Of a stretch of DNA of 64,000 nt, positions 1 to 64,000 are shown in pieces. Numbering within the stretch: position 1 is the first letter of the stretch; each line of letters begins with the position of its first letter. Position numbers and translations under genes: made by a program. The DNA is from Chryseobacterium sp. CY350. GTDB lineage: Bacteria > Bacteroidota > Bacteroidia > Flavobacteriales > Weeksellaceae. Where the stretch lies: NCBI RefSeq assembly GCF_027945075.1, contig NZ_CP116034.1, positions 620,001 to 684,000 on the forward strand, given 5' to 3'. The notes beneath the pieces are model-generated. The model was not told the origin of the DNA, ran no database searches, and was given only the letters and a program-made list of their open reading frames with translations.

Positions 1-855
1 GTTCCGAATAAAACGCAGGCTGACCAAAATAATACACAGGCATTAGCTCAATCATTGGGCGGAACAGCTTTCAATGGAGTAGAGGATGTAGAAATAAGCC
101 CTCTCGACGGAAAAGTTTATTTCACAGCGAAAGGTTTAGACAAAATCTATAGATTACAGGATAATGGTACAACGGCCTCTCAGGTTGAAGTTTTTGCTGG
201 CGGATCTACAACTCAATATTCATTTAATACTGCACAAGGTGTAAAAACTGAATTTTGGGGAGATGGTAATGATAACTTAACTTTTGACGAATTAGGAAAT
301 CTTTGGGTTCTTCAGGATGGCGGTAAAAACTACATTTGGGTAATTGCTCCAGATCATACAGCAGCAAATCCGAAGGTGAGACTTTTTGCTTCAATGCCTG
401 CAGGTTCAGAACCTACGGGATTAACGTTCACTCCAGATCATAAATTCGGATTCTTCTCTGTACAACATCCTAGTTCTACCATTGATACTGATACCGATGC
501 TACGGGAAATGTTATCAATTACAAAGGGAAATCTGCAACCATGGTCATTGCCTTACAACAGTTTTTAGGAACAAATGCGGTATTGGGAACTACCGAAACT
601 GTAAAGGAAACAGAAGTAACAGTTTCTCCTAACCCGACAGCAGGATTGGTGAAAATTGACGCTCCGAAAGCTTTGAAAAATCTTGAAGTAACTGCTTACA
701 GTATGGATGGTAAAATTGTTTACCAGAAAAAATTTACAGGAAACAACTCATCTCTTGAGCTGGATTTTACATCTCAACTTCAGGTTTCAAGAGTTTTAAT
801 GTTAAACATAGAAGCAGATGGCTTCCAGAAAACCGTGAAAATTCTCAAAAAATAA
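1..855 (+). CDS. PhoX/DUF839-family secreted protein, C-terminal part, with T9SS sorting domain (5' truncated by window)
   Basis: The frame is open from the first base, so the gene begins outside the window; 284 codons are visible. The N-terminal two thirds resemble the C-terminal part of the PhoX/DUF839 beta-propeller family (alkaline-phosphatase-like): the stretch WGDGNDNLTFDELGNLW, then PTGLTFTPDHKFGFFSVQHP, is typical. The last ~80 residues form a Por/T9SS type A sorting domain, starting with VSPNPTAGLVKID and ending KTVKILKK, so the protein should be exported by type IX secretion and anchored or released at the surface. Metal ligands of the PhoX core cannot be assessed because the front is missing. 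A terminator hairpin follows directly. The T9SS tail is certain; PhoX assignment is fairly sure, enzyme activity is inference. Confidence 0.8.
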   Translation, partial: VPNKTQADQNNTQALAQSLGGTAFNGVEDVEISPLDGKVYFTAKGLDKIYRLQDNGTTASQVEVFAGGSTTQYSFNTAQGVKTEFWGDGNDNLTFDELGNLWVLQDGGKNYIWVIAPDHTAANPKVRLFASMPAGSEPTGLTFTPDHKFGFFSVQHPSSTIDTDTDATGNVINYKGKSATMVIALQQFLGTNAVLGTTETVKETEVTVSPNPTAGLVKIDAPKALKNLEVTAYSMDGKIVYQKKFTGNNSSLELDFTSQLQVSRVLMLNIEADGFQKTVKILKK

Positions 856-874
856 TTACTAATTTTCTTTCAAC

Positions 875-910
875 AGCTGCCGGCAGTTTCTTTGTCGGTG
901 GCTTTTTTTA
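875..910 (+). terminator. Rho-independent terminator abutting the next start codon
   Basis: A ten-pair stem (875-884 with 894-903, three of the pairs G-U) and a nine-base loop are followed by a run of T ending three bases before the ATG of the LRR gene at 913. It should end transcription of the PhoX-like gene, and it occupies the place where a ribosome binding site for the LRR gene would be. Confidence 0.65.
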
Positions 911-912
911 TT

Positions 913-1812
913 ATGAAGAAATTACTTTTTACAATCATTTTGCTTTCTGTTTCACAAGTAAAAGCGCAGATTGATCCCATCAAATATCCAACATTTACTG
1001 AAATTGATGAGGCTTTAAAAAGCGTTCAACCGGTTTACAGCATCAGTTTCAGAGCCAAAGGAATTTTCAATGTTCCCAAACAGTTAGACCAAATGCAGTC
1101 TCTTTTTTTTCTGAATTTGATGGAGAATAATCTGGAAAAAATCGACAATGAAATTTTTGCGTTAAAAGAATTAGAAATTTTAAACATCAATTCCAACAAT
1201 ATAAAGTTTATTCCTGATGAGATCGGGAAGCTTAAGATACTACATACTTTCTCGATAAATCTCAACGGTCTTACGATGATAAATCCTAATGTAGCAAAAC
1301 TTCAAAACCTTAAAACGGTACACTTTGATGCCAACAATCTGAATGTTTTTCCTGAATCATTGTTAGAAATTCCATCTTTGGAAGAGATAAATCTTAGCAG
1401 CAATCAAATTAGTTTTGTTTCGAAAAATTTAGATAAAATTAAAAATTTAAGGTATTTAAATCTTTCAGCCAATCAGATCAATGATTTAGCCGATGTGAAA
1501 TTTCCTGAAAAAATAAAGTATCTCGAACTGCAGCAAAATACTATCGTAAAACTTCCGGAAGATTTATTTAAATCAAAAAATCTGGAGTTTTTAAATGTCA
1601 GCAATAATAATCTGAAAGAAATTTCTCCAAAAGTAGATGGCTTAAAAGGTATTGTCAGTATGAATTTGGCCCACAATCAACTTAGAGACCTTCCAAAAGA
1701 ATTTAGTCAACTTAAAAACCTGAAAACACTGATTTTAGCAGGAAACCCGATGGAAAAAGAAACCATTAAGAAACTTAAAGAATTGATGCCGCAAACGCAG
1801 ATTTATTTTTAA
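913..1812 (+). CDS. Secreted leucine-rich repeat protein
   Basis: 299 residues. I chose ATG 913 rather than upstream TTG 892 because it gives a clean signal peptide (MKKLLFTIILLSVSQVKAQ, cleavage after the AQ). The mature part is almost entirely leucine-rich repeats of about 23 residues, roughly ten copies, with the LxxLxLxxNxL pattern (for example LEILNINSNNIKFIPDEIGK and LRYLNLSANQINDL). This is the bacterial/plant-like LRR class that forms a solenoid for protein binding. No catalytic domain and no T9SS tail is seen, so it is probably periplasmic or exported. Its stop lies one base from the stop of the converging SUI1 gene. The binding partner is unknown. Confidence 0.8.
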   Translation: MKKLLFTIILLSVSQVKAQIDPIKYPTFTEIDEALKSVQPVYSISFRAKGIFNVPKQLDQMQSLFFLNLMENNLEKIDNEIFALKELEILNINSNNIKFIPDEIGKLKILHTFSINLNGLTMINPNVAKLQNLKTVHFDANNLNVFPESLLEIPSLEEINLSSNQISFVSKNLDKIKNLRYLNLSANQINDLADVKFPEKIKYLELQQNTIVKLPEDLFKSKNLEFLNVSNNNLKEISPKVDGLKGIVSMNLAHNQLRDLPKEFSQLKNLKTLILAGNPMEKETIKKLKELMPQTQIYF

Positions 1813-1813
1813 A

Positions 1814-2137
1814 TTATCCACCGACTCTCTTTGTTTTAAAACCTAAATCTTTAAGAATAGTCATAATTTTATCACGGTTATCACCCTGTATGATGATTGT
1901 GCCGTCTTTCTCAGAACCACCGATTCCCAAAGTGGTTTTTATTTTTTTGGAGATTTTTTTCAGATCTTCTTCACTTCCTTCCCAGCCTTCAACGATGGTT
2001 ACGGGTTTTCCGTTTCTTCCCTTTTTTTCAAATTTGCAAACCAATGGTTCCTTTTGCTTAAATTGCTCTTCAGGCATCTGAAATTCCTGCTCTTCATGTT
2101 CAGGAAAAAGGTTTTTGAGTTGATCACGTAAATCCAT
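1814..2137 (-). CDS. SUI1/eIF1-family translation factor (YciH-like)
   Basis: 107 residues. The C-terminal ~70 residues carry the SUI1 fold: KGRNGKPVTIVEGW, then KKIKTTLGIGGSEKDGTI and a final IQGDNRDKIMTILKDLGF. Homologues (bacterial YciH, eukaryotic eIF1) bind the small ribosomal subunit and affect start-codon selection; in bacteria the role is not essential. The N-terminal ~35 residues are acidic and probably flexible. It converges on the LRR gene with a one-base gap and no terminator between them. Family assignment is firm; the physiological role is not established. Confidence 0.88.
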   Translation of the reverse strand: MDLRDQLKNLFPEHEEQEFQMPEEQFKQKEPLVCKFEKKGRNGKPVTIVEGWEGSEEDLKKISKKIKTTLGIGGSEKDGTIIIQGDNRDKIMTILKDLGFKTKRVGG

Positions 2138-2700
2138 GCGGCAAAATTAATAAAATATTTAAAAGGTTTTAAAATTAAAAAACTGAATGATTTATTTTAA
2201 ACAAAAATCTGTGGGATCTGTGAGAGGTATCTATCCTGCAAATTTTCACAGATGATTGATGCTTAGAATTTAATATTACTTTATTTAACTAGTTGTTCCT
2301 TTTAAATCTTTGTATTTCTAAAATAAGTGAAACGGCTTTGTTTACCTTTATTTCAGTATTAAAAAAAAATTCTTAGTTTATCCTTGCGTTTTTTTTATCG
2401 CTAAGAAAGACTAAGTTTTTAAAATAGATTTCTTTTTTAAGACAAACAATGGTATTTCATTTAGCAAAGAAACACAATTGTTTAAATATCAATCATTTAA
2501 ATATATCTTCACAATGCACAACGAGTTTCATTTAATATATTTAAGAAGCTTTTTAGTAAATGATCCCCGGGCAGAGCCCCGAGGTATTCAATGGAAAAGA
2601 TCTATTTTTTAGTCTTATGAAAAACCATCCGTTTTTCAAACTTTTCCTCTTTTGATCTCGAGGTATTCTCTTCGAATAAAAATTTAAGTTGTTCAAATTC
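2138..2700. other. Gene-free region with degenerate repeat material
   Basis: No ORF here has a plausible family. It contains a copy of the AATCTG..CTGTGAGAG-type repeat (2203-2226), an imperfect inverted repeat (2372-2388 with 2399-2415, 13 of 17 positions) around a T-rich centre, and two copies of CGAGGTATTC at 2580-2589 and 2659-2668. The GC-rich patch near 2565-2585 stands out from the AT-rich background. It reads as accumulated intergenic repeat debris. Confidence 0.6.
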
Positions 2701-2729
2701 TTGAATTCATTTCTAAATTAATAAATTTG
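2701..2729 (+). promoter_or_regulatory. Bacteroidota-type promoter of gpmI
   Basis: TTG at 2701-2703, an 18-bp spacer, then TAAATTTG at 2722-2729, matching the -33/-7 consensus TTG-N(17-23)-TAnnTTTG. It ends 22 bases before the gpmI ATG, which supports ATG 2751 over the TTG at 2727 that lies inside the promoter. Confidence 0.6.
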
Positions 2730-2750
2730 TTTGTAAAAAATAAATTTAGA

Positions 2751-4292
2751 ATGTCAAAAAAAGCAATACTGGCAATACTTGACGGATGGGGTTTGGGTCA
2801 AAATCCTGAAGTTTCCGCATTAGCTCAGGCAAACACACCTTTTATAGATAGCTGTTATCAAAAATTTCCTCATACTACTTTAGAAGCAAGCGGTTTGGCT
2901 GTGGGACTTCCTCTAGGACAGATGGGGAACTCTGAAGTGGGGCATATGAACCTTGGCGCCGGACGAGTGGTTTACCAAAATCTGGTAAAACTAAACATGG
3001 CAGTTGAAAACGGAACTTTGGGACATGAGCAGGTGATTCAGGATGCTTTTGCTTACGCAAAAACTGAAAATAAAAACGTACATTTTATAGGATTAGTTTC
3101 CAACGGTGGAGTGCATTCACATATCAATCACCTAAAAGGTTTGCTTTCTGCGGCTAAAGAATTTGGTTTAAACGAAAATGTTTATGTTCACGCATTTACA
3201 GATGGTAGAGATTGCGATCCGCATTCGGGACTGGCGTTTGTAGAAGAACTTCAGAACCATATGCTTTATACTACAGGAAAACTTGCGACCGTGATCGGAA
3301 GATATTACGCAATGGATAGAGACAAGCGTTGGGAACGTGTGAAATTGGCATATGACGCAATGACGGAAGGTGTTGGTGAAAGAACTACCGATGTGATCTC
3401 GGCCATCCAGACTTCATATCATAATGAGGTTACGGATGAATTTATCAAGCCAATAATTCTTGTAAAGGACACGCAGATGGGAAATGTAGTTCCTGTTGCA
3501 AAAATCGTTGATAATGATGTGGTAATTTGCTTCAATTTCCGTACAGACAGAGGTAGAGAAATTACAGAAGTTCTTTCTCAGCACGATATGCCGGAATATT
3601 TCATGAGAAAACTGAATCTTCATTACGTTACGTTAACAAATTATGACAAAACATATGAAAATGTACACGTTGTTTTTGATGAAGAAGTTTTGAAAGAAAC
3701 GATGGGCGAAATTCTTGAGAGAAACGGAAAAAGCCAAATAAGAATTGCTGAAACTGAAAAATATCCTCACGTTACATTTTTCTTTTCGGGCGGTCGAGAA
3801 GAAGAATTTCATGGCGAAAAAAGATTATTGTGTCCGAGCCCGAAGGATGTTCCTACTTATGATCTTAAACCTGAAATGTCCGCATATGAGATCACAAATT
3901 CAATTATTCCTGAATTGGAAAACGGAACTGCTGATTTTATCTGTTTAAATTTTGCAAATACAGATATGGTGGGTCATACAGGAGTTTTTGAAGCCGCTGT
4001 GAAGGCTGCTGAAACAGTTGATCAATGTATCGAAAAAGTGGCAACAACTGCTTATGAGCACGGTTACGCTGTATTCATATTAGCTGATCACGGCAATTCT
4101 GATGTAATGATCAACGCAGATGGTTCACCAAACACACAACACTCTACCAATCTTGTACCTTTGATCGTGATGGATAAAGATCACGAATGGAATTTAAAAT
4201 CTGGGAAATTAGGCGATATGGCTCCGACGATTTTATCGGTGATGGGCGTCGAAATTCCGGCAATAATGACGGGAGATATTCTTGTAAGCTGA
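2751..4292 (+). CDS. gpmI: 2,3-bisphosphoglycerate-independent phosphoglycerate mutase
   Basis: 513 residues, the usual length. It interconverts 3- and 2-phosphoglycerate in glycolysis and gluconeogenesis in the cytoplasm, using two Mn ions. Visible marks are the N-terminal metal site ILDGWGLG, the phosphoserine motif MGNSEVGHMNLGAGR, the substrate-binding FTDGRDCDPHSG and GRYYAMDRDKRWER, and the C-terminal metal ligands LADHGNSD and NTQHSTNLVP. ATG 2751 is chosen because the first residues MSKKAILAILDGWG match family starts and because the upstream TTG sits in the promoter. Monocistronic, with its own promoter and a strong terminator. Confidence 0.97.
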   Translation: MSKKAILAILDGWGLGQNPEVSALAQANTPFIDSCYQKFPHTTLEASGLAVGLPLGQMGNSEVGHMNLGAGRVVYQNLVKLNMAVENGTLGHEQVIQDAFAYAKTENKNVHFIGLVSNGGVHSHINHLKGLLSAAKEFGLNENVYVHAFTDGRDCDPHSGLAFVEELQNHMLYTTGKLATVIGRYYAMDRDKRWERVKLAYDAMTEGVGERTTDVISAIQTSYHNEVTDEFIKPIILVKDTQMGNVVPVAKIVDNDVVICFNFRTDRGREITEVLSQHDMPEYFMRKLNLHYVTLTNYDKTYENVHVVFDEEVLKETMGEILERNGKSQIRIAETEKYPHVTFFFSGGREEEFHGEKRLLCPSPKDVPTYDLKPEMSAYEITNSIIPELENGTADFICLNFANTDMVGHTGVFEAAVKAAETVDQCIEKVATTAYEHGYAVFILADHGNSDVMINADGSPNTQHSTNLVPLIVMDKDHEWNLKSGKLGDMAPTILSVMGVEIPAIMTGDILVS

Positions 4293-4314
4293 AAATTTGA
4301 AATAATATAGCATA

Positions 4315-4348
4315 AAAACCGTTGTCTAATAGACAGCGGTTTTTTTTA
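4315..4348 (+). terminator. Terminator after gpmI
   Basis: Thirteen-pair stem (AAAACCGTTGTCT with its complement, one G-U pair) around a three-base loop, followed by eight T. Confidence 0.9.
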
Positions 4349-4410
4349 TGATTTTACTCAAAATATTATGAGAGGCATAGAATAGTATGCTCCAAATAAT
4401 AAAATATTAA

Positions 4411-4418
4411 TATATTTG
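4411..4418 (+). promoter_or_regulatory. -7 box of the desaturase gene
   Basis: TATATTTG, a perfect TAnnTTTG match, 22 bases before the start codon. No clear TTG -33 element at the expected distance. Confidence 0.45.
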
Positions 4419-4440
4419 TAAATTATAAACGTATTTCAGA

Positions 4441-5421
4441 ATGTACAATAAGCTCGTAAGAAAAGAGGTAATGGGTATTTTAGAAAAGGAAGTGGGTTCT
4501 TTTCTTGATAAATTTTTGACTCCAATTGAAAAAATATGGCAGCCATCAGACTATTTACCAGATCCTTCAAGTGAAGATTTTAAATACGATTTAGAAGAAA
4601 TTCAGACTTTTGCTCGCGAGATGCCTTACGATCTGTTTGTCACTTTAATAGGAGACTGCATTACCGAAGAAGCCTTGCCATCTTATGAATCTTGGTTGAT
4701 GAGTGTTGATGGTATTGATCAGGAAAAAAGCGGGCCGACTTGGGCAAGCTGGATAAGATCTTGGACAGGTGAAGAAAACAGACATGGAGATTTATTGAAT
4801 AAATATCTTTATCTCTGCGGAAGAGTCAACATGAAACAAATTGAGATTACCACGCAATATTTAATTAGTGATGGTTTTGATATCGGTACAAGTATGGATC
4901 CCTATAGAAACTTCGTTTACACAAGTTTTCAGGAAACTGCGACCAATATTTCTCACAGAAGAGTCGGTACATTGGCAAAACAATCCGGAAACGGGAAATT
5001 AGCAAAAATGTGCGGAGTTATTGCAGCAGACGAAGCAAGACACGCAAAAGCATACAAGCATTTTGTCGCAAAAATTCTAGAGCTTGATCCTTCCGAAATG
5101 ATCTTGGCCTTCGAAGATATGATGCGAAAAAAAATCGTGATGCCTGCTCATATGATGAGACAATCCGGGCAAAAAGCAGGAGAACTTTGGGGACATTTTT
5201 CAGATGCGGCGCAAAGATGTATGGTTTATACTGGTCAGGATTACATCAATATCATGAAAGATCTGCTAGACGAATGGAAGATTGAGCATGTTACAGGTCT
5301 TACTGAAAAAGCTGAAAAAGCACAGGAATATCTTATGAAGCTCCCATCAAGATTACAAAAGATCACAGACAGGGTTTCTACGCCAGATCTTCAGTTTCAG
5401 TTTAGCTGGGTAAAAGAGTAA
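4441..5421 (+). CDS. Acyl-ACP desaturase (stearoyl-ACP delta-9 type), soluble di-iron
   Basis: 326 residues. Soluble acyl-ACP desaturases insert a cis double bond into ACP-bound fatty acids using O2 and reduced ferredoxin. The di-iron ligands appear as two E-x2-H type motifs: TGEENRHGDLLNKYL around residue 110 and ADEARHAKAYKHF around residue 200, with further carboxylates in DCITEEALPSYE and SFQETATNISHRR. Length and helix content fit the ferritin-like family of plant and actinobacterial desaturases. It has its own -7 box and a terminator, so it is probably expressed alone, controlling membrane unsaturation. Substrate position specificity cannot be told from sequence. Confidence 0.93.
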   Translation: MYNKLVRKEVMGILEKEVGSFLDKFLTPIEKIWQPSDYLPDPSSEDFKYDLEEIQTFAREMPYDLFVTLIGDCITEEALPSYESWLMSVDGIDQEKSGPTWASWIRSWTGEENRHGDLLNKYLYLCGRVNMKQIEITTQYLISDGFDIGTSMDPYRNFVYTSFQETATNISHRRVGTLAKQSGNGKLAKMCGVIAADEARHAKAYKHFVAKILELDPSEMILAFEDMMRKKIVMPAHMMRQSGQKAGELWGHFSDAAQRCMVYTGQDYINIMKDLLDEWKIEHVTGLTEKAEKAQEYLMKLPSRLQKITDRVSTPDLQFQFSWVKE

Positions 5422-5450
5422 TTTTCGATTTAACATTAAATTATAAGTAC

Positions 5451-5480
5451 GAGTGCCGGAGGTTTATTTCGGCACTCTTT
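5451..5480 (+). terminator. Terminator after the desaturase gene
   Basis: GAGTGCCG pairs perfectly with CGGCACTC around an 11-base loop; the T tract that follows is short (TTTAATTA). Confidence 0.7.
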
Positions 5481-5490
5481 AATTATTTAT

Positions 5491-5498
5491 TATCTTTG
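5491..5498 (+). promoter_or_regulatory. -7 box of the HAD-like gene
   Basis: TATCTTTG, a perfect TAnnTTTG match followed by CA, 20 bases before the start codon. Confidence 0.5.
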
Positions 5499-5518
5499 CA
5501 AAGCTAAAAAAGAACAAA

Positions 5519-5950
5519 ATGGTAAGTAACAAAAAAATTGCAGTAGATTTCGACGGAACAATCGTGGATGATGCTTATCCCGGAATTGGGAAAGCTAAAA
5601 TTTTCGCATTTGAGACACTGAAGAAACTTCAGACGCAAGGATATAGACTTATTTTGTGGACGTACAGACACGGTAAAACTCTTGATGAAGCTGTAGAATT
5701 CTGCAGAAAAAACGGAATAGAGTTCTATGCAATTAATTCGAGTTTTGAAGGAGAAGTTTTTGACAGCGAAACGCAATCGCGAAAGCTAGATGCAGACTGG
5801 TTTATAGACGATAGAAATCTCGGAGGATTTCCGGGATGGGGAGAAATCTATAATATTATTAACGAAAGAATAGAATTTCGTGTTGAAGGAAAAGAGGTTT
5901 TAGCATATTCAAAACTAAAAAAAGAAAAGAAAAAAGGACTTTTCTGGTAA
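5519..5950 (+). CDS. Small HAD-superfamily phosphatase-like protein (BT0820 type)
   Basis: 143 residues. HAD motif I is VDFDGTIVDD near residue 10; motif II-like LILWTYR follows near residue 45, and motif III/IV is the DWFIDDRNLGG region near residue 100. There is no large cap domain, as in the short BT0820 subgroup seen across Bacteroidota. Members are presumed phosphatases of unknown substrate. The N-terminal MVSNKKIAVDFDG supports the ATG used. The tail is lysine-rich. The gap to map contains an inverted repeat element. Confidence 0.82.
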   Translation: MVSNKKIAVDFDGTIVDDAYPGIGKAKIFAFETLKKLQTQGYRLILWTYRHGKTLDEAVEFCRKNGIEFYAINSSFEGEVFDSETQSRKLDADWFIDDRNLGGFPGWGEIYNIINERIEFRVEGKEVLAYSKLKKEKKKGLFW

Positions 5951-5956
5951 AATAAC

Positions 5957-6096
5957 TTAGAAATTAGAAGTAGATTTTAGAAATTAGTTTTAAAATTTGC
6001 TTTTAATCAAAGTTTTTCAGAAGATATAGATATTTGGAAGTGTGCACAATTTAATACAGGAAGTTGTAAAATTATCTTCTAAAATCTAATTTCTAA
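5957..6096 (+). repeat. Inverted-repeat element, apparently a decayed four-helix-bundle insertion
   Basis: The left arm (5957-5987, TTAGAAATTAGA type) and right arm (6077-6096) are complementary over about 18 of 20 positions with one gap. The arm starts seven bases after the HAD stop codon. Between the arms one frame (6002-6082) reads FNQSFSEDIDIWKCAQFN and ends in a stop inside the right arm. This faintly resembles the N-terminal pattern of four-helix-bundle/S23 proteins (F-x-D-L/I-x-I/V-W-x-x-A). The arm motif matches the one flanking the intact copy at 58232-58663. The repeat is certain; the remnant reading is tentative. Confidence 0.5.
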
Positions 6097-6109
6097 CATC
6101 TATATAAAA

Positions 6110-6919
6110 ATGATTCAATTAAAAACAATAGACGAGCTTCGTCTCATGAGAGAAAGTGCTCAGTTGGTTTCCAGGACATTAGGAATGTTGGCAAAGGAAA
6201 TCAAACCGGGAGTTACCACTTTATATTTAGATAAATTAGCTCACGATTTCATTAAAGATCATGGTGCAGAGCCAGCATTTTTAGGATATGGAGGTTTTCC
6301 GTATTCATTATGTATTTCGCCAAACGAACAGGTGGTTCACGGTTTTCCAAGTAAAGAAGAAATCAAAGAAGGCGATGTGCTTTCTGTTGATTGTGGTGCT
6401 GTTTTAAATGGTTTTGTAGGCGATCACGCATATACTTTTGAGATTGGCGAAGTAAAACCGGAAATCAAGAAATTACTTAAAGTTACAAAAGAATCTCTCT
6501 ATAAAGGAATCGAACAGTGTGTGCGAGGAAAAAGAATAGGAGATATTTCGCACGCTATTCAGACTCATTGTGAGAAAGAAGGGTATGGTGTTGTGAAAGA
6601 ATTAGTAGGTCATGGCGTAGGAAGAAAGATGCATGAAGATCCGCAGGTTCCTAATTATGGAAAAAAAGGGAGTGGTAAAGTAATCAAAGACGGTTTAACG
6701 ATCGCTATCGAGCCAATGGTAAATATGGGAACTGAAAAAGTGAAATTCCATAATGATGGCTGGACGGTTACAACTCTTGACAACCTTACTTCTGCTCATT
6801 TTGAGCATGATGTAGCTGTTATTAATGGCAAACCTGTTTTACTTTCTACTTTTAAATATGTTTACGAAGCTTTAGGAATCGTAAGTGATGAAGAGAAGCC
6901 ATTTCAAATGGATTTTTAA
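6110..6919 (+). CDS. map: Type I methionine aminopeptidase
   Basis: 269 residues. It removes the initiator methionine from nascent proteins. The five metal ligands of the pita-bread fold are visible: D in LSVDCGAVLNGFVGDHAYTF (two Asp), H in VGHGVGRKMHEDP, E in IAIEPMVNMG and E in SAHFEHDVAV. H in FPYSLCISPNEQVVHGFP is the substrate-binding histidine. There is no N-terminal zinc-finger extension. The stop overlaps the next start (TAATG), so it is cotranscribed with the methyltransferase. Confidence 0.96.
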   Translation: MIQLKTIDELRLMRESAQLVSRTLGMLAKEIKPGVTTLYLDKLAHDFIKDHGAEPAFLGYGGFPYSLCISPNEQVVHGFPSKEEIKEGDVLSVDCGAVLNGFVGDHAYTFEIGEVKPEIKKLLKVTKESLYKGIEQCVRGKRIGDISHAIQTHCEKEGYGVVKELVGHGVGRKMHEDPQVPNYGKKGSGKVIKDGLTIAIEPMVNMGTEKVKFHNDGWTVTTLDNLTSAHFEHDVAVINGKPVLLSTFKYVYEALGIVSDEEKPFQMDF

Positions 6920-7686
6920 TGAAAAAGCTGACTAAGTTTTTACTTAATAAAATCCCTCGTACGATGCTTATTCAGGTGAGTGTTTGGGCGCGACCATTGA
7001 TTTATCAATTTTTTAAAGGAGATCAGTTTTTTGATCCGATTGATGGTAGATCGTATAGAAAATTTCTACCTTACGGTTATGGAAAACAGAGAGAAAATGC
7101 TTTGTCACCGGGAACTTTAAGCTTAGAAAGACACCGTCAAATGTGGTTGTATCTGCAAAATGAAACCGATTTTTTTATTAAAAATTCTAAAGTCCTTCAC
7201 ATTGCTCCCGAACAGGAATTTCTACGGAAGTTTAAAAGAATGAGCAATCTCAATTATATTTCAGCAGATTTATATTCTCCGATTGTGGATGTGAAAGCAG
7301 ATATTTTAAATCTACCTTTTGAGAATGATAGTTTTGATGTGATTTTCTGCAATCATGTTTTAGAGCATATAGAAGATGATTCTAAGGCAATGAGCGAGTT
7401 ATATCGCGTTCTGAAACCTGGCGGATGGGGAATTATTCAGGTTCCTATGAAGAATTCTTTAGAAAAAACCTATGAAGATTTTACTATAAAAGATCCAAAA
7501 GAACGTCAGAAACATTTCGGACAATACGACCACGTTCGCTGGTACGGAATGGATTATTTTGACCGTCTGAGAAATGCAGGTTTCGAAACTGAACCAAATT
7601 TCTACTCAAAACAATTCAGCGACGCTGAAATTAAAAAATACGGACTTAATCACAATGAAATTCTACCTGTGGTTTATAAAAAATAA
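6919..7686 (+). CDS. Class I SAM-dependent methyltransferase (Methyltransf_11-like)
   Basis: 255 residues. The SAM-binding Rossmann core lies at about residues 90-175: a degenerate motif I (VLHIAPEQEF), an acidic loop (ISADLYSPIVDVKADI), motif LPFENDSFDVIFCNHVLEHI, and motif LYRVLKPGGWGIIQVP. The N-terminal ~80 residues include RSYRKFLPYGYG, a small-protein-like module seen in bacterial methyltransferases of unknown substrate. Translationally coupled to map by a one-base overlap of stop and start. Substrate unknown. Confidence 0.85.
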   Translation: MKKLTKFLLNKIPRTMLIQVSVWARPLIYQFFKGDQFFDPIDGRSYRKFLPYGYGKQRENALSPGTLSLERHRQMWLYLQNETDFFIKNSKVLHIAPEQEFLRKFKRMSNLNYISADLYSPIVDVKADILNLPFENDSFDVIFCNHVLEHIEDDSKAMSELYRVLKPGGWGIIQVPMKNSLEKTYEDFTIKDPKERQKHFGQYDHVRWYGMDYFDRLRNAGFETEPNFYSKQFSDAEIKKYGLNHNEILPVVYKK

Positions 7687-7718
7687 AAAAACGTCTTCAT
7701 ATTTGAAGACGTTTTTGT
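7686..7718. terminator. Bidirectional terminator between convergent genes
   Basis: AAAAACGTCTTCA and its complement form a near-perfect stem with a three-base loop, with A-rich and T-rich flanks so that it can work on both strands for the methyltransferase gene and the converging T9SS gene. Confidence 0.9.
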
Positions 7719-7735
7719 TTGTTTAAAAGTGTGGA

Positions 7736-8455
7736 TTAATCTTTTATGAAAAATTCAGGTTTTAAATTTTCGATCATCAGAATATACTGACCTTTTTGAA
7801 AATGACTTACATCGATTCTAATAGATTTTTCTGAAGTAAGGGTTTCATAAACCAGTTTTCCAGAAGTTTCATAGATCTTTAGATTCAAATTTCGTTCAAT
7901 GTGCTCAACAATCAAAAAATCTTTTGAAGGATTTGGGAACATTCTAAAATTCTTTTTTAGCAAATTTTCTTTTGTACCAAGTATCGAATTGTTGTAAAAT
8001 ATTTGTGTTCCCGTTGTCGGGTTTGTAATAATCAGCGTTTTAGAAGATCCATTGTTTATAATTTGATAACTATATAATGTTCCTGCCGGAACTGGAAGAG
8101 ACGGATTTCCGACATAAAAGTCACAATTCTTTTGGTCAAAACCCTGTACAGCAGTCATATTTGTTCCCCAATAATCGGCCAATGTGCAACCTCCGCCATT
8201 TTTTGTGAAATTGCTGAGTGTTGGGGAAAAAGTAATATTTGATGTAGCCGTATTAAAATATTTTGAGTTAAAAATATATTCTGAGCCATTTTGCGAAAAC
8301 GTTGACGCTGAAATACTGTAAGCCATTGCAGGAGTGGTTACGTTTTGTCCATTAGTGACTATTTGCGAAATGTACCAAGTGTTGCTAAAAAGTTCAGCAT
8401 TTTGTGCAGAAACAAGATGACTCAAAAAGGTTAAAATAAATAGATATTTTTTCAT
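7736..8455 (-). CDS. Secreted protein of unknown function with T9SS sorting domain
   Basis: 239 residues. A signal peptide (MKKYLFILTFLSHLVSAQ) is followed by a ~135-residue domain beginning LFSNTWYISQI, which resembles the small lipocalin/META-like secreted domains of Flavobacteriia; two cysteines (GGGCTL and KNCDFY) may pair. The last ~75 residues are a T9SS type A sorting domain: MFPNPSKDFLIVEHIE, then LKIYETSGKLVYE and a C-terminal basic end. Export through the outer membrane by type IX secretion is well supported; function is unknown. It converges on the methyltransferase gene with a shared terminator. Confidence 0.78.
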   Translation of the reverse strand: MKKYLFILTFLSHLVSAQNAELFSNTWYISQIVTNGQNVTTPAMAYSISASTFSQNGSEYIFNSKYFNTATSNITFSPTLSNFTKNGGGCTLADYWGTNMTAVQGFDQKNCDFYVGNPSLPVPAGTLYSYQIINNGSSKTLIITNPTTGTQIFYNNSILGTKENLLKKNFRMFPNPSKDFLIVEHIERNLNLKIYETSGKLVYETLTSEKSIRIDVSHFQKGQYILMIENLKPEFFIKD

Positions 8456-8543
8456 GAAAACTTTTATTTAAAGATATTAAATAAAAATAATCTACATATA
8501 GTGACATGTGTTAAATTTAATTGATATTTTTTTGTTTTAAAAA

Positions 8544-8870
8544 TTAGTGAGATACAACTTTCAGACCGATCACAGAACCAATTAATGTACAGATAAAAAA
8601 TATTCTCCAGAAACTTACGGGGTCTTTAAAAACTAAAATTCCCATTAGAACAGTTCCTACAGCGCCAATTCCGGTCCAGACTGCATAAGCCGTTCCTATC
8701 GGAAGAGTTTCTGTAGCTTTTATTAACAACAGCATACTGATGGTAAGACATGCAAGGAAACCTGCAAACCACCAATACATTACGTTTCCCGATGTTTCTT
8801 TTACTTTTCCAAGACAAGAGGCAAAACCAACCTCAAAAAGTCCTGCAATAATTAAGATAATCCAATTCAT
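8544..8870 (-). CDS. Small multidrug resistance (SMR) family transporter, Gdx/SugE-like
   Basis: 108 residues, four transmembrane helices, the usual SMR length. The essential membrane glutamate is in AGLFEVGFA (residue ~13). The third helix region TLPIGTAYAVWTGIGAVGT is closer to the Gdx/SugE guanidinium exporters than to EmrE multidrug pumps. It works as a dual-topology dimer exchanging protons for a small cation. The gene lies 64 bases downstream of a Crp-like regulator on the same strand, which may control it. No guanidine riboswitch is recognisable. Subgroup assignment is moderately sure. Confidence 0.88.
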   Translation of the reverse strand: MNWIILIIAGLFEVGFASCLGKVKETSGNVMYWWFAGFLACLTISMLLLIKATETLPIGTAYAVWTGIGAVGTVLMGILVFKDPVSFWRIFFICTLIGSVIGLKVVSH

Positions 8871-8934
8871 ATTTACAAATTTATATTACAAAGTTGAGGA
8901 TTAGATTTTTATTAATATTTTACAAATGATAAAA

Positions 8935-9498
8935 TTATCTTATTTCTGCCCGAATTCTACTCAAACTCACTTGTGTAATGCCAAGATAGGAAGCAATGTG
9001 GCCCAGCTGAACTCTCTGCAGAAGATATGGTTTTTCTTTCAAAAGGTCTTTGTAGCGTTCCAGCGCAGTTTTATATTGTCTTGAGATGATTAATTCTTCA
9101 GTTTTTACCAGTTCTCTTTCCGCAAATTTTCTGCCCCAATTAGCAATATGAATGTCTTCATTAAAAAACTGTTTCAGTTTTTTTGTTTCCAACTGGTACA
9201 GTTCGCAGTCTTCTAACAGTTCAATACTTTCATAACCAGGCTTTTCATCAACATAACTTTTCATAGAAACTATCGGTTCACCTTCAGTCCCGAACCAGAA
9301 AGTGATGTCGTTATTTTCTGTAGAAGCATAAGCTCTTACAATTCCTTTTTTCAAAAAATAAACTTTCGTAATTACTTTATCAGATTCCATGAGACGGAAA
9401 CCTTTAGGACGCTTCACCTCAATAATATATTTTTTCAGTTTTTCTTTTGAAGCCGTTGGAAGAGGGTAGATGTGATCAATAATATCGTCAATATTCAT
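8935..9498 (-). CDS. Crp/Fnr-family transcriptional regulator
   Basis: 187 residues. An N-terminal cyclic-nucleotide-binding-like beta-roll (about residues 20-115, containing KVYFLKKGIVRAYAS and SIELLEDCELYQL) precedes a dimer helix and a short winged HTH at the end (VQLGHIASYLGITQVSLSRI). The phosphate-binding cassette of true CAP is not conserved, so the ligand may not be cAMP. Regulators of this length are common next to exporter genes in Flavobacteriia; here the SMR gene follows. Divergent from era. Confidence 0.88.
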   Translation of the reverse strand: MNIDDIIDHIYPLPTASKEKLKKYIIEVKRPKGFRLMESDKVITKVYFLKKGIVRAYASTENNDITFWFGTEGEPIVSMKSYVDEKPGYESIELLEDCELYQLETKKLKQFFNEDIHIANWGRKFAERELVKTEELIISRQYKTALERYKDLLKEKPYLLQRVQLGHIASYLGITQVSLSRIRAEIR

Positions 9499-9672
9499 AA
9501 AAACTCAATTTAAACAAAAGTTGTATATCAGATGCGTTTTTTCAAATTAAAATTTAGGTAACTCAATTATTAAGAGGTTTCGGCAAATTTAATTTAAGCT
9601 AATTTTAATTCAAAAATAGACTTTTTCAAACATCTAATTTTAATATTGATCGTAAGACCGATTTTGTTTTAC

Positions 9673-9680
9673 TAACTTTG
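9673..9680 (+). promoter_or_regulatory. -7 box of era
   Basis: TAACTTTG followed by CAAA, a perfect TAnnTTTG match, 33 bases before the era ATG. A TTG at 9646-9648 is a possible -33 element at slightly long spacing. Confidence 0.5.
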
Positions 9681-9713
9681 CAAATCGTAATAAAAGCGAC
9701 TTAATATTTTTAT

Positions 9714-10589
9714 ATGCATAAAGCAGGATTTGTAAATATCGTTGGAAAGCCGAACGCCGGAAAATCTACCCTACTGAATCAATTAATGGGCGAGAAACTG
9801 GCAATTGTAACGCAAAAGGCACAGACAACCAGACATAGAATTTTCGGAATTTATAACGAAGAAGATCTACAGATCGTATTTTCTGATACTCCGGGAGTTT
9901 TGGATCCTAAGTACGGTTTGCAGGAGAAAATGATGGATTTTGTGAAAGATTCTTTGCAGGATGCAGATGTTTTTCTATTTATTGTAGACGTTACAGACAA
10001 GTCGGAACAATCAGAATTTTTAATTGATAAATTAAATAAAATCCCTGTACCGGTTTTGTTATTGCTAAATAAAATCGACCAGACCAATCAGGAAGGTCTT
10101 GAAAAAATAGCGACCGAGTGGCACGAGAGAATACCGAAAGCGGAGATTCTTCCTATTTCTGCTCTGAATGCTTTTAATATTGATGTTATTTTACCAAAAT
10201 TAAAATCAATGTTACCGGAAAGTCCGGCGTACTATGATAAGGACATGTATACTGACAAACCGGAAAGATTTTTTGTAAACGAGGCAATTCGTGAAAAAAT
10301 TCTTTTGAATTACGATAAAGAAATTCCGTATTCGGTAGAAGTAGTAACCGAAATGTTCAAAGAAAAAGAAGGAATTATTTTTATCGATTCTATTATTTAT
10401 GTTGAAAGAGATACCCAAAAAGGAATCATCATCGGTCATAAAGGTGAGGCAATCAAAAAAGTAGGAACCGAAGCAAGAATAGATCTGGAGAAGTTTTTTT
10501 CAAAAAAAATTCATTTAAATCTCTTTGTTAAAGTGAAAAAAGACTGGAGAAAAAACGACAGAGATCTGAAGAATTTCGGATACAGATAG
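9714..10589 (+). CDS. era: GTPase Era
   Basis: 291 residues. Era binds the 3' end of 16S rRNA and assists 30S assembly. G1 is GKPNAGKSTLLNQL, G2 lies in KAQTTRHRIFGIY, G3 is DTPGVLDP, G4 is LLNKID, and a C-terminal KH domain contains GIIIGHKGEAIKKVG. Length and domain order are standard. It is the first gene after a divergent intergenic region, with DoxX following 66 bases later. Confidence 0.97.
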   Translation: MHKAGFVNIVGKPNAGKSTLLNQLMGEKLAIVTQKAQTTRHRIFGIYNEEDLQIVFSDTPGVLDPKYGLQEKMMDFVKDSLQDADVFLFIVDVTDKSEQSEFLIDKLNKIPVPVLLLLNKIDQTNQEGLEKIATEWHERIPKAEILPISALNAFNIDVILPKLKSMLPESPAYYDKDMYTDKPERFFVNEAIREKILLNYDKEIPYSVEVVTEMFKEKEGIIFIDSIIYVERDTQKGIIIGHKGEAIKKVGTEARIDLEKFFSKKIHLNLFVKVKKDWRKNDRDLKNFGYR

Positions 10590-10655
10590 ACTAAAAAGTC
10601 AATATTCATCGTTGTATAAGAAGTTTTTCTTATCTTTAAAGTAAATATTCAATCA

Positions 10656-11084
10656 ATGACCTATTTTAATTCGAAAACTAATCTGGTAATCATAGACGTG
10701 GTATTATTAATCGTAAGATTATTCGTAGGATTTGCGATGTTGTCTCACGGTTTCCCAAAATTGCAGATGTTACTGGAAGGTGGTGAGATTAAGTTTTTTG
10801 ATTTTTTGGGAATGGGTCCGAAAATTTCTCTTATTCTAACAGTTTTTGCGGAATTTGTCTGTTCGATATTTTTAATCTTGGGGCTTTTTACAAGAATAGC
10901 AGTAGGATTTTTGATGTTTACCATGATTGTGGCTGGTTTTGTGGTTCACGGTTCTGATGCTTTTGATAAAAGAGAAATGAGTTTGCTTTATCTAAGTATT
11001 TATTTTTTAATCATGGCATTAGGCGCAGGAAGATTCTCTATTGATGGTATGATCGAGAAAAAAAGAAGAGCTTCAGAATGGTAA
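10656..11084 (+). CDS. DoxX-family membrane protein
   Basis: 142 residues, four predicted membrane helices. The DoxX pattern is present: IVRLFVGFAMLSHGFPKL, then AEFVCSIFLILGLFTRIA and LYLSIYFLIMALGAGRFSID. Family members are inner-membrane proteins linked in some bacteria to respiratory or redox functions, but the biochemical role is generally unknown. It follows era and ends in a strong terminator. Confidence 0.88.
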   Translation: MTYFNSKTNLVIIDVVLLIVRLFVGFAMLSHGFPKLQMLLEGGEIKFFDFLGMGPKISLILTVFAEFVCSIFLILGLFTRIAVGFLMFTMIVAGFVVHGSDAFDKREMSLLYLSIYFLIMALGAGRFSIDGMIEKKRRASEW

Positions 11085-11103
11085 GTTCACTTTAAAAAAA
11101 TAG

Positions 11104-11134
11104 AAAAGCGGTAATTTATTTACCGCTTTTTTTG
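11104..11134 (+). terminator. Terminator after the DoxX gene
   Basis: AAAAGCGGTAA pairs perfectly with TTACCGCTTTT around a five-base loop, followed by further T. Confidence 0.92.
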
Positions 11135-11247
11135 TGTTGAAAGTTTTTAAATATTGATACATAATTTTATAAAACACTCACTTGGTTTCGAATTGTTTCT
11201 TTTATGGTTAAATAGTTTTCATTAAATTCGTGCAAAATCAAAAGATA

Positions 11248-13650
11248 ATGAAGATCAAGCTAACTATCTGTCTACTTGCGTTTCTAAATTTGTATGAAGC
11301 GCAGGAAAATATCTCATACCAGAAACCATCTGCCGAAATTTTAAAACTTGCAGACTATGAACGGCCGCCAAGTGTAATGACCAATTCGAAAAAAGACTGG
11401 ATTGTTTTTAGTTACAGGCCAACGTACAAAACTCTGGATGATCTTAATCAGCAGGAAATGAAAGTGGGTGGATTAAGAATTAATCCGATAACCAATATTT
11501 CAAGTTCTGTAACGTACTCCAACAACCTGAAGGTACGTAAGATGAACGACAAAACAGAAATTCAGGTAAAAGGTTTACCCGAGAACCCTAAAATTACGAG
11601 TACATCATTTTCACCAGACGAAAAGAAACTTGCATTCACCAATACAACCGATAAAGGCGTTGAACTTTGGGTGATAGACTTAGAAACCGCTACTGCAAAG
11701 AAAATTACAAAAGATAATCTGAATGCTAATTTAGGAAATCCGTACAGCTGGATGAAAGATTCTCAGAGCTTTTTGATTAAAGTTCTTCCTGAAAACAGAC
11801 CAAAACTAACAGATTCTTCAAAAGATCTTCCAACCGGACCGATTGTTTCTACTTCAGACGGAAAAGTTTCGCAAAACAGAACATATCAGGATCTGCTTAA
11901 AAATCCTCAGGACGAAAAGAATTTTGAAATTCTTACCGCGTCAGAATTGTATCATATAGATTTAAATGGAAATTTAAAAAAGTTTAAAGATCAGGATCTT
12001 TTTGCCGGCATCAACTATTCTCCTGACGGAAATTATGTGATGCTCACAACCATAAAAAAACCATTTTCTTATATTGTTCCGCTTAGCAGATTCCCTTCAA
12101 CTGCGACTGTTTACGATGCAAAAGGAAATGTCGTGAAAATAGTAAATGAAGTTCCACTTACTGAAATTATGCCTAAAGGATTTTCATCGGTCAGAACCGG
12201 AAAACGGGATATGACCTGGAGAGCCGATCAACCTGCAACTTTAGTTTTTGCTGAAGCTTTGGATGGTGGTGATCAGGCAAAAAATGTAGATTACAGGGAT
12301 GAAGTCTTTACTTGGGAAGCACCTTTTAATGCGCAACCGAAATCTTTCTTTAAAACAAAACAAAGATATGAAGGCACAAGCTGGACGAATAATCATTACG
12401 CCATTGTTTCCGAAGGTTGGTATGATACCAGAAATACAAAATCTTATTTGGTAGATCTAGACGGCGGTAAATCTCAGATTATCGAGGATAGAAATTATCA
12501 GGATGTTTACAGCGATCCCGGAAGTTTTAATACTACAAAAAATGATTTCGGAAGATATGTTTTAGACATGGAAAATGATAAAGCCTATCTTATCGGTGCC
12601 GGATTTACAAAAGATGGTCAACATCCTTTTATAGATGAGATGGATATAAAATCTTTAAAAAAGAAAAGACTCTACACGTCGAATCTAAAGGAATCTAAAG
12701 AGGAAATAATAGACATCATTAATTCTGCAAAAGGAGAGGTTTTGACGATTCAACAGTCTGCAAATTCATATCCGAATTATTTTAAAAAAAATATAAAGTC
12801 GAATAAAGCAGAAGCCGTAACCAATTTTGCCAATCCGTTTGAGAGCATTAAAGATGTTTACAAAGAAGTGATTACCTACAAAAGAAATGACGATGTTACT
12901 TTGACGGGAACGCTTTATTTACCCGCAAATTATGACAGAAAAGCTAAAAAAGAAAAATTACCGCTATTAATCTGGGCTTATCCTACAGAATATAAAGATA
13001 AAAATACAGCTGGTCAAAATACCCAAAATCCGAATGACTTTACATTTCCTTATTACGGTTCGTTTGTTTACTGGACGACTAAAGGATATGCTGTCTTAGA
13101 TGATGCCGCGTTCCCAATTATCGGTGAGGGAAAAACAGAACCTAATGACACTTTTATTCCACAGTTAGTCGCCAACGGAAAAGCTGCTATTGATGCGGTA
13201 GATCAGTTAGGATATATTGACAGAAACAAAGTTGCAGTTGGCGGACATTCTTACGGTGCATTTATGACAGCCAATCTTTTGACGCATTCTAAAGATTATG
13301 CCTGTGGAATTGCCCGAAGTGGTGCATACAACAGAACATTAACGCCATTTGGTTTCCAGAGTGAGCAGCGGAATTACTGGGATGTACCGGAAATCTACAA
13401 CAATATGTCTCCGTTTATGAATGCCGATAAAATGAAAACGCCGTTATTATTGATTCATGGTGATGCAGATAATAATCCGGGAACGTTTACTTTACAGACC
13501 GAAAGATATTTTCAGGCTCTGAAAAACCTTGGAGCACCAGTGAAGATGGTTCTTCTTCCAAAAGAAGCTCACGGATATGTTGCCAAAGAAAACATTCTTC
13601 ATCTTCTTTGGGAACAAGATCAGTTTCTGGAGAAATGTCTTAAGAAATAA
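11248..13650 (+). CDS. S9D-family secreted peptidase (glutamyl endopeptidase-like, prolyl oligopeptidase superfamily)
   Basis: 800 residues. ATG 11248 is preferred to GTG 11230 because it starts a signal peptide (MKIKLTICLLAFLNLYEAQ). The N-terminal ~550 residues form a degenerate beta-propeller; the C-terminal alpha/beta hydrolase domain holds the triad: Ser in GGHSYGAFMTANLL, Asp in LLIHGDADNNPGT, His in PKEAHGY. The blocks IARSGAYNRTLTPFGFQ and the Asp motif are characteristic of the S9D glutamyl endopeptidases known from plant plastids and bacteria. Probably periplasmic, degrading peptides after acidic residues. No T9SS tail. Confidence 0.92.
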   Translation: MKIKLTICLLAFLNLYEAQENISYQKPSAEILKLADYERPPSVMTNSKKDWIVFSYRPTYKTLDDLNQQEMKVGGLRINPITNISSSVTYSNNLKVRKMNDKTEIQVKGLPENPKITSTSFSPDEKKLAFTNTTDKGVELWVIDLETATAKKITKDNLNANLGNPYSWMKDSQSFLIKVLPENRPKLTDSSKDLPTGPIVSTSDGKVSQNRTYQDLLKNPQDEKNFEILTASELYHIDLNGNLKKFKDQDLFAGINYSPDGNYVMLTTIKKPFSYIVPLSRFPSTATVYDAKGNVVKIVNEVPLTEIMPKGFSSVRTGKRDMTWRADQPATLVFAEALDGGDQAKNVDYRDEVFTWEAPFNAQPKSFFKTKQRYEGTSWTNNHYAIVSEGWYDTRNTKSYLVDLDGGKSQIIEDRNYQDVYSDPGSFNTTKNDFGRYVLDMENDKAYLIGAGFTKDGQHPFIDEMDIKSLKKKRLYTSNLKESKEEIIDIINSAKGEVLTIQQSANSYPNYFKKNIKSNKAEAVTNFANPFESIKDVYKEVITYKRNDDVTLTGTLYLPANYDRKAKKEKLPLLIWAYPTEYKDKNTAGQNTQNPNDFTFPYYGSFVYWTTKGYAVLDDAAFPIIGEGKTEPNDTFIPQLVANGKAAIDAVDQLGYIDRNKVAVGGHSYGAFMTANLLTHSKDYACGIARSGAYNRTLTPFGFQSEQRNYWDVPEIYNNMSPFMNADKMKTPLLLIHGDADNNPGTFTLQTERYFQALKNLGAPVKMVLLPKEAHGYVAKENILHLLWEQDQFLEKCLKK

Positions 13651-13655
13651 AAGAT

Positions 13656-13687
13656 AAACCTCGCTCAATTTGAGCGAGGTTTTTTGT
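13656..13687 (+). terminator. Terminator after the S9D peptidase gene
   Basis: AACCTCGCTCAA and its complement are separated by one base, so the innermost pairs form the loop; six T follow. Confidence 0.9.
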
Positions 13688-13703
13688 GCAATTTATAATA
13701 ATA

Positions 13704-14222
13704 TCAAAGGGACTTTTTCATCATAATATCCGTTTGATCTTCACTTCCAAATTTAAAAATATGTTTGTCAAATTCTACAAAACCATTTTTCTTGTAAAAC
13801 TGAACTGCTCTGTGATTTTCTTCCCAGACTCCCAGCCAAACATATTCTAAGTCTTTATTTTGAGCAATCTGCAAAGCTTTATCATAAAGAATTTGTCCAA
13901 CTTTTTTACCGTGAAAATCTTTTGAAACGTAAATTCTTTCTATCTCAAGAGAGTTGTCATCTTGTAATTCGGTTTGAGCAGCTCCGAAGTTTATTTTTAA
14001 GTATCCAATCACTTCGTCATGTAATAAAGCAAAGAAAAACTCCGAATCTTCGTTCTCAACTTCTGTCGTTAATTTTTCTATCGTAAAACCTGTCCTCATA
14101 TATTCTGCCATGTTTTCTTCAGAATTTTGTGGTGAAAAAGTGTCGAAAAAAGTTTGTCTGGCGATTTTTTGCAATTGTTCTACGTTTTCTGTTCCTATTT
14201 GTTTTAAAATAATCTCTTCCAT
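13704..14222 (-). CDS. GNAT-family N-acetyltransferase
   Basis: 172 residues. Typical GNAT order: a beta4 strand/ motif A region LEIERIYVSKDFHGKKVGQIL (the acetyl-CoA pyrophosphate loop is DFHGKKVG), then motif B with EYVWLGVWEENHRAVQFYKKNGF near the end. The motif WLGVWEENxxAxxFYxKxGF is common in PaiA-like acetyltransferases, some of which acetylate polyamines. Substrate is not predictable. The remnant of another GNAT gene lies directly upstream. Confidence 0.9.
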   Translation of the reverse strand: MEEIILKQIGTENVEQLQKIARQTFFDTFSPQNSEENMAEYMRTGFTIEKLTTEVENEDSEFFFALLHDEVIGYLKINFGAAQTELQDDNSLEIERIYVSKDFHGKKVGQILYDKALQIAQNKDLEYVWLGVWEENHRAVQFYKKNGFVEFDKHIFKFGSEDQTDIMMKKSL

Positions 14223-14226
14223 GATT

Positions 14227-14379
14227 TTATTTAAAATTTTTATTTATAATTGAATAAATTACACCTTCCTGATCGTCAAAATTAAATTCCTTTTTGTATT
14301 GCAGTACAATTTTCTCTAAAACTATAATGGAAGCAATGTTTTTTTTCATGGCTCTTCCGATAATTAATTTTAAATCTAA
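14227..14379 (-). pseudogene. C-terminal remnant of a second GNAT acetyltransferase
   Basis: Read on the minus strand after an in-frame TGA (14380-14382), 51 codons give LDLKLIIGRAMKKNIASI, then VLEKIVLQYKKEFNFDDQ and a short tail before TAA. The pattern IIGRAM-x-x-NIASI-x-VLEKIGL-x-Y is the last motif of RimJ/RimL-type GNAT proteins. Nothing of the preceding ~120 residues is found upstream. It ends four bases before the intact GNAT start. A 40-residue ORF could start at ATG 14349, but the remnant reading is more likely. Confidence 0.7.
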
Positions 14380-14452
14380 TCATTAAAAACCTTAATTGCT
14401 TTTGCACTTTAGAGTCAATTTAAGATATAAATATATTCAAAAGTCAAATTAT

Positions 14453-15817
14453 TTATGATTTGGCAGTTCCAATTCTCTTTGCCGATAATTTAAGAAATCG
14501 TAGCACGAGCATTACTGCAGAAATCGTTAATCCCAATCCGAGAGCAATCCACATTCCGAAAGCACCCATTTCCATCGTCACGCAAAGGAAATATCCCAAA
14601 GGAATTGTAATCAGCCAATAAGCAATAAATGTAATGATTGATGGAATTTTCACATCCTGCAGACCTCTCAGCATTCCTAAAGCCGTTACCTGAATTCCGT
14701 CTGATAATTGAAAAAGAGCGGCAATAATCATTAGTTTTGAGGCTAAAGTAATCACTTCTATTTCTTCACCTTTTGTAAAGAAAGTGGGCAGAATATTTCT
14801 TCCTAAAATGAATATTATTCCACAAAAACACATAAAGAGAAAAGCTATCTTCAAATTATTAATTCCAACTTTTCTAAGTTCCACGAAATTCTGCTCTCCT
14901 AGTTTTCTCCCGATCATTACGGTAGAAGCAACACTGAAACCGATGCATAAATTAAATGTAAACGAAGCCATACTTAATGCAATTTGGTGAGATGCAATGT
15001 CGTGGGAAGAAATAAGTCCGCAAATAAAAGCAGCTCCAGCAAAAGCGGTAACCTCAAAAAACATTTGTAAAGCAGTAGGAAAACCTATTCTCACCATTTT
15101 TTCAAACATTTGTTTTGAGAACACTTCTATTTTCAATGAAAAATCTTTTATATACTGTCTTGTTTTTTTCTCTTTAAGTAAAACGTAATAAAGAAAAACA
15201 ACCATAAAAACTCTTGCAATCAAACTTGCTAATGCAGAACCCTTTACACCCATTTCGGGAAAAATCCATAAGCCTTTGATGAAAACGTAATTTAAAACAA
15301 TGTTGATAATATTAGCAATAATGGTTGCTTTCGTCACCCCAATTGTATAAGAGAGACCTTCGGAAACCTCTCTCAATGTTTGAAAAGCCATGAATGGCAC
15401 AATGCTTATCGCCATGATCCAGAGAAAATCGACCGTATCCGGAATAATTTTTTCGGGTTGTCCGGATTTGTAAAGCAATGGTAAACCGGCAAATAATACG
15501 AGCATCAGAATAATACCAACCGTCATATTGATCACAAAACCATGACTGAAAACCGAATTAATAGTTTTGCTATCATTTTGAGAATGTGCCTCCGAAACCA
15601 GTGGCGGAATGGCAAACGAAAAACCCAATGCTAAAACAAACATTGAGAAAAACACCGCATTACCGAGAGAAACAGAAGCTAATGCATCTGCGCCGAGCAG
15701 TTTGCCTACAATAATATTGTCGAATAAGTTCACAGAAACCTGACCGACCTGCGTAAGCATTACGGGAAGAGCCAAAGTGAGAGCTTCTTTGGTGTAGTTT
15801 TTATTTAAAAAGTTCAT
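14453..15817 (-). CDS. MATE-family multidrug efflux transporter
   Basis: 454 residues, 12 predicted membrane helices in two similar halves. Family marks are the first-helix pattern LTLALPVMLTQVGQVSVNLF, the loop IVGKLLGADALASVSLGNAV, and in the second half GFPTALQMFFEVTAFAGAA with SSHDIASHQIALSMASF. It belongs to the NorM-like branch, which exports organic cations using a Na+ or H+ gradient. Substrate is unknown. The promoter is not obvious; the sigma-54-type regulator gene upstream is on the same strand but ends 70 bases away. Confidence 0.93.
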   Translation of the reverse strand: MNFLNKNYTKEALTLALPVMLTQVGQVSVNLFDNIIVGKLLGADALASVSLGNAVFFSMFVLALGFSFAIPPLVSEAHSQNDSKTINSVFSHGFVINMTVGIILMLVLFAGLPLLYKSGQPEKIIPDTVDFLWIMAISIVPFMAFQTLREVSEGLSYTIGVTKATIIANIINIVLNYVFIKGLWIFPEMGVKGSALASLIARVFMVVFLYYVLLKEKKTRQYIKDFSLKIEVFSKQMFEKMVRIGFPTALQMFFEVTAFAGAAFICGLISSHDIASHQIALSMASFTFNLCIGFSVASTVMIGRKLGEQNFVELRKVGINNLKIAFLFMCFCGIIFILGRNILPTFFTKGEEIEVITLASKLMIIAALFQLSDGIQVTALGMLRGLQDVKIPSIITFIAYWLITIPLGYFLCVTMEMGAFGMWIALGLGLTISAVMLVLRFLKLSAKRIGTAKS

Positions 15818-15887
15818 AACAGTTCAAAAAAAATTTGCAGTAAATAATACTACAAATTTTAATTCTATATTTTAATTAATAATTAAA

Positions 15888-17072
15888 TTATTTTCTAACA
15901 AAACTTGCAACGTCCTCTTGTGAAACTGTAGTTCCGCCAAGAATTATTAATCTTTCCACAACGTTTCTTAATTCTCTGATGTTTCCTGTCCATGAAAGTG
16001 CTTTTAAGGCATCAATTGCAGTGTCATCGAATTTTTTCAAAGCTGTACCGTGCTCATCAGAAATCAATGTCGAAAAGTGATCTACCAGTAATTTGATGTC
16101 TTCTTTTCTGTCATCCAAAGGCGGAACGTAGATTTCAATTACAGAAAGTCTGTGATACAGATCTTCTCTGAATCTTCCGGCCTCGATTTCTTTCGCCATA
16201 TTTTTGTTGGTTGCTGCAAGTACTCTTACATCAACTTTTATTTCTTTATCGCTTCCAACAGGAGAAACTTTGCTTTCCTGCAATGCTCTCAAAACTTTCG
16301 CCTGAGCGATTAAACTCATATCACCGATCTCATCTAAGAAAATAGTACCGCCATTCGCCTGTTCAAATTTTCCTTGTTTGTCTTTTATAGCGCCTGTAAA
16401 CGAACCTTTTACGTGTCCGAAAAGTTCAGATTCTATCAACTCGGAAGGAATTGCAGCACAGTTTACCTCTACCATCGGACCTTTTGCTCTTTCGCTTAAA
16501 TTGTGAATTGCATGAGCAACCAATTCTTTTCCGGCACCATTTGGGCCTGTAATCAAAACTCTAGCATCAGAAACAGCCACTTTCTCGATCATCTCCTGAA
16601 TTTTCTTCAAAGCAGCAGATTCACCGATCATCTGGTATTTTTTATTAACTTTTCTTTTTAGGGTTTTATTTTCCGTCTGAAGATTTTTATTTTCTTTCTT
16701 TAAAGTTTCCTTAACCAAAGCGTTTTTCACACTGGTAATCAATCGGTTGATATCAATTGGTTTTGAGATAAAATCGTAAGCTCCATCCTTTAAGCAAGCT
16801 ACCGCAGAATCAATATCGGCATGCCCGGAAATCATGATAAATGTAGATTCAGGTTTTAAAATCAAACTTTGTTTTAAAAATTCCGTACCCGACATTTTAG
16901 GCATTTTGATATCTGAAATTACTAAGGCAAAGTCTTCTTTCTCAACTTGTTTGTAGCCTTCAAGGCCGTCTTCGGCAATAACAAATTCGTAATCGGTAAG
17001 TTCATCCGAAAGAATACTTTGAAGTACACCGGAGATCGCTTTTTCGTCTTCTACAATAAGGATTTTTTGCAT
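15888..17072 (-). CDS. NtrC-like sigma-54-dependent response regulator lacking a C-terminal HTH
   Basis: 394 residues from ATG 17072 (MQKILIVEDEKA is a canonical REC start; the longer frame to 17192 runs antisense-free through the end of the yggS gene and is rejected). The receiver domain (1-~120) has the phosphorylatable Asp in LVISDIKMPKMSG and a late Lys in FISKPI. The AAA+ domain (~145-370) has Walker A GPNGAGKE, the sigma-54 contact loop GSFTGA, Walker B GGTIFLDEIGD and WTGNIRELRNVVERL. The protein ends 23 residues after VVER, where other family members carry a Fis-type HTH. Only 70 bases separate it from the next gene, so the HTH is absent rather than frameshifted. Confidence 0.93.
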   Translation of the reverse strand: MQKILIVEDEKAISGVLQSILSDELTDYEFVIAEDGLEGYKQVEKEDFALVISDIKMPKMSGTEFLKQSLILKPESTFIMISGHADIDSAVACLKDGAYDFISKPIDINRLITSVKNALVKETLKKENKNLQTENKTLKRKVNKKYQMIGESAALKKIQEMIEKVAVSDARVLITGPNGAGKELVAHAIHNLSERAKGPMVEVNCAAIPSELIESELFGHVKGSFTGAIKDKQGKFEQANGGTIFLDEIGDMSLIAQAKVLRALQESKVSPVGSDKEIKVDVRVLAATNKNMAKEIEAGRFREDLYHRLSVIEIYVPPLDDRKEDIKLLVDHFSTLISDEHGTALKKFDDTAIDALKALSWTGNIRELRNVVERLIILGGTTVSQEDVASFVRK

Positions 17073-17125
17073 AGTTGCAAATTTAGTTAATTTTTGCTCA
17101 ATTGCATCAAAAACTGTTCCTAAAT

Positions 17126-17788
17126 CTATGATTGGGCATAATCTCTGCGCCCGAAAATTGCCGAACCAACGCGGATAGAATTTGCTCCGCAATCAATTGC
17201 GATAGGGAAGTCGTCGCTCATTCCCATAGAAAGAGTTTGCAAAGGGTTTGTTGTACTTAAATCATCAAAAAGATCTTTCAAAACTTTAAATTCTTTTCTT
17301 ACTTGATTTTCATCTTCCGTGAAAGTTGCCATTCCCATTAGTCCTGTGATTTGAACATTGGAAAATTCACCATCAACAAATTTTTGAAACAGAATTTTAG
17401 CTTCCTCAATTTCCAACCCAAATTTGGTCTCTTCTTCAGCAATTTTTACCTGAAGTAAAACTTTAATTGTTCGGTTGTATTTTGCAGCTTCCTTGTTGAT
17501 TTCTTTTAAAAGTTTCTCCGAATCTACACTTTGAATGGTATCAATAAATTCAGCAATATATTTTACTTTATTGGTTTGTAGATGCCCGATCAAATGCCAC
17601 TGAATATCGTTAGGCAGTAACGGATATTTTTCAGTCAGCTCCTGAACTTTATTTTCACCAAAAACTTTTTGTCCTAAATCATAAACTTCCTGAATCGCAG
17701 TAACCGGGTGAGTTTTTGAAACCGCCACCAATTCAACGTTATCCGGAAGTTGGTTTTTAATCTTATTGTAATTTTCCTGAATACTCAT
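17126..17788 (-). CDS. YggS/PROSC-family PLP-binding protein
   Basis: 220 residues. This fold-type III alanine-racemase-like barrel binds pyridoxal phosphate and keeps free PLP and amino acid pools in balance. The PLP lysine is in LVAVSKTHP (about residue 24); the family signature HLIGHLQTNKVKY follows near residue 65, then GLMGMATFTED, LSMGMSDDF and a phosphate-binding IRVGSAIFG near the end. It is 53 bases upstream of the response regulator start on the same strand, so the two may be cotranscribed. Confidence 0.95.
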   Translation of the reverse strand: MSIQENYNKIKNQLPDNVELVAVSKTHPVTAIQEVYDLGQKVFGENKVQELTEKYPLLPNDIQWHLIGHLQTNKVKYIAEFIDTIQSVDSEKLLKEINKEAAKYNRTIKVLLQVKIAEEETKFGLEIEEAKILFQKFVDGEFSNVQITGLMGMATFTEDENQVRKEFKVLKDLFDDLSTTNPLQTLSMGMSDDFPIAIDCGANSIRVGSAIFGRRDYAQS

Positions 17789-17898
17789 ACGTGCAAATTT
17801 CTGAAATTTAGTAAAGAATAACTATTTAAATTAAAATTTTGTTCAGAATAAATGTTTCTAAAATTATTTGGCAAAGTTTTAATTCAAACAAAAAATTT

Positions 17899-17945
17899 AA
17901 AAGTTGACAAACTTTCAAAACAATTTTCACAGCTTGTCAACTTTT
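17899..17945 (-). terminator. Perfect 12-bp inverted repeat, likely terminator
   Basis: AAAAGTTGACAA (17899-17910) and TTGTCAACTTTT (17934-17945) are perfectly complementary with a 23-base loop. On the minus strand a T-rich stretch follows, so it probably terminates the polysaccharide deacetylase transcript ahead of yggS. Confidence 0.65.
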
Positions 17946-17994
17946 GAACGTCCTAACAACACAGTAAATTCTTTATTTGTTTTGCGGTAAAATA

Positions 17995-18861
17995 CTAGTT
18001 TAAAACTTCATTAATTCTCGGGTATTTAGAAATTTTTCTAAAGACAAACCGATTTGTTTTCTGAAGTTTTTCAATAAATAAATCAAGTTCATTAATTGAA
18101 TCTGCGTCTGTTAAATATTGATCATGCGCAAGAAAAACCAAATGTCTAGAAGTTTTTTCGAGATCATTAAAGAAAATACTGTCAACTTTTTTTAGCATTT
18201 CCTGATGATTTCCTTTCAACGTCATTTTGTTGGTAGGTTTCCATTCCAGATCCCATCCTATAATTTTATAACCGGCATTTTTGAGCTTGTTTGCAGCTTC
18301 GTTTGAGCTTTTAAGATCTGTAACGGTGATGTTTTTTAGCCTCCAGATATTTCTTCCCGGTGTTCTGGCAATCTTACTATTTAATCTAAGACTGTCTTTT
18401 GCAGCATCAAAATCGTGAATTACCATCGCAGGATTTCTGTAAAAATCTGTGTATTTATTGTGGGCGTGCGTATAACTGTGATTGGCGAGTTCTACCAGTT
18501 TATCTTTTCTCAAAGATTCAAGATCGTCTTTTTGTTTTTTGCTACCTTTTGCATGCTGCCCAACCAAAAATGCAGTTGCGCAGACATTTCTTTTATGTAA
18601 TATTTTTAAGAGATTTTCAGTTCCGCGGTTGGGACCGTCATCGAAAGTAAGGTAAATTACTCTTTTGTCTGAAATGACATTTTCATCGTCGATTTTCTGG
18701 ACTTTGATTGCGGCGGGATGAACTTGTGAACTAATTTTGAAAGATTCGGTTTTGTGTTTTTTCTTACTGCAACTGTTGAATAAGATCGTGGCTGCACTCA
18801 TCAATGCAAACACTCCAAGAAAAGTCCTGTTCACAGACTTTTCCTCAAAGTTATTTTTCAT
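17995..18861 (-). CDS. Polysaccharide deacetylase (NodB) lipoprotein
   Basis: 288 residues. The N-terminus has a basic start, a hydrophobic segment and a lipobox-like ILFNSC followed by SKKK, so it is likely a lipoprotein. The NodB domain begins near residue 67: motif 1 YLTFDDGPNRGTE carries the catalytic base and metal Asp, motif 2 LANHSYTHAH carries the two metal His. Motif 3 is a plausible ARTPGRNIWR. Later motifs are divergent (GWDLEWKPTN, LVFLAHDQYLTD). Family members remove acetyl groups from chitin, peptidoglycan or other N-acetylated glycans with Zn or Co. The substrate is unknown. Confidence 0.88.
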   Translation of the reverse strand: MKNNFEEKSVNRTFLGVFALMSAATILFNSCSKKKHKTESFKISSQVHPAAIKVQKIDDENVISDKRVIYLTFDDGPNRGTENLLKILHKRNVCATAFLVGQHAKGSKKQKDDLESLRKDKLVELANHSYTHAHNKYTDFYRNPAMVIHDFDAAKDSLRLNSKIARTPGRNIWRLKNITVTDLKSSNEAANKLKNAGYKIIGWDLEWKPTNKMTLKGNHQEMLKKVDSIFFNDLEKTSRHLVFLAHDQYLTDADSINELDLFIEKLQKTNRFVFRKISKYPRINEVLN

Positions 18862-18977
18862 AAAAGTAAATGGGAATTAAAATTGTTTTTAAATAAATTT
18901 TTTCAAAATTAAGTTAACAAATTTTAAGCCATTTGTGTAAGATTTGTAATCTTTTTAATGAATTTTAATAAAATATT

Positions 18978-19706
18978 TTAACCCAAATTTTCTTGTAGGT
19001 ATAAACCGTTTTTAATAGCTGCGGTTCCCCATGTATTATTGAAAAATATATAAGATTTCAGATTTGAATGCTTAATTTTCGCAGCTAAGTCATTCAAAAA
19101 TTCCTCCGAATATTCTGATTTGTAAAGAATTGGTTTTCCATGAAGACGATAGTAAACTGCATTTTTTGAATTAATGATAACATCTTCAGGAAGATTGCCA
19201 GGAAAACTCACTCCCGAAAAAGTAATATTTTTTTGCTCTAAAATTTTAAAAATTTCTTCATTCCACCAGGATTCATGACGAAATTCAATCACATTAAAAA
19301 ATTGAAGATCAATATTTTCAAAAATGCGTTTAAGATTCTCGTCCGAATTCTTAAATGATGGCGGAAATTGATAAAGAAATCCCGCAAGTTTCTCTTCTAA
19401 ATGAGTTTTAATATAATTGCAGAAAATTGTGATTTCATCTTTGCAGTTTTCAAGTCTTTTTTCGTGTGAAATTGACTTAGGGATTTTAATGAAAAATTTA
19501 AAATCATCAGGAGTTTCACCAAACCATTTTTGAAGCGTTTTCGCAGTTGGTTTCCTGTAAAATGTAGAATTAATTTCAACTGAATTAAACTGTTGAGAAT
19601 ATAAAGTCAGAAAGTCTTTGCTTTTCGCATCTTCAGGATACAAAGAACCCTTCCAATCGTTGTTGTAAAAACCTGAGCAACCGATGTAGATTTTTTCTTC
19701 TTTCAT
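18978..19706 (-). CDS. DUF72-domain protein (YecE-like)
   Basis: 242 residues, a TIM-barrel family of unknown function. It starts IYIGCSGFYNNDWKGSLYP and continues with FNSVEINSTFYRKP, FFIKIPKSISHEKRL, LAGFLYQFPPSF, VIEFRHESWW and a late YYRLHGKP, all standard DUF72 blocks. It lies downstream of copA on the same strand, separated by a 32-bp inverted repeat, so coupled expression is doubtful. Confidence 0.93.
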   Translation of the reverse strand: MKEEKIYIGCSGFYNNDWKGSLYPEDAKSKDFLTLYSQQFNSVEINSTFYRKPTAKTLQKWFGETPDDFKFFIKIPKSISHEKRLENCKDEITIFCNYIKTHLEEKLAGFLYQFPPSFKNSDENLKRIFENIDLQFFNVIEFRHESWWNEEIFKILEQKNITFSGVSFPGNLPEDVIINSKNAVYYRLHGKPILYKSEYSEEFLNDLAAKIKHSNLKSYIFFNNTWGTAAIKNGLYLQENLG

Positions 19707-19732
19707 TGTAAAAAGTTTAAATAGTTTATAAT

Positions 19733-19835
19733 CTCTCGCAGATTTTTCAAATTAAGCAGATTTTTTTTAGATGGCTAAAACCATTTAAAAACAATTGAAA
19801 AATAAAATCTGCTCAATTAGCTTAATCTGCGAGAG
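19733..19835. repeat. 32-bp inverted repeat between copA and the DUF72 gene
   Basis: Arm 19733-19764 begins CTCTCGCAGATT; arm 19804-19835 ends AATCTGCGAGAG. They are complementary at 26 of 32 positions, with a 39-base AT-rich centre. A related half-copy lies at 2203-2226 (AAAATCTG then GATCTGTGAGAG). It looks like a dispersed extragenic palindrome rather than a simple terminator, though it could also stop transcription. Confidence 0.75.
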
Positions 19836-19859
19836 AAAAACATTTAAATAACTTCAGAT

Positions 19860-22601
19860 TTATTTCACATTCAAATCAACAGAATTTAACCTCAATGAAT
19901 TTAAAATCACAGATAAAGAACTGAAACTCATTGCCGCCGCCGCGATCATTGGTGATAGTAAAATCCCAAAAAACGGATACAACAATCCTGCAGCAACCGG
20001 AATTCCCAATACATTATAAATAAAAGCGAAAAAGAGGTTTTCTTTGATATTTCTTAGCAGCTTCTCACTAAGAATCTTTGCTTTTGCAACTCCAATGAGA
20101 TCACCTTTTAGTAAAGTGATTTCCGAACTTTCTATGGCAACATCGGTTCCGGTTCCCATTGCAATCCCGATATTTGCTTGTGCCAAAGCAGGAGAGTCGT
20201 TTATTCCGTCTCCGGTCATAGCAACGATTTTGCCCTGTTGCTGAAGCTTTTTCACTTCATTTAGCTTATCTTCAGGAAGACAATTGGCTTTAAAATGTTT
20301 GATTCCAAGCGCATCTGCAACGGCTTTTGCGGTATGTTCATTGTCACCCGTCATCATGATGACATCAATTCCGTCATTAATAAGAAGTTCAACCGCTTTT
20401 TTCGAACTTTCTTTAATTTTATCTGTAAAGCTAATCAATCCTAAAACTTCATTTTCCTGTGCAACATAAGAAATCGTATGTGCTTTTAGCTGAATTTCTA
20501 CAGCTCGTTGTTTTAAATTTTCAGGAATATGAATATTGTTCGAGGTCATTAAATTTTCGTTTCCTACATAAACGGTTTTTCCATTGATCATACCTTTTAC
20601 GCCTTTTCCTGAAATATTCTCGAAATCACTTACTTTTTCAGCAGAAATGTTTTGTTCTTTTGCTTTTTTGATCACCGCATTAGACAATGGGTGTTCTGAA
20701 TTTTGGTTTAATGAAAAAGCTATTTTTAAAACTAAACTTTGATTATTATTCACAGTTTCGACATGTTCAACGGAAGGCTTTCCTTCAGTTAAAGTCCCTG
20801 TTTTATCGGTGATTAGAACATTTACTTTATTCATTTGTTCAAGGGCTTCTGCATTCTTTATGAGAATACCACTTTTGGCACCTTTTCCGATTCCGACCAT
20901 CAGAGACATTGGTGTTGCCAAACCTAAAGCACACGGACAAGCAACAATAAGAACGGCAACTGCATTCACAAAAGCAAAGAGACTTTTTTTACCTTCCGGC
21001 CCGAAAAACTGCCATAAAATAAATGTAAGAACTGCAACCAGAATAACAGTTGGTACAAAAACCTTTGCCACTTTATCGGTCAGTTTTTGAATCGGGCCGC
21101 GGCTTCGGCTTGCATCGTTCACCATTTTAATAATCAGAGAAAGCAGCGTTTCGTCGCCCACTTTTTCAGCTTTCATAATGAATACATGATTTCCGTTGAT
21201 CGTTCCGGAAGTCACCAGATCATTAATTTTTTTCTCAACAGGAATCGGTTCACCGGTAATCATACTTTCGTCTACGGTAGAATTCCCATCAATGATTTTT
21301 CCGTCTACAGGAATTTTTTCGCCGGGTTTTACTTTTAATAAATCTCCGATTTTAATTTCCGAAAGCGACACCTTCTTTTCTTCTCCATTAATCATTAAAT
21401 TGGCCTCGTCAGGTGAAAGATTCATCAGTTCTTTGATGGCATTTCCTGTTTTTTTATGTGCTAAAGCTTCCATCAGCTGACCTAAAATAACCAATGTAAT
21501 AATCACGCAAACTGCCTCAAAATACAACGGACTTTCATGGCCGTGACCTCTGATTTCGTGCGGAACAATATCAGGAAAAAGTAAAGCAATAATGCTAAAA
21601 ATAAATGCAGCCGAAACACCTAAAGCAATAAGACTAAACATATTCAAGTTCCAGGTTTTAAATGAAACAAAACCTCTTTTCATTAAAAACCATCCCGAAT
21701 AAAACAGAACTGGAAGCGTCAAAGCAAGTTCTATATAACCCTGAATCTGATGTGAGAAAGGAAATTTAATTAGCATTCCGCCCATTGAGAGAATAAAAAC
21801 AGGGATTGTGAAAATCAAAGAAGTGATGAATTTTCTTTTTAGAATTTTGTACGTTTCATCTTCTTCTTCGTTTCCGTTTTTGTCAGGATATTTGACAAGA
21901 TCCATACCGCAAACCGGACAACCTACATTGCTGTCATAGGTTTTATCGCCTTCACAAAACATCGGACAGTAATATTTTCCAGCCATGTCGTCCGTGACTT
22001 TTGGCTTTTCCTGATGATGATGACTGTGAGAATGTGATTGATGATTTGAAACCGAATTTTTTACTAAATCTTCCGTAATTTCTTCTAAATGCATATGACA
22101 AACGGGGCAGTTGCCCTTTTCATCATAAATTTTATCTCCTTCACAAAACATCGGACAATAGTAATCACCGATGTGATCTTTAAAGTTTTCAGGAAGATTT
22201 GCTTTTGAAAATGTAGGTTTGTAATTGAGATCTTTCGTTAGTTTATCTTCAATTGGCACTAAAAACATATTACAAACCGGGCATCTTTCACCTTGTTTAA
22301 AATATACTTTTTCACCCTCACATTCCATCGGGCAATAATAAACCGAAGATGGAGAAACTCTGTCCTGCGGTTTTAAAAAAGTCTTATCTGGAATGCTAGG
22401 ATCTTCTAACTTATAATTTCCTGCTTCTTCAAGAGCTTTATTTAAATGATTTAAATCAAGATCTTTATCAGAAGTAATCGTTGCTGTGCTGTTTTCGAGG
22501 TCGATTTCAGCTTTTATATTCTTAAGATTGTTGAGTTTTTCTGAGATTTTTTTCTGACAACCCGAACAAGTCATCCCAATTATTTTATATTGCTTTTGCA
22601 T
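19860..22601 (-). CDS. copA: Copper-translocating P1B-type ATPase
   Basis: 913 residues. It exports Cu+ from the cytoplasm. The N-terminus has an HMA domain with GMTCSGC (residues 9-15), then three heavy-metal-binding YHS-like repeats, each YYCPM-x-CEG-x-K ... CPVC-x-M, at about residues 88, 147 and 208, with a His-rich linker (HSHSHHHQ) before the third. The ATPase core has TGEP (actuator), the membrane site [30 protein letters not shown] and [17 protein letters not shown]. Family length without the extra repeats is about 740, so the N-terminal repeats explain the size. The copper-sensing AraC-type gene lies upstream on the same strand. Confidence 0.96.
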
Positions 22602-22789
22602 GATGCTAAATTTATTTTACAAATTTCCAAAAATGAAAATAGAAGCTGTTATAAATTTATGGATAATGTTTATAAAATTTGGAACATTCTAGGTGGGAGA
22701 GTAGGAGAATAATACATTTAAAAGTTTAGTACTAAAGTTTTGCTTTTTTTCGAAGAAGAATAATTTCAAACACTAAAAGTTCTCGATTC

Positions 22790-23350
22790 TCAAAGCCGAT
22801 CAAGCGATTTTCTGTCCAGAACTTTTAGTTTTTTAAAAGCAGTAGGAGTGTAGCCTGTGCTGTTTTTGAATTGTGATGAAAGATGCTGAACACTTTTGTA
22901 GCCCATATGAACTGCAATTTCTGTCAGAGTAAAATCATTATTGAACAAAAGTTCTTTTACTTTTTCAATTCTTTGGAGAATATAATATTGCTCTAAAGTG
23001 ATGTTTTCGTTCTGCGAAAAAACTTTAGATAATGTACTGTATTCCTTGTGTAATGCGTTACTTAGGAAATTAGAGAGAAGGAAATTCTCGTCAGTATCCA
23101 GTCTTGCGATTTTCAGTATAACCAGATTTTTTATACTTTCAATAAGTTGTTGAGAAGGATCTTTAATGATTTTAAAACCAATCTTTTCAAGCATTATTTC
23201 GATCTCAGAAAGGGTTTGTTCCAAAAGTTCGGTAGCAGTTTCTACTTCGCCTAAATTGATGGACTCAATATTTACTCCCACATTCTCAAAAATATTTTGA
23301 ACGGCAGAAATACATCGTTCGCAAACCATATTTTTTATGAGAATTTTCAT
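22790..23350 (-). CDS. AraC-family regulator with N-terminal HMA-like metal-binding domain
   Basis: 186 residues. The first ~65 residues read as a heavy-metal-associated domain: MKILIKNMVCERCISAV has the C-x-x-C metal motif, followed by the beta-alpha-beta pattern to KIGFKII. The last ~85 residues are a single AraC-type double HTH (QYYILQRIEKVKELL, then LTEIAVHMGYKSVQHLSSQF and FKNSTGYTPTAFKKL). Fusion of a metal-binding domain to AraC and its place directly upstream of copA suggest a copper-responsive activator. Its ATG overlaps the stop of the thioesterase gene (ATGA), so the two are translationally coupled. Confidence 0.9.
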   Translation of the reverse strand: MKILIKNMVCERCISAVQNIFENVGVNIESINLGEVETATELLEQTLSEIEIMLEKIGFKIIKDPSQQLIESIKNLVILKIARLDTDENFLLSNFLSNALHKEYSTLSKVFSQNENITLEQYYILQRIEKVKELLFNNDFTLTEIAVHMGYKSVQHLSSQFKNSTGYTPTAFKKLKVLDRKSLDRL

Positions 23351-23742
23351 AGAGAATTATTCAGTCGGTCTTTCACAAATTCAACTTTTGTTTTTCCGTG
23401 TGGCGCAGGATTTCCATCTTCATCAAGATTCACCATTACGATTCTCTCCACTGTAATAATGGTTTGGTGCGTCATTTTATTTCTTACCGCACACTTTAAA
23501 GTTAGAGAAGTTGAGCCGAAAGCTGAAACTTCGATACCAATTTCAATGATGTCACCTTGTTTGGCTGAACTTACGAAATTGATCTCTGAAATATATTTCG
23601 TGACCACTTTTTTGTTTTCAAGCTGAATCACTGCGTACAAAGCGGCTTCTTCGTCGATCCACTGCAAAAGTTTTCCACCGAAAAGTGACTGATTAGGATT
23701 TAAATCTTCGGGTTTTACCCATTTTCTAGTATGATAGTTCAT
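23347..23742 (-). CDS. Hotdog-fold acyl-CoA thioesterase
   Basis: 131 residues. The hotdog helix and catalytic region is LFGGKLLQWIDEEAALYA, where the Asp of WIDE is the usual catalytic residue of the YciA/BFIT-like thioesterases; then FVSSAKQGDIIEIGIEV and the late MVNLDEDGNPAPHGK, the family's substrate-loop motif. It hydrolyses acyl-CoA esters in the cytoplasm; chain length is not predictable. It overlaps the AraC gene by four bases. Confidence 0.9.
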   Translation of the reverse strand: MNYHTRKWVKPEDLNPNQSLFGGKLLQWIDEEAALYAVIQLENKKVVTKYISEINFVSSAKQGDIIEIGIEVSAFGSTSLTLKCAVRNKMTHQTIITVERIVMVNLDEDGNPAPHGKTKVEFVKDRLNNSL

Positions 23743-23760
23743 TTATTGATATTTGCACAA

Positions 23761-23768
23761 CAAATTTA
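23761..23768 (-). promoter_or_regulatory. -7 box of the thioesterase-AraC pair
   Basis: On the minus strand TAAATTTG, 18 bases before the thioesterase ATG. No clear -33 TTG. Confidence 0.35.
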
Positions 23769-23836
23769 ATGTTTAAAACCGAGTTTGTTGAGTGTTTATC
23801 ATGTTTAAATCTAAAATAACACATTTATAAACTCAA

Positions 23837-24250
23837 TTATTTCCTTTTGGATCGCATTGCTTTTACTTTTTTAATCGAGTCGTTTTGAATCAATTTTTGA
23901 TATTCTCCGCTTTCAACAGGGTATAACGCTACTTTACCTTGTTCATTGTGATGAAATCCGAAACCATATCTTTTTGCTAATGGTGAAGACCGAAGGCAAG
24001 GTTGACCTCTTGAAAAAAACTTTTCTCTTTCGCTAAACTTTTCACTTTCAGAAATTTCATTTTTAATTACATAAGACTCAAAAACAATGTCATCTGACGA
24101 ATATTGATACGGATTTTGAATGAGCTTCTCATATTGAAGATTGGCCAACGTTTTAATTTTTTTTTCTGGCGGAATCTCACTTGTGGAAACAGGACAGTCT
24201 TCTGCAACTTCTATAAACGTGTTAATATAGTTTGTCGTGTGGTATTTCAT
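23837..24250 (-). CDS. DUF6157-family protein
   Basis: 137 residues. The start KYHTTNYINTFIEVAEDCPV followed by PPEKKIKTLANLQYEKL, and the late KRYGFGFHHNEQGKVALYPV, are the conserved blocks of a small family found in Bacteroidota and Firmicutes (DUF6157). Function unknown. No signal peptide or membrane helix, so cytoplasmic. Single gene on the minus strand. Confidence 0.8.
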   Translation of the reverse strand: MKYHTTNYINTFIEVAEDCPVSTSEIPPEKKIKTLANLQYEKLIQNPYQYSSDDIVFESYVIKNEISESEKFSEREKFFSRGQPCLRSSPLAKRYGFGFHHNEQGKVALYPVESGEYQKLIQNDSIKKVKAMRSKRK

Positions 24251-24509
24251 CGTACTTTTTAGGATTTTTAAAGTTAATATTCGCAGATTTTATATGTAAA
24301 TCATTTGTGTAAAGATTTGATTTATAGCTAAATTACAACATTCTTATATTAAATTTTCTGTAATAGATGAAATAGTTTGAAAAATGTTTTGATTTATTCA
24401 ATTAAATTGTATCTTGCAAACGTTTATATCAGGAATCAATATTATGTTCATTATTATGTTGCTTTTCTTTTATACCAGAATTTATATTAATTTTTAATTT
24501 TTTTTTAAA

Positions 24510-24893
24510 ATGAACATTTTTGTTTCAAACATCAATTACGCAACTAAAGAATATGAGTTGCACGATTTATTCGCAGAATTTGGCGATGTATCATCTGCTA
24601 AAATTGTTACAGACAGAGAAACTGGTCGTTCTAGAGGTTTCGGTTTCGTAGAAATGGGTGACGAAGAAGGAGCTCAAGCTATCGAAGCTCTTAATCAAAA
24701 AGAACTTAACGGTAAGATTCTTAACGTGTCTGAGGCTAAGCCAAGAGAAGAAAAACCAAGAAGAAGTTTTGATAATAACAGAAGCGGAGGTGGAAGTTAT
24801 GGTAACAACCGTTCAGGAGGTAATTCTGGAGGTGGTGGTTACGGAGGTAACAACAACCGTGGAGGTAACGGAGGCGGCGGAAGTCGTTGGTAA
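24510..24893 (+). CDS. RRM-domain RNA-binding protein with Gly/Asn-rich tail
   Basis: 127 residues. One RRM fills residues 1-80: RNP2 is NIFVSNINY and RNP1 is RGFGFVEM. The tail is Gly/Arg/Asn/Ser-rich repeats (NNRSGGGSYG and similar). Such proteins are the bacterial single-RRM (Rbp) type, abundant in Bacteroidota and Cyanobacteria, where they bind AU- or G-rich RNA and often respond to cold. The 259-base region upstream has no gene; an A/T-rich leader runs up to the start. A terminator follows. Confidence 0.93.
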   Translation: MNIFVSNINYATKEYELHDLFAEFGDVSSAKIVTDRETGRSRGFGFVEMGDEEGAQAIEALNQKELNGKILNVSEAKPREEKPRRSFDNNRSGGGSYGNNRSGGNSGGGGYGGNNNRGGNGGGGSRW

Positions 24894-24899
24894 AAAATA

Positions 24900-24927
24900 A
24901 GAGCGGCTTTTTAGCCGCTTTTTTTAT
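24900..24927 (+). terminator. Terminator after the RRM gene
   Basis: AGCGGCT (24902-24908) pairs with AGCCGCT (24913-24919) and seven further T follow. Confidence 0.9.
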
Positions 24928-25001
24928 GTCTTTATTTTATTGAGAAGAAAACTTTTAGTCTGACTGTTTACTTAACTTTAGTTGCTACAAAAAAATAACA
25001 A

Positions 25002-25469
25002 TCAGTCTTTTTTCTTCTTCTTTTTCTTATCTTTATTTTTTTTATCCTTTTTGGGGTTCAGGATTTCTTCTGCGTATTCTAATGTAGGAGTTTTTACTTT
25101 CACAGGTTTCATCTCAATTTTAAGATCAAAATATTCTTTAAGATCATTTTGAGAAACCAAATTCTCTTTAAATAAAAATTCTAAAATTTCTTTACCCGAA
25201 TTGTTGAAAAAATTCTGCGTGAGGTCTCTCAGTATAAACTTTTTATATTCATCAAACGGAACAACAACGGTATATTTAAAAATCCGGCCTTCCTTCTGTG
25301 TAGATAAATAGCCTTTTTCAACCAGTATTTTCAAGTACGTGGAAACCGTATTCTGATGTGGTTTCGGCTCCTGATGTTTTTCCATAACATCTTTTAGATA
25401 AAAAGAATTTAAGTCCCAAAAGAGTTTCATTAAATTTTCTTCTGCCGATGTAAGATGATTTATTTTCAT
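25002..25469 (-). CDS. BlaI/MecI/CopY-family transcriptional repressor
   Basis: 155 residues. Residues 1-75 form the family's winged helix (LTSAEENLMKLFW, then NTVSTYLKILVEKGYLSTQ and GRIFKYTV). The middle region (DEYKKFILRDLTQNFFNNS) is the dimerisation part. The last 30 residues become almost pure lysine and aspartate, an extension not usual in BlaI. BlaI homologues are normally paired with a BlaR1-type sensor protease; none is next to this gene. The PAP2-like gene upstream ends 42 bases away and may be cotranscribed. Confidence 0.87.
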   Translation of the reverse strand: MKINHLTSAEENLMKLFWDLNSFYLKDVMEKHQEPKPHQNTVSTYLKILVEKGYLSTQKEGRIFKYTVVVPFDEYKKFILRDLTQNFFNNSGKEILEFLFKENLVSQNDLKEYFDLKIEMKPVKVKTPTLEYAEEILNPKKDKKNKDKKKKKKKD

Positions 25470-25511
25470 ATTTGAATTTAAATTTAGTGGTAATTTTTAA
25501 ATATAAGACAA

Positions 25512-26159
25512 CTATTTAATGGTCGTTTCTACAGGAATTACTTCTGTAGGCAGATCATCTCGCTGATATTTATTATTGCAATAAAGATAGACAAAAGAAA
25601 CTAAAATAGCGATTCCTGCTCCTGTAAGTACTTCTTTTACCGTGTGTCTTTTTAATATAACTCTAGTGACCCCAACCAGAACGGCAATTACCAGCCAGGC
25701 AAAGCCAATTTCTATATCGAATGCAAAAAATAAAGCTGCCACAAAAACATTAAATGCTGTATGCATCGAGCTTTTGATATATAAATTACTGATCTGTAAT
25801 GCAAAAAGAAGCACTAAAATAAACAGCATTACGAAATCTATAAAACCATTTTTTATGTAGTTAAATGTTAAATAAGAAATAATGCACACTGCTATGAAAA
25901 TATAAAGTGTCTTGCGCTGAACTCTGTTTGAAACATCCATATTGGTATAACGACCTGTTTTTACATTCCAAACGATCCAGATGATGACTGGGAGAATGGT
26001 AATAAGTAAAATTGGTAAAAAATGAGTGAAGGCCTCTTTGAAAGTATAATTCTGAATACTGAAATATATAAAATAAATAACCAGAGATACTAAAGGATTG
26101 AAAAAATCTGAAATTATTCTTGAAACAATTTGTAGTAAAGAGGTCTGCTTTTCTTGCAT
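25512..26159 (-). CDS. PAP2-superfamily membrane protein (divergent phosphatase)
   Basis: 215 residues with about six membrane helices. The C2 and C3 phosphatase motifs are recognisable but altered: KSSMHTAFNVFVAALF (C2 SxxH type) and TRVILKRHTVKEVLTGAG (C3 (S/T)R-x5-H-x3-D/E type). A clear C1 motif (K-x6-RP) is not seen; the DVSNRVQRK segment is a weak candidate. Family members dephosphorylate lipid pyrophosphates such as undecaprenyl-PP or phosphatidate. Activity is uncertain because of the missing C1. Confidence 0.7.
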   Translation of the reverse strand: MQEKQTSLLQIVSRIISDFFNPLVSLVIYFIYFSIQNYTFKEAFTHFLPILLITILPVIIWIVWNVKTGRYTNMDVSNRVQRKTLYIFIAVCIISYLTFNYIKNGFIDFVMLFILVLLFALQISNLYIKSSMHTAFNVFVAALFFAFDIEIGFAWLVIAVLVGVTRVILKRHTVKEVLTGAGIAILVSFVYLYCNNKYQRDDLPTEVIPVETTIK

Positions 26160-26238
26160 ATTGAAGTTTGTGATGTAAATATAACATTATAACTAAAAAA
26201 ACAATTGCTCTATATATAATAAAAACAAAGTTTTTTCA

Positions 26239-26246
26239 TATTTTTG
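26239..26246 (+). promoter_or_regulatory. -7 box of pdhA
   Basis: TATTTTTG followed by C, a perfect TAnnTTTG match, 38 bases before the pdhA ATG; no convincing -33 element. Confidence 0.45.
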
Positions 26247-26284
26247 CTCAACTATTTCATAATAAATAAGCAAGAAGCTAGCAC

Positions 26285-27286
26285 ATGAAAGAATTTTCTA
26301 AAGAGGTATACCTGAAGTGGTATGAAGATATGACAATGTGGAGAAGGTTTGAAGACAAATGCCGTTCTCTTTATTTAAAACAAAAAATCAGAGGTTTTTT
26401 ACATTTGTACAACGGTCAGGAGGCAATTCCGGCTGGTTTTACGCATGCAATGGATTTAACTAAAGACAGCATGATCACTGCTTACAGATGTCACATTCAT
26501 CCAATGGCAATGGGGGTAGACCCGAAAAGAATCATGGCAGAACTTTGTGGTAAAGCCACAGGTACTTCCGGAGGTATGGGAGGGTCTATGCACATTTTTA
26601 GTAAAGAACACAGGTTCTACGGAGGCCACGGTATCGTAGGAGGTCAGATTCCTTTGGGAGCAGGTATTGCTTTTGCAGATAAATTTTTCGACAGAAAAGC
26701 AGTTAACATCTGTTTCTTTGGCGATGGTGCTGCTAGACAAGGATCTCTTCATGAAACATTCAATATGGCAATGAACTGGAAACTTCCGGTTGTTTTTGTT
26801 GTTGAAAACAATCAGTACGCGATGGGAACGTCTGTAAAAAGAACTGCAAACCATGAAGATATCTATAAATTAGGTCTTGGTTACGAAATGCCTTGTCTTG
26901 CTGTAGATGCGATGGATCCTGAGAAAGTTGCTGAAGCTGCTTACGAAGCTATTGAAAGAGCCAGAAGAGGAGACGGACCAACTTTTATCGAAGCAAGAAC
27001 CTATCGTTTCAGAGGCCACTCTATGTCTGATGCTGAACCATACAGATCTAAGGATGAAGTTGCTATTGCGAAAAAAGATGATCCGATCGAATTGATTAAA
27101 GAGAGAATCTTGCAAAATAATTGGGCAACTGAAGAAGAACTAGAAGCTACAGACAACAAATCGAGAGATTTCGTAGAAGAGTGCATCGAGTTTATGGAAA
27201 ATTCTCCTTACCCGACTGCAGAGAAAATCTATGAGTATGTTTACGCTCAGGAAAACTATCCGTTCTTAGATAAATTAGAAAATTAA
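26285..27286 (+). CDS. pdhA: Pyruvate dehydrogenase E1 component, alpha subunit
   Basis: 333 residues. E1 alpha binds thiamine pyrophosphate and decarboxylates pyruvate together with the beta subunit. The TPP/Mg motif is FFGDGAARQGSLHETFNMA ... NNQYAMGTS; the conserved phosphorylation-loop region TYRFRGHSMSDAEPYRS and the start region RRFEDKCRSLYLKQKIRGF are present. Length and order match Gram-negative E1 alpha. The E2 gene follows after an 83-base gap; pdhB is not in this window, as in other Flavobacteriia where it is placed elsewhere. Confidence 0.96.
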   Translation: MKEFSKEVYLKWYEDMTMWRRFEDKCRSLYLKQKIRGFLHLYNGQEAIPAGFTHAMDLTKDSMITAYRCHIHPMAMGVDPKRIMAELCGKATGTSGGMGGSMHIFSKEHRFYGGHGIVGGQIPLGAGIAFADKFFDRKAVNICFFGDGAARQGSLHETFNMAMNWKLPVVFVVENNQYAMGTSVKRTANHEDIYKLGLGYEMPCLAVDAMDPEKVAEAAYEAIERARRGDGPTFIEARTYRFRGHSMSDAEPYRSKDEVAIAKKDDPIELIKERILQNNWATEEELEATDNKSRDFVEECIEFMENSPYPTAEKIYEYVYAQENYPFLDKLEN

Positions 27287-27300
27287 AAATTAATAATTAA

Positions 27301-27362
27301 TTTGATATTTGAATTTTGAGATGATCTAATCTCAAATCTCGAATCTTAAATCTCAAATCAAT
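27301..27362 (+). repeat. Short inverted and direct repeat in the pdhA-pdhC gap
   Basis: TTTGAATTTTGAGAT (27308-27322) is complementary to 27329-27343 at 12 of 15 positions around a six-base loop. AATCTCAAATC occurs twice about 21 bases apart (near 27328 and 27349). The style (repeats of AAATCTC/GAGATTT) resembles the arms of the inverted-repeat elements elsewhere in this window, without an ORF. Confidence 0.5.
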
Positions 27363-27369
27363 ATAGATT

Positions 27370-28986
27370 ATGGCAGAAGTTATTACAATGCCACGTCTTT
27401 CCGACACGATGACGGAAGGTAAAGTGGCAAAATGGCATAAAAAAGTAGGAGATAAAGTAAAAGAAGGAGATATTTTAGCTGAAATTGAAACAGATAAAGC
27501 TGTACAAGATTTCGAGTCTGAAATTGAAGGAACTCTTTTATTTGTTGGAGTTGAAGAAGGTTCTGCTGCTGCAGTAGATTCTGTTTTGGCAATTATCGGT
27601 AAAGAAGGTGAAGATATTTCGGCATTGAAAGGCGGAGATGCTTCAGCTAATGATAGCGGTTCTGAAGAAAAAAAATCTGAAGAAGAAACAAAAACTGAAA
27701 ACGAGTCTACAAGTGTTGAGCAAACTTCATCTGAAGTTCCATCAGGAGTAGAAGTTATCACTATGCCGAGACTTTCTGATACAATGACAGAAGGTAAAGT
27801 AGCCAAATGGCACAAAAACGTTGGAGATACAGTAAAAGAAGGCGACTTGCTTGCTGAGATCGAAACAGATAAAGCAGTACAGGATTTTGAATCAGAATAT
27901 AACGGAGTGCTTTTAAAGCAAGGTGTTGAAGAAGGAGGTGCCGCACCTGTAGATTCAGTTCTTGCAATGATAGGACCTGCAGGAACAGACGTCTCTGGTG
28001 TTGGTGCTCCGAAACAGGCATCTAAGTCAGAAGATAAACAAGCCGAACAAAAATCTGAAGCGAAAGTAGAAGAGAAATCGGTTGCACAAACTACAAATAC
28101 TTCTTCTTCAGAAAGAGTAGCGATTTCTCCTTTAGCTAAAAAAATGGCTCAGGATAAAGGTGTTGACATCAACAGTCTTCAAGGTTCTGGTGAAAACGGA
28201 AGAATCGTGAAGAAAGATATTGAAAATTATCAGCCTTCACAAAAAACTGAATCTGCTCCGGCACAAAATAATGCAGCAGCTCAGGTTGCTCTAAGTTTTG
28301 TACAGGGAGAAGATACAGAGACTCCAAACTCTCAGGTTAGAAATATCATTGCGAAACGTCTTTCTGAAAGTAAATTCTCTGCGCCTCATTATTATCTGAT
28401 GGTTGAAATCAACATGGATAAAGCGATTGAAGCCAGAAAAGAAATCAACTCGTTGCCGGATACAAAAATTTCATTCAACGATATGATTATTAAGGCAACT
28501 GCTGTTGCTTTAAGAAAACATCCACAGGTAAATTCCAGTTGGGCAGGCGACAAAGTAATTCACAGAGGAAACATCAACGTTGGCGTAGCAGTTGCAATTC
28601 CTGACGGATTGGTAGTTCCTGTATTGAAAAATACAGATCAAATGAATTACACTCAGATCTCTGCTGCTGTAAAAGATATGGCCGGAAGAGCAAAATCGAA
28701 AGGTCTTAAAGCAAACGAGATGGAAGGTTCTACATTCTCTATCTCAAACTTAGGAATGTTCGGAATTGAGACTTTCACAAGTATCATTAACCAACCAAAT
28801 GCTGCAATTCTTTCTGTAGGTGCTATTGTAGAAAAACCAATCGTAAAGAATGGTCAGATTGTAGTAGGAAATTTAATGAAACTTTCATTGGCATGTGATC
28901 ACAGAGTGGTTGACGGTGCTACTGGAGCTCAGTTCTTACAAACTTTAAAAACTTATTTAGAAAATCCATTAACTTTGTTACTGTAA
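27370..28986 (+). CDS. pdhC: Pyruvate dehydrogenase E2, dihydrolipoamide acetyltransferase (two lipoyl domains)
   Basis: 538 residues. Two lipoyl domains at about 1-80 and 127-205 each carry the lipoylated lysine in IETDKAVQDFESE; an acidic Glu/Ser/Thr-rich linker separates them. A peripheral-subunit-binding domain (ISPLAKKMAQDKGVDINSL ... GRIVKKDIE) lies near residues 250-290, and the catalytic domain runs from ~315 to the end with the active-site ACDHRVVDGATGAQFLQTL (His and Asp). It forms the core of the complex with PdhA. It follows pdhA on the same strand and is terminated by a hairpin at 29012. Confidence 0.95.
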   Translation: MAEVITMPRLSDTMTEGKVAKWHKKVGDKVKEGDILAEIETDKAVQDFESEIEGTLLFVGVEEGSAAAVDSVLAIIGKEGEDISALKGGDASANDSGSEEKKSEEETKTENESTSVEQTSSEVPSGVEVITMPRLSDTMTEGKVAKWHKNVGDTVKEGDLLAEIETDKAVQDFESEYNGVLLKQGVEEGGAAPVDSVLAMIGPAGTDVSGVGAPKQASKSEDKQAEQKSEAKVEEKSVAQTTNTSSSERVAISPLAKKMAQDKGVDINSLQGSGENGRIVKKDIENYQPSQKTESAPAQNNAAAQVALSFVQGEDTETPNSQVRNIIAKRLSESKFSAPHYYLMVEINMDKAIEARKEINSLPDTKISFNDMIIKATAVALRKHPQVNSSWAGDKVIHRGNINVGVAVAIPDGLVVPVLKNTDQMNYTQISAAVKDMAGRAKSKGLKANEMEGSTFSISNLGMFGIETFTSIINQPNAAILSVGAIVEKPIVKNGQIVVGNLMKLSLACDHRVVDGATGAQFLQTLKTYLENPLTLLL

Positions 28987-29011
28987 TTTTCTTTTTATAT
29001 TATATTATATT

Positions 29012-29039
29012 AAAACCTCTCATTTTGGGAGGTTTTTTT
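29012..29039 (+). terminator. Terminator after pdhC
   Basis: AAAACCTCTC with GGGAGGTTTT around a short loop, followed by more T. Confidence 0.85.
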
Positions 29040-29147
29040 GTTTTAAAATTTACCAAATAGTTTTCGCTGTTAACTTCAAAACTTTTGTAAATAAAAATAA
29101 TATCCTATTTTAGTGATAAAATATTAATGTTTAGAACTATTATTGGA

Positions 29148-29425
29148 ATGCTTCCATTTTTACGCATTACTATTTTTGCACCAAATCAACGATTTATTTT
29201 TGAGTCTAAATTTGTCAAAGATTCTACTGAAAAAGTAAATCTGAAACTGAATAATGGTTTTAGATTCCACTAGAATTGGTTCTAAATTATATGTTTGAAA
29301 AAAGCATAGCAGATTTGGTAATCCTTAACATACTGCAAAGAGAAGTTTTCATGATCTCCCGAATTGAGTGTAAAATTGGTGGATCAAAAGACAATAATAT
29401 TTTAGAACTTGAGTTATTACAATAA
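29148..29425 (+). pseudogene. Decayed duplicate of the GLPGLI-family gene
   Basis: The first part (ATG 29148 to TAG 29271) encodes MLPFLRITIFAPNQRFIFES and KFVKDSTEK, closely matching the start of the intact neighbour (FYAQNQRFSYEYKFVTDSTAK). The last part, ending at TAA 29423-29425, reads GSKDNNILELELLQ against NAKNNNLLELDILK in the neighbour. The ~200-codon middle is missing and frames are broken between. This is a tandem duplication that lost its centre. The 452-base gap between pdhC and the GLPGLI gene is otherwise empty apart from the pdhC terminator. Confidence 0.8.
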
Positions 29426-29438
29426 TTAACTACAAATA

Positions 29439-30284
29439 ATGAAAAATTTACTATTTACAATTTTTACTTTTTCAAGTATTCTTTTTTATGCACAAAACCA
29501 AAGATTTAGCTACGAATATAAATTTGTCACCGATTCTACAGCGAAAGATAAATCTCAAACCGAGCTGATGTATCTTGATATTTCAAAAAAAGGTTCTAAG
29601 TTTTATAGTCGTGATAAGGCAGTTGCAGATTCCATTATGGATGAAATGAATAAAAAAGGCAGCAATGATTTTGAAGGAATTAAGTTTGGACAAGTTCAAT
29701 CAATCGTTGAAAAATCATATCCCGATTACAAAATTTATTTTTTTAACAGAGTAGATATGGATGAGTATAAAGTTTCTGATGAAAGAAAATTAGATTGGAA
29801 AATACTATCTGAAAAAGAAAAAATCGGAGAATTTAATACTCAAAAGGCAACTACCTATTTTGCAGGTAGAAAATGGATTGCCTGGTTTACTACAGATATT
29901 CCTTTTCAGGACGGTCCTTATAAGTTTCGCGGATTACCTGGTTTGATCGTGAAAATCGAAGATAAAGCAAACTCGCATTCCTTTATTCTGAAAGGTGTGA
30001 AAAATCTTAAACCAGACGAAATTTGGATTAGTGAAAATGATACAAAGAGATACGAACCATTGATCATTCTGAGTCATGATAAATATAATAAGCAGGTTAT
30101 TGATCAAAGAAATAATCCGACAAAAGGCCTGAGACAACTAATGGCAAGAGGTGGAACCGTAAAGTTTACCGATCAAGACGGAAAAGAACTGGATACCAGT
30201 AAAATGATGCGTGAGCAGGAACAAAGAGCTAAAGAAAATAATGCAAAAAATAATAATCTGCTAGAACTTGATATATTAAAATAA
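29439..30284 (+). CDS. GLPGLI-family secreted protein
   Basis: 281 residues. Signal peptide MKNLLFTIFTFSSILFYAQ. The family-naming motif appears as FRGLPGLIVKIED near residue 165, preceded by the usual block KATTYFAGRKWIAWFTTDIPFQDGPY. GLPGLI (TIGR01200) proteins are common, multi-copy secreted proteins of Flavobacteriia of unknown function, thought to be periplasmic or outer-membrane associated. The C-terminus is Gln/Asn/Lys-rich. A degenerate copy precedes it. It converges on fsa through a shared terminator. Confidence 0.92.
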   Translation: MKNLLFTIFTFSSILFYAQNQRFSYEYKFVTDSTAKDKSQTELMYLDISKKGSKFYSRDKAVADSIMDEMNKKGSNDFEGIKFGQVQSIVEKSYPDYKIYFFNRVDMDEYKVSDERKLDWKILSEKEKIGEFNTQKATTYFAGRKWIAWFTTDIPFQDGPYKFRGLPGLIVKIEDKANSHSFILKGVKNLKPDEIWISENDTKRYEPLIILSHDKYNKQVIDQRNNPTKGLRQLMARGGTVKFTDQDGKELDTSKMMREQEQRAKENNAKNNNLLELDILK

Positions 30285-30285
30285 G

Positions 30286-30322
30286 TAAGAACGCCCGAAA
30301 CTTCAGTCTCGGGCGTTCTTAT
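30286..30322. terminator. Bidirectional terminator between GLPGLI and fsa genes
   Basis: TAAGAACGCCCGA and its complement form a perfect stem with a short loop (AACTTCAGTC region), flanked by A-rich and T-rich sequence on both sides; it serves both converging genes. Confidence 0.9.
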
Positions 30323-30339
30323 ATTTAGACTTAAATTAA

Positions 30340-30993
30340 TTAAGCCAATTTCTGAGAATCTGAGATAAATTGAGCCAAACCACTGTCAGTTAATGGATGC
30401 TTCAATAAACTCAAGATCGGAGGAAGTGGAGAAGTGATAACGTCTGCACCGATTTTAGCACAGTCAATAATATGCATCGAATGACGAATTGAAGCCGCCA
30501 AAATTTCAGTTTCATACATATAGTTATCAAAAACCAATCTGATTTCCTGAATCAAATTTAATCCGTCAGTAGAAATATCATCTAATCTTCCTAAGAAAGG
30601 TGAAACATATGATGCTCCGGCTTTCGCAGCTAAAAGAGCTTGCCCAACAGAGAAAATCAAAGTACAGTTGGTTCTGATTCCTTTATCTGAAAAATATTTC
30701 AAAGCTTTGATACCATCTTTGATCATTGGAATTTTCACAACGATATTAGGATGAATTGCAGCCAATTCATCACCCTCTTTGATCATTTCCTCGTATGTTG
30801 TAGAAAGTACTTCCGCAGAAATATCTCCGTCCACGATTTCACAAATCGCTTTATAGTGATCTTTGATTGCTTCTGCACCTCGTATTCCTTCCTTAGCCAT
30901 CAACGACGGGTTAGTTGTTACACCATCAAGAATTCCCAGGTCTTTAGCCTCTTTTATCTGCTCTAAATTGGCAGTGTCTATAAAAAATTTCAT
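30340..30993 (-). CDS. fsa: Transaldolase / fructose-6-phosphate aldolase (short FSA/TalC type)
   Basis: 217 residues, the short class of the transaldolase family. It is a decameric-type TIM barrel working in the pentose phosphate pathway or cleaving fructose 6-phosphate. It starts [20 protein letters not shown], then [14 protein letters not shown]; the Schiff-base lysine is in [12 protein letters not shown] (about residue 86); [20 protein letters not shown] and [11 protein letters not shown] follow. Transaldolase versus aldolase activity cannot be decided from sequence alone. Confidence 0.93.
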
Positions 30994-31091
30994 ATAATAA
31001 ATTTATTGTTACAAAGATAATGAATACTTTGTAATTAAAGATTTACATCGGGCTACAAAAGAAAATTAAATCAAGGTTTTATGTTTACATC

Positions 31092-31122
31092 AAATAAAAA
31101 ATCCGGAATAACTTTCCGGATT
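31092..31122 (-). terminator. Terminator after the TPR gene
   Basis: AATCCGGA (31100-31107) and TCCGGATT (31115-31122); on the minus strand it is followed by a T run. Positions just beyond the TPR stop codon. Confidence 0.85.
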
Positions 31123-31127
31123 CAATT

Positions 31128-31676
31128 TTATGAGTTTAATGTTGTACTAAGTTTCACCGCATCCTGATTGCTAGGATCATATTGAAGTGATTTTGCAATA
31201 TGCTCCTTTGCTTTTGCAGGATCGGTTGTCTGCTCTGAAAAAGCAATATAAAAATATGCATACGCCAAATTCTTCTTGCTTGCTTCTATTTCTTCTGGTT
31301 TTACAGTTGAAATATATTTTTCATAGGCAAGTTTGGCATTTACATCATCTTTAGCAGATTGATAAGCGTATGCCTGGCTGTAATAAGATGGTGACCAATC
31401 TGGCAATAATACAGATATTTTTTTCCATGTTTCAACTGCATTCGTCCAGTCAGAAACATCTTGATAGGCTGTTGCCAACTTTGCTAAAGACTCAGTATCT
31501 TTAGGATTTGTCTCAACTTGCTTTTTTAATGCATCAATCGTCGGATTACTTTGCTTTACAACTACAGGAGCATTTTCGCCCTGCGATTGACTTGTTTGTG
31601 CATTCATCAAACCTGAGCCACCTACAATTAATAATCCTAAAAACAGACTTTTACTATTCATTTTAATCATTTTCAT
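31128..31676 (-). CDS. Secreted tetratricopeptide-repeat protein
   Basis: 182 residues. A signal peptide (SLFLGLLIVGGSGLMNAQ) follows a short basic start; ATG 31661 would give a slightly shorter version. Three to four TPR units are recognisable: TESLAKLATAYQDVSDWTNA, SPSYYSQAYAYQSAKDDVNA, NLAYAYFYIAFSEQTTD. TPR solenoids bind proteins; the small size suggests an accessory periplasmic factor. No neighbour indicates a role. Confidence 0.82.
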   Translation of the reverse strand: MKMIKMNSKSLFLGLLIVGGSGLMNAQTSQSQGENAPVVVKQSNPTIDALKKQVETNPKDTESLAKLATAYQDVSDWTNAVETWKKISVLLPDWSPSYYSQAYAYQSAKDDVNAKLAYEKYISTVKPEEIEASKKNLAYAYFYIAFSEQTTDPAKAKEHIAKSLQYDPSNQDAVKLSTTLNS

Positions 31677-31795
31677 AATCTTTTATTTTTATTGATTGAT
31701 TATGTTCAATATTAATTCCATTACAAATAAAATTTCACAACCTTTAAGAATTTTTAGAAATGATTAACGAATGAGGGATGTTTTTAGCTTTATTT

Positions 31796-31824
31796 TTGAT
31801 TCTACGATGTTTCCTTTATCTTTG
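31796..31824 (+). promoter_or_regulatory. Bacteroidota-type promoter of pepE
   Basis: TTG 31796-31798, an 18-bp spacer, TATCTTTG 31817-31824; 39 bases before the pepE start. Confidence 0.6.
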
Positions 31825-31863
31825 TACTAAACCACATTTTAGTAATCAAACATAATTTCTGCA

Positions 31864-32556
31864 ATGAATATTATTTTAGCATCTACATCCACACTTTATG
31901 GTGGAGAATATTTAGTTTACTTAAAAGAAGAATTAATACAATTGTATAAAGGAATTGATGAAATTATTTTTATTCCGTTCGCAAGACCTGGCGGTATTTC
32001 CCATGAGGATTACACCAAAAAAGTGAGCTTGTTTTTTGAATCTTTGAATATAAAAGTAAAAGGTTTACATGAGTTTGATAACAAAATAGAAGGATTAAAC
32101 TCTGCAAAAGGATATTTTACTGGCGGCGGAAATACTTTTCTATTAGTTAAAACTTTACATGAAGAAAATCTTATGTCACTTCTGAAACAAAATGTAGAAA
32201 GTGGAAAACCTTACTTAGGATGTAGCGCAGGAAGTAATATTGGTGGACAGAATATGAAAACAACCAATGATATGCCGATTGTTTATCCGCCAAGTTTTGA
32301 GTGTATGGGATTGGTTCCTTTTAATATCAATCCGCATTATCTTGATCCTAATCCTTATTTAAAACATAATGGAGAAACCCGTGAGACGAGAATTAGAGAA
32401 TTTCTAACCCAAAATGACATCAAAGTTGTGGGACTTCGTGAAGGAAACTGGATCAGAAGAATTAGCGATAAAATTACTGTCGAAGGAAGCGAATTGACAA
32501 GAATTTTTGAGAAAGGAAAAGAGCCTTATGAAATTGAAGCTGGAACTCGTCTTTAA
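31864..32556 (+). CDS. pepE: Dipeptidase E (alpha-aspartyl dipeptidase, family S51)
   Basis: 230 residues. It hydrolyses Asp-Xaa dipeptides in the cytoplasm. The nucleophile Ser sits in YLGCSAGSNIGG on the class I glutamine-amidotransferase-like elbow; FTGGGNTFLL upstream and the His of FNINPHYLDPNP complete the recognisable family blocks, with VVGLREGNWIR near the end. Standard length. It has its own promoter and lies just ahead of dacB. Confidence 0.93.
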   Translation: MNIILASTSTLYGGEYLVYLKEELIQLYKGIDEIIFIPFARPGGISHEDYTKKVSLFFESLNIKVKGLHEFDNKIEGLNSAKGYFTGGGNTFLLVKTLHEENLMSLLKQNVESGKPYLGCSAGSNIGGQNMKTTNDMPIVYPPSFECMGLVPFNINPHYLDPNPYLKHNGETRETRIREFLTQNDIKVVGLREGNWIRRISDKITVEGSELTRIFEKGKEPYEIEAGTRL

Positions 32557-32572
32557 TTACAATTCTTAATTT

Positions 32573-32580
32573 TATATTTG
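32573..32580 (+). promoter_or_regulatory. -7 box of dacB
   Basis: TATATTTG, a perfect TAnnTTTG match, 16 bases before the dacB ATG. Confidence 0.45.
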
Positions 32581-32596
32581 ATTTAAATCATTTTAA

Positions 32597-33970
32597 ATGA
32601 AAAAAATATTCGTTGTACTTACATTTTCTGCACAAATCTTTATTGCTCAAAACATCAGTCAAAAATTGGAAGATGTCACAAATAATTTAATGAAGTCTTC
32701 AACAGCGATTTCATCAAACCTATCTTTTTATGTTGCTGATGAAAGCGGAAATTTAGTTTACGAATATCAAGGAAGCAAAGGTTTGTCAACCGCATCAACG
32801 CAGAAAATTTTCACCGCTGCTGCAGCTTTGGAAACTTTAGGAAAAAATTATACTTACAAAACGAGTTCTTCGTATTCAGGAAATATTTTAAATGGAAATT
32901 TAGATGGAAATCTCTTTATAACCTCAAATGGCGACCCGACTTTAGGAAGTTGGAGATACGAAAGTTACAAACCCGAAAATTTCAAACAGAAATTATTAGA
33001 AGCGATCAAAAAATCAGGAATTACAAAGATTTCAGGAGATCTTATTATTGATGATTCTTATTTTGACCATCAAACAATTCCCGGAGGTTGGCCTTTTGAT
33101 GATTTTGGAAATTATTACGGAGCCGGAGTTTGGGGCGTAAACTGGCGTGAAAATCAGTTTGACATCAATATCAACGGTACAGATTTTAAGAGTTTTTCTT
33201 ATCCTTTAGCAGGAATTAAATGGTTAAATGATCTGAAAGCTGTCGGAAATTCAGATCAGAGTTTGATTTTTACTTCACCTTATTCTAACGTCGCACTGAT
33301 CAATGGAAGTTTGCCTTCCGGAAAAGTGACAACAGTTTCCGGGTCGGTTCCCAATCCTCCCTTGCAGTTGGGCATTGAAGTTGAAAAATGGCTGAAAGAT
33401 TCAGGAGTTGAATTTTCAGGAAAAGTGATGACTAATTCACAACTTGAAATTGATGGAAAAAAGCCTTTAGACTTTCCAAAAAGCAATATTATTCTTACTT
33501 ATGAATCACCGACTTTAGACAAGATTGTTTATTGGTTTTTGAGAAAAAGTGTGAATATGTACGGTGAAAATTTAATTAAAACTTTAGGTAAAGAAAAAAA
33601 AGGCAATCCGAGTTTCAAAAGTGGCGTTGCTTTTTTAAAAGAATTCTGGAAGTCAAAAGGAATTAATGTAAATATGATCAATTTTGCTGACGGCAGTGGA
33701 CTTTCACCGCAAAATTATGTTTCTGCAAAAGCGGAGGTTCAGTCTTTAATTTATGCTAAAAAGCAATCATATTTTGATGCTTATTATCACGGATTTCCAA
33801 CGCAGGATAATGGTATGAAAATGAAAAGCGGAACGATGCGAGATACGAAATCTTACGCAGGTTATCATACTTCAAAAGACGGTAAAAAATACGTATTTGC
33901 AATAATTATCAATAATTATGAAGGAAGCGGAAGTACCGAATTGCAGAAAATTTTAAATGTTTTAAAATAA
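32597..33970 (+). CDS. dacB: D-alanyl-D-alanine carboxypeptidase/endopeptidase (PBP4, family S13)
   Basis: 457 residues. The signal peptide is MKKIFVVLTFSAQIFIAQ. The three penicillin-binding motifs are S-x-x-K in TASTQKIFTAAAA (about residue 72), S-x-N in RKSVNMYGENLIK and K-(S/T)-G in MKMKSGTMRDT near the end. The long insert between motifs 1 and 2 (with IIDDSYFDH and GAGVWGVNWRENQ) is typical of S13 enzymes. It trims peptidoglycan crosslinks in the periplasm. The next gene, a histidine kinase, starts four bases after the stop, so the two form an operon. Confidence 0.95.
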   Translation: MKKIFVVLTFSAQIFIAQNISQKLEDVTNNLMKSSTAISSNLSFYVADESGNLVYEYQGSKGLSTASTQKIFTAAAALETLGKNYTYKTSSSYSGNILNGNLDGNLFITSNGDPTLGSWRYESYKPENFKQKLLEAIKKSGITKISGDLIIDDSYFDHQTIPGGWPFDDFGNYYGAGVWGVNWRENQFDININGTDFKSFSYPLAGIKWLNDLKAVGNSDQSLIFTSPYSNVALINGSLPSGKVTTVSGSVPNPPLQLGIEVEKWLKDSGVEFSGKVMTNSQLEIDGKKPLDFPKSNIILTYESPTLDKIVYWFLRKSVNMYGENLIKTLGKEKKGNPSFKSGVAFLKEFWKSKGINVNMINFADGSGLSPQNYVSAKAEVQSLIYAKKQSYFDAYYHGFPTQDNGMKMKSGTMRDTKSYAGYHTSKDGKKYVFAIIINNYEGSGSTELQKILNVLK

Positions 33971-33974
33971 AAAA

Positions 33975-35132
33975 TTGAAAAAAAGATCCATTTTTTCCAG
34001 ATTCAACAACTGGTTTATTTTTTCTCTGATGACTTTAGTTGTTATAGCGATTGTCATAGCTTCCACTTTGGTTATAAATTACCTGAGAAAAGAAGAAGTG
34101 AGAAGGGTTGATATTTTGGTAAGTGCTATTAAATTTCAGCAGGAAGCAACTTCTCCCAGCCTTGAAGTGCAATCACTGCTTCTTACTATTTACAGCTCAA
34201 ATACTTCGATACCGGTAATTATTTTAGATAAAAATGATCAGATTATTGAGCATAAAAATATATCTAGAGAATACGATAATAATGATCAGGAAATTATTGC
34301 ATTGGCAAAGAGAATGGCAAAAAAATACCCGCCCATAGAACTCGAGTTTTCTAACGGAAATAATCAATTTTTGTACTACGACAACTCAAAAATTCTGAAT
34401 AATCTGCAGTATTCTCCATTTCTATTAGGCTTTTTTGTTTTATGTTATTTCCTTTTTTCTTTTTGGTTTTTACGAACAGTTAAGAAAACAGATGAAGGTT
34501 ATCTTTGGGCAGGTTTGGCAAAGGAAACAGCGCATCAGATAGGAACTCCGCTTTCCTCAATGATGGGATGGATGGAAATTATGAAACTTGAAAATCCGGA
34601 ATCCGACGGCGTGCAAGAGATTGAAAAAGACATCGAAAGGTTGAGAACGATATCAGAAAGATTCTCTAAAATTGGTTCGGTTCCCGAGCTCAATGATATG
34701 AATTTTAACGAAACAATTCAGGAGAATTACGATTATCTCAAAACTAGAATTTCAAGGAAAATAGATTTTACACTTTTGCTGCCGACCTACAGTATTTTGG
34801 TTCCACACAACAAAATTCTGATGAGCTGGGTAATCGAAAATTTAGTTAAAAATGCCGTTGATGCAATGAAGGGGCAGGGAACTCTTCAGATGTCAGTTTT
34901 TGAACGCAACAAAAATATTTTAATTGAAGTAAAAGACAACGGTAGCGGAATGACAAAATATCAGGCACAGAATGCTTTCAAACCAGGATATTCTACAAAA
35001 AAAAGAGGCTGGGGATTAGGATTGTCTTTGGCAAAAAGAGTGGTGCAGGAATATCATAATGGAGATATCAGAATTTCACAAACTGAAGTCGGTAAAGGAA
35101 CAACATTTAGAATTATTATTAAAAAAGGATAA
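33975..35132 (+). CDS. Membrane sensor histidine kinase
   Basis: 385 residues with a TTG start at 33975; no ATG before residue 19 fits. A membrane helix at ~13-35 and another at ~150-172 bracket a ~110-residue periplasmic sensor of no known family. The phosphoacceptor His is in ETAHQIGTPLSSMMGWME; the ATPase domain has the N box NLVKNAVDAM, G1 KDNGSGMTK, G2 RGWGLGLSLAKRVV. No response-regulator gene is adjacent. Cotranscription with dacB, lolD and the L,D-transpeptidase suggests it senses envelope state, which is inference. Confidence 0.92.
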   Translation: MKKRSIFSRFNNWFIFSLMTLVVIAIVIASTLVINYLRKEEVRRVDILVSAIKFQQEATSPSLEVQSLLLTIYSSNTSIPVIILDKNDQIIEHKNISREYDNNDQEIIALAKRMAKKYPPIELEFSNGNNQFLYYDNSKILNNLQYSPFLLGFFVLCYFLFSFWFLRTVKKTDEGYLWAGLAKETAHQIGTPLSSMMGWMEIMKLENPESDGVQEIEKDIERLRTISERFSKIGSVPELNDMNFNETIQENYDYLKTRISRKIDFTLLLPTYSILVPHNKILMSWVIENLVKNAVDAMKGQGTLQMSVFERNKNILIEVKDNGSGMTKYQAQNAFKPGYSTKKRGWGLGLSLAKRVVQEYHNGDIRISQTEVGKGTTFRIIIKKG

Positions 35133-35185
35133 TTTAATAATGCTAAAAGCTTATTTTCTAAAAGCCATAAGCAAAAAAAAATCAC

Positions 35186-35193
35186 TATTTTTG
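35186..35193 (+). promoter_or_regulatory. Possible -7 box directly before lolD
   Basis: TATTTTTG, only four bases before the lolD ATG, so a transcript from it would have almost no leader. It may be chance, given readthrough from the upstream genes. Confidence 0.25.
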
Positions 35194-35197
35194 AATC

Positions 35198-35866
35198 ATG
35201 ATTAGAGCAAGTAATATCCATAAATTTTATGGAAATCTGGAAGTTTTAAAAGGTGTTGATTTACACATAAAAGCAGGCGAGGTTGTATCAATTGTAGGGG
35301 AATCCGGTGCGGGAAAATCTACACTTTTACAAATTTTGGGAACTTTGGATAATCCTTCTAATCCTAAAAATTATCACACAGAAATAGAACTCAATGGTGA
35401 ATCGTTTATCAATATGAGTGATAAACAGATCTCACGATTCAGAAATCAGAACATTGGTTTTGTATTTCAGTTTCATCAGCTTCTTCCGGAATTTACGGCC
35501 TTAGAAAATGTGTTAATCCCCACAAAAATTGCCGGAACAAATGAAAAAGAAGCAGCGGAAAAAGCGTTTGACCTCTTCGAAGATCTGAAAATTGCACACA
35601 GACTTCATCATAAACCCAATCAGCTATCAGGTGGTGAAGCTCAAAGAGTTGCGGTTGCCAGAGCACTTATAAATTCTCCGAAAATTATCTATGCCGACGA
35701 GCCTACAGGTAATTTAGATTCGAAAAATGCCGATGATCTTCACAGGCTTTTTTTTGATTTGAGAGACAAGTACAATCAAACTTTTGTGATTGTTACCCAT
35801 AATCCTAATCTGGCGGAAATCACAGACCGAAAGTTGGTTATGAAAGACGGATTGATTATAGAATAA
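35198..35866 (+). CDS. lolD: LolD-like ABC transporter ATP-binding protein
   Basis: 222 residues, one ABC domain. Walker [17 protein letters not shown] loop [17 protein letters not shown], signature [15 protein letters not shown], Walker [14 protein letters not shown], switch His VIVTHNP. The Q-loop block with [11 protein letters not shown] is typical of the LolD/MacB branch, which drives lipoprotein release from the inner membrane. The permease partners are not in this window. It follows the histidine kinase by 65 bases. Confidence 0.88.
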
Positions 35867-35879
35867 AAACACATTTATC

Positions 35880-36455
35880 ATGATGAAACAATTTATTTTT
35901 CTGTTTCTATGTATTTTGTCCTGCTCAAAAACGCAGTCTCAGCAAAGTTCTTTAGCTTTGCCTAAAAATAAGATTTCTGAAATTAAAAATTTCGTGAAAG
36001 GGAAAAATTATAATCAGGATCTCGCTGTTTTTATAAATTTTAAAACTCATTCCGGGAAATTCAGATACTTCGTTTATGATCTGAAAAATGATAAAATTCT
36101 GCAGAAAGCGATAGTTTCTCACGGTTCGGGTTCTGTTATTTCAAAATCAAATTCCCTCAGATTTTCAAATGTTGAAGACTCTTACCAGTCTTCTTTAGGG
36201 AAATATGAGATCAGAGAAAATTATAATGGTAAATTCGGCAAAGCTTACAGACTTCAGGGTTTAGACTCTTCAAACAGCAATGCAATGCTACGAGCCATTG
36301 TGCTTCATTCTTATGACTGTATTTCAGACAAAGAATCTGAAAATCCTGCGTGTTTAAGTCTGGGCTGTCCGATGCTTTCAAAAAGTGCTTTCGGTAAGAC
36401 TGCAAAATATATTGATCAGTCAAAAAAAGCAATTATTTTATATGCATTTTATTAA
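35880..36455 (+). CDS. Murein L,D-transpeptidase catalytic-domain lipoprotein
   Basis: 191 residues. The lipobox is ILSC after a hydrophobic start (FIFLFLCILSC), so it should be a lipoprotein. The catalytic region, PF13645-like, has LHSYDCISDKE and the nucleophile Cys in CLSLGCPMLSKSAF, corresponding to the HG-x-S-x-G-C-x-R/P motif of YkuD-type enzymes. It would act on peptidoglycan stem peptides in the periplasm, making or cutting L,D crosslinks. It lies 13 bases after lolD and 18 bases before radC. Confidence 0.83.
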   Translation: MMKQFIFLFLCILSCSKTQSQQSSLALPKNKISEIKNFVKGKNYNQDLAVFINFKTHSGKFRYFVYDLKNDKILQKAIVSHGSGSVISKSNSLRFSNVEDSYQSSLGKYEIRENYNGKFGKAYRLQGLDSSNSNAMLRAIVLHSYDCISDKESENPACLSLGCPMLSKSAFGKTAKYIDQSKKAIILYAFY

Positions 36456-36473
36456 ACCTTATGCCAATTGCAC

Positions 36474-37151
36474 ATGTCTATAAAATTTCTTGCTGAAGAT
36501 GACAGACCGAGAGAAAAGTTTTTGTTGAAAGGTAAAAATTCACTTTCAGATTCAGAACTTTTAGCCATTATTATGGGAAGCGGAAGCCGTGATGAAACTG
36601 CGTTGGAACTTGCAAGAAAGATCCTGAATTCGGTGGATAACAGTTGGCATCAGCTGAGTTTACTGACGATAAAAGATTTGATTAAATTTAAAGGAGTGGG
36701 CGAGGTGAAAGCAATTTCTATAGCAACCGCTCTCGAAATCGGTAGAAGAAGAGCGTCGCAGGAAATTCCTGATAAACCACAGATTTCCAGCAGTAAAGAT
36801 GCGTATCAGATTCTCAGACTTCATTTGGCAGATCTCAGAACAGAAGAGTTTTGGGCCATTTTTCTCAATCAAAGTAATAAAGTTATTCACATTGCTCAGC
36901 TTACGCAAGGCGGTATTAATCAATCGATTGTAGATATTCGAATCGTCTTTAAAACTGCTTTGGAACATTTTGCGACAGGAATTATTATTTCTCATAATCA
37001 TCCTTCAGGAAATTTGAAGCCAAGCCAGGAAGATTTATCAATTACAAAGAATATTAAAGAAGCAGGAAAGTTGATGAATATTCAGCTTCTGGATCATCTC
37101 ATCATCACTCAAAATGCTTATTTAAGTTTTACAGACGAAGGATTATTATGA
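36474..37151 (+). CDS. radC: RadC-family JAMM/MPN+ domain protein
   Basis: 225 residues from ATG 36474 (a TTG at 36468 is less likely). The N-terminal ~100 residues are a helix-hairpin-helix/UPF0758 region (DRPREKFLLKGKNSLSDSE, then KFKGVGEVKAISIATALEIG). The C-terminal JAMM metalloenzyme motif is ISHNHPSGNLKPSQED. Despite the name, a role in DNA repair has not been confirmed for the family. The stop overlaps the next gene by four bases (ATGA). Confidence 0.93.
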   Translation: MSIKFLAEDDRPREKFLLKGKNSLSDSELLAIIMGSGSRDETALELARKILNSVDNSWHQLSLLTIKDLIKFKGVGEVKAISIATALEIGRRRASQEIPDKPQISSSKDAYQILRLHLADLRTEEFWAIFLNQSNKVIHIAQLTQGGINQSIVDIRIVFKTALEHFATGIIISHNHPSGNLKPSQEDLSITKNIKEAGKLMNIQLLDHLIITQNAYLSFTDEGLL

Positions 37152-38014
37152 TCAGGAAAGTAAAATATAAAGATATCGATTTTAAAAAATACAATCATTG
37201 CTTAGAAAATTCTGAACAGAAAAACTGGTATGCAAAAAAAGAGGTTTTGGATCATCTTTCAGACAATTGGGAATGTCTTGTATATGGTGATTATGAAGCG
37301 ATAATGCCTCTTCATTTAAAGAAAAAATTAGGTTTTACTTTTGTTCATATGCCTTTGTTTTGCCAGCAATTCGGGGTTTTTTCCGAAAGAGATAATCCGT
37401 CTGTTAATACTGAATTTTTAAAATTTTTAAAAAATAATTACAAGGTATTTCTCTATTGTTTCAACGACAAAAATCAATTTTATACTGAACTTGAGAAAAG
37501 AAAAAATTTCATCATTCCGGTTTCTGATTATGAAACTTTAAAAAGAAAAAAATATTTTAAAGGAAGAAAATCAACAGTAAAATGGTCACAACATCTTACG
37601 TATAAAGAGATTGCATTAGATGAGAATTCTTTGATTTTTATTGAAAAAAATTTTAAAGGTTTGTCTAAGTCATCTGATTTTCATGTGTTTAAAAATTACA
37701 TTAATTTTCTAAATGATAAACAGCTTCTAAAACTGTGTGGTGTTTTTTTTGAAGGTCAAATGATCAATCTTGCAGTTGTAATCGCTGATCGGGAACAATA
37801 TTCTTTGCTTGCCCTGATTAACGATGACGATTTTAAAAACGAAAACGGACCGTCATTTTTAATAGATAAGATTCTTAGTAAATATATTCACGAAAGATCG
37901 TTCAATTTTATGGGAAGCAATATCCGCGGAATTCAGGTTTTCTTCAAAAGCTTCGGAGGAGAACTCTGCGAATATAGTTTCACTGAAAGCAAAATTCTAA
38001 AGAAATTCTCATGA
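37148..38014 (+). CDS. Uncharacterised protein with GNAT/FemAB-like fold
   Basis: 288 residues. No precise family recognised. The layout (N-terminal block WYAKKEVLDHLSDNWECLVYGDYEAIMPLHLKKK, then a second half with GVFFEGQMINLAVVIADREQ and FNFMGSNIRGIQVFFKSFGG) resembles the double GNAT-like domain of FemAB/BioF2-like proteins, including the glycine-rich late helix. No signal peptide. It overlaps radC by four bases and precedes the PhyH gene after 74 bases. Members of this group in Flavobacteriia are often annotated as hypothetical; function unknown. Confidence 0.65.
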   Translation: MIRKVKYKDIDFKKYNHCLENSEQKNWYAKKEVLDHLSDNWECLVYGDYEAIMPLHLKKKLGFTFVHMPLFCQQFGVFSERDNPSVNTEFLKFLKNNYKVFLYCFNDKNQFYTELEKRKNFIIPVSDYETLKRKKYFKGRKSTVKWSQHLTYKEIALDENSLIFIEKNFKGLSKSSDFHVFKNYINFLNDKQLLKLCGVFFEGQMINLAVVIADREQYSLLALINDDDFKNENGPSFLIDKILSKYIHERSFNFMGSNIRGIQVFFKSFGGELCEYSFTESKILKKFS

Positions 38015-38088
38015 TAATTATTTAAAAAGTTTAGTTTTAAGATAATTCATTAACTTTAGAAAGTCATTTCAATCAATGCACTACAGCA

Positions 38089-39021
38089 ATGTTTAAACAG
38101 ATCAGAAACTATAAATTACCATATATTGTCTACAATTTTTTCAATAAGAAAAAACTTATGCACAATATTCCTCTCTATAAAAAGTTTGGGATTGAGAAAA
38201 ACTATTTTTCAAGTATTTCCAGTAAAGATTTTCAAGGTCTCGACAATTCAGAAAGAAAAGTAAATTATGTAAAGATAAAGGAAACGAATTTTTTCAAAAA
38301 TCTTAACGAACAAGATCAAAAAAGTGTTCTCGAATTTGACGATAATGGTTTTCTGGTGCTAAGAAATTTTTTGACTAATGAAATTACCGACAAAATCAAT
38401 ACAGAAATTGACAGTTTATTGAATGACGGAACCATTAAATTCCGATACGGAGGAAAACTGATGTTTGTGATTCATCATTCTGAAATCGTCAAGAATATTG
38501 GTAACGATAAAGATATGCTCGAGTTTCTCTCAGTTCTGATTGATGGGGAAGCCAAGCTTTTCCAAAGTATCAATTTTATTAATGGAAGTCAGCAAAAAAC
38601 GCATTCAGACAGTATCCACATGACGACTTATCCTTTGGGAGGATTGCTTGGTGTCTGGATTGCTCTTGAGGATGTAGATGAGAATAATGGTGCACTGCAT
38701 TACATTCCGGGAAGCCATAAACTTCCTTATTTTCTTAATTCAGATTACGATAATGAAGGAACTTTTTTCAAGATCGGTAAAAAAAGTTATCTTGCTTACG
38801 AAGAATTTCTTGCTGCGAAAGTACAACAATTGGGACTTAAAAAAGAGGTTTTCAGAGCCCAAAAAGGTGATCTTTTGATCTGGCACGCCAATATTCTGCA
38901 TGGTGGTGAGCCACATCTTGATAAATCACGTACAAGAAAAAGCCTTGTTTATCATTACTTTGACAAAAATAGTGTCTGCTATCACGAGGTTACGCAAAGA
39001 CCTGCTTTATTTGAGCTGTAG
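38089..39021 (+). CDS. Phytanoyl-CoA dioxygenase (PhyH)-family Fe(II)/2-oxoglutarate oxygenase
   Basis: 310 residues. The double-stranded beta-helix begins near residue 85 (FDDNGFLVLRNFLTNEI). The metal triad is H-x-D in QQKTHSDSIHM (about residue 165) and distal His in ILHGGEPHLDKSRTRKSLVYHY, where the Arg that binds 2-oxoglutarate is also seen. NNGALHYIPGSHKLPY is the conserved PhyH block. Substrate unknown: the family hydroxylates lipids, antibiotics and small metabolites. It stands downstream of the unknown radC-linked gene. Confidence 0.88.
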   Translation: MFKQIRNYKLPYIVYNFFNKKKLMHNIPLYKKFGIEKNYFSSISSKDFQGLDNSERKVNYVKIKETNFFKNLNEQDQKSVLEFDDNGFLVLRNFLTNEITDKINTEIDSLLNDGTIKFRYGGKLMFVIHHSEIVKNIGNDKDMLEFLSVLIDGEAKLFQSINFINGSQQKTHSDSIHMTTYPLGGLLGVWIALEDVDENNGALHYIPGSHKLPYFLNSDYDNEGTFFKIGKKSYLAYEEFLAAKVQQLGLKKEVFRAQKGDLLIWHANILHGGEPHLDKSRTRKSLVYHYFDKNSVCYHEVTQRPALFEL

Positions 39022-39044
39022 ATTCAGAAAATATTAGTAATTTT
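39014..39044 (+). promoter_or_regulatory. Promoter ahead of the small membrane protein gene
   Basis: TTG 39011-39013 is 23 bp upstream of TAATTTTG 39037-39044, just within the accepted spacing range. The -7 box overlaps the TTG codon at 39043, which supports ATG 39058 as the start of the following gene. Confidence 0.45.
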
Positions 39045-39057
39045 GCTTCCTCAAATT

Positions 39058-39570
39058 ATGACAGATTTTTCAGATTATTTACCGTATGCATTTGCTCTTA
39101 TCGTAGCAATTCCTTTTTTGGTTTTGCTGAGACAGTTTGTGTATACATACATTAAATTAAAGAATCAGGAAATCAAATTACTTTCTGTAAAATCTAATTC
39201 TGAAAATAAAACGCATTCTTACGAACGCATGACTTTATTTCTGGAGCGTATCAAACCATCAAATCTTATTCAGAAATTTGATAAAGATCTGGCGGCGTAC
39301 GAGTTCGTATTTTTAACTGAAAAGACGATCAATGAAGAATTTGAATATAATTCTTCGCAGCAGTTGTATTTAACAAAAAATTCTTGGCAAAATATCGTCG
39401 ATTCTAAAAATGCCATTATAGATCTACTTCACAAAACTTACGAAAGCCTCAATAACAAACCGAATCTCGACGAATTCAAAACTGTTTTCATCATGAATTA
39501 TATGAACGGTGATGATTTTATAAGTGCAACAATTGAAGATTTACGTAGAGAAATTTTAATAATAGCTTAA
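39058..39570 (+). CDS. Hypothetical protein with one N-terminal membrane helix
   Basis: 170 residues from ATG 39058. A membrane anchor at ~5-25 (DYLPYAFALIVAIPFLVLL) is followed by a soluble helical domain of ~140 residues with no recognised motif (RMTLFLERIKPSNLIQKFD, AYEFVFLTEKTINEEFEYN). Small proteins of this layout (DUF7935-like) are widespread in Flavobacteriia next to ppa or hppA genes. It ends 20 bases before ppa, suggesting cotranscription. Function unknown. Confidence 0.6.
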   Translation: MTDFSDYLPYAFALIVAIPFLVLLRQFVYTYIKLKNQEIKLLSVKSNSENKTHSYERMTLFLERIKPSNLIQKFDKDLAAYEFVFLTEKTINEEFEYNSSQQLYLTKNSWQNIVDSKNAIIDLLHKTYESLNNKPNLDEFKTVFIMNYMNGDDFISATIEDLRREILIIA

Positions 39571-39590
39571 CTAAAAAAATAAAAAAATAA

Positions 39591-40202
39591 ATGATTCCAA
39601 ATTTTAAAGCACATCCGTGGCATGGGATTTCTGCAGGAGAAGATGCGCCAAACGTTGTAAACGTTTTCGTGGAAATTGTACCTTCAGACACTATTAAATA
39701 CGAAATTGACAAAGCTACAGGATACCTGAAAGTCGATAGACCTCAGAAATTCTCAAACATTATTCCTGCATTATATGGTTTCGTTCCTAGAACTTACTGT
39801 AATGACGAGGTGATGAGATTGGCTGTAGAAAGTGGTGCAGATGATGTTACAATGGGAGATCACGATCCTTTGGATATCTGCGTTTTGAGCTCTCACAATA
39901 TTCATTCTGGAGGATTGTTGATGGAAGCTATTCCGATCGGTGGTTTTAAAATGATCGATGATGGTGAAGCTGATGATAAAATTGTTGCAGTAATGGTAAG
40001 CGACCACGCATTCGGGCATTTCAGAGATATTGCTGAACTTCCGGAGGCAGAAATTAAGAGATTAATGCACTATTTTTTAACTTATAAAAACTTACCAGAC
40101 GAGCCTGCAAAGTGTAGAATCCAGGAAGTTTACGGTGCTGAACATGCTAGAAAAGTTATAGTAGCTTCTCAGAACGATTATGCAAGTAAATTCGGAGGAT
40201 AA
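39591..40202 (+). CDS. ppa: Family I inorganic pyrophosphatase
   Basis: 203 residues. It hydrolyses PPi to two phosphates with Mg2+ in the cytoplasm. The signature of family I is MGDHDPLDICVLSS (the D-x-D-P-x-D motif), with YEIDKATGYLKVDRP, YGFVPRTYC and VSDHAFGHFRDIAELP around it. Length is normal. A second, membrane-bound pyrophosphatase (hppA) lies 322 bases downstream, giving the cell both soluble and ion-pumping enzymes for the same substrate. Confidence 0.95.
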   Translation: MIPNFKAHPWHGISAGEDAPNVVNVFVEIVPSDTIKYEIDKATGYLKVDRPQKFSNIIPALYGFVPRTYCNDEVMRLAVESGADDVTMGDHDPLDICVLSSHNIHSGGLLMEAIPIGGFKMIDDGEADDKIVAVMVSDHAFGHFRDIAELPEAEIKRLMHYFLTYKNLPDEPAKCRIQEVYGAEHARKVIVASQNDYASKFGG

Positions 40203-40270
40203 TATTCTTTTCCATCATAAATTAGAGGAGTAAGTGAGTTTTTCATTTGCTCCTTTTTTATTTTTTTTGG

Positions 40271-40388
40271 GCGCCTGTTTCCGCCCTCCATTCCCGCTTT
40301 TTTTGGTTATTGCGACAGATGCTTGTGATGAGTTGTTGGTTTTTCCCATCGCAATAACCAAAAAAGAGCTTCATTCAGGTCGGGGCGT
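40271..40388. repeat. GC-rich extragenic palindrome between ppa and hppA
   Basis: A perfect 17-bp inverted repeat, 40299-40315 with 40349-40365 (TTTTTTGGTTATTGCGA and complement), with a 33-base loop, sits inside a longer imperfect palindrome whose outer parts are C/G-rich. The outer flanks share only scattered complementarity. It differs in composition from the surroundings and resembles REP/MITE-type elements. The 40203-40524 gap holds no gene. Confidence 0.65.
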
Positions 40389-40524
40389 ATGCAATCCGAT
40401 ACATTAGAAGTTTGAAATATTTATGCGCATTTGAGATATTTTTAAATAGTTTATAAAAATTTTCGGTTTACGAATAGAATTATTTGGTATATTTAATAAT
40501 CTATTACCAAAAAAATATTAAACT

Positions 40525-43260
40525 ATGGACTTATTTTATTTAGTACCAATCTTTGGTATTCTGGCTTTACTCTATACGTTTTTTCAAAGCAAATGGGTAA
40601 CAAAGCAAAATGCAGGGAACGAACGCATGAAAGTAATCAGCGGACATATTGCCGATGGAGCAATGGCATTTCTCAAAGCAGAATACAAAATCATGACTTA
40701 TTTCGTGGTTATTGTTGCAATTTTATTGGCAGTAATGGGAACCACAAATTCAAATTCTCACTGGACAATCAGTGTCGCTTTTGTACTTGGTGCCGCATTT
40801 TCTGCACTTGCCGGATTTATAGGGATGAAAATTGCCACAAAAGCTAACGTTCGAACTGCTGAAGCAGCAAAAACTTCGTTGGCAAAAGCACTCAAAGTTT
40901 CCTTTGCGGGCGGTTCTGTGATGGGAATGGGAGTTGCAGGTCTGGCAGTTTTGGGTTTAGGATCTCTATATTTAATTATCAAACAGATCTTCGCGCCAGA
41001 TGCGCCGGTAGATTCTCAAGAAATGGAAAGAACCATCGAAATTCTCACCGGATTTTCATTAGGTGCAGAATCGATCGCACTTTTCGCAAGAGTAGGTGGT
41101 GGAATTTACACCAAAGCTGCTGACGTAGGAGCTGATTTGGTAGGAAAAGTAGAAGCAGGGATTCCCGAAGATGATCCTAGAAATCCTGCCACGATTGCTG
41201 ATAATGTGGGAGATAATGTAGGAGATGTTGCAGGTATGGGTGCCGATTTATTCGGGTCTTATGTTGCAACAGTTTTAGCAACAATGGTTCTAGGAAGAGA
41301 AACGATTTCGGATGACTCGTTTGGAGGATTTGCTCCAATTCTTTTGCCAATGTTAATTGCCGGAACCGGAATTATCTTTTCCATGATAGGAACATTATTC
41401 GTAAAAATTAATGATAACGAAGATTCTTCTACCTCAAGCGTTCAGAATGCTTTGAATCTGGGAAACTGGGGAAGTATTGTGATCACAGCAATATCATCTT
41501 ATTTTCTGGTAAACTATTTACTACCCGAAAAAATGGTTTTACGTGGACTGGAGTTTACGAAAACCGGGGTCTTCGGAGCAATAATGGTTGGTCTAGTGGT
41601 AGGAACTTTGATGAGTATCATTACAGAGTATTATACTGCAATGGGAAAAAGACCTGTTCAGAGTATCGTAAAACAATCTTCTACGGGACATGCTACCAAT
41701 ATCATTGGCGGTCTGTCAGTCGGAATGGAATCTACATTTTTACCGATTATTGTTTTGGCAGGTGGAATTTACGGTTCTTATCTGTGTGCCGGATTGTATG
41801 GTGTAGCCATCGCAGCTGCGGGAATGATGGCCACGACAGCTATGCAATTAGCAATTGATGCATTCGGACCTATCGCTGATAATGCAGGAGGAATTGCCGA
41901 AATGAGCGAATTGCCAAAAGAAGTTAGAGAAAAAACAGACATTTTAGATGCTGTAGGAAATACAACCGCAGCCACAGGAAAAGGTTTTGCAATCGCTTCA
42001 GCAGCTTTAACGGCTTTGGCTTTATTTGCAGCTTTTGTGGGGATTGCCGGAATCGACGGTATTGATATTTATAGAGCCGATGTTCTCGCAGGACTATTTG
42101 TGGGAGGTATGATTCCTTTTATCTTTTCATCGTTGGCAATTACGGTAGTTGGACAAGCTGCAATGGCAATGGTAGAAGAGGTAAGAAGACAGTTCAGAGA
42201 AATCCCTGGAATTTTAGAAGGAAAAGCAGAGCCGGAATACGAAAAATGTGTTGCCATTTCTACTGATGCTTCAATTAAAAAAATGATGCTACCGGGAGCG
42301 ATTGCAATTATATCACCACTTTTAGTAGGTTTTATTTTCGGACCTGAAGTTTTGGGAGGGTTTTTAGCCGGAGCAACGGTTTGCGGTGTGCTGATGGGTA
42401 TGTTTCAGAATAATGCGGGCGGAGCTTGGGATAATGCTAAAAAGTCTTTCGAAAAAGGAGCGAAAATTAATGGAGAAACTTATTATAAAGGTTCTGAGCC
42501 TCATAAAGCTTCTGTCACCGGTGATACCGTAGGAGACCCATTTAAAGATACTTCAGGGCCGTCTATGAATATTTTAATTAAATTAATGTCGATTGTTTCA
42601 TTGGTTATTGCACCAACTTTAGCCGTGATGCACAAAGATAAAATTGATGCAAACAGACAGGCAAAAATCGCAAGTCTTACCGGATTGTCTAACGTTCATA
42701 CAGCTAATCAAAATGTATCCGGAACGGCAGTCGCAGTTGTGCCTGGTGAAGTATCCGGTCAGTTAAATGAAAACGGAGATTTTGTTTATAATACTGGGAA
42801 TATTCAGGAAATCAAATTGAAAGACGGCAAAACGATTTCTTTAGGTGATCAAAGCCAGCTGTTGGTGATGTATGATCAGATCAAGAATAATAGACAGGAA
42901 GTTTTAGATCCTAATGCATGGTTTACGATTGAAAATTTATATTTTGAAACCGGCTCAAGTGATTTGAAATCAGGTTCTGAATCTCAATTGATGAATTTAG
43001 CTGAAATTTTAAATGCTTATCCTAATCTTAAGATAAAATTAGGTGGGTATACTGATAATTCGGGAACTGAGGAGGCAAACAGGCAATTATCTAACCTCCG
43101 TGCTCAGACCGCAAAACTTAAGTTGCTGGAATTTGGAATTGCAGCAGATAGAGTAGAAGCTGAAGGATACGGATCACAATTCCCAGTTTGTGCAGCAAAT
43201 GATAGTGATGAATGTATGGCAAAAAACAGAAGAATTGATGTAAGAGTTCTTTCTTTATAA
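40525..43260 (+). CDS. hppA: Membrane-bound ion-pumping pyrophosphatase with C-terminal OmpA domain
   Basis: 911 residues. The first ~720 residues are an integral-membrane mPPase with about 16 helices; the core motif is [20 protein letters not shown] followed by [16 protein letters not shown]. The motif [13 protein letters not shown] has Ala where K+-independent pumps have Lys, so a K+-dependent enzyme is expected. Whether it pumps H+ or Na+ is not decided. After ~70 residues of linker the last ~115 residues form an OmpA/MotB domain ([17 protein letters not shown], then [17 protein letters not shown] and NRRIDVRV), a peptidoglycan-binding fold. Fusion ties an energy-conserving pump to the cell wall. 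Confidence 0.94.
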
Positions 43261-43285
43261 TCAGTTTTTTTTAATAATAGAAGTT

Positions 43286-43316
43286 AACACCGCAAAAAAT
43301 TGCGGTGTTTTTTTAT
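43286..43316 (+). terminator. Terminator after hppA
   Basis: AACACCGCAA pairs with TTGCGGTGTT around a four-base loop, followed by six T. Confidence 0.92.
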
Positions 43317-43351
43317 GGGAATGATTTATAAATACAAAACCCCTCTTAAAT

Positions 43352-43602
43352 AAATTTTAGTATAATACAGTATAAATCTAGTGTACTAAAGTGAAAATCT
43401 AGTGTACTAAGATAAAAATGTACTGTACTAAGGTGAAAATGTATTGCACTAAGATAAAAATCTAGTGTACTTAAACAAAAAACTTGCAAACAGAAGCAAA
43501 TACTAGGTGTAGTGAGCAAATACCCAAATGTTTTATTATAAATATCTTACGCACCAGACAAAATATCAAGTGCATAAAGGCAAATATCTTGTGTACTATT
43601 AA
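43352..43602. repeat. Array of about twelve 21-bp tandem repeats
   Basis: An AAAT step recurs at 43352, 43374, 43395, 43416, 43437, 43458, (43480, as AAAC), 43498, 43518, 43540, 43561 and 43582, a period of 19-22, mostly 21. The best-preserved units read AAATCTAGTGTACTAAAGTG, containing TAGT-GT-ACTA (4-bp arms). Units in the right half are more degenerate but keep the AAATA(C/T) start. The last unit runs into the 3' end of the aminotransferase gene. The hppA-aminotransferase gap of 338 bases holds nothing else but the terminator. Confidence 0.75.
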
Positions 43603-44738
43603 AGATTTCTCTTCAAATGATCCATTGCCTGAATAATCACATCATCTCGTTTAGCAAAACTAAATCTGACGTAATCTGAATTCTGTTTTGAATTGTAAAA
43701 AGCAGAAAGCGGCAAACATGAAACTTTTTTTTCTACAGTCAGCCATTTCGAAAATTCTACATCAGTTTTATCTTTAGAAATATTTCTGAAATTAACGAGT
43801 TGAAAAAAGCCGCCTTCTGCTTTCTGTTCGATTTCGAGAGGCGTATTCTTAGCAAGTTCATTAAAAATATTTCGTTTGTTTTCCAACACTTTTTTATTCT
43901 CAGCAGGATCGAAAACTTCAAGATATCTGGCAATCGCATATTGGCAGGGCGCATTTGAACTGTATGAAATATATTGTTGATGACTCCTGAAATTTTCCAG
44001 TAAATCCTCCGAAGATAAGAGATAGCTCACTTTCCAACCGGTGGCATGAAACATTTTGCCGAACGAAAATATAGAAAACGTTCTTTTTTTCAATTCAGGA
44101 TGAAGAAACGGACTGTAATGAGCAATCTCGTCGTAGCAATAGATGTCATAAATTTCTTCTGAGATTAAGTAAATTTCCTGATTTTTAATGATTTGATACA
44201 GTCTTTCCCAATCTGCGGCAGTCCACATTTTTCCGGTAGGATTCTGAGGTGAGTTGACGATGATCGCTTTTGTCTTACTTGAAATGCAGTTTTGAAGTTT
44301 TTCCCAATTAATTGCAAAATCATTATCAAGATCATAATAAACAGGAACACCACCATTTAAAACAATAGACGGAGCATAAGTGTAATAAGAAGGCTGAATA
44401 ACAATCACTTCATCGCCAAATTCTAAAATAGATTTTAACGAGGTATATAACGCGAAAGTAGAGCAAGGCACAATATTTACTTCTTCTTTTTTTAAAAGTA
44501 AACTGTTGATTCTTTGAGAATTAAACTTTACAATGTTTTCGATAAGCAGAAGATTACCGGAGAGCGATTCATAGCTATGCGTGATGACGTCGGCAGATTC
44601 CTTTAGATAATGGCGTAAGCGATCGTCGATTTCAAAATCTGGCAGACCTAATGAAAGATCAAAACTTTGATGTCTGACAGCGAGTTCAGACATTTCTGTG
44701 AAAAATTTGTAATCATTAAATCCGTAATTTTTTTTCAT
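43599..44738 (-). CDS. PLP-dependent aminotransferase, methionine aminotransferase-like (class I)
   Basis: 379 residues from ATG 44738 (the frame opens at TTG 44750, four codons earlier). The Schiff-base lysine is in FSFGKMFHATGWKVSY, with NSPQNPTGKMW (substrate/PLP Asn), EEIYDIY and a late RFSFAKRDD with the carboxylate-binding Arg. This set matches YbdL/methionine aminotransferases and the related kynurenine/glutamine transaminase branch. It transfers amino groups to a 2-oxo acid in the cytoplasm. Substrate is not certain. The 3' end overlaps the tandem repeat array. Confidence 0.88.
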   Translation of the reverse strand: MKKNYGFNDYKFFTEMSELAVRHQSFDLSLGLPDFEIDDRLRHYLKESADVITHSYESLSGNLLLIENIVKFNSQRINSLLLKKEEVNIVPCSTFALYTSLKSILEFGDEVIVIQPSYYTYAPSIVLNGGVPVYYDLDNDFAINWEKLQNCISSKTKAIIVNSPQNPTGKMWTAADWERLYQIIKNQEIYLISEEIYDIYCYDEIAHYSPFLHPELKKRTFSIFSFGKMFHATGWKVSYLLSSEDLLENFRSHQQYISYSSNAPCQYAIARYLEVFDPAENKKVLENKRNIFNELAKNTPLEIEQKAEGGFFQLVNFRNISKDKTDVEFSKWLTVEKKVSCLPLSAFYNSKQNSDYVRFSFAKRDDVIIQAMDHLKRNL

Positions 44739-44786
44739 AGTTATTATCAAATATAGAAAAAAAACAACAGTGTATGAGGGTTAAAT

Positions 44787-44794
44787 TATTTTTG
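44787..44794 (+). promoter_or_regulatory. -7 box of the M28 peptidase gene
   Basis: TATTTTTG, 25 bases before the ATG. Confidence 0.45.
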
Positions 44795-44819
44795 TTATTT
44801 TTAAACAAATAATTTACGA

Positions 44820-45875
44820 ATGAAAAAAGTTCTGATTCCTATATTCTCCGCTGTCATATTGGCAAGTTGCGGAAGTTCAAAAGTCGTATCAAATGAGCAA
44901 AATACTTCTACAAAAGCCAATTCAATCAACTCTAACGATGATGAAGGTTTTCAATCTGCCTATCAAAATATTAAACTTGAAGATTTAAAGAAAAATCTTT
45001 ATGTAATTGCAGCAGATGATATGCAGGGTCGCGATACCGGAAGTCCCGGACAAAAGAAGGCGGGAGCATATATGATCAATTATTACAAAAACCTGGGGAT
45101 TTCTTACCCAAAAAGTTTAGGCTCATATTATCAGAAAGTTCCTGCTGATTACATGAAGCAGCGGGGAGGCGGAAGTTTACCCGATTCAGAAAATATTTTA
45201 GCATATATAGAAGGAAGTGAAAAACCTGAAGAAATTGTAGTCGTTTCTGCTCATTATGACCATGTAGGAACAAAAAATGGCGTTGTATACAACGGTGCAG
45301 ATGATGATGGAAGCGGTACGGTAGCTGTAATGGAAATCGCTAAAGCTTTTCAAAGTGCTAAAAAAGCAGGAAAAGGCCCAAAAAGATCAATTCTTTTTCT
45401 TCATGTAACTGGCGAAGAACACGGACTTTTCGGGTCTGAATATTATTCTGATAATCCGGTTTTTCCTTTAGCGAATACTGTTGTTGATCTTAATATTGAT
45501 ATGATTGGCCGAGATGATGCAGAAAACAGAGGTAAAAATTACGTTTACGTCATCGGATCTGAAATGCTAAGTTCTGAGCTGAAAGTAATTAACGAAGCTG
45601 CGAACAAAAAAACGGTAAATTTAGAACTCAATTATAAATATGATGATCCTAAAGATCCCGACAGGTTGTATTACAGATCAGACCACTATAATTTTGCTAA
45701 AAACAATATTCCTGTTGCATTCTATTTTGATGGAATTCACGAAGATTATCATAAACCAACAGATGATGTTGAAAAAATAGATTACAGCATGTTGCAGAAA
45801 AGGACACAGCTGGTGTTTACAACTGCATGGGAAATTGCTAACAGGGAAGCAAGAATTGTGGTTGATAAAAAATAA
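44820..45875 (+). CDS. M28-family metallopeptidase lipoprotein
   Basis: 351 residues. The lipobox LASC (residues ~15-18, then GSSKVV) makes it a likely lipoprotein. The peptidase domain starts with a DMQGRDTGSPGQKKAGAY block; the two-zinc ligands are H in VVSAHYDHVG, D in NGADDDGSGT, E in HVTGEEHGLFGSEYY (catalytic and metal Glu), D in LNIDMIGRDD and H in EDYHKPTDD. It cleaves amino-terminal residues or other peptides outside the cytoplasm. Own promoter and terminator. Probably outer-membrane or periplasmic. Confidence 0.93.
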   Translation: MKKVLIPIFSAVILASCGSSKVVSNEQNTSTKANSINSNDDEGFQSAYQNIKLEDLKKNLYVIAADDMQGRDTGSPGQKKAGAYMINYYKNLGISYPKSLGSYYQKVPADYMKQRGGGSLPDSENILAYIEGSEKPEEIVVVSAHYDHVGTKNGVVYNGADDDGSGTVAVMEIAKAFQSAKKAGKGPKRSILFLHVTGEEHGLFGSEYYSDNPVFPLANTVVDLNIDMIGRDDAENRGKNYVYVIGSEMLSSELKVINEAANKKTVNLELNYKYDDPKDPDRLYYRSDHYNFAKNNIPVAFYFDGIHEDYHKPTDDVEKIDYSMLQKRTQLVFTTAWEIANREARIVVDKK

Positions 45876-45898
45876 TTAAAACCAAATATCAGGATAAA

Positions 45899-45931
45899 AG
45901 CCTATAAGAAGATTCTTGTAGGTTTTTTAAA
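45899..45931 (+). terminator. Terminator after the M28 peptidase gene
   Basis: CCTATAAGAA pairs with TTCTTGTAGG (one T-G) around a three-base loop, then six T. Confidence 0.85.
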
Positions 45932-45999
45932 GTAAAAACGACTATATGAAAGCCTCTTCAGAAATAGCGAAAGTACAGTCCAGAAAATAAAAATTCAAA

Positions 46000-46007
46000 T
46001 AACTTTG
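46000..46007 (+). promoter_or_regulatory. -7 box of the VOC-EndoV pair
   Basis: TAACTTTG, 25 bases before the VOC ATG. Confidence 0.45.
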
Positions 46008-46032
46008 AAATAGTGTAAAATAAAGTTACAAC

Positions 46033-46401
46033 ATGAAGCAAAAAATAAAATCAATTCGTCCTTTTATCGGTGCCAAAAATTTTGACGAAAGCCGATCATT
46101 TTACAGAGATTTAGGGTTTGAAGAAGTAGTTCTGGAAAGTAAATTATCGGTTCTTAAAAATCAGGAAATCGCCTTCTATCTTCAGGATTATTATGCGAAA
46201 GAATGGATAGAAAACACCATGATTTTTGTAGAAGTAGAAAGTGCAGATTCATACTATGAAGAACTACAGGCTTTAAATCTGCTAGAAAAATACAAAAACA
46301 CAAAATTAACACCTGTGCGTACCATGGATTGGGGAAAGGAGTGTTTTGTACATGATCCTTCAGGAGTTCTGTGGCATTTTGGTGAATTTTTCAATAGATA
46401 A
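46033..46401 (+). CDS. VOC-superfamily (glyoxalase/bleomycin-resistance-like) protein
   Basis: 122 residues, one pair of beta-alpha-beta-beta-beta modules. First module: IRPFIGAKNFDESRSFYRDL, GFEEVV; second: MIFVEVESADSYYEELQAL and the closing FVHDPSGVLWHFGEF, typical of VOC proteins. Most catalytic VOC members have metal ligands (H/E) at fixed places; few candidates are visible here, so it may be a binding or non-catalytic protein. It precedes the EndoV gene by three bases and is surely cotranscribed. Confidence 0.85.
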   Translation: MKQKIKSIRPFIGAKNFDESRSFYRDLGFEEVVLESKLSVLKNQEIAFYLQDYYAKEWIENTMIFVEVESADSYYEELQALNLLEKYKNTKLTPVRTMDWGKECFVHDPSGVLWHFGEFFNR

Positions 46402-46404
46402 TTC

Positions 46405-46896
46405 ATGATCTACGCTTTTGATACTTATTATTACGAAAATTTTGCCAGAACAGTTTGCATAGCTTTCACCGAATGGTCTTCTGAAAAAGAAACTGAAATC
46501 TTTAGTGAAAACACAGAGATTGTTTCGGATTATGAAAGTGGAGCTTTTTATAAGCGGGAACTTCCGTGTATTTTGAGCCTTTTGTCAAAAATTAATTTAC
46601 AAGAGAATGATATAATTATTGTAGATGGTTTTGTTTCTTTAGATAACGAAGGAAAAATGGGATTAGGAAGCTATCTTTTTGATGCTTTAGATCAAAAAAT
46701 TCCAATTATAGGGATTGCAAAGAATAATTACTCGGCCGCTGACGAAAAGAGAAGAACGATTTTTCGTGGTGAAAGTAAAATTTTAACTGCGGTCGGAATT
46801 GACGTTGATGAAATCAAAAGCAAAGTCGAACAGATGCATGGTTTATATAGAATTCCTACACTTTTGAAAAAGCTTGATCAACTGACAAGAGATTAA
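46405..46896 (+). CDS. Endonuclease V-like protein (divergent)
   Basis: 163 residues, shorter than E. coli Nfi (~223). The catalytic aspartates and glutamate of the RNase H-like fold can be placed: D in YAFDTYYYENFARTV (residue 5), E in YESGAFYKRELPCI (~50) and D in IIIVDGFVSLD (~75). The block LGSYLFDALDQKIPIIGIAKN matches the DIPTIGVAK block of EndoV. EndoV cleaves DNA or RNA next to deoxyinosine/inosine. The N-terminal and C-terminal parts of the usual enzyme are missing. Its activity is uncertain. Confidence 0.75.
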   Translation: MIYAFDTYYYENFARTVCIAFTEWSSEKETEIFSENTEIVSDYESGAFYKRELPCILSLLSKINLQENDIIIVDGFVSLDNEGKMGLGSYLFDALDQKIPIIGIAKNNYSAADEKRRTIFRGESKILTAVGIDVDEIKSKVEQMHGLYRIPTLLKKLDQLTRD

Positions 46897-46902
46897 ATTT
46901 TC

Positions 46903-46969
46903 AATGAGATGAAAAAAGAATCCGCTCTTTAGAAGCGGATCCAGTAGATAAATACATCTCATTTTTTAA
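46903..46969 (+). terminator. Nested hairpin terminator after EndoV gene
   Basis: Outer arms ATGAGATG (about 46904-46911) and CATCTCAT (about 46955-46962) enclose an inner hairpin ATCCGCT/AGCGGAT, followed by TTTTTT. The double structure is unusual for a simple terminator. Confidence 0.65.
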
Positions 46970-46978
46970 TTAGACAAC

Positions 46979-47011
46979 AACAAAAAAGCACAGCCGACGA
47001 TGCTGTGCTTA
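46979..47011 (-). terminator. Terminator for the minus-strand lipoprotein gene
   Basis: AAGCACAGC and GCTGTGCTT form a perfect nine-pair stem; on the minus strand TTTTTTG follows. It lies 160 bases beyond the lipoprotein stop codon. Confidence 0.75.
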
Positions 47012-47171
47012 AATTTTTATTTCAAATTTAATTGCAATTTCAAAGCTGAAAAAAGCAAATAATGAATTCATTTCAGTTTTATTACATAGTAAATGTAAGA
47101 ATAATTTGAATATACAAGATTAATTAAATGTTAAAATTAACAGGTTTTCCACATTTTTTTGTGGATAAAGT

Positions 47172-47738
47172 TTAATACATTTTTTTACTATTAATCGCTT
47201 CAATCTCAAATTGTGTTATTCTTCTAATATTATATGAACGATAACCTAAACTTTCAATGTTTTGCAACAGTGAGTACATGTCAAAATTTTTAATAGTATC
47301 ATTCTCAAAAGAGAACGACAAAGCAAGAAGTCTACCTTGATTATTTTTCATGTTCTTCTTATATGATTTATCTTTAAGAAACGAATATATATGATTTTGG
47401 TTGATTTGATGCAAACTGTCTTTGCTGAGCTTTCTTCTTAATAATTCTGATTCAGCCGGGCTCCATCCACACCAATTCCATATCAATTCTTCTCTGTAAA
47501 AATAAACTATTCCGTTGTTTAAAAAAATGAAATTAACTGCTCCTTTTGGGAAATCATATAACTTTCTTTCATTAATAATAAGCAAATCGGGATTTTTAGC
47601 AACTGCTTCTTTAGTGCGTTTTTCTATATCATCATTAAATTTAGAAACGATAAAAACTTTCTTTTCAGCACTTTTCTTTCCATCATTTTTACAAGATGAA
47701 AAGATGAAAACTATTAATATACAAGATAAAATTCTCAT
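47172..47738 (-). CDS. Hypothetical lipoprotein
   Basis: 188 residues. The signal peptide ends in a lipobox (FIFSSC, residues 11-16). The mature part has no recognised domain: a beta-rich centre (AVNFIFLNNGIVYFYREEL), then WCGWSPAESELLRRKLS with W-C-G-W, and a basic C-terminus. Such small lipoproteins are common and poorly conserved in Flavobacteriia. It lies 73 bases downstream of the uvrA gene start side, on the same strand as uvrA. Function unknown. Confidence 0.6.
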   Translation of the reverse strand: MRILSCILIVFIFSSCKNDGKKSAEKKVFIVSKFNDDIEKRTKEAVAKNPDLLIINERKLYDFPKGAVNFIFLNNGIVYFYREELIWNWCGWSPAESELLRRKLSKDSLHQINQNHIYSFLKDKSYKKNMKNNQGRLLALSFSFENDTIKNFDMYSLLQNIESLGYRSYNIRRITQFEIEAINSKKMY

Positions 47739-47810
47739 TAATCATATGTTTAAACAAATAAAAAAGACAGATCAAAAAGTGAGTAGCAACTAGAAAACTG
47801 CGAAAAGCGT

Positions 47811-50597
47811 TTACAGCTTCTCTGCAATATACTTTGCTGTATGCGACTTTTTATTTTTAGCTAAATCTTCCGGTGTTCCCGCAAAAACGACTTCTCCACC
47901 ATATTTTCCGGCTTCCGGACCGATGTCAATGATGTGGTCGGCAGATTTCATAATATCAGGTTGGTGTTCAATCACTATAACTGAATGTCCGAGATCAATC
48001 AAAGCCTGCAAGGATTTTAATAATTTCTGAATATCATGGAAATGCAATCCTGTGGAAGGCTCATCAAATATAAACAGGGTTTTATCTGTCGTCACGCCTT
48101 TCACAAGGAATGAAGCGAGTTTTACACGCTGCGCTTCACCACCGGAAAGTGTGGAAGAACTCTGTCCCAACTGGAGATATCCCAAACCAACTTCCTGAAG
48201 CGGAGTAAGTTTGGTAACGATCTTATCTTCTTTATTTTCTCTGAAAAAAGCCAAAGCCTCATCAACGGTCATATGCAGAATATCCGATATATTTTTTTCG
48301 TCAAATCTCACCTCAAGAATTTCGTTTTTAAAACGTGTTCCTTTGCAAACCTCACATTCCAGCTCGATATCTGCCATAAACTGCATTGAGACATTAATGA
48401 CACCTTCACCTTTGCACTCATCGCATCTTCCGCCATCGACGTTGAAGGAAAAATGTTTTGGTTTGTAGCCCATCATTTTCGAAACTTTTTGTTTTGAAAA
48501 CAAATCTCTGATGTCATCATACGCTTTCAGATAGGTTACAGGATTTGACCTTGAAGATTTCCCAATCGGGTTCTGATCGATCAATTCAATGTGCTTTACC
48601 AGTTTTGTGGGGAATTCTACAGAATCATAATCTCCTTTTTTTCCGCCCATTCCCAGCTGAATCTGAATGTCATTCGTGAGAATCTCTTTCATTAAAGTAG
48701 ATTTTCCGCTTCCCGAAACTCCCGAAATCACGACCAGACTTTCCAAAGGAACATCAACGTCAATGTTTTTAAGATTATTTGATCTTGCTCCTTTTATATG
48801 AATAAATTCTTTTGCTTTTCTGCGTTTTTCAGGTACTTTTATTTCTAATCTTCCTGTCAGATATTTTGACGTCAGCGTATCGGCATCTTTCAATTCTTTA
48901 TAATCTCCGGCAAAAACCAATTCACCACCAAGATAACCCGCTTCCGGACCAATATCAATAATATAATCTGCGGCTCTCATCACATCTTCATCATGTTCTA
49001 CGACAATGACGGTATTTCCAAGATCTCTGAGATTCTTTAGTACTCCAATCAGGTTTTCGGTGTCTCGAGAATGTAAACCGATTGACGGCTCATCCAAAAT
49101 ATAAATGGAACCCACTAAAGAACTTCCCAAACTCGTAGCAAGATTAATTCGTTGACTTTCGCCACCGGAAAGTGTGTTAGATGTTCTGTTTAAAGTTAAA
49201 TATCCAAGGCCAACTTTCAGTAGAAAATCAAGTCGGGTAGTGATTTCGTACAATAATCTTTTGGCAATATCTTTATCGTGCTGTGAAAGATTCAGACTGT
49301 TAATCATCGGTGACAATTCATCCAAAGGAAGTTCAATCATCGACTGAATATTATGACCGTCAATTTTTACCCAAGTCGTTTCCTCTCTCAAACGCAAGCC
49401 TTCACAAGTGGGACAAAGCGTTTTCCCGCGATAACGGGAAAGCATAACACGATACTGGATTTTATATAGATTTTCCTCCAGCATCTTGAAGAAATTATTC
49501 AGTGATGGAAATGTGCTTTTACCATCACCTTTCCACAAATAGCTTTTCTGCTCTTTGCTTAATTGATGATAAGGCTTATGAATAGGGAAGTCTTTAGCTT
49601 TTTTAATGAAATCTTTTTTCCATTCGCTCATCGATTCTCCTTTCCATGAAGCGACAGCATCTTCAAAAACAGATAATGCTTTATTAGGAATCACTAAATC
49701 TTCATCAATACCAATTACTTTTCCGTAACCTTCACAAGTCGGACAAGCGCCATAAGGATTATTAAAACTGAAAAAATGAACATTCGGCTCAAGAAATTCT
49801 ATTCCGTCAAGTTCAAATTTATTTGAAAAGTCTTTTGTTTCTCCATTTTCGACATTTTTTAAGGAACAATATCCACGACCTTCATAAAAAGCCATCTGAA
49901 TAGAATCTGCCAAACGCTGAAGAAAACTTTCATCATCTTCGTAAGAAAAACGATCGATTACCAAATTGATTACCATTCCTTTTTCCGGAGCGAAACCAAA
50001 GCTTTCAAGATCTTCAATCCCGGCAACGTTCCCATTAACTTCAAGTCTCGTAAAACCTGCAAGTTTTAAAATATTTAAATTTTCTGTAAAATTTTCAATA
50101 TCATATTCTAACGGAGCCGTTAATAAAAATGAGGTATCCTTTTTTGCTGATTTTATAAAATCAATCACATCAGAAACCGAATCTTTTTTTACTTCCTCGC
50201 CTGAAACAGGAGAAAATGTCTTCCCGATTCTTGCGAATAAAAGTTTCATATAATCGTAAATCTCTGTAGAAGTTCCTACCGTCGATCGGGGATTAGAAGA
50301 AATTACTTTCTGCTGAATAGCGATCGACGGAGCCAATCCTTTGATATCATCAACTTTTGGTTTTTCAAGTTTCCCTAAAAACTGACGAGCGTATGAACTT
50401 AAACTTTCCACATAACGTCTTTGTCCTTCAGCATAAATGGTATCAAAAGCCAGTGAAGATTTTCCGCTTCCGGAAACTCCTGTGATGACGATTAATTTAT
50501 TTTTAGGAAGTAATACATCGATGTGTTTCAGGTTGTTAAGATGTGCATTCTTTACGAAAACCTGTTTTTTTATATCTATTTCTGTAGTTGGAGTCAT
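47811..50597 (-). CDS. uvrA: Excinuclease ABC subunit A (UvrA)
   Basis: 928 residues. UvrA is the damage sensor of nucleotide excision repair, with two ABC ATPase modules. Walker A 1 [16 protein letters not shown], Walker A 2 [15 protein letters not shown]; signatures [16 protein letters not shown] and [16 protein letters not shown]; Walker [12 protein letters not shown] and [10 protein letters not shown]. The second zinc finger is complete (CDECKGEGV ... CEVCKGTRF). The first has only its second half (ACPTCEGYG), preceded by [11 protein letters not shown] where most UvrA have a C-P-x-C pair. Many Bacteroidota carry two uvrA genes; only one is in this window. Confidence 0.96.
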
Positions 50598-50614
50598 AGT
50601 AAAATTGAGACTAA

Positions 50615-50622
50615 CAAAAATA
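50615..50622 (-). promoter_or_regulatory. -7 box of uvrA
   Basis: TATTTTTG on the minus strand, 17 bases before the uvrA ATG. Confidence 0.45.
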
Positions 50623-50907
50623 CAAATTTTAAATTATATTTTTTGAAGTAATTTCTTTCATTATCTCATCTGATTTCATTTATTATTCATAAAAATTTTT
50701 CAGAATTAAATTTTTTTTTGTGCAAAATTGATAAGATAATTCACTTTGTTAACATTTTTTTAGACCGTGTTAAAATTTAAGTAATTAATTATCAATTACG
50801 TGAGATATAATCTCGCAAAATTTCCATAAAAATTGAATGTTTTTAGTAGTTTGCTATTGCTTTATATTTTTTTTCGTTTTAAATTGCACTAACCAAAAAG
50901 TAATAAT

Positions 50908-50958
50908 ATGAAAACACTATTTAAGCATTTTATTACATATTTGATGAGCAAAAGATAA
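50908..50958 (+). CDS. Possible 16-residue leader peptide upstream of the TonB receptor gene
   Basis: ATG 50908 encodes MKTLFKHFITYLMSKR and a stop. Twenty-five bases later a strong hairpin with T tract stands before the TonB-dependent receptor gene. A short ORF followed by a terminator in a 500-base leader is the layout of an attenuator or of a small independent transcript. The spacing to a ribosome site is unclear and a match by chance is possible. Nothing else is recognisable in 50598-51093 apart from the uvrA promoter. Confidence 0.35.
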   Translation: MKTLFKHFITYLMSKR

Positions 50959-50981
50959 CATTACTTCCCGTATTGAACCCT

Positions 50982-51013
50982 CAAAAAGACACAGTGTATG
51001 TGTCTTTTTTTAT
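50982..51013 (+). terminator. Terminator in the leader of the TonB receptor gene
   Basis: AAAAAGACAC (50983-50992) pairs with GTGTCTTTTT (51000-51009) around a short loop; T run follows. It is 81 bases before the receptor ATG. Confidence 0.8.
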
Positions 51014-51093
51014 GATATCTATCATTTTGACTGTTGTGCAAAGTCTCCTAATTTTGAAAGCTTCAAATAATTTTTAAAAAAATAAAAAGAAGT

Positions 51094-52905
51094 ATGATAA
51101 AAAAGCTGGGAGCCACAATCTTTCTTTGCTCATTATGTTCGCTGAACGCTCAGGAAAAAATGGTGGATATAGATTCTATAGAAATCCAAGGGAAATTTAT
51201 TTCTACGCCTTATAAAAATGCCAACCAAAATATTTCTGTCATCACCAAAGATGATATTTTAAATTCACCAGCAACAAGCATCGACGAGATTCTTCAGCAG
51301 ATTCCCGGCATGGATATCAGAAGAAGAGGAGCGAATGGAGTACAGAGTGATATTGGCTTTCGCGGCAGCTCTTTTGAGCAGGTTCTACTGCTTTTGAATG
51401 GGATCAGAATGAATGATTCTCAAACCGGTCATAACTCAATGAATGTTCCTGTAGATCTGGATGATGTTGAAAGAATTGAAATCATCAAAGGTCCTGCAGC
51501 AAGACGTTTCGGGCAAAATGCTTTTGCGGGAGCCATCAACATTATAACTAAAGCAAAACCGGGAAAACGTGTCAAAATAGGCGGTGAACTTGGTGATTAC
51601 AAATCTTATGGTTTGGGAATTAATGCGAATTTTGGCAACGAAAAATTTTCAAACCTGCTACAGGCAAACTCTAATTCTTCGCAAGGATACCGACACAATA
51701 CTGATTTTGAAATGAGAAATGTCTTTTATCAGAATCAATTAAAAATAAAAGATGGAAGCATCCGATTACAAGCAGGAATTTCAGAGAAAAAATTCGGAGC
51801 CAATGGTTTTTATTCTTCTCCTGCCGCAACAGAGCAGTATGAAGAACTTCAGGCCTCAATCGTAAGTTTGGCTTATCAACAAGACTTCGGAAAATTAAAA
51901 TTAAATTCAAATGTGTATTGGCGAAGAGGGCAGGATATGTATCTTTTTAACAGAGAAAAGCCAGAAATCTACAGAAATATGCACATCGGAAACAATGTGG
52001 GAGGCGAAGTAAACTCGAGCTACACATCAAATCTAGGAACTACAGGTTTGGGGGTAGAATTAAGAAAGGAATTTTTGGCAAGTAATAATTTAGGACATAG
52101 AGAACGTTTTGTTTCTCAGGTTTTCTTCGAGCATCATTTGTCTCTTTTAGATAAGAAATTAAATATTACACCAGGAATTTCATGGGCAAATTATTCGAAT
52201 GAAGGTAACTTCTTCTATCCGGGATTAGATGTTGGATATACTTTCTACGAAAACAATAAAATCTACGGAAATATCTCGAAAGTTCACCGCGTACCTACTT
52301 TTACCGATCTTTATTATTCTAGCAAAACAGAAAAAGGAAACGAAAATCTTCTTCCTGAAAGCGCCGTATATGCTGAAATCGGATATCAATATCAGACAAA
52401 AAACATTCTGGCAAAAGCGAGTGGTTTCTACCGAAGTTCAAGTGACGCCATCGACTGGATGAAAAATTCATTGCAAGATCCTATATGGTACGCTCAAAAT
52501 ATTGGTGACACCGAAATTAAAGGTATTGAAATAGAGTTGGGACATCAGGTTTTTGACTGGATGAAATATACTCTAGGTTATACTTATCTTGATAATAAAT
52601 TTAAAGATTTTAATAACGGATATTCACGGTATATTCTTGATAATCTGAAACATCAGTTTGTAGCAAAATTAAATACTAAATTTTTGAAAAACTTCACCAA
52701 CGAATTGATCTATAGATACAATGATCGTGAAAATTTAGGAAGTTATCATCTTTTAGATGAAAAATTAAGTTTTACAAAAAATGATCTTTCAGTTTATATC
52801 TTAATTAATAATGTAACAGATTCTGATTATACTGAAACGTTTGGAGTACCGATGCCGCAGCGCTGGTTTCACTTAGGATTTTCATACAATATTAATATTA
52901 AGTAA
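51094..52905 (+). CDS. TonB-dependent outer-membrane receptor
   Basis: 603 residues. Signal peptide to LNAQ, then a plug domain (ISVITKDDILNSPATSIDEI, QQIPGMDIRRRG, GFRGSSFEQVLLLLNGIRMN, VERIEIIKGPAARRFGQNA, FAGAINIITK) and a 22-stranded barrel-like remainder to a C-terminal aromatic end (FHLGFSYNI). It lacks the N-terminal carboxypeptidase-like domain found in SusC receptors, and its length is close to BtuB/siderophore receptors. It imports a large or scarce ligand across the outer membrane with energy from TonB. The ligand is unknown. Confidence 0.94.
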   Translation: MIKKLGATIFLCSLCSLNAQEKMVDIDSIEIQGKFISTPYKNANQNISVITKDDILNSPATSIDEILQQIPGMDIRRRGANGVQSDIGFRGSSFEQVLLLLNGIRMNDSQTGHNSMNVPVDLDDVERIEIIKGPAARRFGQNAFAGAINIITKAKPGKRVKIGGELGDYKSYGLGINANFGNEKFSNLLQANSNSSQGYRHNTDFEMRNVFYQNQLKIKDGSIRLQAGISEKKFGANGFYSSPAATEQYEELQASIVSLAYQQDFGKLKLNSNVYWRRGQDMYLFNREKPEIYRNMHIGNNVGGEVNSSYTSNLGTTGLGVELRKEFLASNNLGHRERFVSQVFFEHHLSLLDKKLNITPGISWANYSNEGNFFYPGLDVGYTFYENNKIYGNISKVHRVPTFTDLYYSSKTEKGNENLLPESAVYAEIGYQYQTKNILAKASGFYRSSSDAIDWMKNSLQDPIWYAQNIGDTEIKGIEIELGHQVFDWMKYTLGYTYLDNKFKDFNNGYSRYILDNLKHQFVAKLNTKFLKNFTNELIYRYNDRENLGSYHLLDEKLSFTKNDLSVYILINNVTDSDYTETFGVPMPQRWFHLGFSYNINIK

Positions 52906-52956
52906 ACTTAACATTAACGAATTGTTAAATAGATTATTTTTGCAAAAATTTTTTGG

Positions 52957-53676
52957 ATGAAACTTATTACAAGTCTTGGTTTTGTTTTGACGATGAGTCT
53001 TTTTAGCGCTCAGGAACACATTTCAGCTTTTAATGCTTTGACTGTAACGTATAAGTTTCATCCAAAATTCTTTCTCTACGCAGAAGGGCAGATGAGAGGG
53101 ATTGAAGAATATACTTATCCTGATTATTACGAAATAAAAGGTGGTTTGGGGTACAATCTGACCAAAAATCACAAACCATTCGTAGGTTTGGGAAGATACG
53201 CGACTTATAAAGATCACGCGATCGATAAAGAAGAATTCAGGATCTGGCTTCAGGATGTTATCGACTTTAAAAAAGGAATCGTAAAATTTGAAAATCGTTT
53301 CCGTGTAGAAAAATCTTGGTTTTACGAACCTAAGACCGATAAAAATTCTGAAAGAATGCGTTATCGTTACCGTTTAAATATTTCTGTCCCGTTAAACTCA
53401 AAAAAAATAGCACCTGGTACTTTGTTTGCCAATGTTTATGATGAAGTTTTCTTCGTAACACCGATGAAGCCTTCATTTTCGCGAAACCGTCTGTATGGTG
53501 GTTTTGGTTATCAGGCAGATGAGATTTTTGGGATTGTAACTGGCTATCTCTGGCAGAGAGAATTTGATGCGAAGGGAAACAAAAATGTACATTTTGTATA
53601 TTTAGCACTCAACATCAATATTGACGATACAAAAAATAACGAAACAAAAACATATCATTTCCCGGGAGCAGATTAG
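52957..53676 (+). CDS. DUF2490-family outer-membrane beta-barrel-like protein
   Basis: 239 residues. Signal peptide MKLITSLGFVLTMSLFSAQ. The mature protein is rich in alternating hydrophobic and charged residues (YKFHPKFFLYAEGQMRGIEE, FENRFRVEKSWFYEPK, RMRYRYRLNISVPLN), the pattern of DUF2490, a beta-barrel family common in Bacteroidota. It has its own likely -7 box (TATTTTTG near 52935). It follows the TonB receptor by 51 bases. Its stop overlaps the stop of the converging HD gene. Confidence 0.85.
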   Translation: MKLITSLGFVLTMSLFSAQEHISAFNALTVTYKFHPKFFLYAEGQMRGIEEYTYPDYYEIKGGLGYNLTKNHKPFVGLGRYATYKDHAIDKEEFRIWLQDVIDFKKGIVKFENRFRVEKSWFYEPKTDKNSERMRYRYRLNISVPLNSKKIAPGTLFANVYDEVFFVTPMKPSFSRNRLYGGFGYQADEIFGIVTGYLWQREFDAKGNKNVHFVYLALNINIDDTKNNETKTYHFPGAD

Positions 53677-54119
53677 TATTTCTCAGATAAATACCGGTAA
53701 GCTTTCAGATATTTATTGAATCGGTGAATGTCTTTAGAAGTCAACTCACGGTTTACTCTTCTCAGATCCATATTATCGCGCAGATCATTTAGTTTTACTG
53801 CAACTGCCAAGGGCGATCTTTCAGTTCTCTTTACAAAGTCATCGTAAATTTCATCCGGATCATATTTCGTAAGGCAACTTACAGCATATAAAATATATTC
53901 GGGGAAACCTTCGTTTCTTAAAAATTCAATACTGAAATCTTGTGGATTATCCTCAACAACATCGTGGAGAACTCCGACAATTTTTTCGTCCATGGTTTTG
54001 CCATATTCCATAACACGCATTACGTGAGCAATATATGGAGCATGGTATTTATCTTTTTGACCTTTATGTGCTTTATCAGCTATTTTTATGGCTTTATGTA
54101 GAAGTTCTTCTTTTGTCAT
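53673..54119 (-). CDS. HD-domain (p)ppGpp hydrolase-like protein (MESH1/small SpoT-like)
   Basis: 148 residues. H of KAHKGQ (metal ligand), the HD pair in VGVLHDVVEDNPQD (about residue 52) and D in KLNDLRDNMD match the hydrolase half of RelA/SpoT. No synthetase domain is present, so it would be a small alarmone hydrolase or a related nucleotide phosphohydrolase acting in the cytoplasm. Substrate is inferred from the family only. The stop codon (TAA, minus strand) shares bases with the stop of the DUF2490 gene. Confidence 0.87.
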   Translation of the reverse strand: MTKEELLHKAIKIADKAHKGQKDKYHAPYIAHVMRVMEYGKTMDEKIVGVLHDVVEDNPQDFSIEFLRNEGFPEYILYAVSCLTKYDPDEIYDDFVKRTERSPLAVAVKLNDLRDNMDLRRVNRELTSKDIHRFNKYLKAYRYLSEKY

Positions 54120-54220
54120 CGCTATTTAATAGAGTACAAAAATATAAAACGCCACAAAAAAACGGATGATTTTTAGCAAAATTTATCCACAATTTAAAAG
54201 TTTTAAAATTTCTGATCGCT

Positions 54221-54538
54221 TTATTTTTCAATTTCTTTTCTAAGCTTTTCGGGAGAAATTGAATTCAGCGTTTTATACTTCGAGTGATCTTTGTAAGAAT
54301 CTTTAAGACTAGAATAGACAATGGTATCCTTGGGTTTAGCAACAAGCATCTTATATGTTTTTAAAGGCTGTCTCAATGTATTAGCATAAGCTGTTAATAG
54401 CACGGAATCCTCCGATATTTGATGCTTCTGCATTAATTCCGGCTTGAAAAAATATGATCTCTTTAATGAATCTGTCTTTTTTTCCTGTGCCGAAAACGTT
54501 ACGCTCATCAATAGAATTGTACCGCAAATAATTTTCAT
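54221..54538 (-). CDS. Hypothetical secreted small protein
   Basis: 105 residues from ATG 54538; a TTG six bases earlier is unlikely. A signal peptide (MKIICGTILLMSVTFSAQ) is followed by a hydrophilic helical segment with no known motif (KKTDSLKRSYFFKPELMQKH, then YANTLRQPLKTYKMLVAKP). Probably periplasmic. It stands alone on the minus strand between the HD gene and the acyl-CoA dehydrogenase gene. Function unknown. Confidence 0.55.
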   Translation of the reverse strand: MKIICGTILLMSVTFSAQEKKTDSLKRSYFFKPELMQKHQISEDSVLLTAYANTLRQPLKTYKMLVAKPKDTIVYSSLKDSYKDHSKYKTLNSISPEKLRKEIEK

Positions 54539-54748
54539 AATCAATTTTTTTTTCTAAAATACAAAATATTAATTTAAACAAATATTACTTTTAAACAAAA
54601 TTCTCAATAATGAGATTTAATGATGTCGATATCTCAATAATTTGCTGCACTTAAATTTGTACTCTTAAATTATTGAAGGAAAAAAAAATCTGACTGGCTC
54701 TATTAACCAATCAGATTTCTAAAAATTTTTATTTAAACCGATTTAAGC

Positions 54749-56524
54749 TTAGTAATGACCTTTCGTGATGAAGTGCGAAGCTACTTTTTCAGTTAAAGAA
54801 ACAACATTCGGGCTATTCGTATACTTGGTAAATCTTCTCAATCCTGAAAGCATCATTCTCTGCTCATCGCCTTCAGCAAAGGAAACTATTCCTTCTTTTG
54901 CAGCAGAAATAATTTTATCGATTGCTTTATATAGATTTAACTGAGCCATTGCTGCTTCCACAGAATCAGCAGAAAAATGTTTTTCTGCTCTTAAAACTGC
55001 AGATTCTGCCATGTAGATTTGATTAAGAATTTCTGAAGCATTAAGCAATAGATGTTGTTGCTTCTCTATATCCATCATGTATTTTTGAAGAGCAGCACCA
55101 GAAACCATTAAGAAAACTTTCTTAAGATTGGCAATGATTGCTTTTTCTTCACTCATAAATGCTGAATAGTCTGGAACTTCAAATGATGGAATTCCCATCA
55201 ATTCTTTGCTGATCGCCATAGCGGGAGAAAGTAGATCTAATTCTCCTTTCATCGCTCTCTTTATCAGCATTCCTACTGCGAGAAGTCTGTTGATCTCATT
55301 TGTCCCTTCATAGATTCTTCCAATTCTGGCATCTCTCCATGCAGCTTCCATCGGAGTATCTTCCGAGAATCCCATTCCTCCATATACCTGAATTCCTTCA
55401 TCTGCAGTATTCTGAGTAAGATCAGAAACATATACTTTAAGAATGGAAGCTTCTACAGCAAATTCTTCAACACCTTTTAATTCAGCCTGTTGATGATCCA
55501 TTCCTCCGGAAACTAATTCCTGGATTTTATCCTCAACATCTTTTGCCAAACGGTAAGAACCCGCTTCACTTACGAAAACGCCGGTCGCCATTTCAGCAAT
55601 TTTCTTTCTGATTGCTCCAAAGGTCGAGATAGAAACCCCAAATTGTTTTCTCTCATTTGAATATTGAATAGAGTGGTTCAAAATTCTTCTCTGTCCGTCA
55701 AGATTTGCAGCAGCTAATTTAATTCTGCCTACATTTAATGCATTCAAAGCGATTTTAAAACCATTATTTCTCTCGCCTAGCATATTTTCCACAGGAATTT
55801 TCATGTCATTAAAGAAAACCTGACGAGTAGAAGACGAACGGATACCAAGTTTGTGTTCTTCTTCCCCGAAAGATAAGCTGTTCGGGTCTTCCAATTCTGA
55901 GCGGTTAATTACAAAACCTGTTATGTTTTTATCATCATCAATCTTTGCGAACAAGGTGAATGTATCTGCAAAACCTGCGTTAGAAATCCACATTTTTTGT
56001 CCGTTAATGATGTAATGTTTTCCATCTTCAGACAATTTCGCTCTTGTTTTCCCGGAATTTGCATCAGAACCAGCATCAGGTTCTGTCAAGCAATAAGCAC
56101 CGAATTTTGTTCCTGTAGCTAAGTCTGGAAGGTATTTCTTTTTTAGTTCTTCACTTCCATATAGAAGAGTAGGCAATGTTCCGATTCCCGTATGAGCCCC
56201 GTAAGCGGTTGCTAATGAACCGTTTCCACCAGATACGTAATCACAAGCCAACATTGTACTGACGAATCCCATCCCAAGTCCGCCATATTCTTCAGGAACG
56301 GTAATTCCAAGAAGTCCCATTTCGCCCAATTTGCGCATTGTCTCTTCAGTGAGTGCATAATCTTTTTTCTCAAAACGCTCGTGGTGAGGAATAACCTCTC
56401 TGTCGATAAATTCTTTTGCAGAATCACGAAGCATTTTTTGTTCTTCTGAAAGTTCTTCTAAAGTGAAGATTTCGTTTGCAGAAACTTCTTTAATAAGAAA
56501 TTCGCCGCCTTTTAAATTTGACAT
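54749..56524 (-). CDS. fadE: Acyl-CoA dehydrogenase
   Basis: 591 residues. It catalyses the FAD-dependent first step of fatty-acid beta-oxidation. The FAD-binding block AYCLTEPDAGSDANSGKTRA and the substrate/FAD site WISNAGFAD are typical; the catalytic Glu is in GRIYEGTNEINRLLAVGML, and GIQVYGGMGFSEDTPME precedes it. The C-terminal ~170 residues beyond the standard ~380-residue core (from about residue 420) are the extra helical domain of the very-long-chain/ACAD9-like type. It is the last gene of the beta-oxidation operon, behind an inverted-repeat insert carrying a four-helix-bundle ORF. Confidence 0.93.
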   Translation of the reverse strand: MSNLKGGEFLIKEVSANEIFTLEELSEEQKMLRDSAKEFIDREVIPHHERFEKKDYALTEETMRKLGEMGLLGITVPEEYGGLGMGFVSTMLACDYVSGGNGSLATAYGAHTGIGTLPTLLYGSEELKKKYLPDLATGTKFGAYCLTEPDAGSDANSGKTRAKLSEDGKHYIINGQKMWISNAGFADTFTLFAKIDDDKNITGFVINRSELEDPNSLSFGEEEHKLGIRSSSTRQVFFNDMKIPVENMLGERNNGFKIALNALNVGRIKLAAANLDGQRRILNHSIQYSNERKQFGVSISTFGAIRKKIAEMATGVFVSEAGSYRLAKDVEDKIQELVSGGMDHQQAELKGVEEFAVEASILKVYVSDLTQNTADEGIQVYGGMGFSEDTPMEAAWRDARIGRIYEGTNEINRLLAVGMLIKRAMKGELDLLSPAMAISKELMGIPSFEVPDYSAFMSEEKAIIANLKKVFLMVSGAALQKYMMDIEKQQHLLLNASEILNQIYMAESAVLRAEKHFSADSVEAAMAQLNLYKAIDKIISAAKEGIVSFAEGDEQRMMLSGLRRFTKYTNSPNVVSLTEKVASHFITKGHY

Positions 56525-56552
56525 ATTATTTATTTTTTTTATTTTTTGTCTA

Positions 56553-57045
56553 AGACAGATAGATAATAGACATATAGATGATAGATTTTGATGGAATAAT
56601 CTATTATCTGCCTGTCTATATTTTTTTATGCTTTTAATGTGTTCTGAAATACCATTGTTGCTTTTTGAAATTCTTCGATTTTAATTTCAAAAAATTCACT
56701 TCTTTCATCAGATAAATATTTTCTATGATTTGCCAGCATTATTTGTGTCTGCAATTCAAACGATGAGCCTAAAGAAATATCTAAAAAATGACTAAAAGAC
56801 TTGTTTGTTCTGCTTGAACCTTCAGCTATATTTGATGGGATTGAGATTGAACATCTGTCCATTTGACTCTTCAAACCATATTTTTCATAAGCTGGAAAAG
56901 TATCTGTAAGATCTAATGTAAATTTTGATAACTCCAAACCCATCTGCCAAATTTTAAGTTTTTTAAAATTGTGCCTTTTAAAATCATTCATCTTTCTTGT
57001 GTGCTTTTACTATCTATTATCTATCTGTATATTATCTCATTGTCT
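56553..57045 (-). mobile_element. Inverted-repeat element with four-helix-bundle ORF, fadA-fadE junction
   Basis: Arms 57012-57045 and 56553-56586 are complementary at 28 of 34 positions (motif AGATAATAGA). The first arm overlaps the last bases of the fadA stop codon. A second local stem (AGACAGGCAGATAATAGA with its complement, 16 of 18 positions, at about 56555-56618) stands after the ORF. The 366-base ORF lies in the loop. Similar layout to 58233-58663, but the arm sequences differ. No transposase is present, so mobility is inference. Confidence 0.45.
56626..56991 (-). CDS. Four-helix-bundle (S23/IVP, bAvd-like) protein, copy 2
   Basis: 121 residues. The signature of the four-helix-bundle family (TIGR02436, S23 ribosomal-intervening-sequence protein) is seen in FKKLKIWQMGLELSKF, LKSQMDRCSISIPSNIAEGS, FSHFLDISLGSSFELQTQ. 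Family members form pentameric barrels; the related bAvd works in diversity-generating retroelements, and IVS-encoded S23 proteins lie in 23S rRNA genes. It differs strongly from the copy at 58284 except for S-I-P-S-N-I-A-E-G and the following helix. It is inside the fad operon and enclosed by inverted repeats. Confidence 0.88.
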   Translation of the reverse strand: MNDFKRHNFKKLKIWQMGLELSKFTLDLTDTFPAYEKYGLKSQMDRCSISIPSNIAEGSSRTNKSFSHFLDISLGSSFELQTQIMLANHRKYLSDERSEFFEIKIEEFQKATMVFQNTLKA

Positions 57046-58222
57046 ATAGAAGCTCAAAGATCGAAGCTGCTCCCTGTCCAGTCCCCACACACATAGAAAC
57101 CATTCCGTATTTATTTCCACGCTTTCTCATTTCATCAAGAAGCTGAACGGTTAATTTTGTTCCCGTACAACCAAGTGGATGGCCGAGTGCTATTGCGCCT
57201 CCGTTGACATTCAAAATATCAGGATTTAAGTTTAATTCTTTTTTAATCGCAACAGATTGTGAGGCAAATGCTTCATTTAATTCGATCAATTCAATATCTT
57301 TTAGTTCTAAACCAGCTTGTTTCAGAGCTTTTGGAATTGCATAAATCGGTCCCATTCCCATAATTCTTGGTTCTAAGCCTGCTGCTGCATACGCGACCAA
57401 TCTTGCTTCAGGTTCCAGACCAAGTTCTTTCACCATTTCTTCAGACATTACGATCACAAAAGCTGCTCCGTCACTCATTTGCGAAGAGTTTCCTGCTGTA
57501 ACTGAACCTCCGTTTGCGAATACAGGCTTTAATTTAGCCAAACCTTGCAAAGAGGTGTCTAATCTTGGACCTTCATCTACTGAAAAGTCAAACTTTTTGG
57601 TCTGCATTTTTTGATTTTCATCTAAAAAATTATATTCAACAGGAATCGGAACTATTTGATTGGCAAATTTACCTTCCTGATTCGCTTTTAAAGCTTTCTG
57701 ATGAGATTCGAACGCAAATTGATCCTGTTCTTCTCTTGAAATATTAAATTGTTTTGCTACTTCTTCTGCGGTGTAGCCCATTCCCCAATAATAATCTGGG
57801 TTAGACTTTGCGATGTCTGTTTCAGGAACTGGTTTGTAACCACCCATTGGAATGTAAGACATTGATTCTGTACCACCTGCGATAATACAATCAGCCATTC
57901 CTGCCTGAATTTTTGCAGACGCGATCGCAATTGCTTCACTTCCTGATGCACAATACCTATTTACGGTAACTCCGGGAACTTTGTCTGTATTTAATCCCAT
58001 AAGAGAAATTAAACGTGCAACATTTAATCCCTGTTCAGCTTCTGGCATTGCGTTTCCAACGATTAAATCATCCACTCTGTCTTTATCTAACTGTGGAACT
58101 GCTGCCATTAATTTTTCTATGACAGTTGCTGCCATTACATCGGGTCTTGTGAATCTTAGACTACCTTTTGGAGCTTTTCCAACGGCAGTTCTAAAACCCT
58201 TTATTATATATGCTTGTTTCAT
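57044..58222 (-). CDS. fadA: Acetyl-CoA C-acyltransferase (3-ketoacyl-CoA thiolase)
   Basis: 392 residues. It cleaves 3-ketoacyl-CoA to acetyl-CoA and a shortened acyl-CoA. The acyl-carrying Cys is in VTVNRYCASGSEAIAIA (about residue 90); the second site Cys is in MVSMCVGTGQGAA and the His in NGGAIALGHPLGCTGTKL. The block KGSLRFTRPDVMA at the N-terminus is typical. Third gene in the operon. Its stop codon lies inside the arm of the downstream inverted repeat, and its start is 11 bases after the end of the upstream repeat. Confidence 0.95.
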   Translation of the reverse strand: MKQAYIIKGFRTAVGKAPKGSLRFTRPDVMAATVIEKLMAAVPQLDKDRVDDLIVGNAMPEAEQGLNVARLISLMGLNTDKVPGVTVNRYCASGSEAIAIASAKIQAGMADCIIAGGTESMSYIPMGGYKPVPETDIAKSNPDYYWGMGYTAEEVAKQFNISREEQDQFAFESHQKALKANQEGKFANQIVPIPVEYNFLDENQKMQTKKFDFSVDEGPRLDTSLQGLAKLKPVFANGGSVTAGNSSQMSDGAAFVIVMSEEMVKELGLEPEARLVAYAAAGLEPRIMGMGPIYAIPKALKQAGLELKDIELIELNEAFASQSVAIKKELNLNPDILNVNGGAIALGHPLGCTGTKLTVQLLDEMRKRGNKYGMVSMCVGTGQGAASIFELL

Positions 58223-58232
58223 TTTTTTTATT

Positions 58233-58663
58233 TTAGAAATTAGAAATGAGAGGTTAGAGGTTAGAATCTAACCTTTCATTAAATTAATTTTGAATTTGTA
58301 AATCATCTTTTGAATTTCCATTAAAACAATTTAATAGAGGCAGAATTTCTTTTTCGCTTTTGAAATCTAGTTCAACTAATAAAAGCAGTTGAGTTTCTAA
58401 TTCATAGCTTGAACCATTTGCAATACCTAAAAATTGATAAAATTCTTTAGGATTATTTCTTCCTGCTCCTTCAGCGATATTAGAAGGGATGGAAACTGCA
58501 CATCTTCTGATCTGTGAAATAAAACCATACTTTTCAGTAGACGAAATGTTTTCAGTTAAATAATAAATATCTTTAACTGAAATCATGGACTTTTGCCAAA
58601 TAAGTAAATCTCGTAATCTGTGCGTTTTCATCTAACTTCTAAATTCTAATGTCTAACTTCTAA
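58233..58663 (-). mobile_element. Inverted-repeat element with four-helix-bundle ORF, fadB-fadA junction
   Basis: Arms 58632-58663 and 58233-58264 are complementary at 26 of 32 positions (27 if one G-U pair counts). The first arm (repeats of TTAGAAGTTAGA type) starts within the fadB stop codon. The ORF ATG is one base inside the arm. A local palindrome AGGTTAGA-A-TCTAACCT follows the ORF. The arms share no clear identity with those of the downstream element. No transposase; mobility is inference. Confidence 0.45.
58284..58631 (-). CDS. Four-helix-bundle (S23/IVP, bAvd-like) protein, copy 1
   Basis: 115 residues. LRDLLIWQKSMISVKDIYYL at the N-terminus, FISQIRRCAVSIPSNIAEGA in the centre and YQFLGIANGSSYELETQLLL match the four-helix-bundle family. 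Its start codon is directly against the 3' end of the upstream arm, so a ribosome site must lie inside the repeat. It keeps normal codons and an intact frame, so it is probably expressed. Function is unknown; members in rRNA intervening sequences and retroelements bind nucleic acid. Confidence 0.88.
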   Translation of the reverse strand: MKTHRLRDLLIWQKSMISVKDIYYLTENISSTEKYGFISQIRRCAVSIPSNIAEGAGRNNPKEFYQFLGIANGSSYELETQLLLLVELDFKSEKEILPLLNCFNGNSKDDLQIQN

Positions 58664-61053
58664 TTACGAAGCGGTTTCCCTTTTTGCAACATAAACTGAA
58701 TTCTCTCCAGAGTTTTTCTTTCCCCACAAAGCTGTAAGAAAGTCTCTCTTTCTAAATTCAGTAAATATTGTTCGGTTACAACAGTGGGTTCCGAAAGATT
58801 TCCGCCCACTAAAACATTTGCTAATTTATCAGCGATGAGTTTATCATGTTTTGAGATGAAATTTCCTGTCAACATTTGATCTGTCCCCACGTAGAACATT
58901 CCTAAAGCATCTTTCCCCAGAACTTTTACAGTTTGTTCGATTGGCTGAGTATATCCGTGTTCTGCCAAACTTTTCGCCATCATTTTAGCAGTCATGATCT
59001 GACGCTTTTTATCAACAACCACAACATCTTTTCCTTTTTCAAGAATTCCCATATCATACGCTTCATAAGCTGAAGTTGCAACTTTACCCATCGCAATATT
59101 CATAAATGCTTCACGAAGTCTGTTGTTTTTCACATCATCAGTATGAAATTCTCTTGAGGTTCTAAGAGCAAACTCTTTCGTTCCACCACCACCAGGAATT
59201 ACACCAACTCCGGTTTCAACAAGTCCTACATAAGTTTCTGCGGCTGCGACAACTCTGTCTGCGTGCATAGTCATTTCGCAACCACCGCCTAACGTCATAC
59301 CGTGAGGAGCAACTACGACAGGAATTGAAGAATAACGAACTCTCATCATTGATTTCTGGAAATACGCAATTGCCATATTCAGATCATCCCAATCCTGCTC
59401 AATAGCCATCATTAAAATCATTGCTAAATTGGCTCCTACAGAGAAATTTGCACCCTGGTTTCCGATAACTAATCCATCGTATTCTTTTTCAGCTAAATCA
59501 ATCGCTCTGTTCAAACCATCTAAAACTTCGCCACCTAAAGAATTCATTTTAGAACGGATCTCAAAATTGATAATTCCGTCTCCCAAATCTTCAATTGAAG
59601 AACCGGAATTACTCCAAAGGGTTTTGTTTTTTCTGATATTATCTAGAATGATAAATGATTCCTGACCCGGGATATTGTTGTAGTTTCCTGAGTTTTTATC
59701 AAAGAAAATACTTTGTCCGTCCTCATTTACTTTATAGAAAGATTCTACATTTTTCACCCAATCAGATACTTCATATCCGGCGTCCTTAGACAATTCGATT
59801 CCTTTCTGAACTCCAACGGCATCCCAAATTTCGAAAGGTCCGTTTTCCCAACCGAAACCTGCTCTCATCGCATCATCGATTTTATAAACTTCATCAGAAA
59901 TTTCAGGGACTTTGTGAGAGACGTAAGCAAATAACGCTCCCAGAGATTTTCTATATAATTCTCCTGCTTTATCTTTACCACCAATTAATACTTTGAAACG
60001 GTCAATTGGTTTGTCGATATTTTTCGTTAATTCTAAAGTCGGGAAAGAAGATTTTCCCTGAAGTTCATATTCTAAGGTGTCAAGATTTAATCCGTGAATT
60101 TCAGATTTCCCGTCACTACCTTTTACTTTTTTATAAAAGCCCTGTTCAGTTTTTGATCCTAGCCATTTATTGCCAACCATTTTCTGTACATATTCCGGAA
60201 GAGCAAAAACGTCATAAAAATCATTTTTTTCGACGCCGCTGTCACGAACGCCACTCGCCACCATCACCAATGTATCAAGACCAACAACATCAGCTGTTCT
60301 GAAAGTTGCAGATTTCGGACGCCCGATAATAGGACCTGTTAATTTGTCAACATCAGAAACATTTAGACCTAATTTCTGAACATTATGAAGAAGATCCATC
60401 ATCGAGAAAACTCCAATTCTGTTGGCGATGAAAGCTGGAGTATCTTTAGCTAAAACCGTAGTTTTGCCAAGAAATTTTGATCCGTAAGACATATAGAAAT
60501 CTACAATTTCGGGATCAGTTTCTCTTGTTGGAATGACTTCCAAAAGCGGCAAATATCGCACAGGATTAAAAAAGTGCGTTCCAGCAAAATATTTTTTAAA
60601 ATCATCACTTCTTCCTTCCACCAACATATTAATTGGAATTCCTGAAGTGTTGGAAGAAACCAACGTTCCTGGCTTTCTGAACTGTTCAATTTTTTCGTAA
60701 ACTGACTTTTTAATGTCAAGTTTTTCGACAACAACTTCAATAACCCAGTCGGTATCTTTTATTTTTGCTAAATCGTCATCAAAATTTCCCACTTTAATAC
60801 GTTCTGCAAACTTCGGAGAATAGAGTAGTGCAGGACTTGCTTTCTTCAGTTTTTCAAAGTTTTCTGAAGCAATTCTGTTTCGAACTGCTTTATCATCCTT
60901 TGTCAAACCTTTTTTCTGTTCGGAGTCATTCAATTCAAACGGAACAATGTCGAGCAATGAAACCTGCACGCCGATGTTGGCAAAGTGTGCAGCAATACCG
61001 CTTCCCATAATCCCTGAACCTAAAACTGTTACGTGTTTGATTCGTCTTTTCAT
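58660..61053 (-). CDS. fadB: Bifunctional 3-hydroxyacyl-CoA dehydrogenase / enoyl-CoA hydratase
   Basis: 797 residues. The order is dehydrogenase first and hydratase last, the reverse of E. coli FadB. The NAD-binding site is VLGSGIMGSGIAAHFANIGV; the catalytic His-Glu region is FAGTHFFNPVRYLPLLEVIP. The second C-terminal dehydrogenase-like repeat is AMRAGFGWENGPFEIWDAVG. The hydratase half (about residues 490-720) has the oxyanion-hole block NFSVGANLAM and GMTLGGGCEMTMHADRV, with the catalytic Glu in VETGVGVIPGGGG. It does the two middle steps of beta-oxidation. First structural gene after MarR. Confidence 0.93.
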   Translation of the reverse strand: MKRRIKHVTVLGSGIMGSGIAAHFANIGVQVSLLDIVPFELNDSEQKKGLTKDDKAVRNRIASENFEKLKKASPALLYSPKFAERIKVGNFDDDLAKIKDTDWVIEVVVEKLDIKKSVYEKIEQFRKPGTLVSSNTSGIPINMLVEGRSDDFKKYFAGTHFFNPVRYLPLLEVIPTRETDPEIVDFYMSYGSKFLGKTTVLAKDTPAFIANRIGVFSMMDLLHNVQKLGLNVSDVDKLTGPIIGRPKSATFRTADVVGLDTLVMVASGVRDSGVEKNDFYDVFALPEYVQKMVGNKWLGSKTEQGFYKKVKGSDGKSEIHGLNLDTLEYELQGKSSFPTLELTKNIDKPIDRFKVLIGGKDKAGELYRKSLGALFAYVSHKVPEISDEVYKIDDAMRAGFGWENGPFEIWDAVGVQKGIELSKDAGYEVSDWVKNVESFYKVNEDGQSIFFDKNSGNYNNIPGQESFIILDNIRKNKTLWSNSGSSIEDLGDGIINFEIRSKMNSLGGEVLDGLNRAIDLAEKEYDGLVIGNQGANFSVGANLAMILMMAIEQDWDDLNMAIAYFQKSMMRVRYSSIPVVVAPHGMTLGGGCEMTMHADRVVAAAETYVGLVETGVGVIPGGGGTKEFALRTSREFHTDDVKNNRLREAFMNIAMGKVATSAYEAYDMGILEKGKDVVVVDKKRQIMTAKMMAKSLAEHGYTQPIEQTVKVLGKDALGMFYVGTDQMLTGNFISKHDKLIADKLANVLVGGNLSEPTVVTEQYLLNLERETFLQLCGERKTLERIQFMLQKGKPLRN

Positions 61054-61154
61054 CTATATATTATTTATTTTTTTTGATGCAACCAAACGGTTTTTGTAAA
61101 TTTCATTTATTACTACCGTCTCCAGCTCTTTTATTTTGATCTTGCTAAACTTTA

Positions 61155-61607
61155 CTATTTTCTGTTGTTTAGATCAGCTGCTATTTTCATAATTTCAGTC
61201 ATGACCTCTTTAAAAGTTTCAAGTTTTTCGGGAGCGATCTTCTCCATCACCTTTTTATTAAAATTCACGACAACTTCCTTAGACATATTTCTTGAGCTTA
61301 AACCTTTATCAGTAAGCTTTATAATTACTTCACGCTTATCGGTAGTGGTTTTTTCTTTATAAATGTATCCGTTATCTTCAAGAAGTTTAATAATTCTTGT
61401 GAGCGAAGTAGGCTCAATCGCCATTTTGGGACCTAGATTTGTACTCCTCGTTCCTTCTTTGGGATCAATTTTTAGTAACGTAAGAGCTTGAACCGCTGTA
61501 GAATCATGCTCCTGAGCAAGCTCAGTGTACATTTTTGAAACGGCCAACCAAGTTTGTTTTAGAATAAGATCAACATTCTCTGTTTTTTCTTTATTGTTAT
61601 CCATCAT
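61155..61607 (-). CDS. MarR-family transcriptional regulator
   Basis: 150 residues. The winged helix centres on AVQALTLLKIDPKEGTRST, MAIEPTSLTRIIKLLEDNGY and TTDKREVIIKLTDKGLSS. The Asp-Lys-Arg in the wing is typical of MarR proteins. Two TATGCATGCATA palindromes lie in its promoter, so it probably represses itself and the beta-oxidation genes that follow on the same strand, releasing on binding an acyl-CoA or similar ligand, as FadR-like MarR proteins do. Ligand is inference. Confidence 0.92.
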   Translation of the reverse strand: MMDNNKEKTENVDLILKQTWLAVSKMYTELAQEHDSTAVQALTLLKIDPKEGTRSTNLGPKMAIEPTSLTRIIKLLEDNGYIYKEKTTTDKREVIIKLTDKGLSSRNMSKEVVVNFNKKVMEKIAPEKLETFKEVMTEIMKIAADLNNRK

Positions 61608-61629
61608 TTTTTTTGCTAATCGGTTTTAT

Positions 61630-61637
61630 CAAATGTA
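61630..61637 (-). promoter_or_regulatory. -7 box of the MarR-fad operon
   Basis: TACATTTG on the minus strand, 22 bases before ATG 61607. The operator at 61646-61657 lies eight bases upstream, inside the spacer where sigma would bind. Confidence 0.5.
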
Positions 61638-61645
61638 GCAAATAT

Positions 61646-61657
61646 TATGCATGCATA
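61646..61657. promoter_or_regulatory. MarR operator, proximal
   Basis: TATGCATGCATA, a perfect 12-bp palindrome, placed between the expected -33 and -7 positions of the MarR promoter. Confidence 0.6.
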
Positions 61658-61724
61658 GCATTATCATCAGTTAAAATATATTAACTAATTGATTTACAGT
61701 TGAATAAAAAGTATGATAAGCATA

Positions 61725-61744
61725 ATACTATGCATGCATAGTAT
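61725..61744. promoter_or_regulatory. MarR operator, distal
   Basis: ATACTATGCATGCATAGTAT is a perfect 20-bp palindrome with the same TATGCATGCATA core, 79 bases from the proximal site core. Two copies of one palindrome in a MarR promoter strongly suggest repressor binding sites. Confidence 0.65.
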
Positions 61745-61770
61745 ATAGAATAAATAAATAATTTACTGAT

Positions 61771-62694
61771 TTAATGAAGGTTTGCAATTAATTTGACTAT
61801 TTCTTCAAAAGATTCACATTTGTACAAATTATAGTGATGCGAAATCTCCCAAATTGATTCATTTAATCTAAAGTTGAAGGATGATAAATCTTTTTGAAAG
61901 TTTTTTTGAAGCAAGGAATACAGCATTTCCTTCTGAATTAGAGGAGAATCTATAGAAGGTGCAACAAAATCATCATTAATCTGAAATAGCGAAACATCGG
62001 TAAGCTCGTCGTGTTGTAGCAGAACATCTTCCACAATGCCAGAATACAAATGGTGGTCTTTTATATACCACATTTTATCGGCAAATTCTTTTGCCAACCT
62101 CCAGTCATGGGAAGAAAATAAGATAATTTTGTTTTGTTGTTTTGCTAATTTTCTAAGCGTTTTGAGGATGATGAGTTTATTTTTTTCATCAAGATGTGTT
62201 GTCGGCTCATCCAGAATAATAATCTGAGAATTTTGTGTAATAGCTCTTCCTATAAATGCTTTCTGCAGGTTTCCATCTGAAAGATTTTTGAGCAGTGTAT
62301 TTGTATATTGACTTAAATCTAATTCCTGAATAATCTCTCTAACTTCCTCTCTGTCATTATTTTTCAATTCAAAATAAAAAGGATAGTAGATGTATTTTCC
62401 CAAAGAAATAAGATCTTCAACAGTATAATTTTGCGGAATGGTTGATTTTGAAAAAACAACAGCAATATTTTTAGCAATCTCTTTTACTGAAAGATTTTTT
62501 ACATTTTTATTATCAATAAAAATTTCTCCCTTTAATAAAGAAATTTGATGGAGAATTGATTTAATTAAAGTGGTTTTTCCTACACCATTGTTACCAATCA
62601 AGAGACATACTTCTCCTAAATTCAAATCTGCATTTGCATCTGAAATTAAAGTTTTGTCGTAACCTATATTGGCATGATTGATTTTTAGGTGCAT
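61771..62694 (-). CDS. FecCDE-type ABC transporter ATP-binding protein
   Basis: 307 residues, ABC domain in the first ~220. Walker A LLIGNNGVGKTTLIKS, Q loop and a variant signature LSDGNLQKAFIGRA (the usual LSGGQ has a D-G-N), Walker B IIILDEPTTHLDE, switch His LFSSHDWRLAKEF. The permease partner precedes it by nine bases. Family relatives import iron-siderophore, heme or cobalamin. The C-terminal ~80 residues (from about DVSLFQINDDFVAPS) are an extension not found in FecE/BtuD. Confidence 0.9.
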   Translation of the reverse strand: MHLKINHANIGYDKTLISDANADLNLGEVCLLIGNNGVGKTTLIKSILHQISLLKGEIFIDNKNVKNLSVKEIAKNIAVVFSKSTIPQNYTVEDLISLGKYIYYPFYFELKNNDREEVREIIQELDLSQYTNTLLKNLSDGNLQKAFIGRAITQNSQIIILDEPTTHLDEKNKLIILKTLRKLAKQQNKIILFSSHDWRLAKEFADKMWYIKDHHLYSGIVEDVLLQHDELTDVSLFQINDDFVAPSIDSPLIQKEMLYSLLQKNFQKDLSSFNFRLNESIWEISHHYNLYKCESFEEIVKLIANLH

Positions 62695-62703
62695 TTTTTT
62701 AAT

Positions 62704-63675
62704 TTAAACCTTATTCTGTTTCAGCAACATCACCAAAATTACAGGAATTCCAAACATCGAACTGATCACATTTAAAGGAATCTGTGTTTTCTCTGCAGCA
62801 ATTGAAAACAATAACATGATCAGCATTCCCAAAAACATATTTAAGATCCATTGCTGCCATAATTTCGAAGGATTATAAATGAGCCTACAAAAATGAGGAA
62901 CTATAATTCCGACAAATAAAATGGGTCCTAAAAAAGCTGTAATGGAAGCTGAAAGAAGTGACGAAGTTACGATAATCAGTATTTTTAACTGACTCAAATT
63001 AACACCCAGGCTTTGGGCGTAAGAATTGCCTAACGAATTACCAATTAATGGCTTAATGGATTTAAAACAAAAAAATAATCCAACAAAAACTAAGATTGAA
63101 AGTACGTAAATCTGATTTCGGGAAACCATATTGTTAGCACCAAAAGACCATAAAATATAGTTTTTCAGGCTTTGATTCTCTGCGTAAAACTGCAGTAAAG
63201 AAACAATAGCACCAGCAAATGCTGAAACCAAAAATCCGAAAATTATCAGATAAGATTTATCCTGAAATTTGTTGGAAATTGACAGTAAAACCAGCATCAA
63301 AAGTAAACTTCCTGCAATTGCAGATAAACTTAAGAAACTGTTTTGTAAAAATTCCGGAAGTAAAATGCTGTGCGAAAAAAAGATATAGAATGCTACAGAT
63401 AAACTTGAAACAGAAGTTATTCCCAGTATATCTGGGCCCGCGAGAGGATTTTGAAAATATTCCTGCATCAGAAAACCAGACGTAGGAATTGATATTCCTG
63501 CCAAAACCATAACCAAAACACGATTGATTCTGATCTCGGCAATTTGTCCGTTTTCAGAATTTTGAAAAAAATCATTCAAATTTAAATCTAAAAATCCTGT
63601 ATTCAGATTTGCAATCGATATACAGATGATTGCGATAAATAAAACCGAACACAGGATTTTGAATTTATTTGACAT
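62704..63675 (-). CDS. FecCD-family ABC transporter permease
   Basis: 323 residues from ATG 63675 (a TTG at 63678 is one codon earlier). About ten membrane helices. The family marks are LAGISIPTSGFLMQEYFQNPLAGP, with the RxxxxxxxGxxLxxxGxxxQxxxxNPLxxP pattern, then LGNSYAQSLGVNL and the coupling motif FVGIIVPHFCRLI. It forms the membrane channel for iron-siderophore, heme or vitamin B12 with the ATPase that follows. No substrate-binding protein gene is seen; a thioredoxin-like gene is upstream instead. Confidence 0.93.
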   Translation of the reverse strand: MSNKFKILCSVLFIAIICISIANLNTGFLDLNLNDFFQNSENGQIAEIRINRVLVMVLAGISIPTSGFLMQEYFQNPLAGPDILGITSVSSLSVAFYIFFSHSILLPEFLQNSFLSLSAIAGSLLLMLVLLSISNKFQDKSYLIIFGFLVSAFAGAIVSLLQFYAENQSLKNYILWSFGANNMVSRNQIYVLSILVFVGLFFCFKSIKPLIGNSLGNSYAQSLGVNLSQLKILIIVTSSLLSASITAFLGPILFVGIIVPHFCRLIYNPSKLWQQWILNMFLGMLIMLLFSIAAEKTQIPLNVISSMFGIPVILVMLLKQNKV

Positions 63676-63692
63676 CAAAAATTTCCGAAAAA

Positions 63693-64000
63693 TTATTTAA
63701 GAAAAGTCTTGATTTTAGAGTCCAAAAGCTCAGCAGTCATCATGCCGAGATATTCGTCTGTCTGATCTCCTTTTCTCATATATGTGAACGGAATAGCGCC
63801 GCCGTCCCATTTTTCAAAATTATTTTTAAAGAAGCTTCCGTCAAGCTGACCGCCATCAAGTAGAATCGTATTGTTTCTAATTCCTTGTTTATCAACAAAT
63901 TTTGGCACTTCAGAATTCCAAACTTCTTTTGTATCTAAGCTGATAAATGTAATTTTAACAGGTTTTCCTTCAAATTCTGCAATTTTATCTTTAAAATGAG
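63693..64000 (-). CDS. Thioredoxin-like (TlpA/redoxin) protein, C-terminal part (5' truncated by window)
   Basis: The frame is open to the window edge, so the true start lies outside; 101 codons are visible. FEGKPVKITFISLDTKEVW, then NNTILLDGGQLDGSFFKNNF and the cis-proline region GGAIPFTYMRKGDQTDEY are the last strands and helix of a TlpA-like thioredoxin fold. The CxxC site would be upstream of the window. Redox proteins of this type handle periplasmic disulfides, cytochrome maturation or a metal cofactor. It stands 18 bases upstream of the permease on the same strand, likely in one transcript. Confidence 0.75.
   Translation of the reverse strand, partial: HFKDKIAEFEGKPVKITFISLDTKEVWNSEVPKFVDKQGIRNNTILLDGGQLDGSFFKNNFEKWDGGAIPFTYMRKGDQTDEYLGMMTAELLDSKIKTFLK

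Follow-up and report, generated by a model that had tools for sequence, protein, structure and literature searches.

Intervening sequences (IVSs) coding for an S23/IVP protein are found in the 23S rRNA genes of Leptospira and other bacteria, excision of 23S IVS RNAs by RNase III has been reported, a relative of the S23 protein with a solved structure consists of five assembled four-helix bundles, and the STRRs of cyanobacteria are heptanucleotide repeats. The 23S IVS of Coxiella, 428 nt in length, contains an S23 ORF within terminal inverted repeats of about 28 bp and tandem GACAGAT heptamers directly before this ORF (PMC4990558). Heptanucleotide repeats have also been published as TAACTGA (PMC4679880) and GGGAATC (PMC4692102), including 70 cases of paired inverted heptamer arrays in Xanthomonas campestris (PMC4679880/PMC4692102); polymerase slippage was proposed for heptamers (PMC4692102), the repeats stand in both papers with no known mechanism, and the searched parts of both papers hold no link to S23. 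Genes named 23S_rRNA_IVP are listed among the CRISPR-Cas-associated functions found in cas loci (PMC3936711), and Avd/bAvd of diversity-generating retroelements has a related four-helix-bundle fold (PMC10053308). Within the consulted portions of these sources, the prior art is the notice of heptamers in one Coxiella IVS, of S23 genes in cas loci and of heptamer repeats as such; in the open-access literature searched, no paper was found, as far as the available text goes, that links heptamer arrays with S23/IVP genes as a class.

The window, i.e. the whole stretch of 64 kb analysed here, comes from the genome of Chryseobacterium sp. CY350, which is a single contig of 4.09 Mb. ORF calls and profile searches gave the minus-strand gene order fadB - S23 - fadA - S23 - fadE, in which a fadB-type gene (58660..61053) is the upstream host cistron, a fadA-type thiolase gene (57044..58222) separates both elements and a fadE-type gene (54749..56524) is the downstream host cistron. 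The fadB-fadA element codes on the same strand for an S23/IVP protein of 115 aa (58284..58631) and the fadA-fadE element for one of 121 aa (56626..56991), the former belonging to clade S5 and the latter to clade S3. Both the 115-aa and the 121-aa protein scored above the cut-offs of PF05635 (114.1 and 105.3 bits; cut-off 33.8) and TIGR02436 (103.3 and 92.6 bits; cut-off 24), which bears out the statement of an earlier note that an S23-like ORF of 115-121 residues lies at both junctions. As to the label bAvd-like given there, the bAvd model matched the 121-aa protein only, at 25.4 bits and below its cut-off of 40, and gave no match to the 115-aa protein. Each insert contains the S23 gene as its sole ORF with a family match and codes for no transposase, and a profile search with PF01797 (Y1_Tnp) matched neither. 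The locus is unlike a diversity-generating retroelement in its sub-threshold bAvd score and also in the lack of a reverse transcriptase, since the RVT_1 profile (PF00078) had no match in the whole genome; movement by a resident reverse transcriptase was rejected on this ground. Elsewhere in the same genome (G000:C1:840880-841185) lies a further S23 gene, broken by two stop codons within its frame.

The 5' arm of the fadB-fadA element (58632..58663, minus strand) starts inside the fadB stop region, with the stop codon included, adjoins the S23 start codon and is built of tandem 7-bp units TTAGAAG/TTAGACA, to which the 3' arm (58233..58264, minus strand) is complementary at 26 of 32 positions. 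The 5' arm of the fadA-fadE element (57012..57050, minus strand) is of the GATAGATAATAGA type with units that vary loosely between 7 and 8 bp, extends over the stop codon of fadA and aligns with its 3' arm (56549..56586, minus strand) over about 38 positions with small gaps. The complementarity scores were 17.0 for the fadB-fadA and 20.5 for the fadA-fadE element, and when the 150-bp flanks were shuffled 2000 times with dinucleotides preserved, the maxima were 15.5 and 13.5 and no shuffle reached either value. Chance complementarity of AT-rich flanks was ruled out in this way, and the complementarity over 32-34 bp that had been described was recovered over about 32 and about 38 positions, with mismatches. 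The two arm pairs, described as sharing no sequence, do differ in sequence, though TAGA is frequent in both. The fadB-fadA arms, whose tandem 7-bp units the earlier note does not mention, gave a period-7 p of 0.003 on each side, the minimum possible in this test; for the looser 7/8-bp mix of the fadA-fadE arms the values were 0.13 (5') and 0.00997 (3'), and with other windowing 0/5 inserts of the same S23 clade passed p<0.01. The exact 13-mer GATAGATAATAGA had no further copy in the genome. Two facing period-7 arrays also occur in an intergenic gap at 27269-27361, the fadB-fadA arms being the only others in the window at that threshold, and at 5955-6110, between genes, lies a hairpin without ORF that measures about 150 bp, has arms of the TTAGAAATTAGA type and folds at -34.0 kcal/mol.

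The comparison with the 23S IVS, as far as the consulted part of the Coxiella report describes it, showed that both have an S23 ORF between complementary ends, with a length of 428 nt in Coxiella versus 430-520 bp here, and that tandem heptamers like those of Coxiella are present at fadB-fadA and doubtful at fadA-fadE, in view of the p values given above. Unlike the 23S IVS, the fad elements lie between protein-coding cistrons, occur as several clades per genome and have repeatedly been replaced at one site. Because they are sited between fadB, fadA and fadE and not in a 23S rRNA gene, they are termed IVS-like and not IVSs.

The contents of the two junctions were surveyed in 36 genomes of the genus, the fadB-fadA junction being readable in all 36 and the fadA-fadE junction in 35 (all except L033). 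The fadB-fadA gap contained an S23 gene of clade S0 in 13 genomes, of S5 in 2 and of S6 in 2. Eleven genomes have a Y1_Tnp gene (PF01797) there, flanked by hairpin-like ends of its own, two have a 139-aa ORF without Pfam match and one has a gene for an AbiC-like protein of 344 aa (PF16872); the gap held an insert without ORF in 4 and was bare (27 bp) in 1. The fadA-fadE gap contained clade S2 in 8 genomes, S3 in 5, S4 in 5, and a YhcG-type nuclease, a 185-aa ORF without assigned family and a 64-aa ORF in 1 each; 12 inserts had no ORF and 2 gaps were bare (33 bp). For the non-S23 inserts one protein was scanned per larger cluster (1 of 11 for Y1_Tnp), with the 64-aa ORF left out of the scan. 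In most of the junctions inspected the insert starts at, or a few bases from, the upstream stop codon, and the start codon of the following cistron comes directly after its end. Bare and filled sites belong to different species, and the whole gap differs between them. Clear matches to S23 arms, above shuffles, were obtained for 4 of the 16 ORF-less junction inserts. The loci L007 and L008 carry defence-type genes in the fad gaps: the fadB-fadA gap holds the AbiC-like gene (PF16872), the fadA-fadE gap that of the YhcG/DUF1016 nuclease.

On the host-gene tree, a quick tree with SH-aLRT support only, these contents demand at least 20 changes at fadB-fadA and 17 at fadA-fadE, and therefore the inserts are not stable operon genes; scored only as S23 versus non-S23, each junction still needs at least 11. 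The genome studied (L006) differs at both junctions from its nearest tree neighbour L007, their FadA proteins being 98% identical. The family of intercistronic elements proposed in the earlier note is borne out by these bare, filled and replaced sites and by an architecture like that of the S23-coding 23S rRNA IVS, and the search for empty sites in relatives, which the note had recommended, gave bare sites and differing contents where a stable gene would have left uniform ones.

The REP/RAYT systems (Y1_Tnp, PF01797) share with the S23 elements a small gene between palindromic ends and the existence of ORF-less copies, and Y1_Tnp genes occupy the very same fadB-fadA gap in 11/36 genomes. Unlike REP/RAYT, the S23 elements code for no transposase and have tandem 7-bp units as arms in place of single palindromes. 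The Y1_Tnp genes concerned (L011 and ten more loci) are IS200-like, with agctccgtaggagc-type hairpins, in the gap that S23 uses elsewhere; 3 of these 11 inserts were period-7 positive at one end.

The compilation of S23 genes comprised 167 (164 from the genus; L042, L043 and L048 from other families of the order) and a further 93 from elsewhere, in which L209 and L210 duplicate proteins of the genus set and L246 bears the name Chryseobacterium; S23 hits with a short domain or flank (L211 and L278 among 80) and three places with S23 fragments, in G032, G069 and G111, were left out. Same-strand genes flank 163/167 on both sides, and the 167 genes occupy only 30 locations, with different S23 clades found at one site and other S23 genes in operons unrelated to fad. 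The flanks tend to carry tandem repeats with units of about 7 bp, in most cases inverted from one side of the gene to the other, the units varying by clade and genome, and period 7 is concentrated at S23 genes in many bacteria, though it is significant on neither side of 61/167 and 32/93 of them. Other intergenic segments of the same loci were period-7 positive in 30/191 and 14/107 cases, so that heptamer arrays are not exclusive to S23. Two genomes of the genus, G091 and G154, have no PF05635 match and yet contain a few heptamer arrays (1 and 2 per 200 kb). A dose response between S23 number and array number was absent from the 200-kb samples of eight genomes, the remaining six giving 2 arrays with 1 S23 copy (G117), 1 with 5 (G000), 1 with 13 (G065), 1 with 12 (G176), 3 with 12 (G124, one N run removed) and 5 with 13 (G101); period 7 was still the commonest lag.

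S23 genes were also seen in cas operons of cyanobacterial plasmids, in the orders cas6-S23-cas4 (L289, L292) and cas10-S23-Cmr3 family (L302); period 7 was significant at L289, where the arrays are direct and not inverted, and at L292, and not at L302. While the consulted part of PMC3936711 lists 23S_rRNA_IVP genes among CRISPR-Cas-associated functions, the cas operons look here like one more intercistronic site for S23 genes. A phage-borne origin was set aside, as tblastn with one S23 protein found no match in 50,697 phage records.

Whether the motif travels with the gene was assessed on a set of 39 element types. Pairs from different locations whose proteins are at least 60% identical had an arm sharing of 15.2 versus 8.5 on permutation (p=0.0002), a result from n=6 pairs only, 4 of which share arms and 2 of which have unlike arms; at 50% identity or more the number of pairs was 23 (p=0.0022). 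The same-location figure of 17.8 is unusable, the windows taking in conserved flanking genes. The first motif-clade permutation test had given the opposite sign (4.16 observed versus 5.60 permuted shared 8-mers), with an unsuitable null that included orthologous pairs. In the ortholog families, own-arm pairs fitted better than cross-ortholog pairs in 68 cases, worse in 56 and equally in 2 (sign test p=0.32); own arms fit no better than cross-ortholog arms, and therefore no covariation proves RNA pairing. The contention that it is RNA pairing which has been preserved is not upheld by these figures; what is found is one repeat motif kept on both arms. The S23 genes are under purifying selection, with dN/dS of 0.05-0.10 (fadA 0.02-0.03). 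With saturated pairs dropped from the comparison, dS of the insert was below that of fadA in 3/5 families (S3 0.70 vs 1.40; S4 0.82 vs 0.95; Y1_Tnp 0.50 vs 0.91) and above it in 2/5 (S0 1.56 vs 1.20; S2 1.14 vs 1.01), so that recent transfer is supported for some families only.

The rRNA operons of the same genus gave a further connection. The motif TTAGAAGTTAGA has 20 copies in the genome studied versus 6 for the reversed control, and five of them lie in the 16S-tRNA spacer of rRNA operons (L309 confirmed with Rfam); at two other sites (L320, L323) it marks ORF-less hairpin-like inserts between same-strand genes. This spacer was searched in 30 genomes of the genus and was readable in 23, including the present one, L433, whose spacer contains N, and L435-L440, with partial tRNA matches in six genomes, being left out. 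A short insert of 60-104 nt between the 16S rRNA and the first tRNA (L411-L434) was found at the same position in 23/23, with repeats that differ by genome. An S23 arm was matched above all 40 shuffles by 17/23 inserts, with best-matching arms that belong to six S23 locations, and against a backwards control the forward match was better in 17, worse in 4 and tied in 2; only 9/23 folded above the shuffle maximum. In the fad region itself (53000-62000) Rfam gave two sub-threshold hits only, neither on the fad inserts, and a known structured RNA was discarded as a candidate.

We somewhat favour the explanation that each fad insert is an exchangeable S23 element, in which an S23/IVP gene lies between mirror-image arrays of about 7 bp, fills the gap from stop to start codon and is read in the sense of the operon, and to which arm pairing, cutting by RNase III and binding of the protein to its own arms would belong. 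The sequences establish the architecture and the fact that it recurs in many bacteria, as well as the turnover at the fad junctions, the sense orientation, the purifying selection on the protein and the arms common to 4/6 close-relative pairs at different sites. In the mRNA the two arms would form a long stem around the S23 cistron, and RNase III could cut this stem by analogy with the 23S IVS RNAs; each flanking cistron would then keep a start region of its own, and intercistronic gaps and rRNA operons might tolerate the element for this reason. The elements probably live in transcripts where excision does little harm, such as intercistronic gaps and rRNA operons; sense orientation, stop-to-start placement and enclosing arms fit this reading. 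The S23 protein may bind its own arm motif and aid the spread or persistence of the element, and the ORF-less hairpins may be its non-autonomous derivatives. We infer own-arm binding as the simplest reason for one motif flanking the gene on both sides, a reading limited by the persistence of arrays without S23 and by the independence of array number from S23 number (eight genomes, 200 kb). Against the exchangeable element stand the missing arm covariation, the arrays in S23-free genomes, the array numbers out of step with S23 numbers, the period-7 segments away from S23 genes, the S23 genes with significant period 7 on neither side, the 2/6 unlike pairs and the loose periodicity at fadA-fadE.

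In an alternative account, gaps in tolerant operons are passive hotspots for any small insert, where S23, transposase-type and defence genes are gained and lost by interspecies homologous recombination, and the heptamers arise by local slippage with no special tie to S23. The Y1_Tnp, AbiC-like, YhcG and unassigned genes in the fad gaps, the arrays in S23-free genomes and in other intergenic DNA, and the proposal of slippage in the consulted part of PMC4692102 speak for it. The concentration of period 7 at S23 genes in many bacteria speaks against it, and slippage leaves unexplained both the inverted motif on the two sides of the gene and the arms common to S23 relatives at different sites; we regard this account as rather unlikely. 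Control by the S23 gene and stem of the stability or relative output of the fad cistrons, to the benefit of the host, would agree with the strict sense orientation inside operons and with the purifying selection on the protein. No constant function in the fad operon is visible, because at a given junction close relatives may carry an S23 gene of a different clade, a different kind of gene or no gene at all, and other S23 genes stand in unrelated operons, so that such a regulatory cistron is improbable. That the S23 genes are ordinary, stably kept members of the operon whose AT-rich flanks are complementary by chance, to which only the recurrence of sites lends colour (167 genes in only 30 locations), is practically ruled out by bare, ORF-less and replaced junctions, by arms scoring above all shuffles and by unrelated S23 clades at one site.

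For the exchangeable S23 element, the data suggest that the inserts of 23S rRNA genes belong to a wider class of the same kind. It is tempting to speculate, though we would not wager on it at even stakes, that heptanucleotide arrays throughout bacteria have S23/IVP proteins as their dedicated partners, and that 23S IVSs, intercistronic and cas-operon S23 genes and at least part of the orphan arrays (STRRs, TAACTGA, GGGAATC) form one superfamily with autonomous and non-autonomous members, each clade having its own motif of about 7 bp. The tandem 7-bp units in intergenic DNA, as the partly consulted sources describe them, are what the published heptanucleotide repeats share with the S23 arms. 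The role of the S23 protein and the origin of bacterial heptamer repeats were treated separately in the literature found; if the association is real, each would gain a partner and both would become testable at the bench. It would also account for the presence of S23 genes in operons as different as those for rRNA, fatty-acid and CRISPR functions, and would call for caution against reading the S23 genes of cas loci as cas genes.
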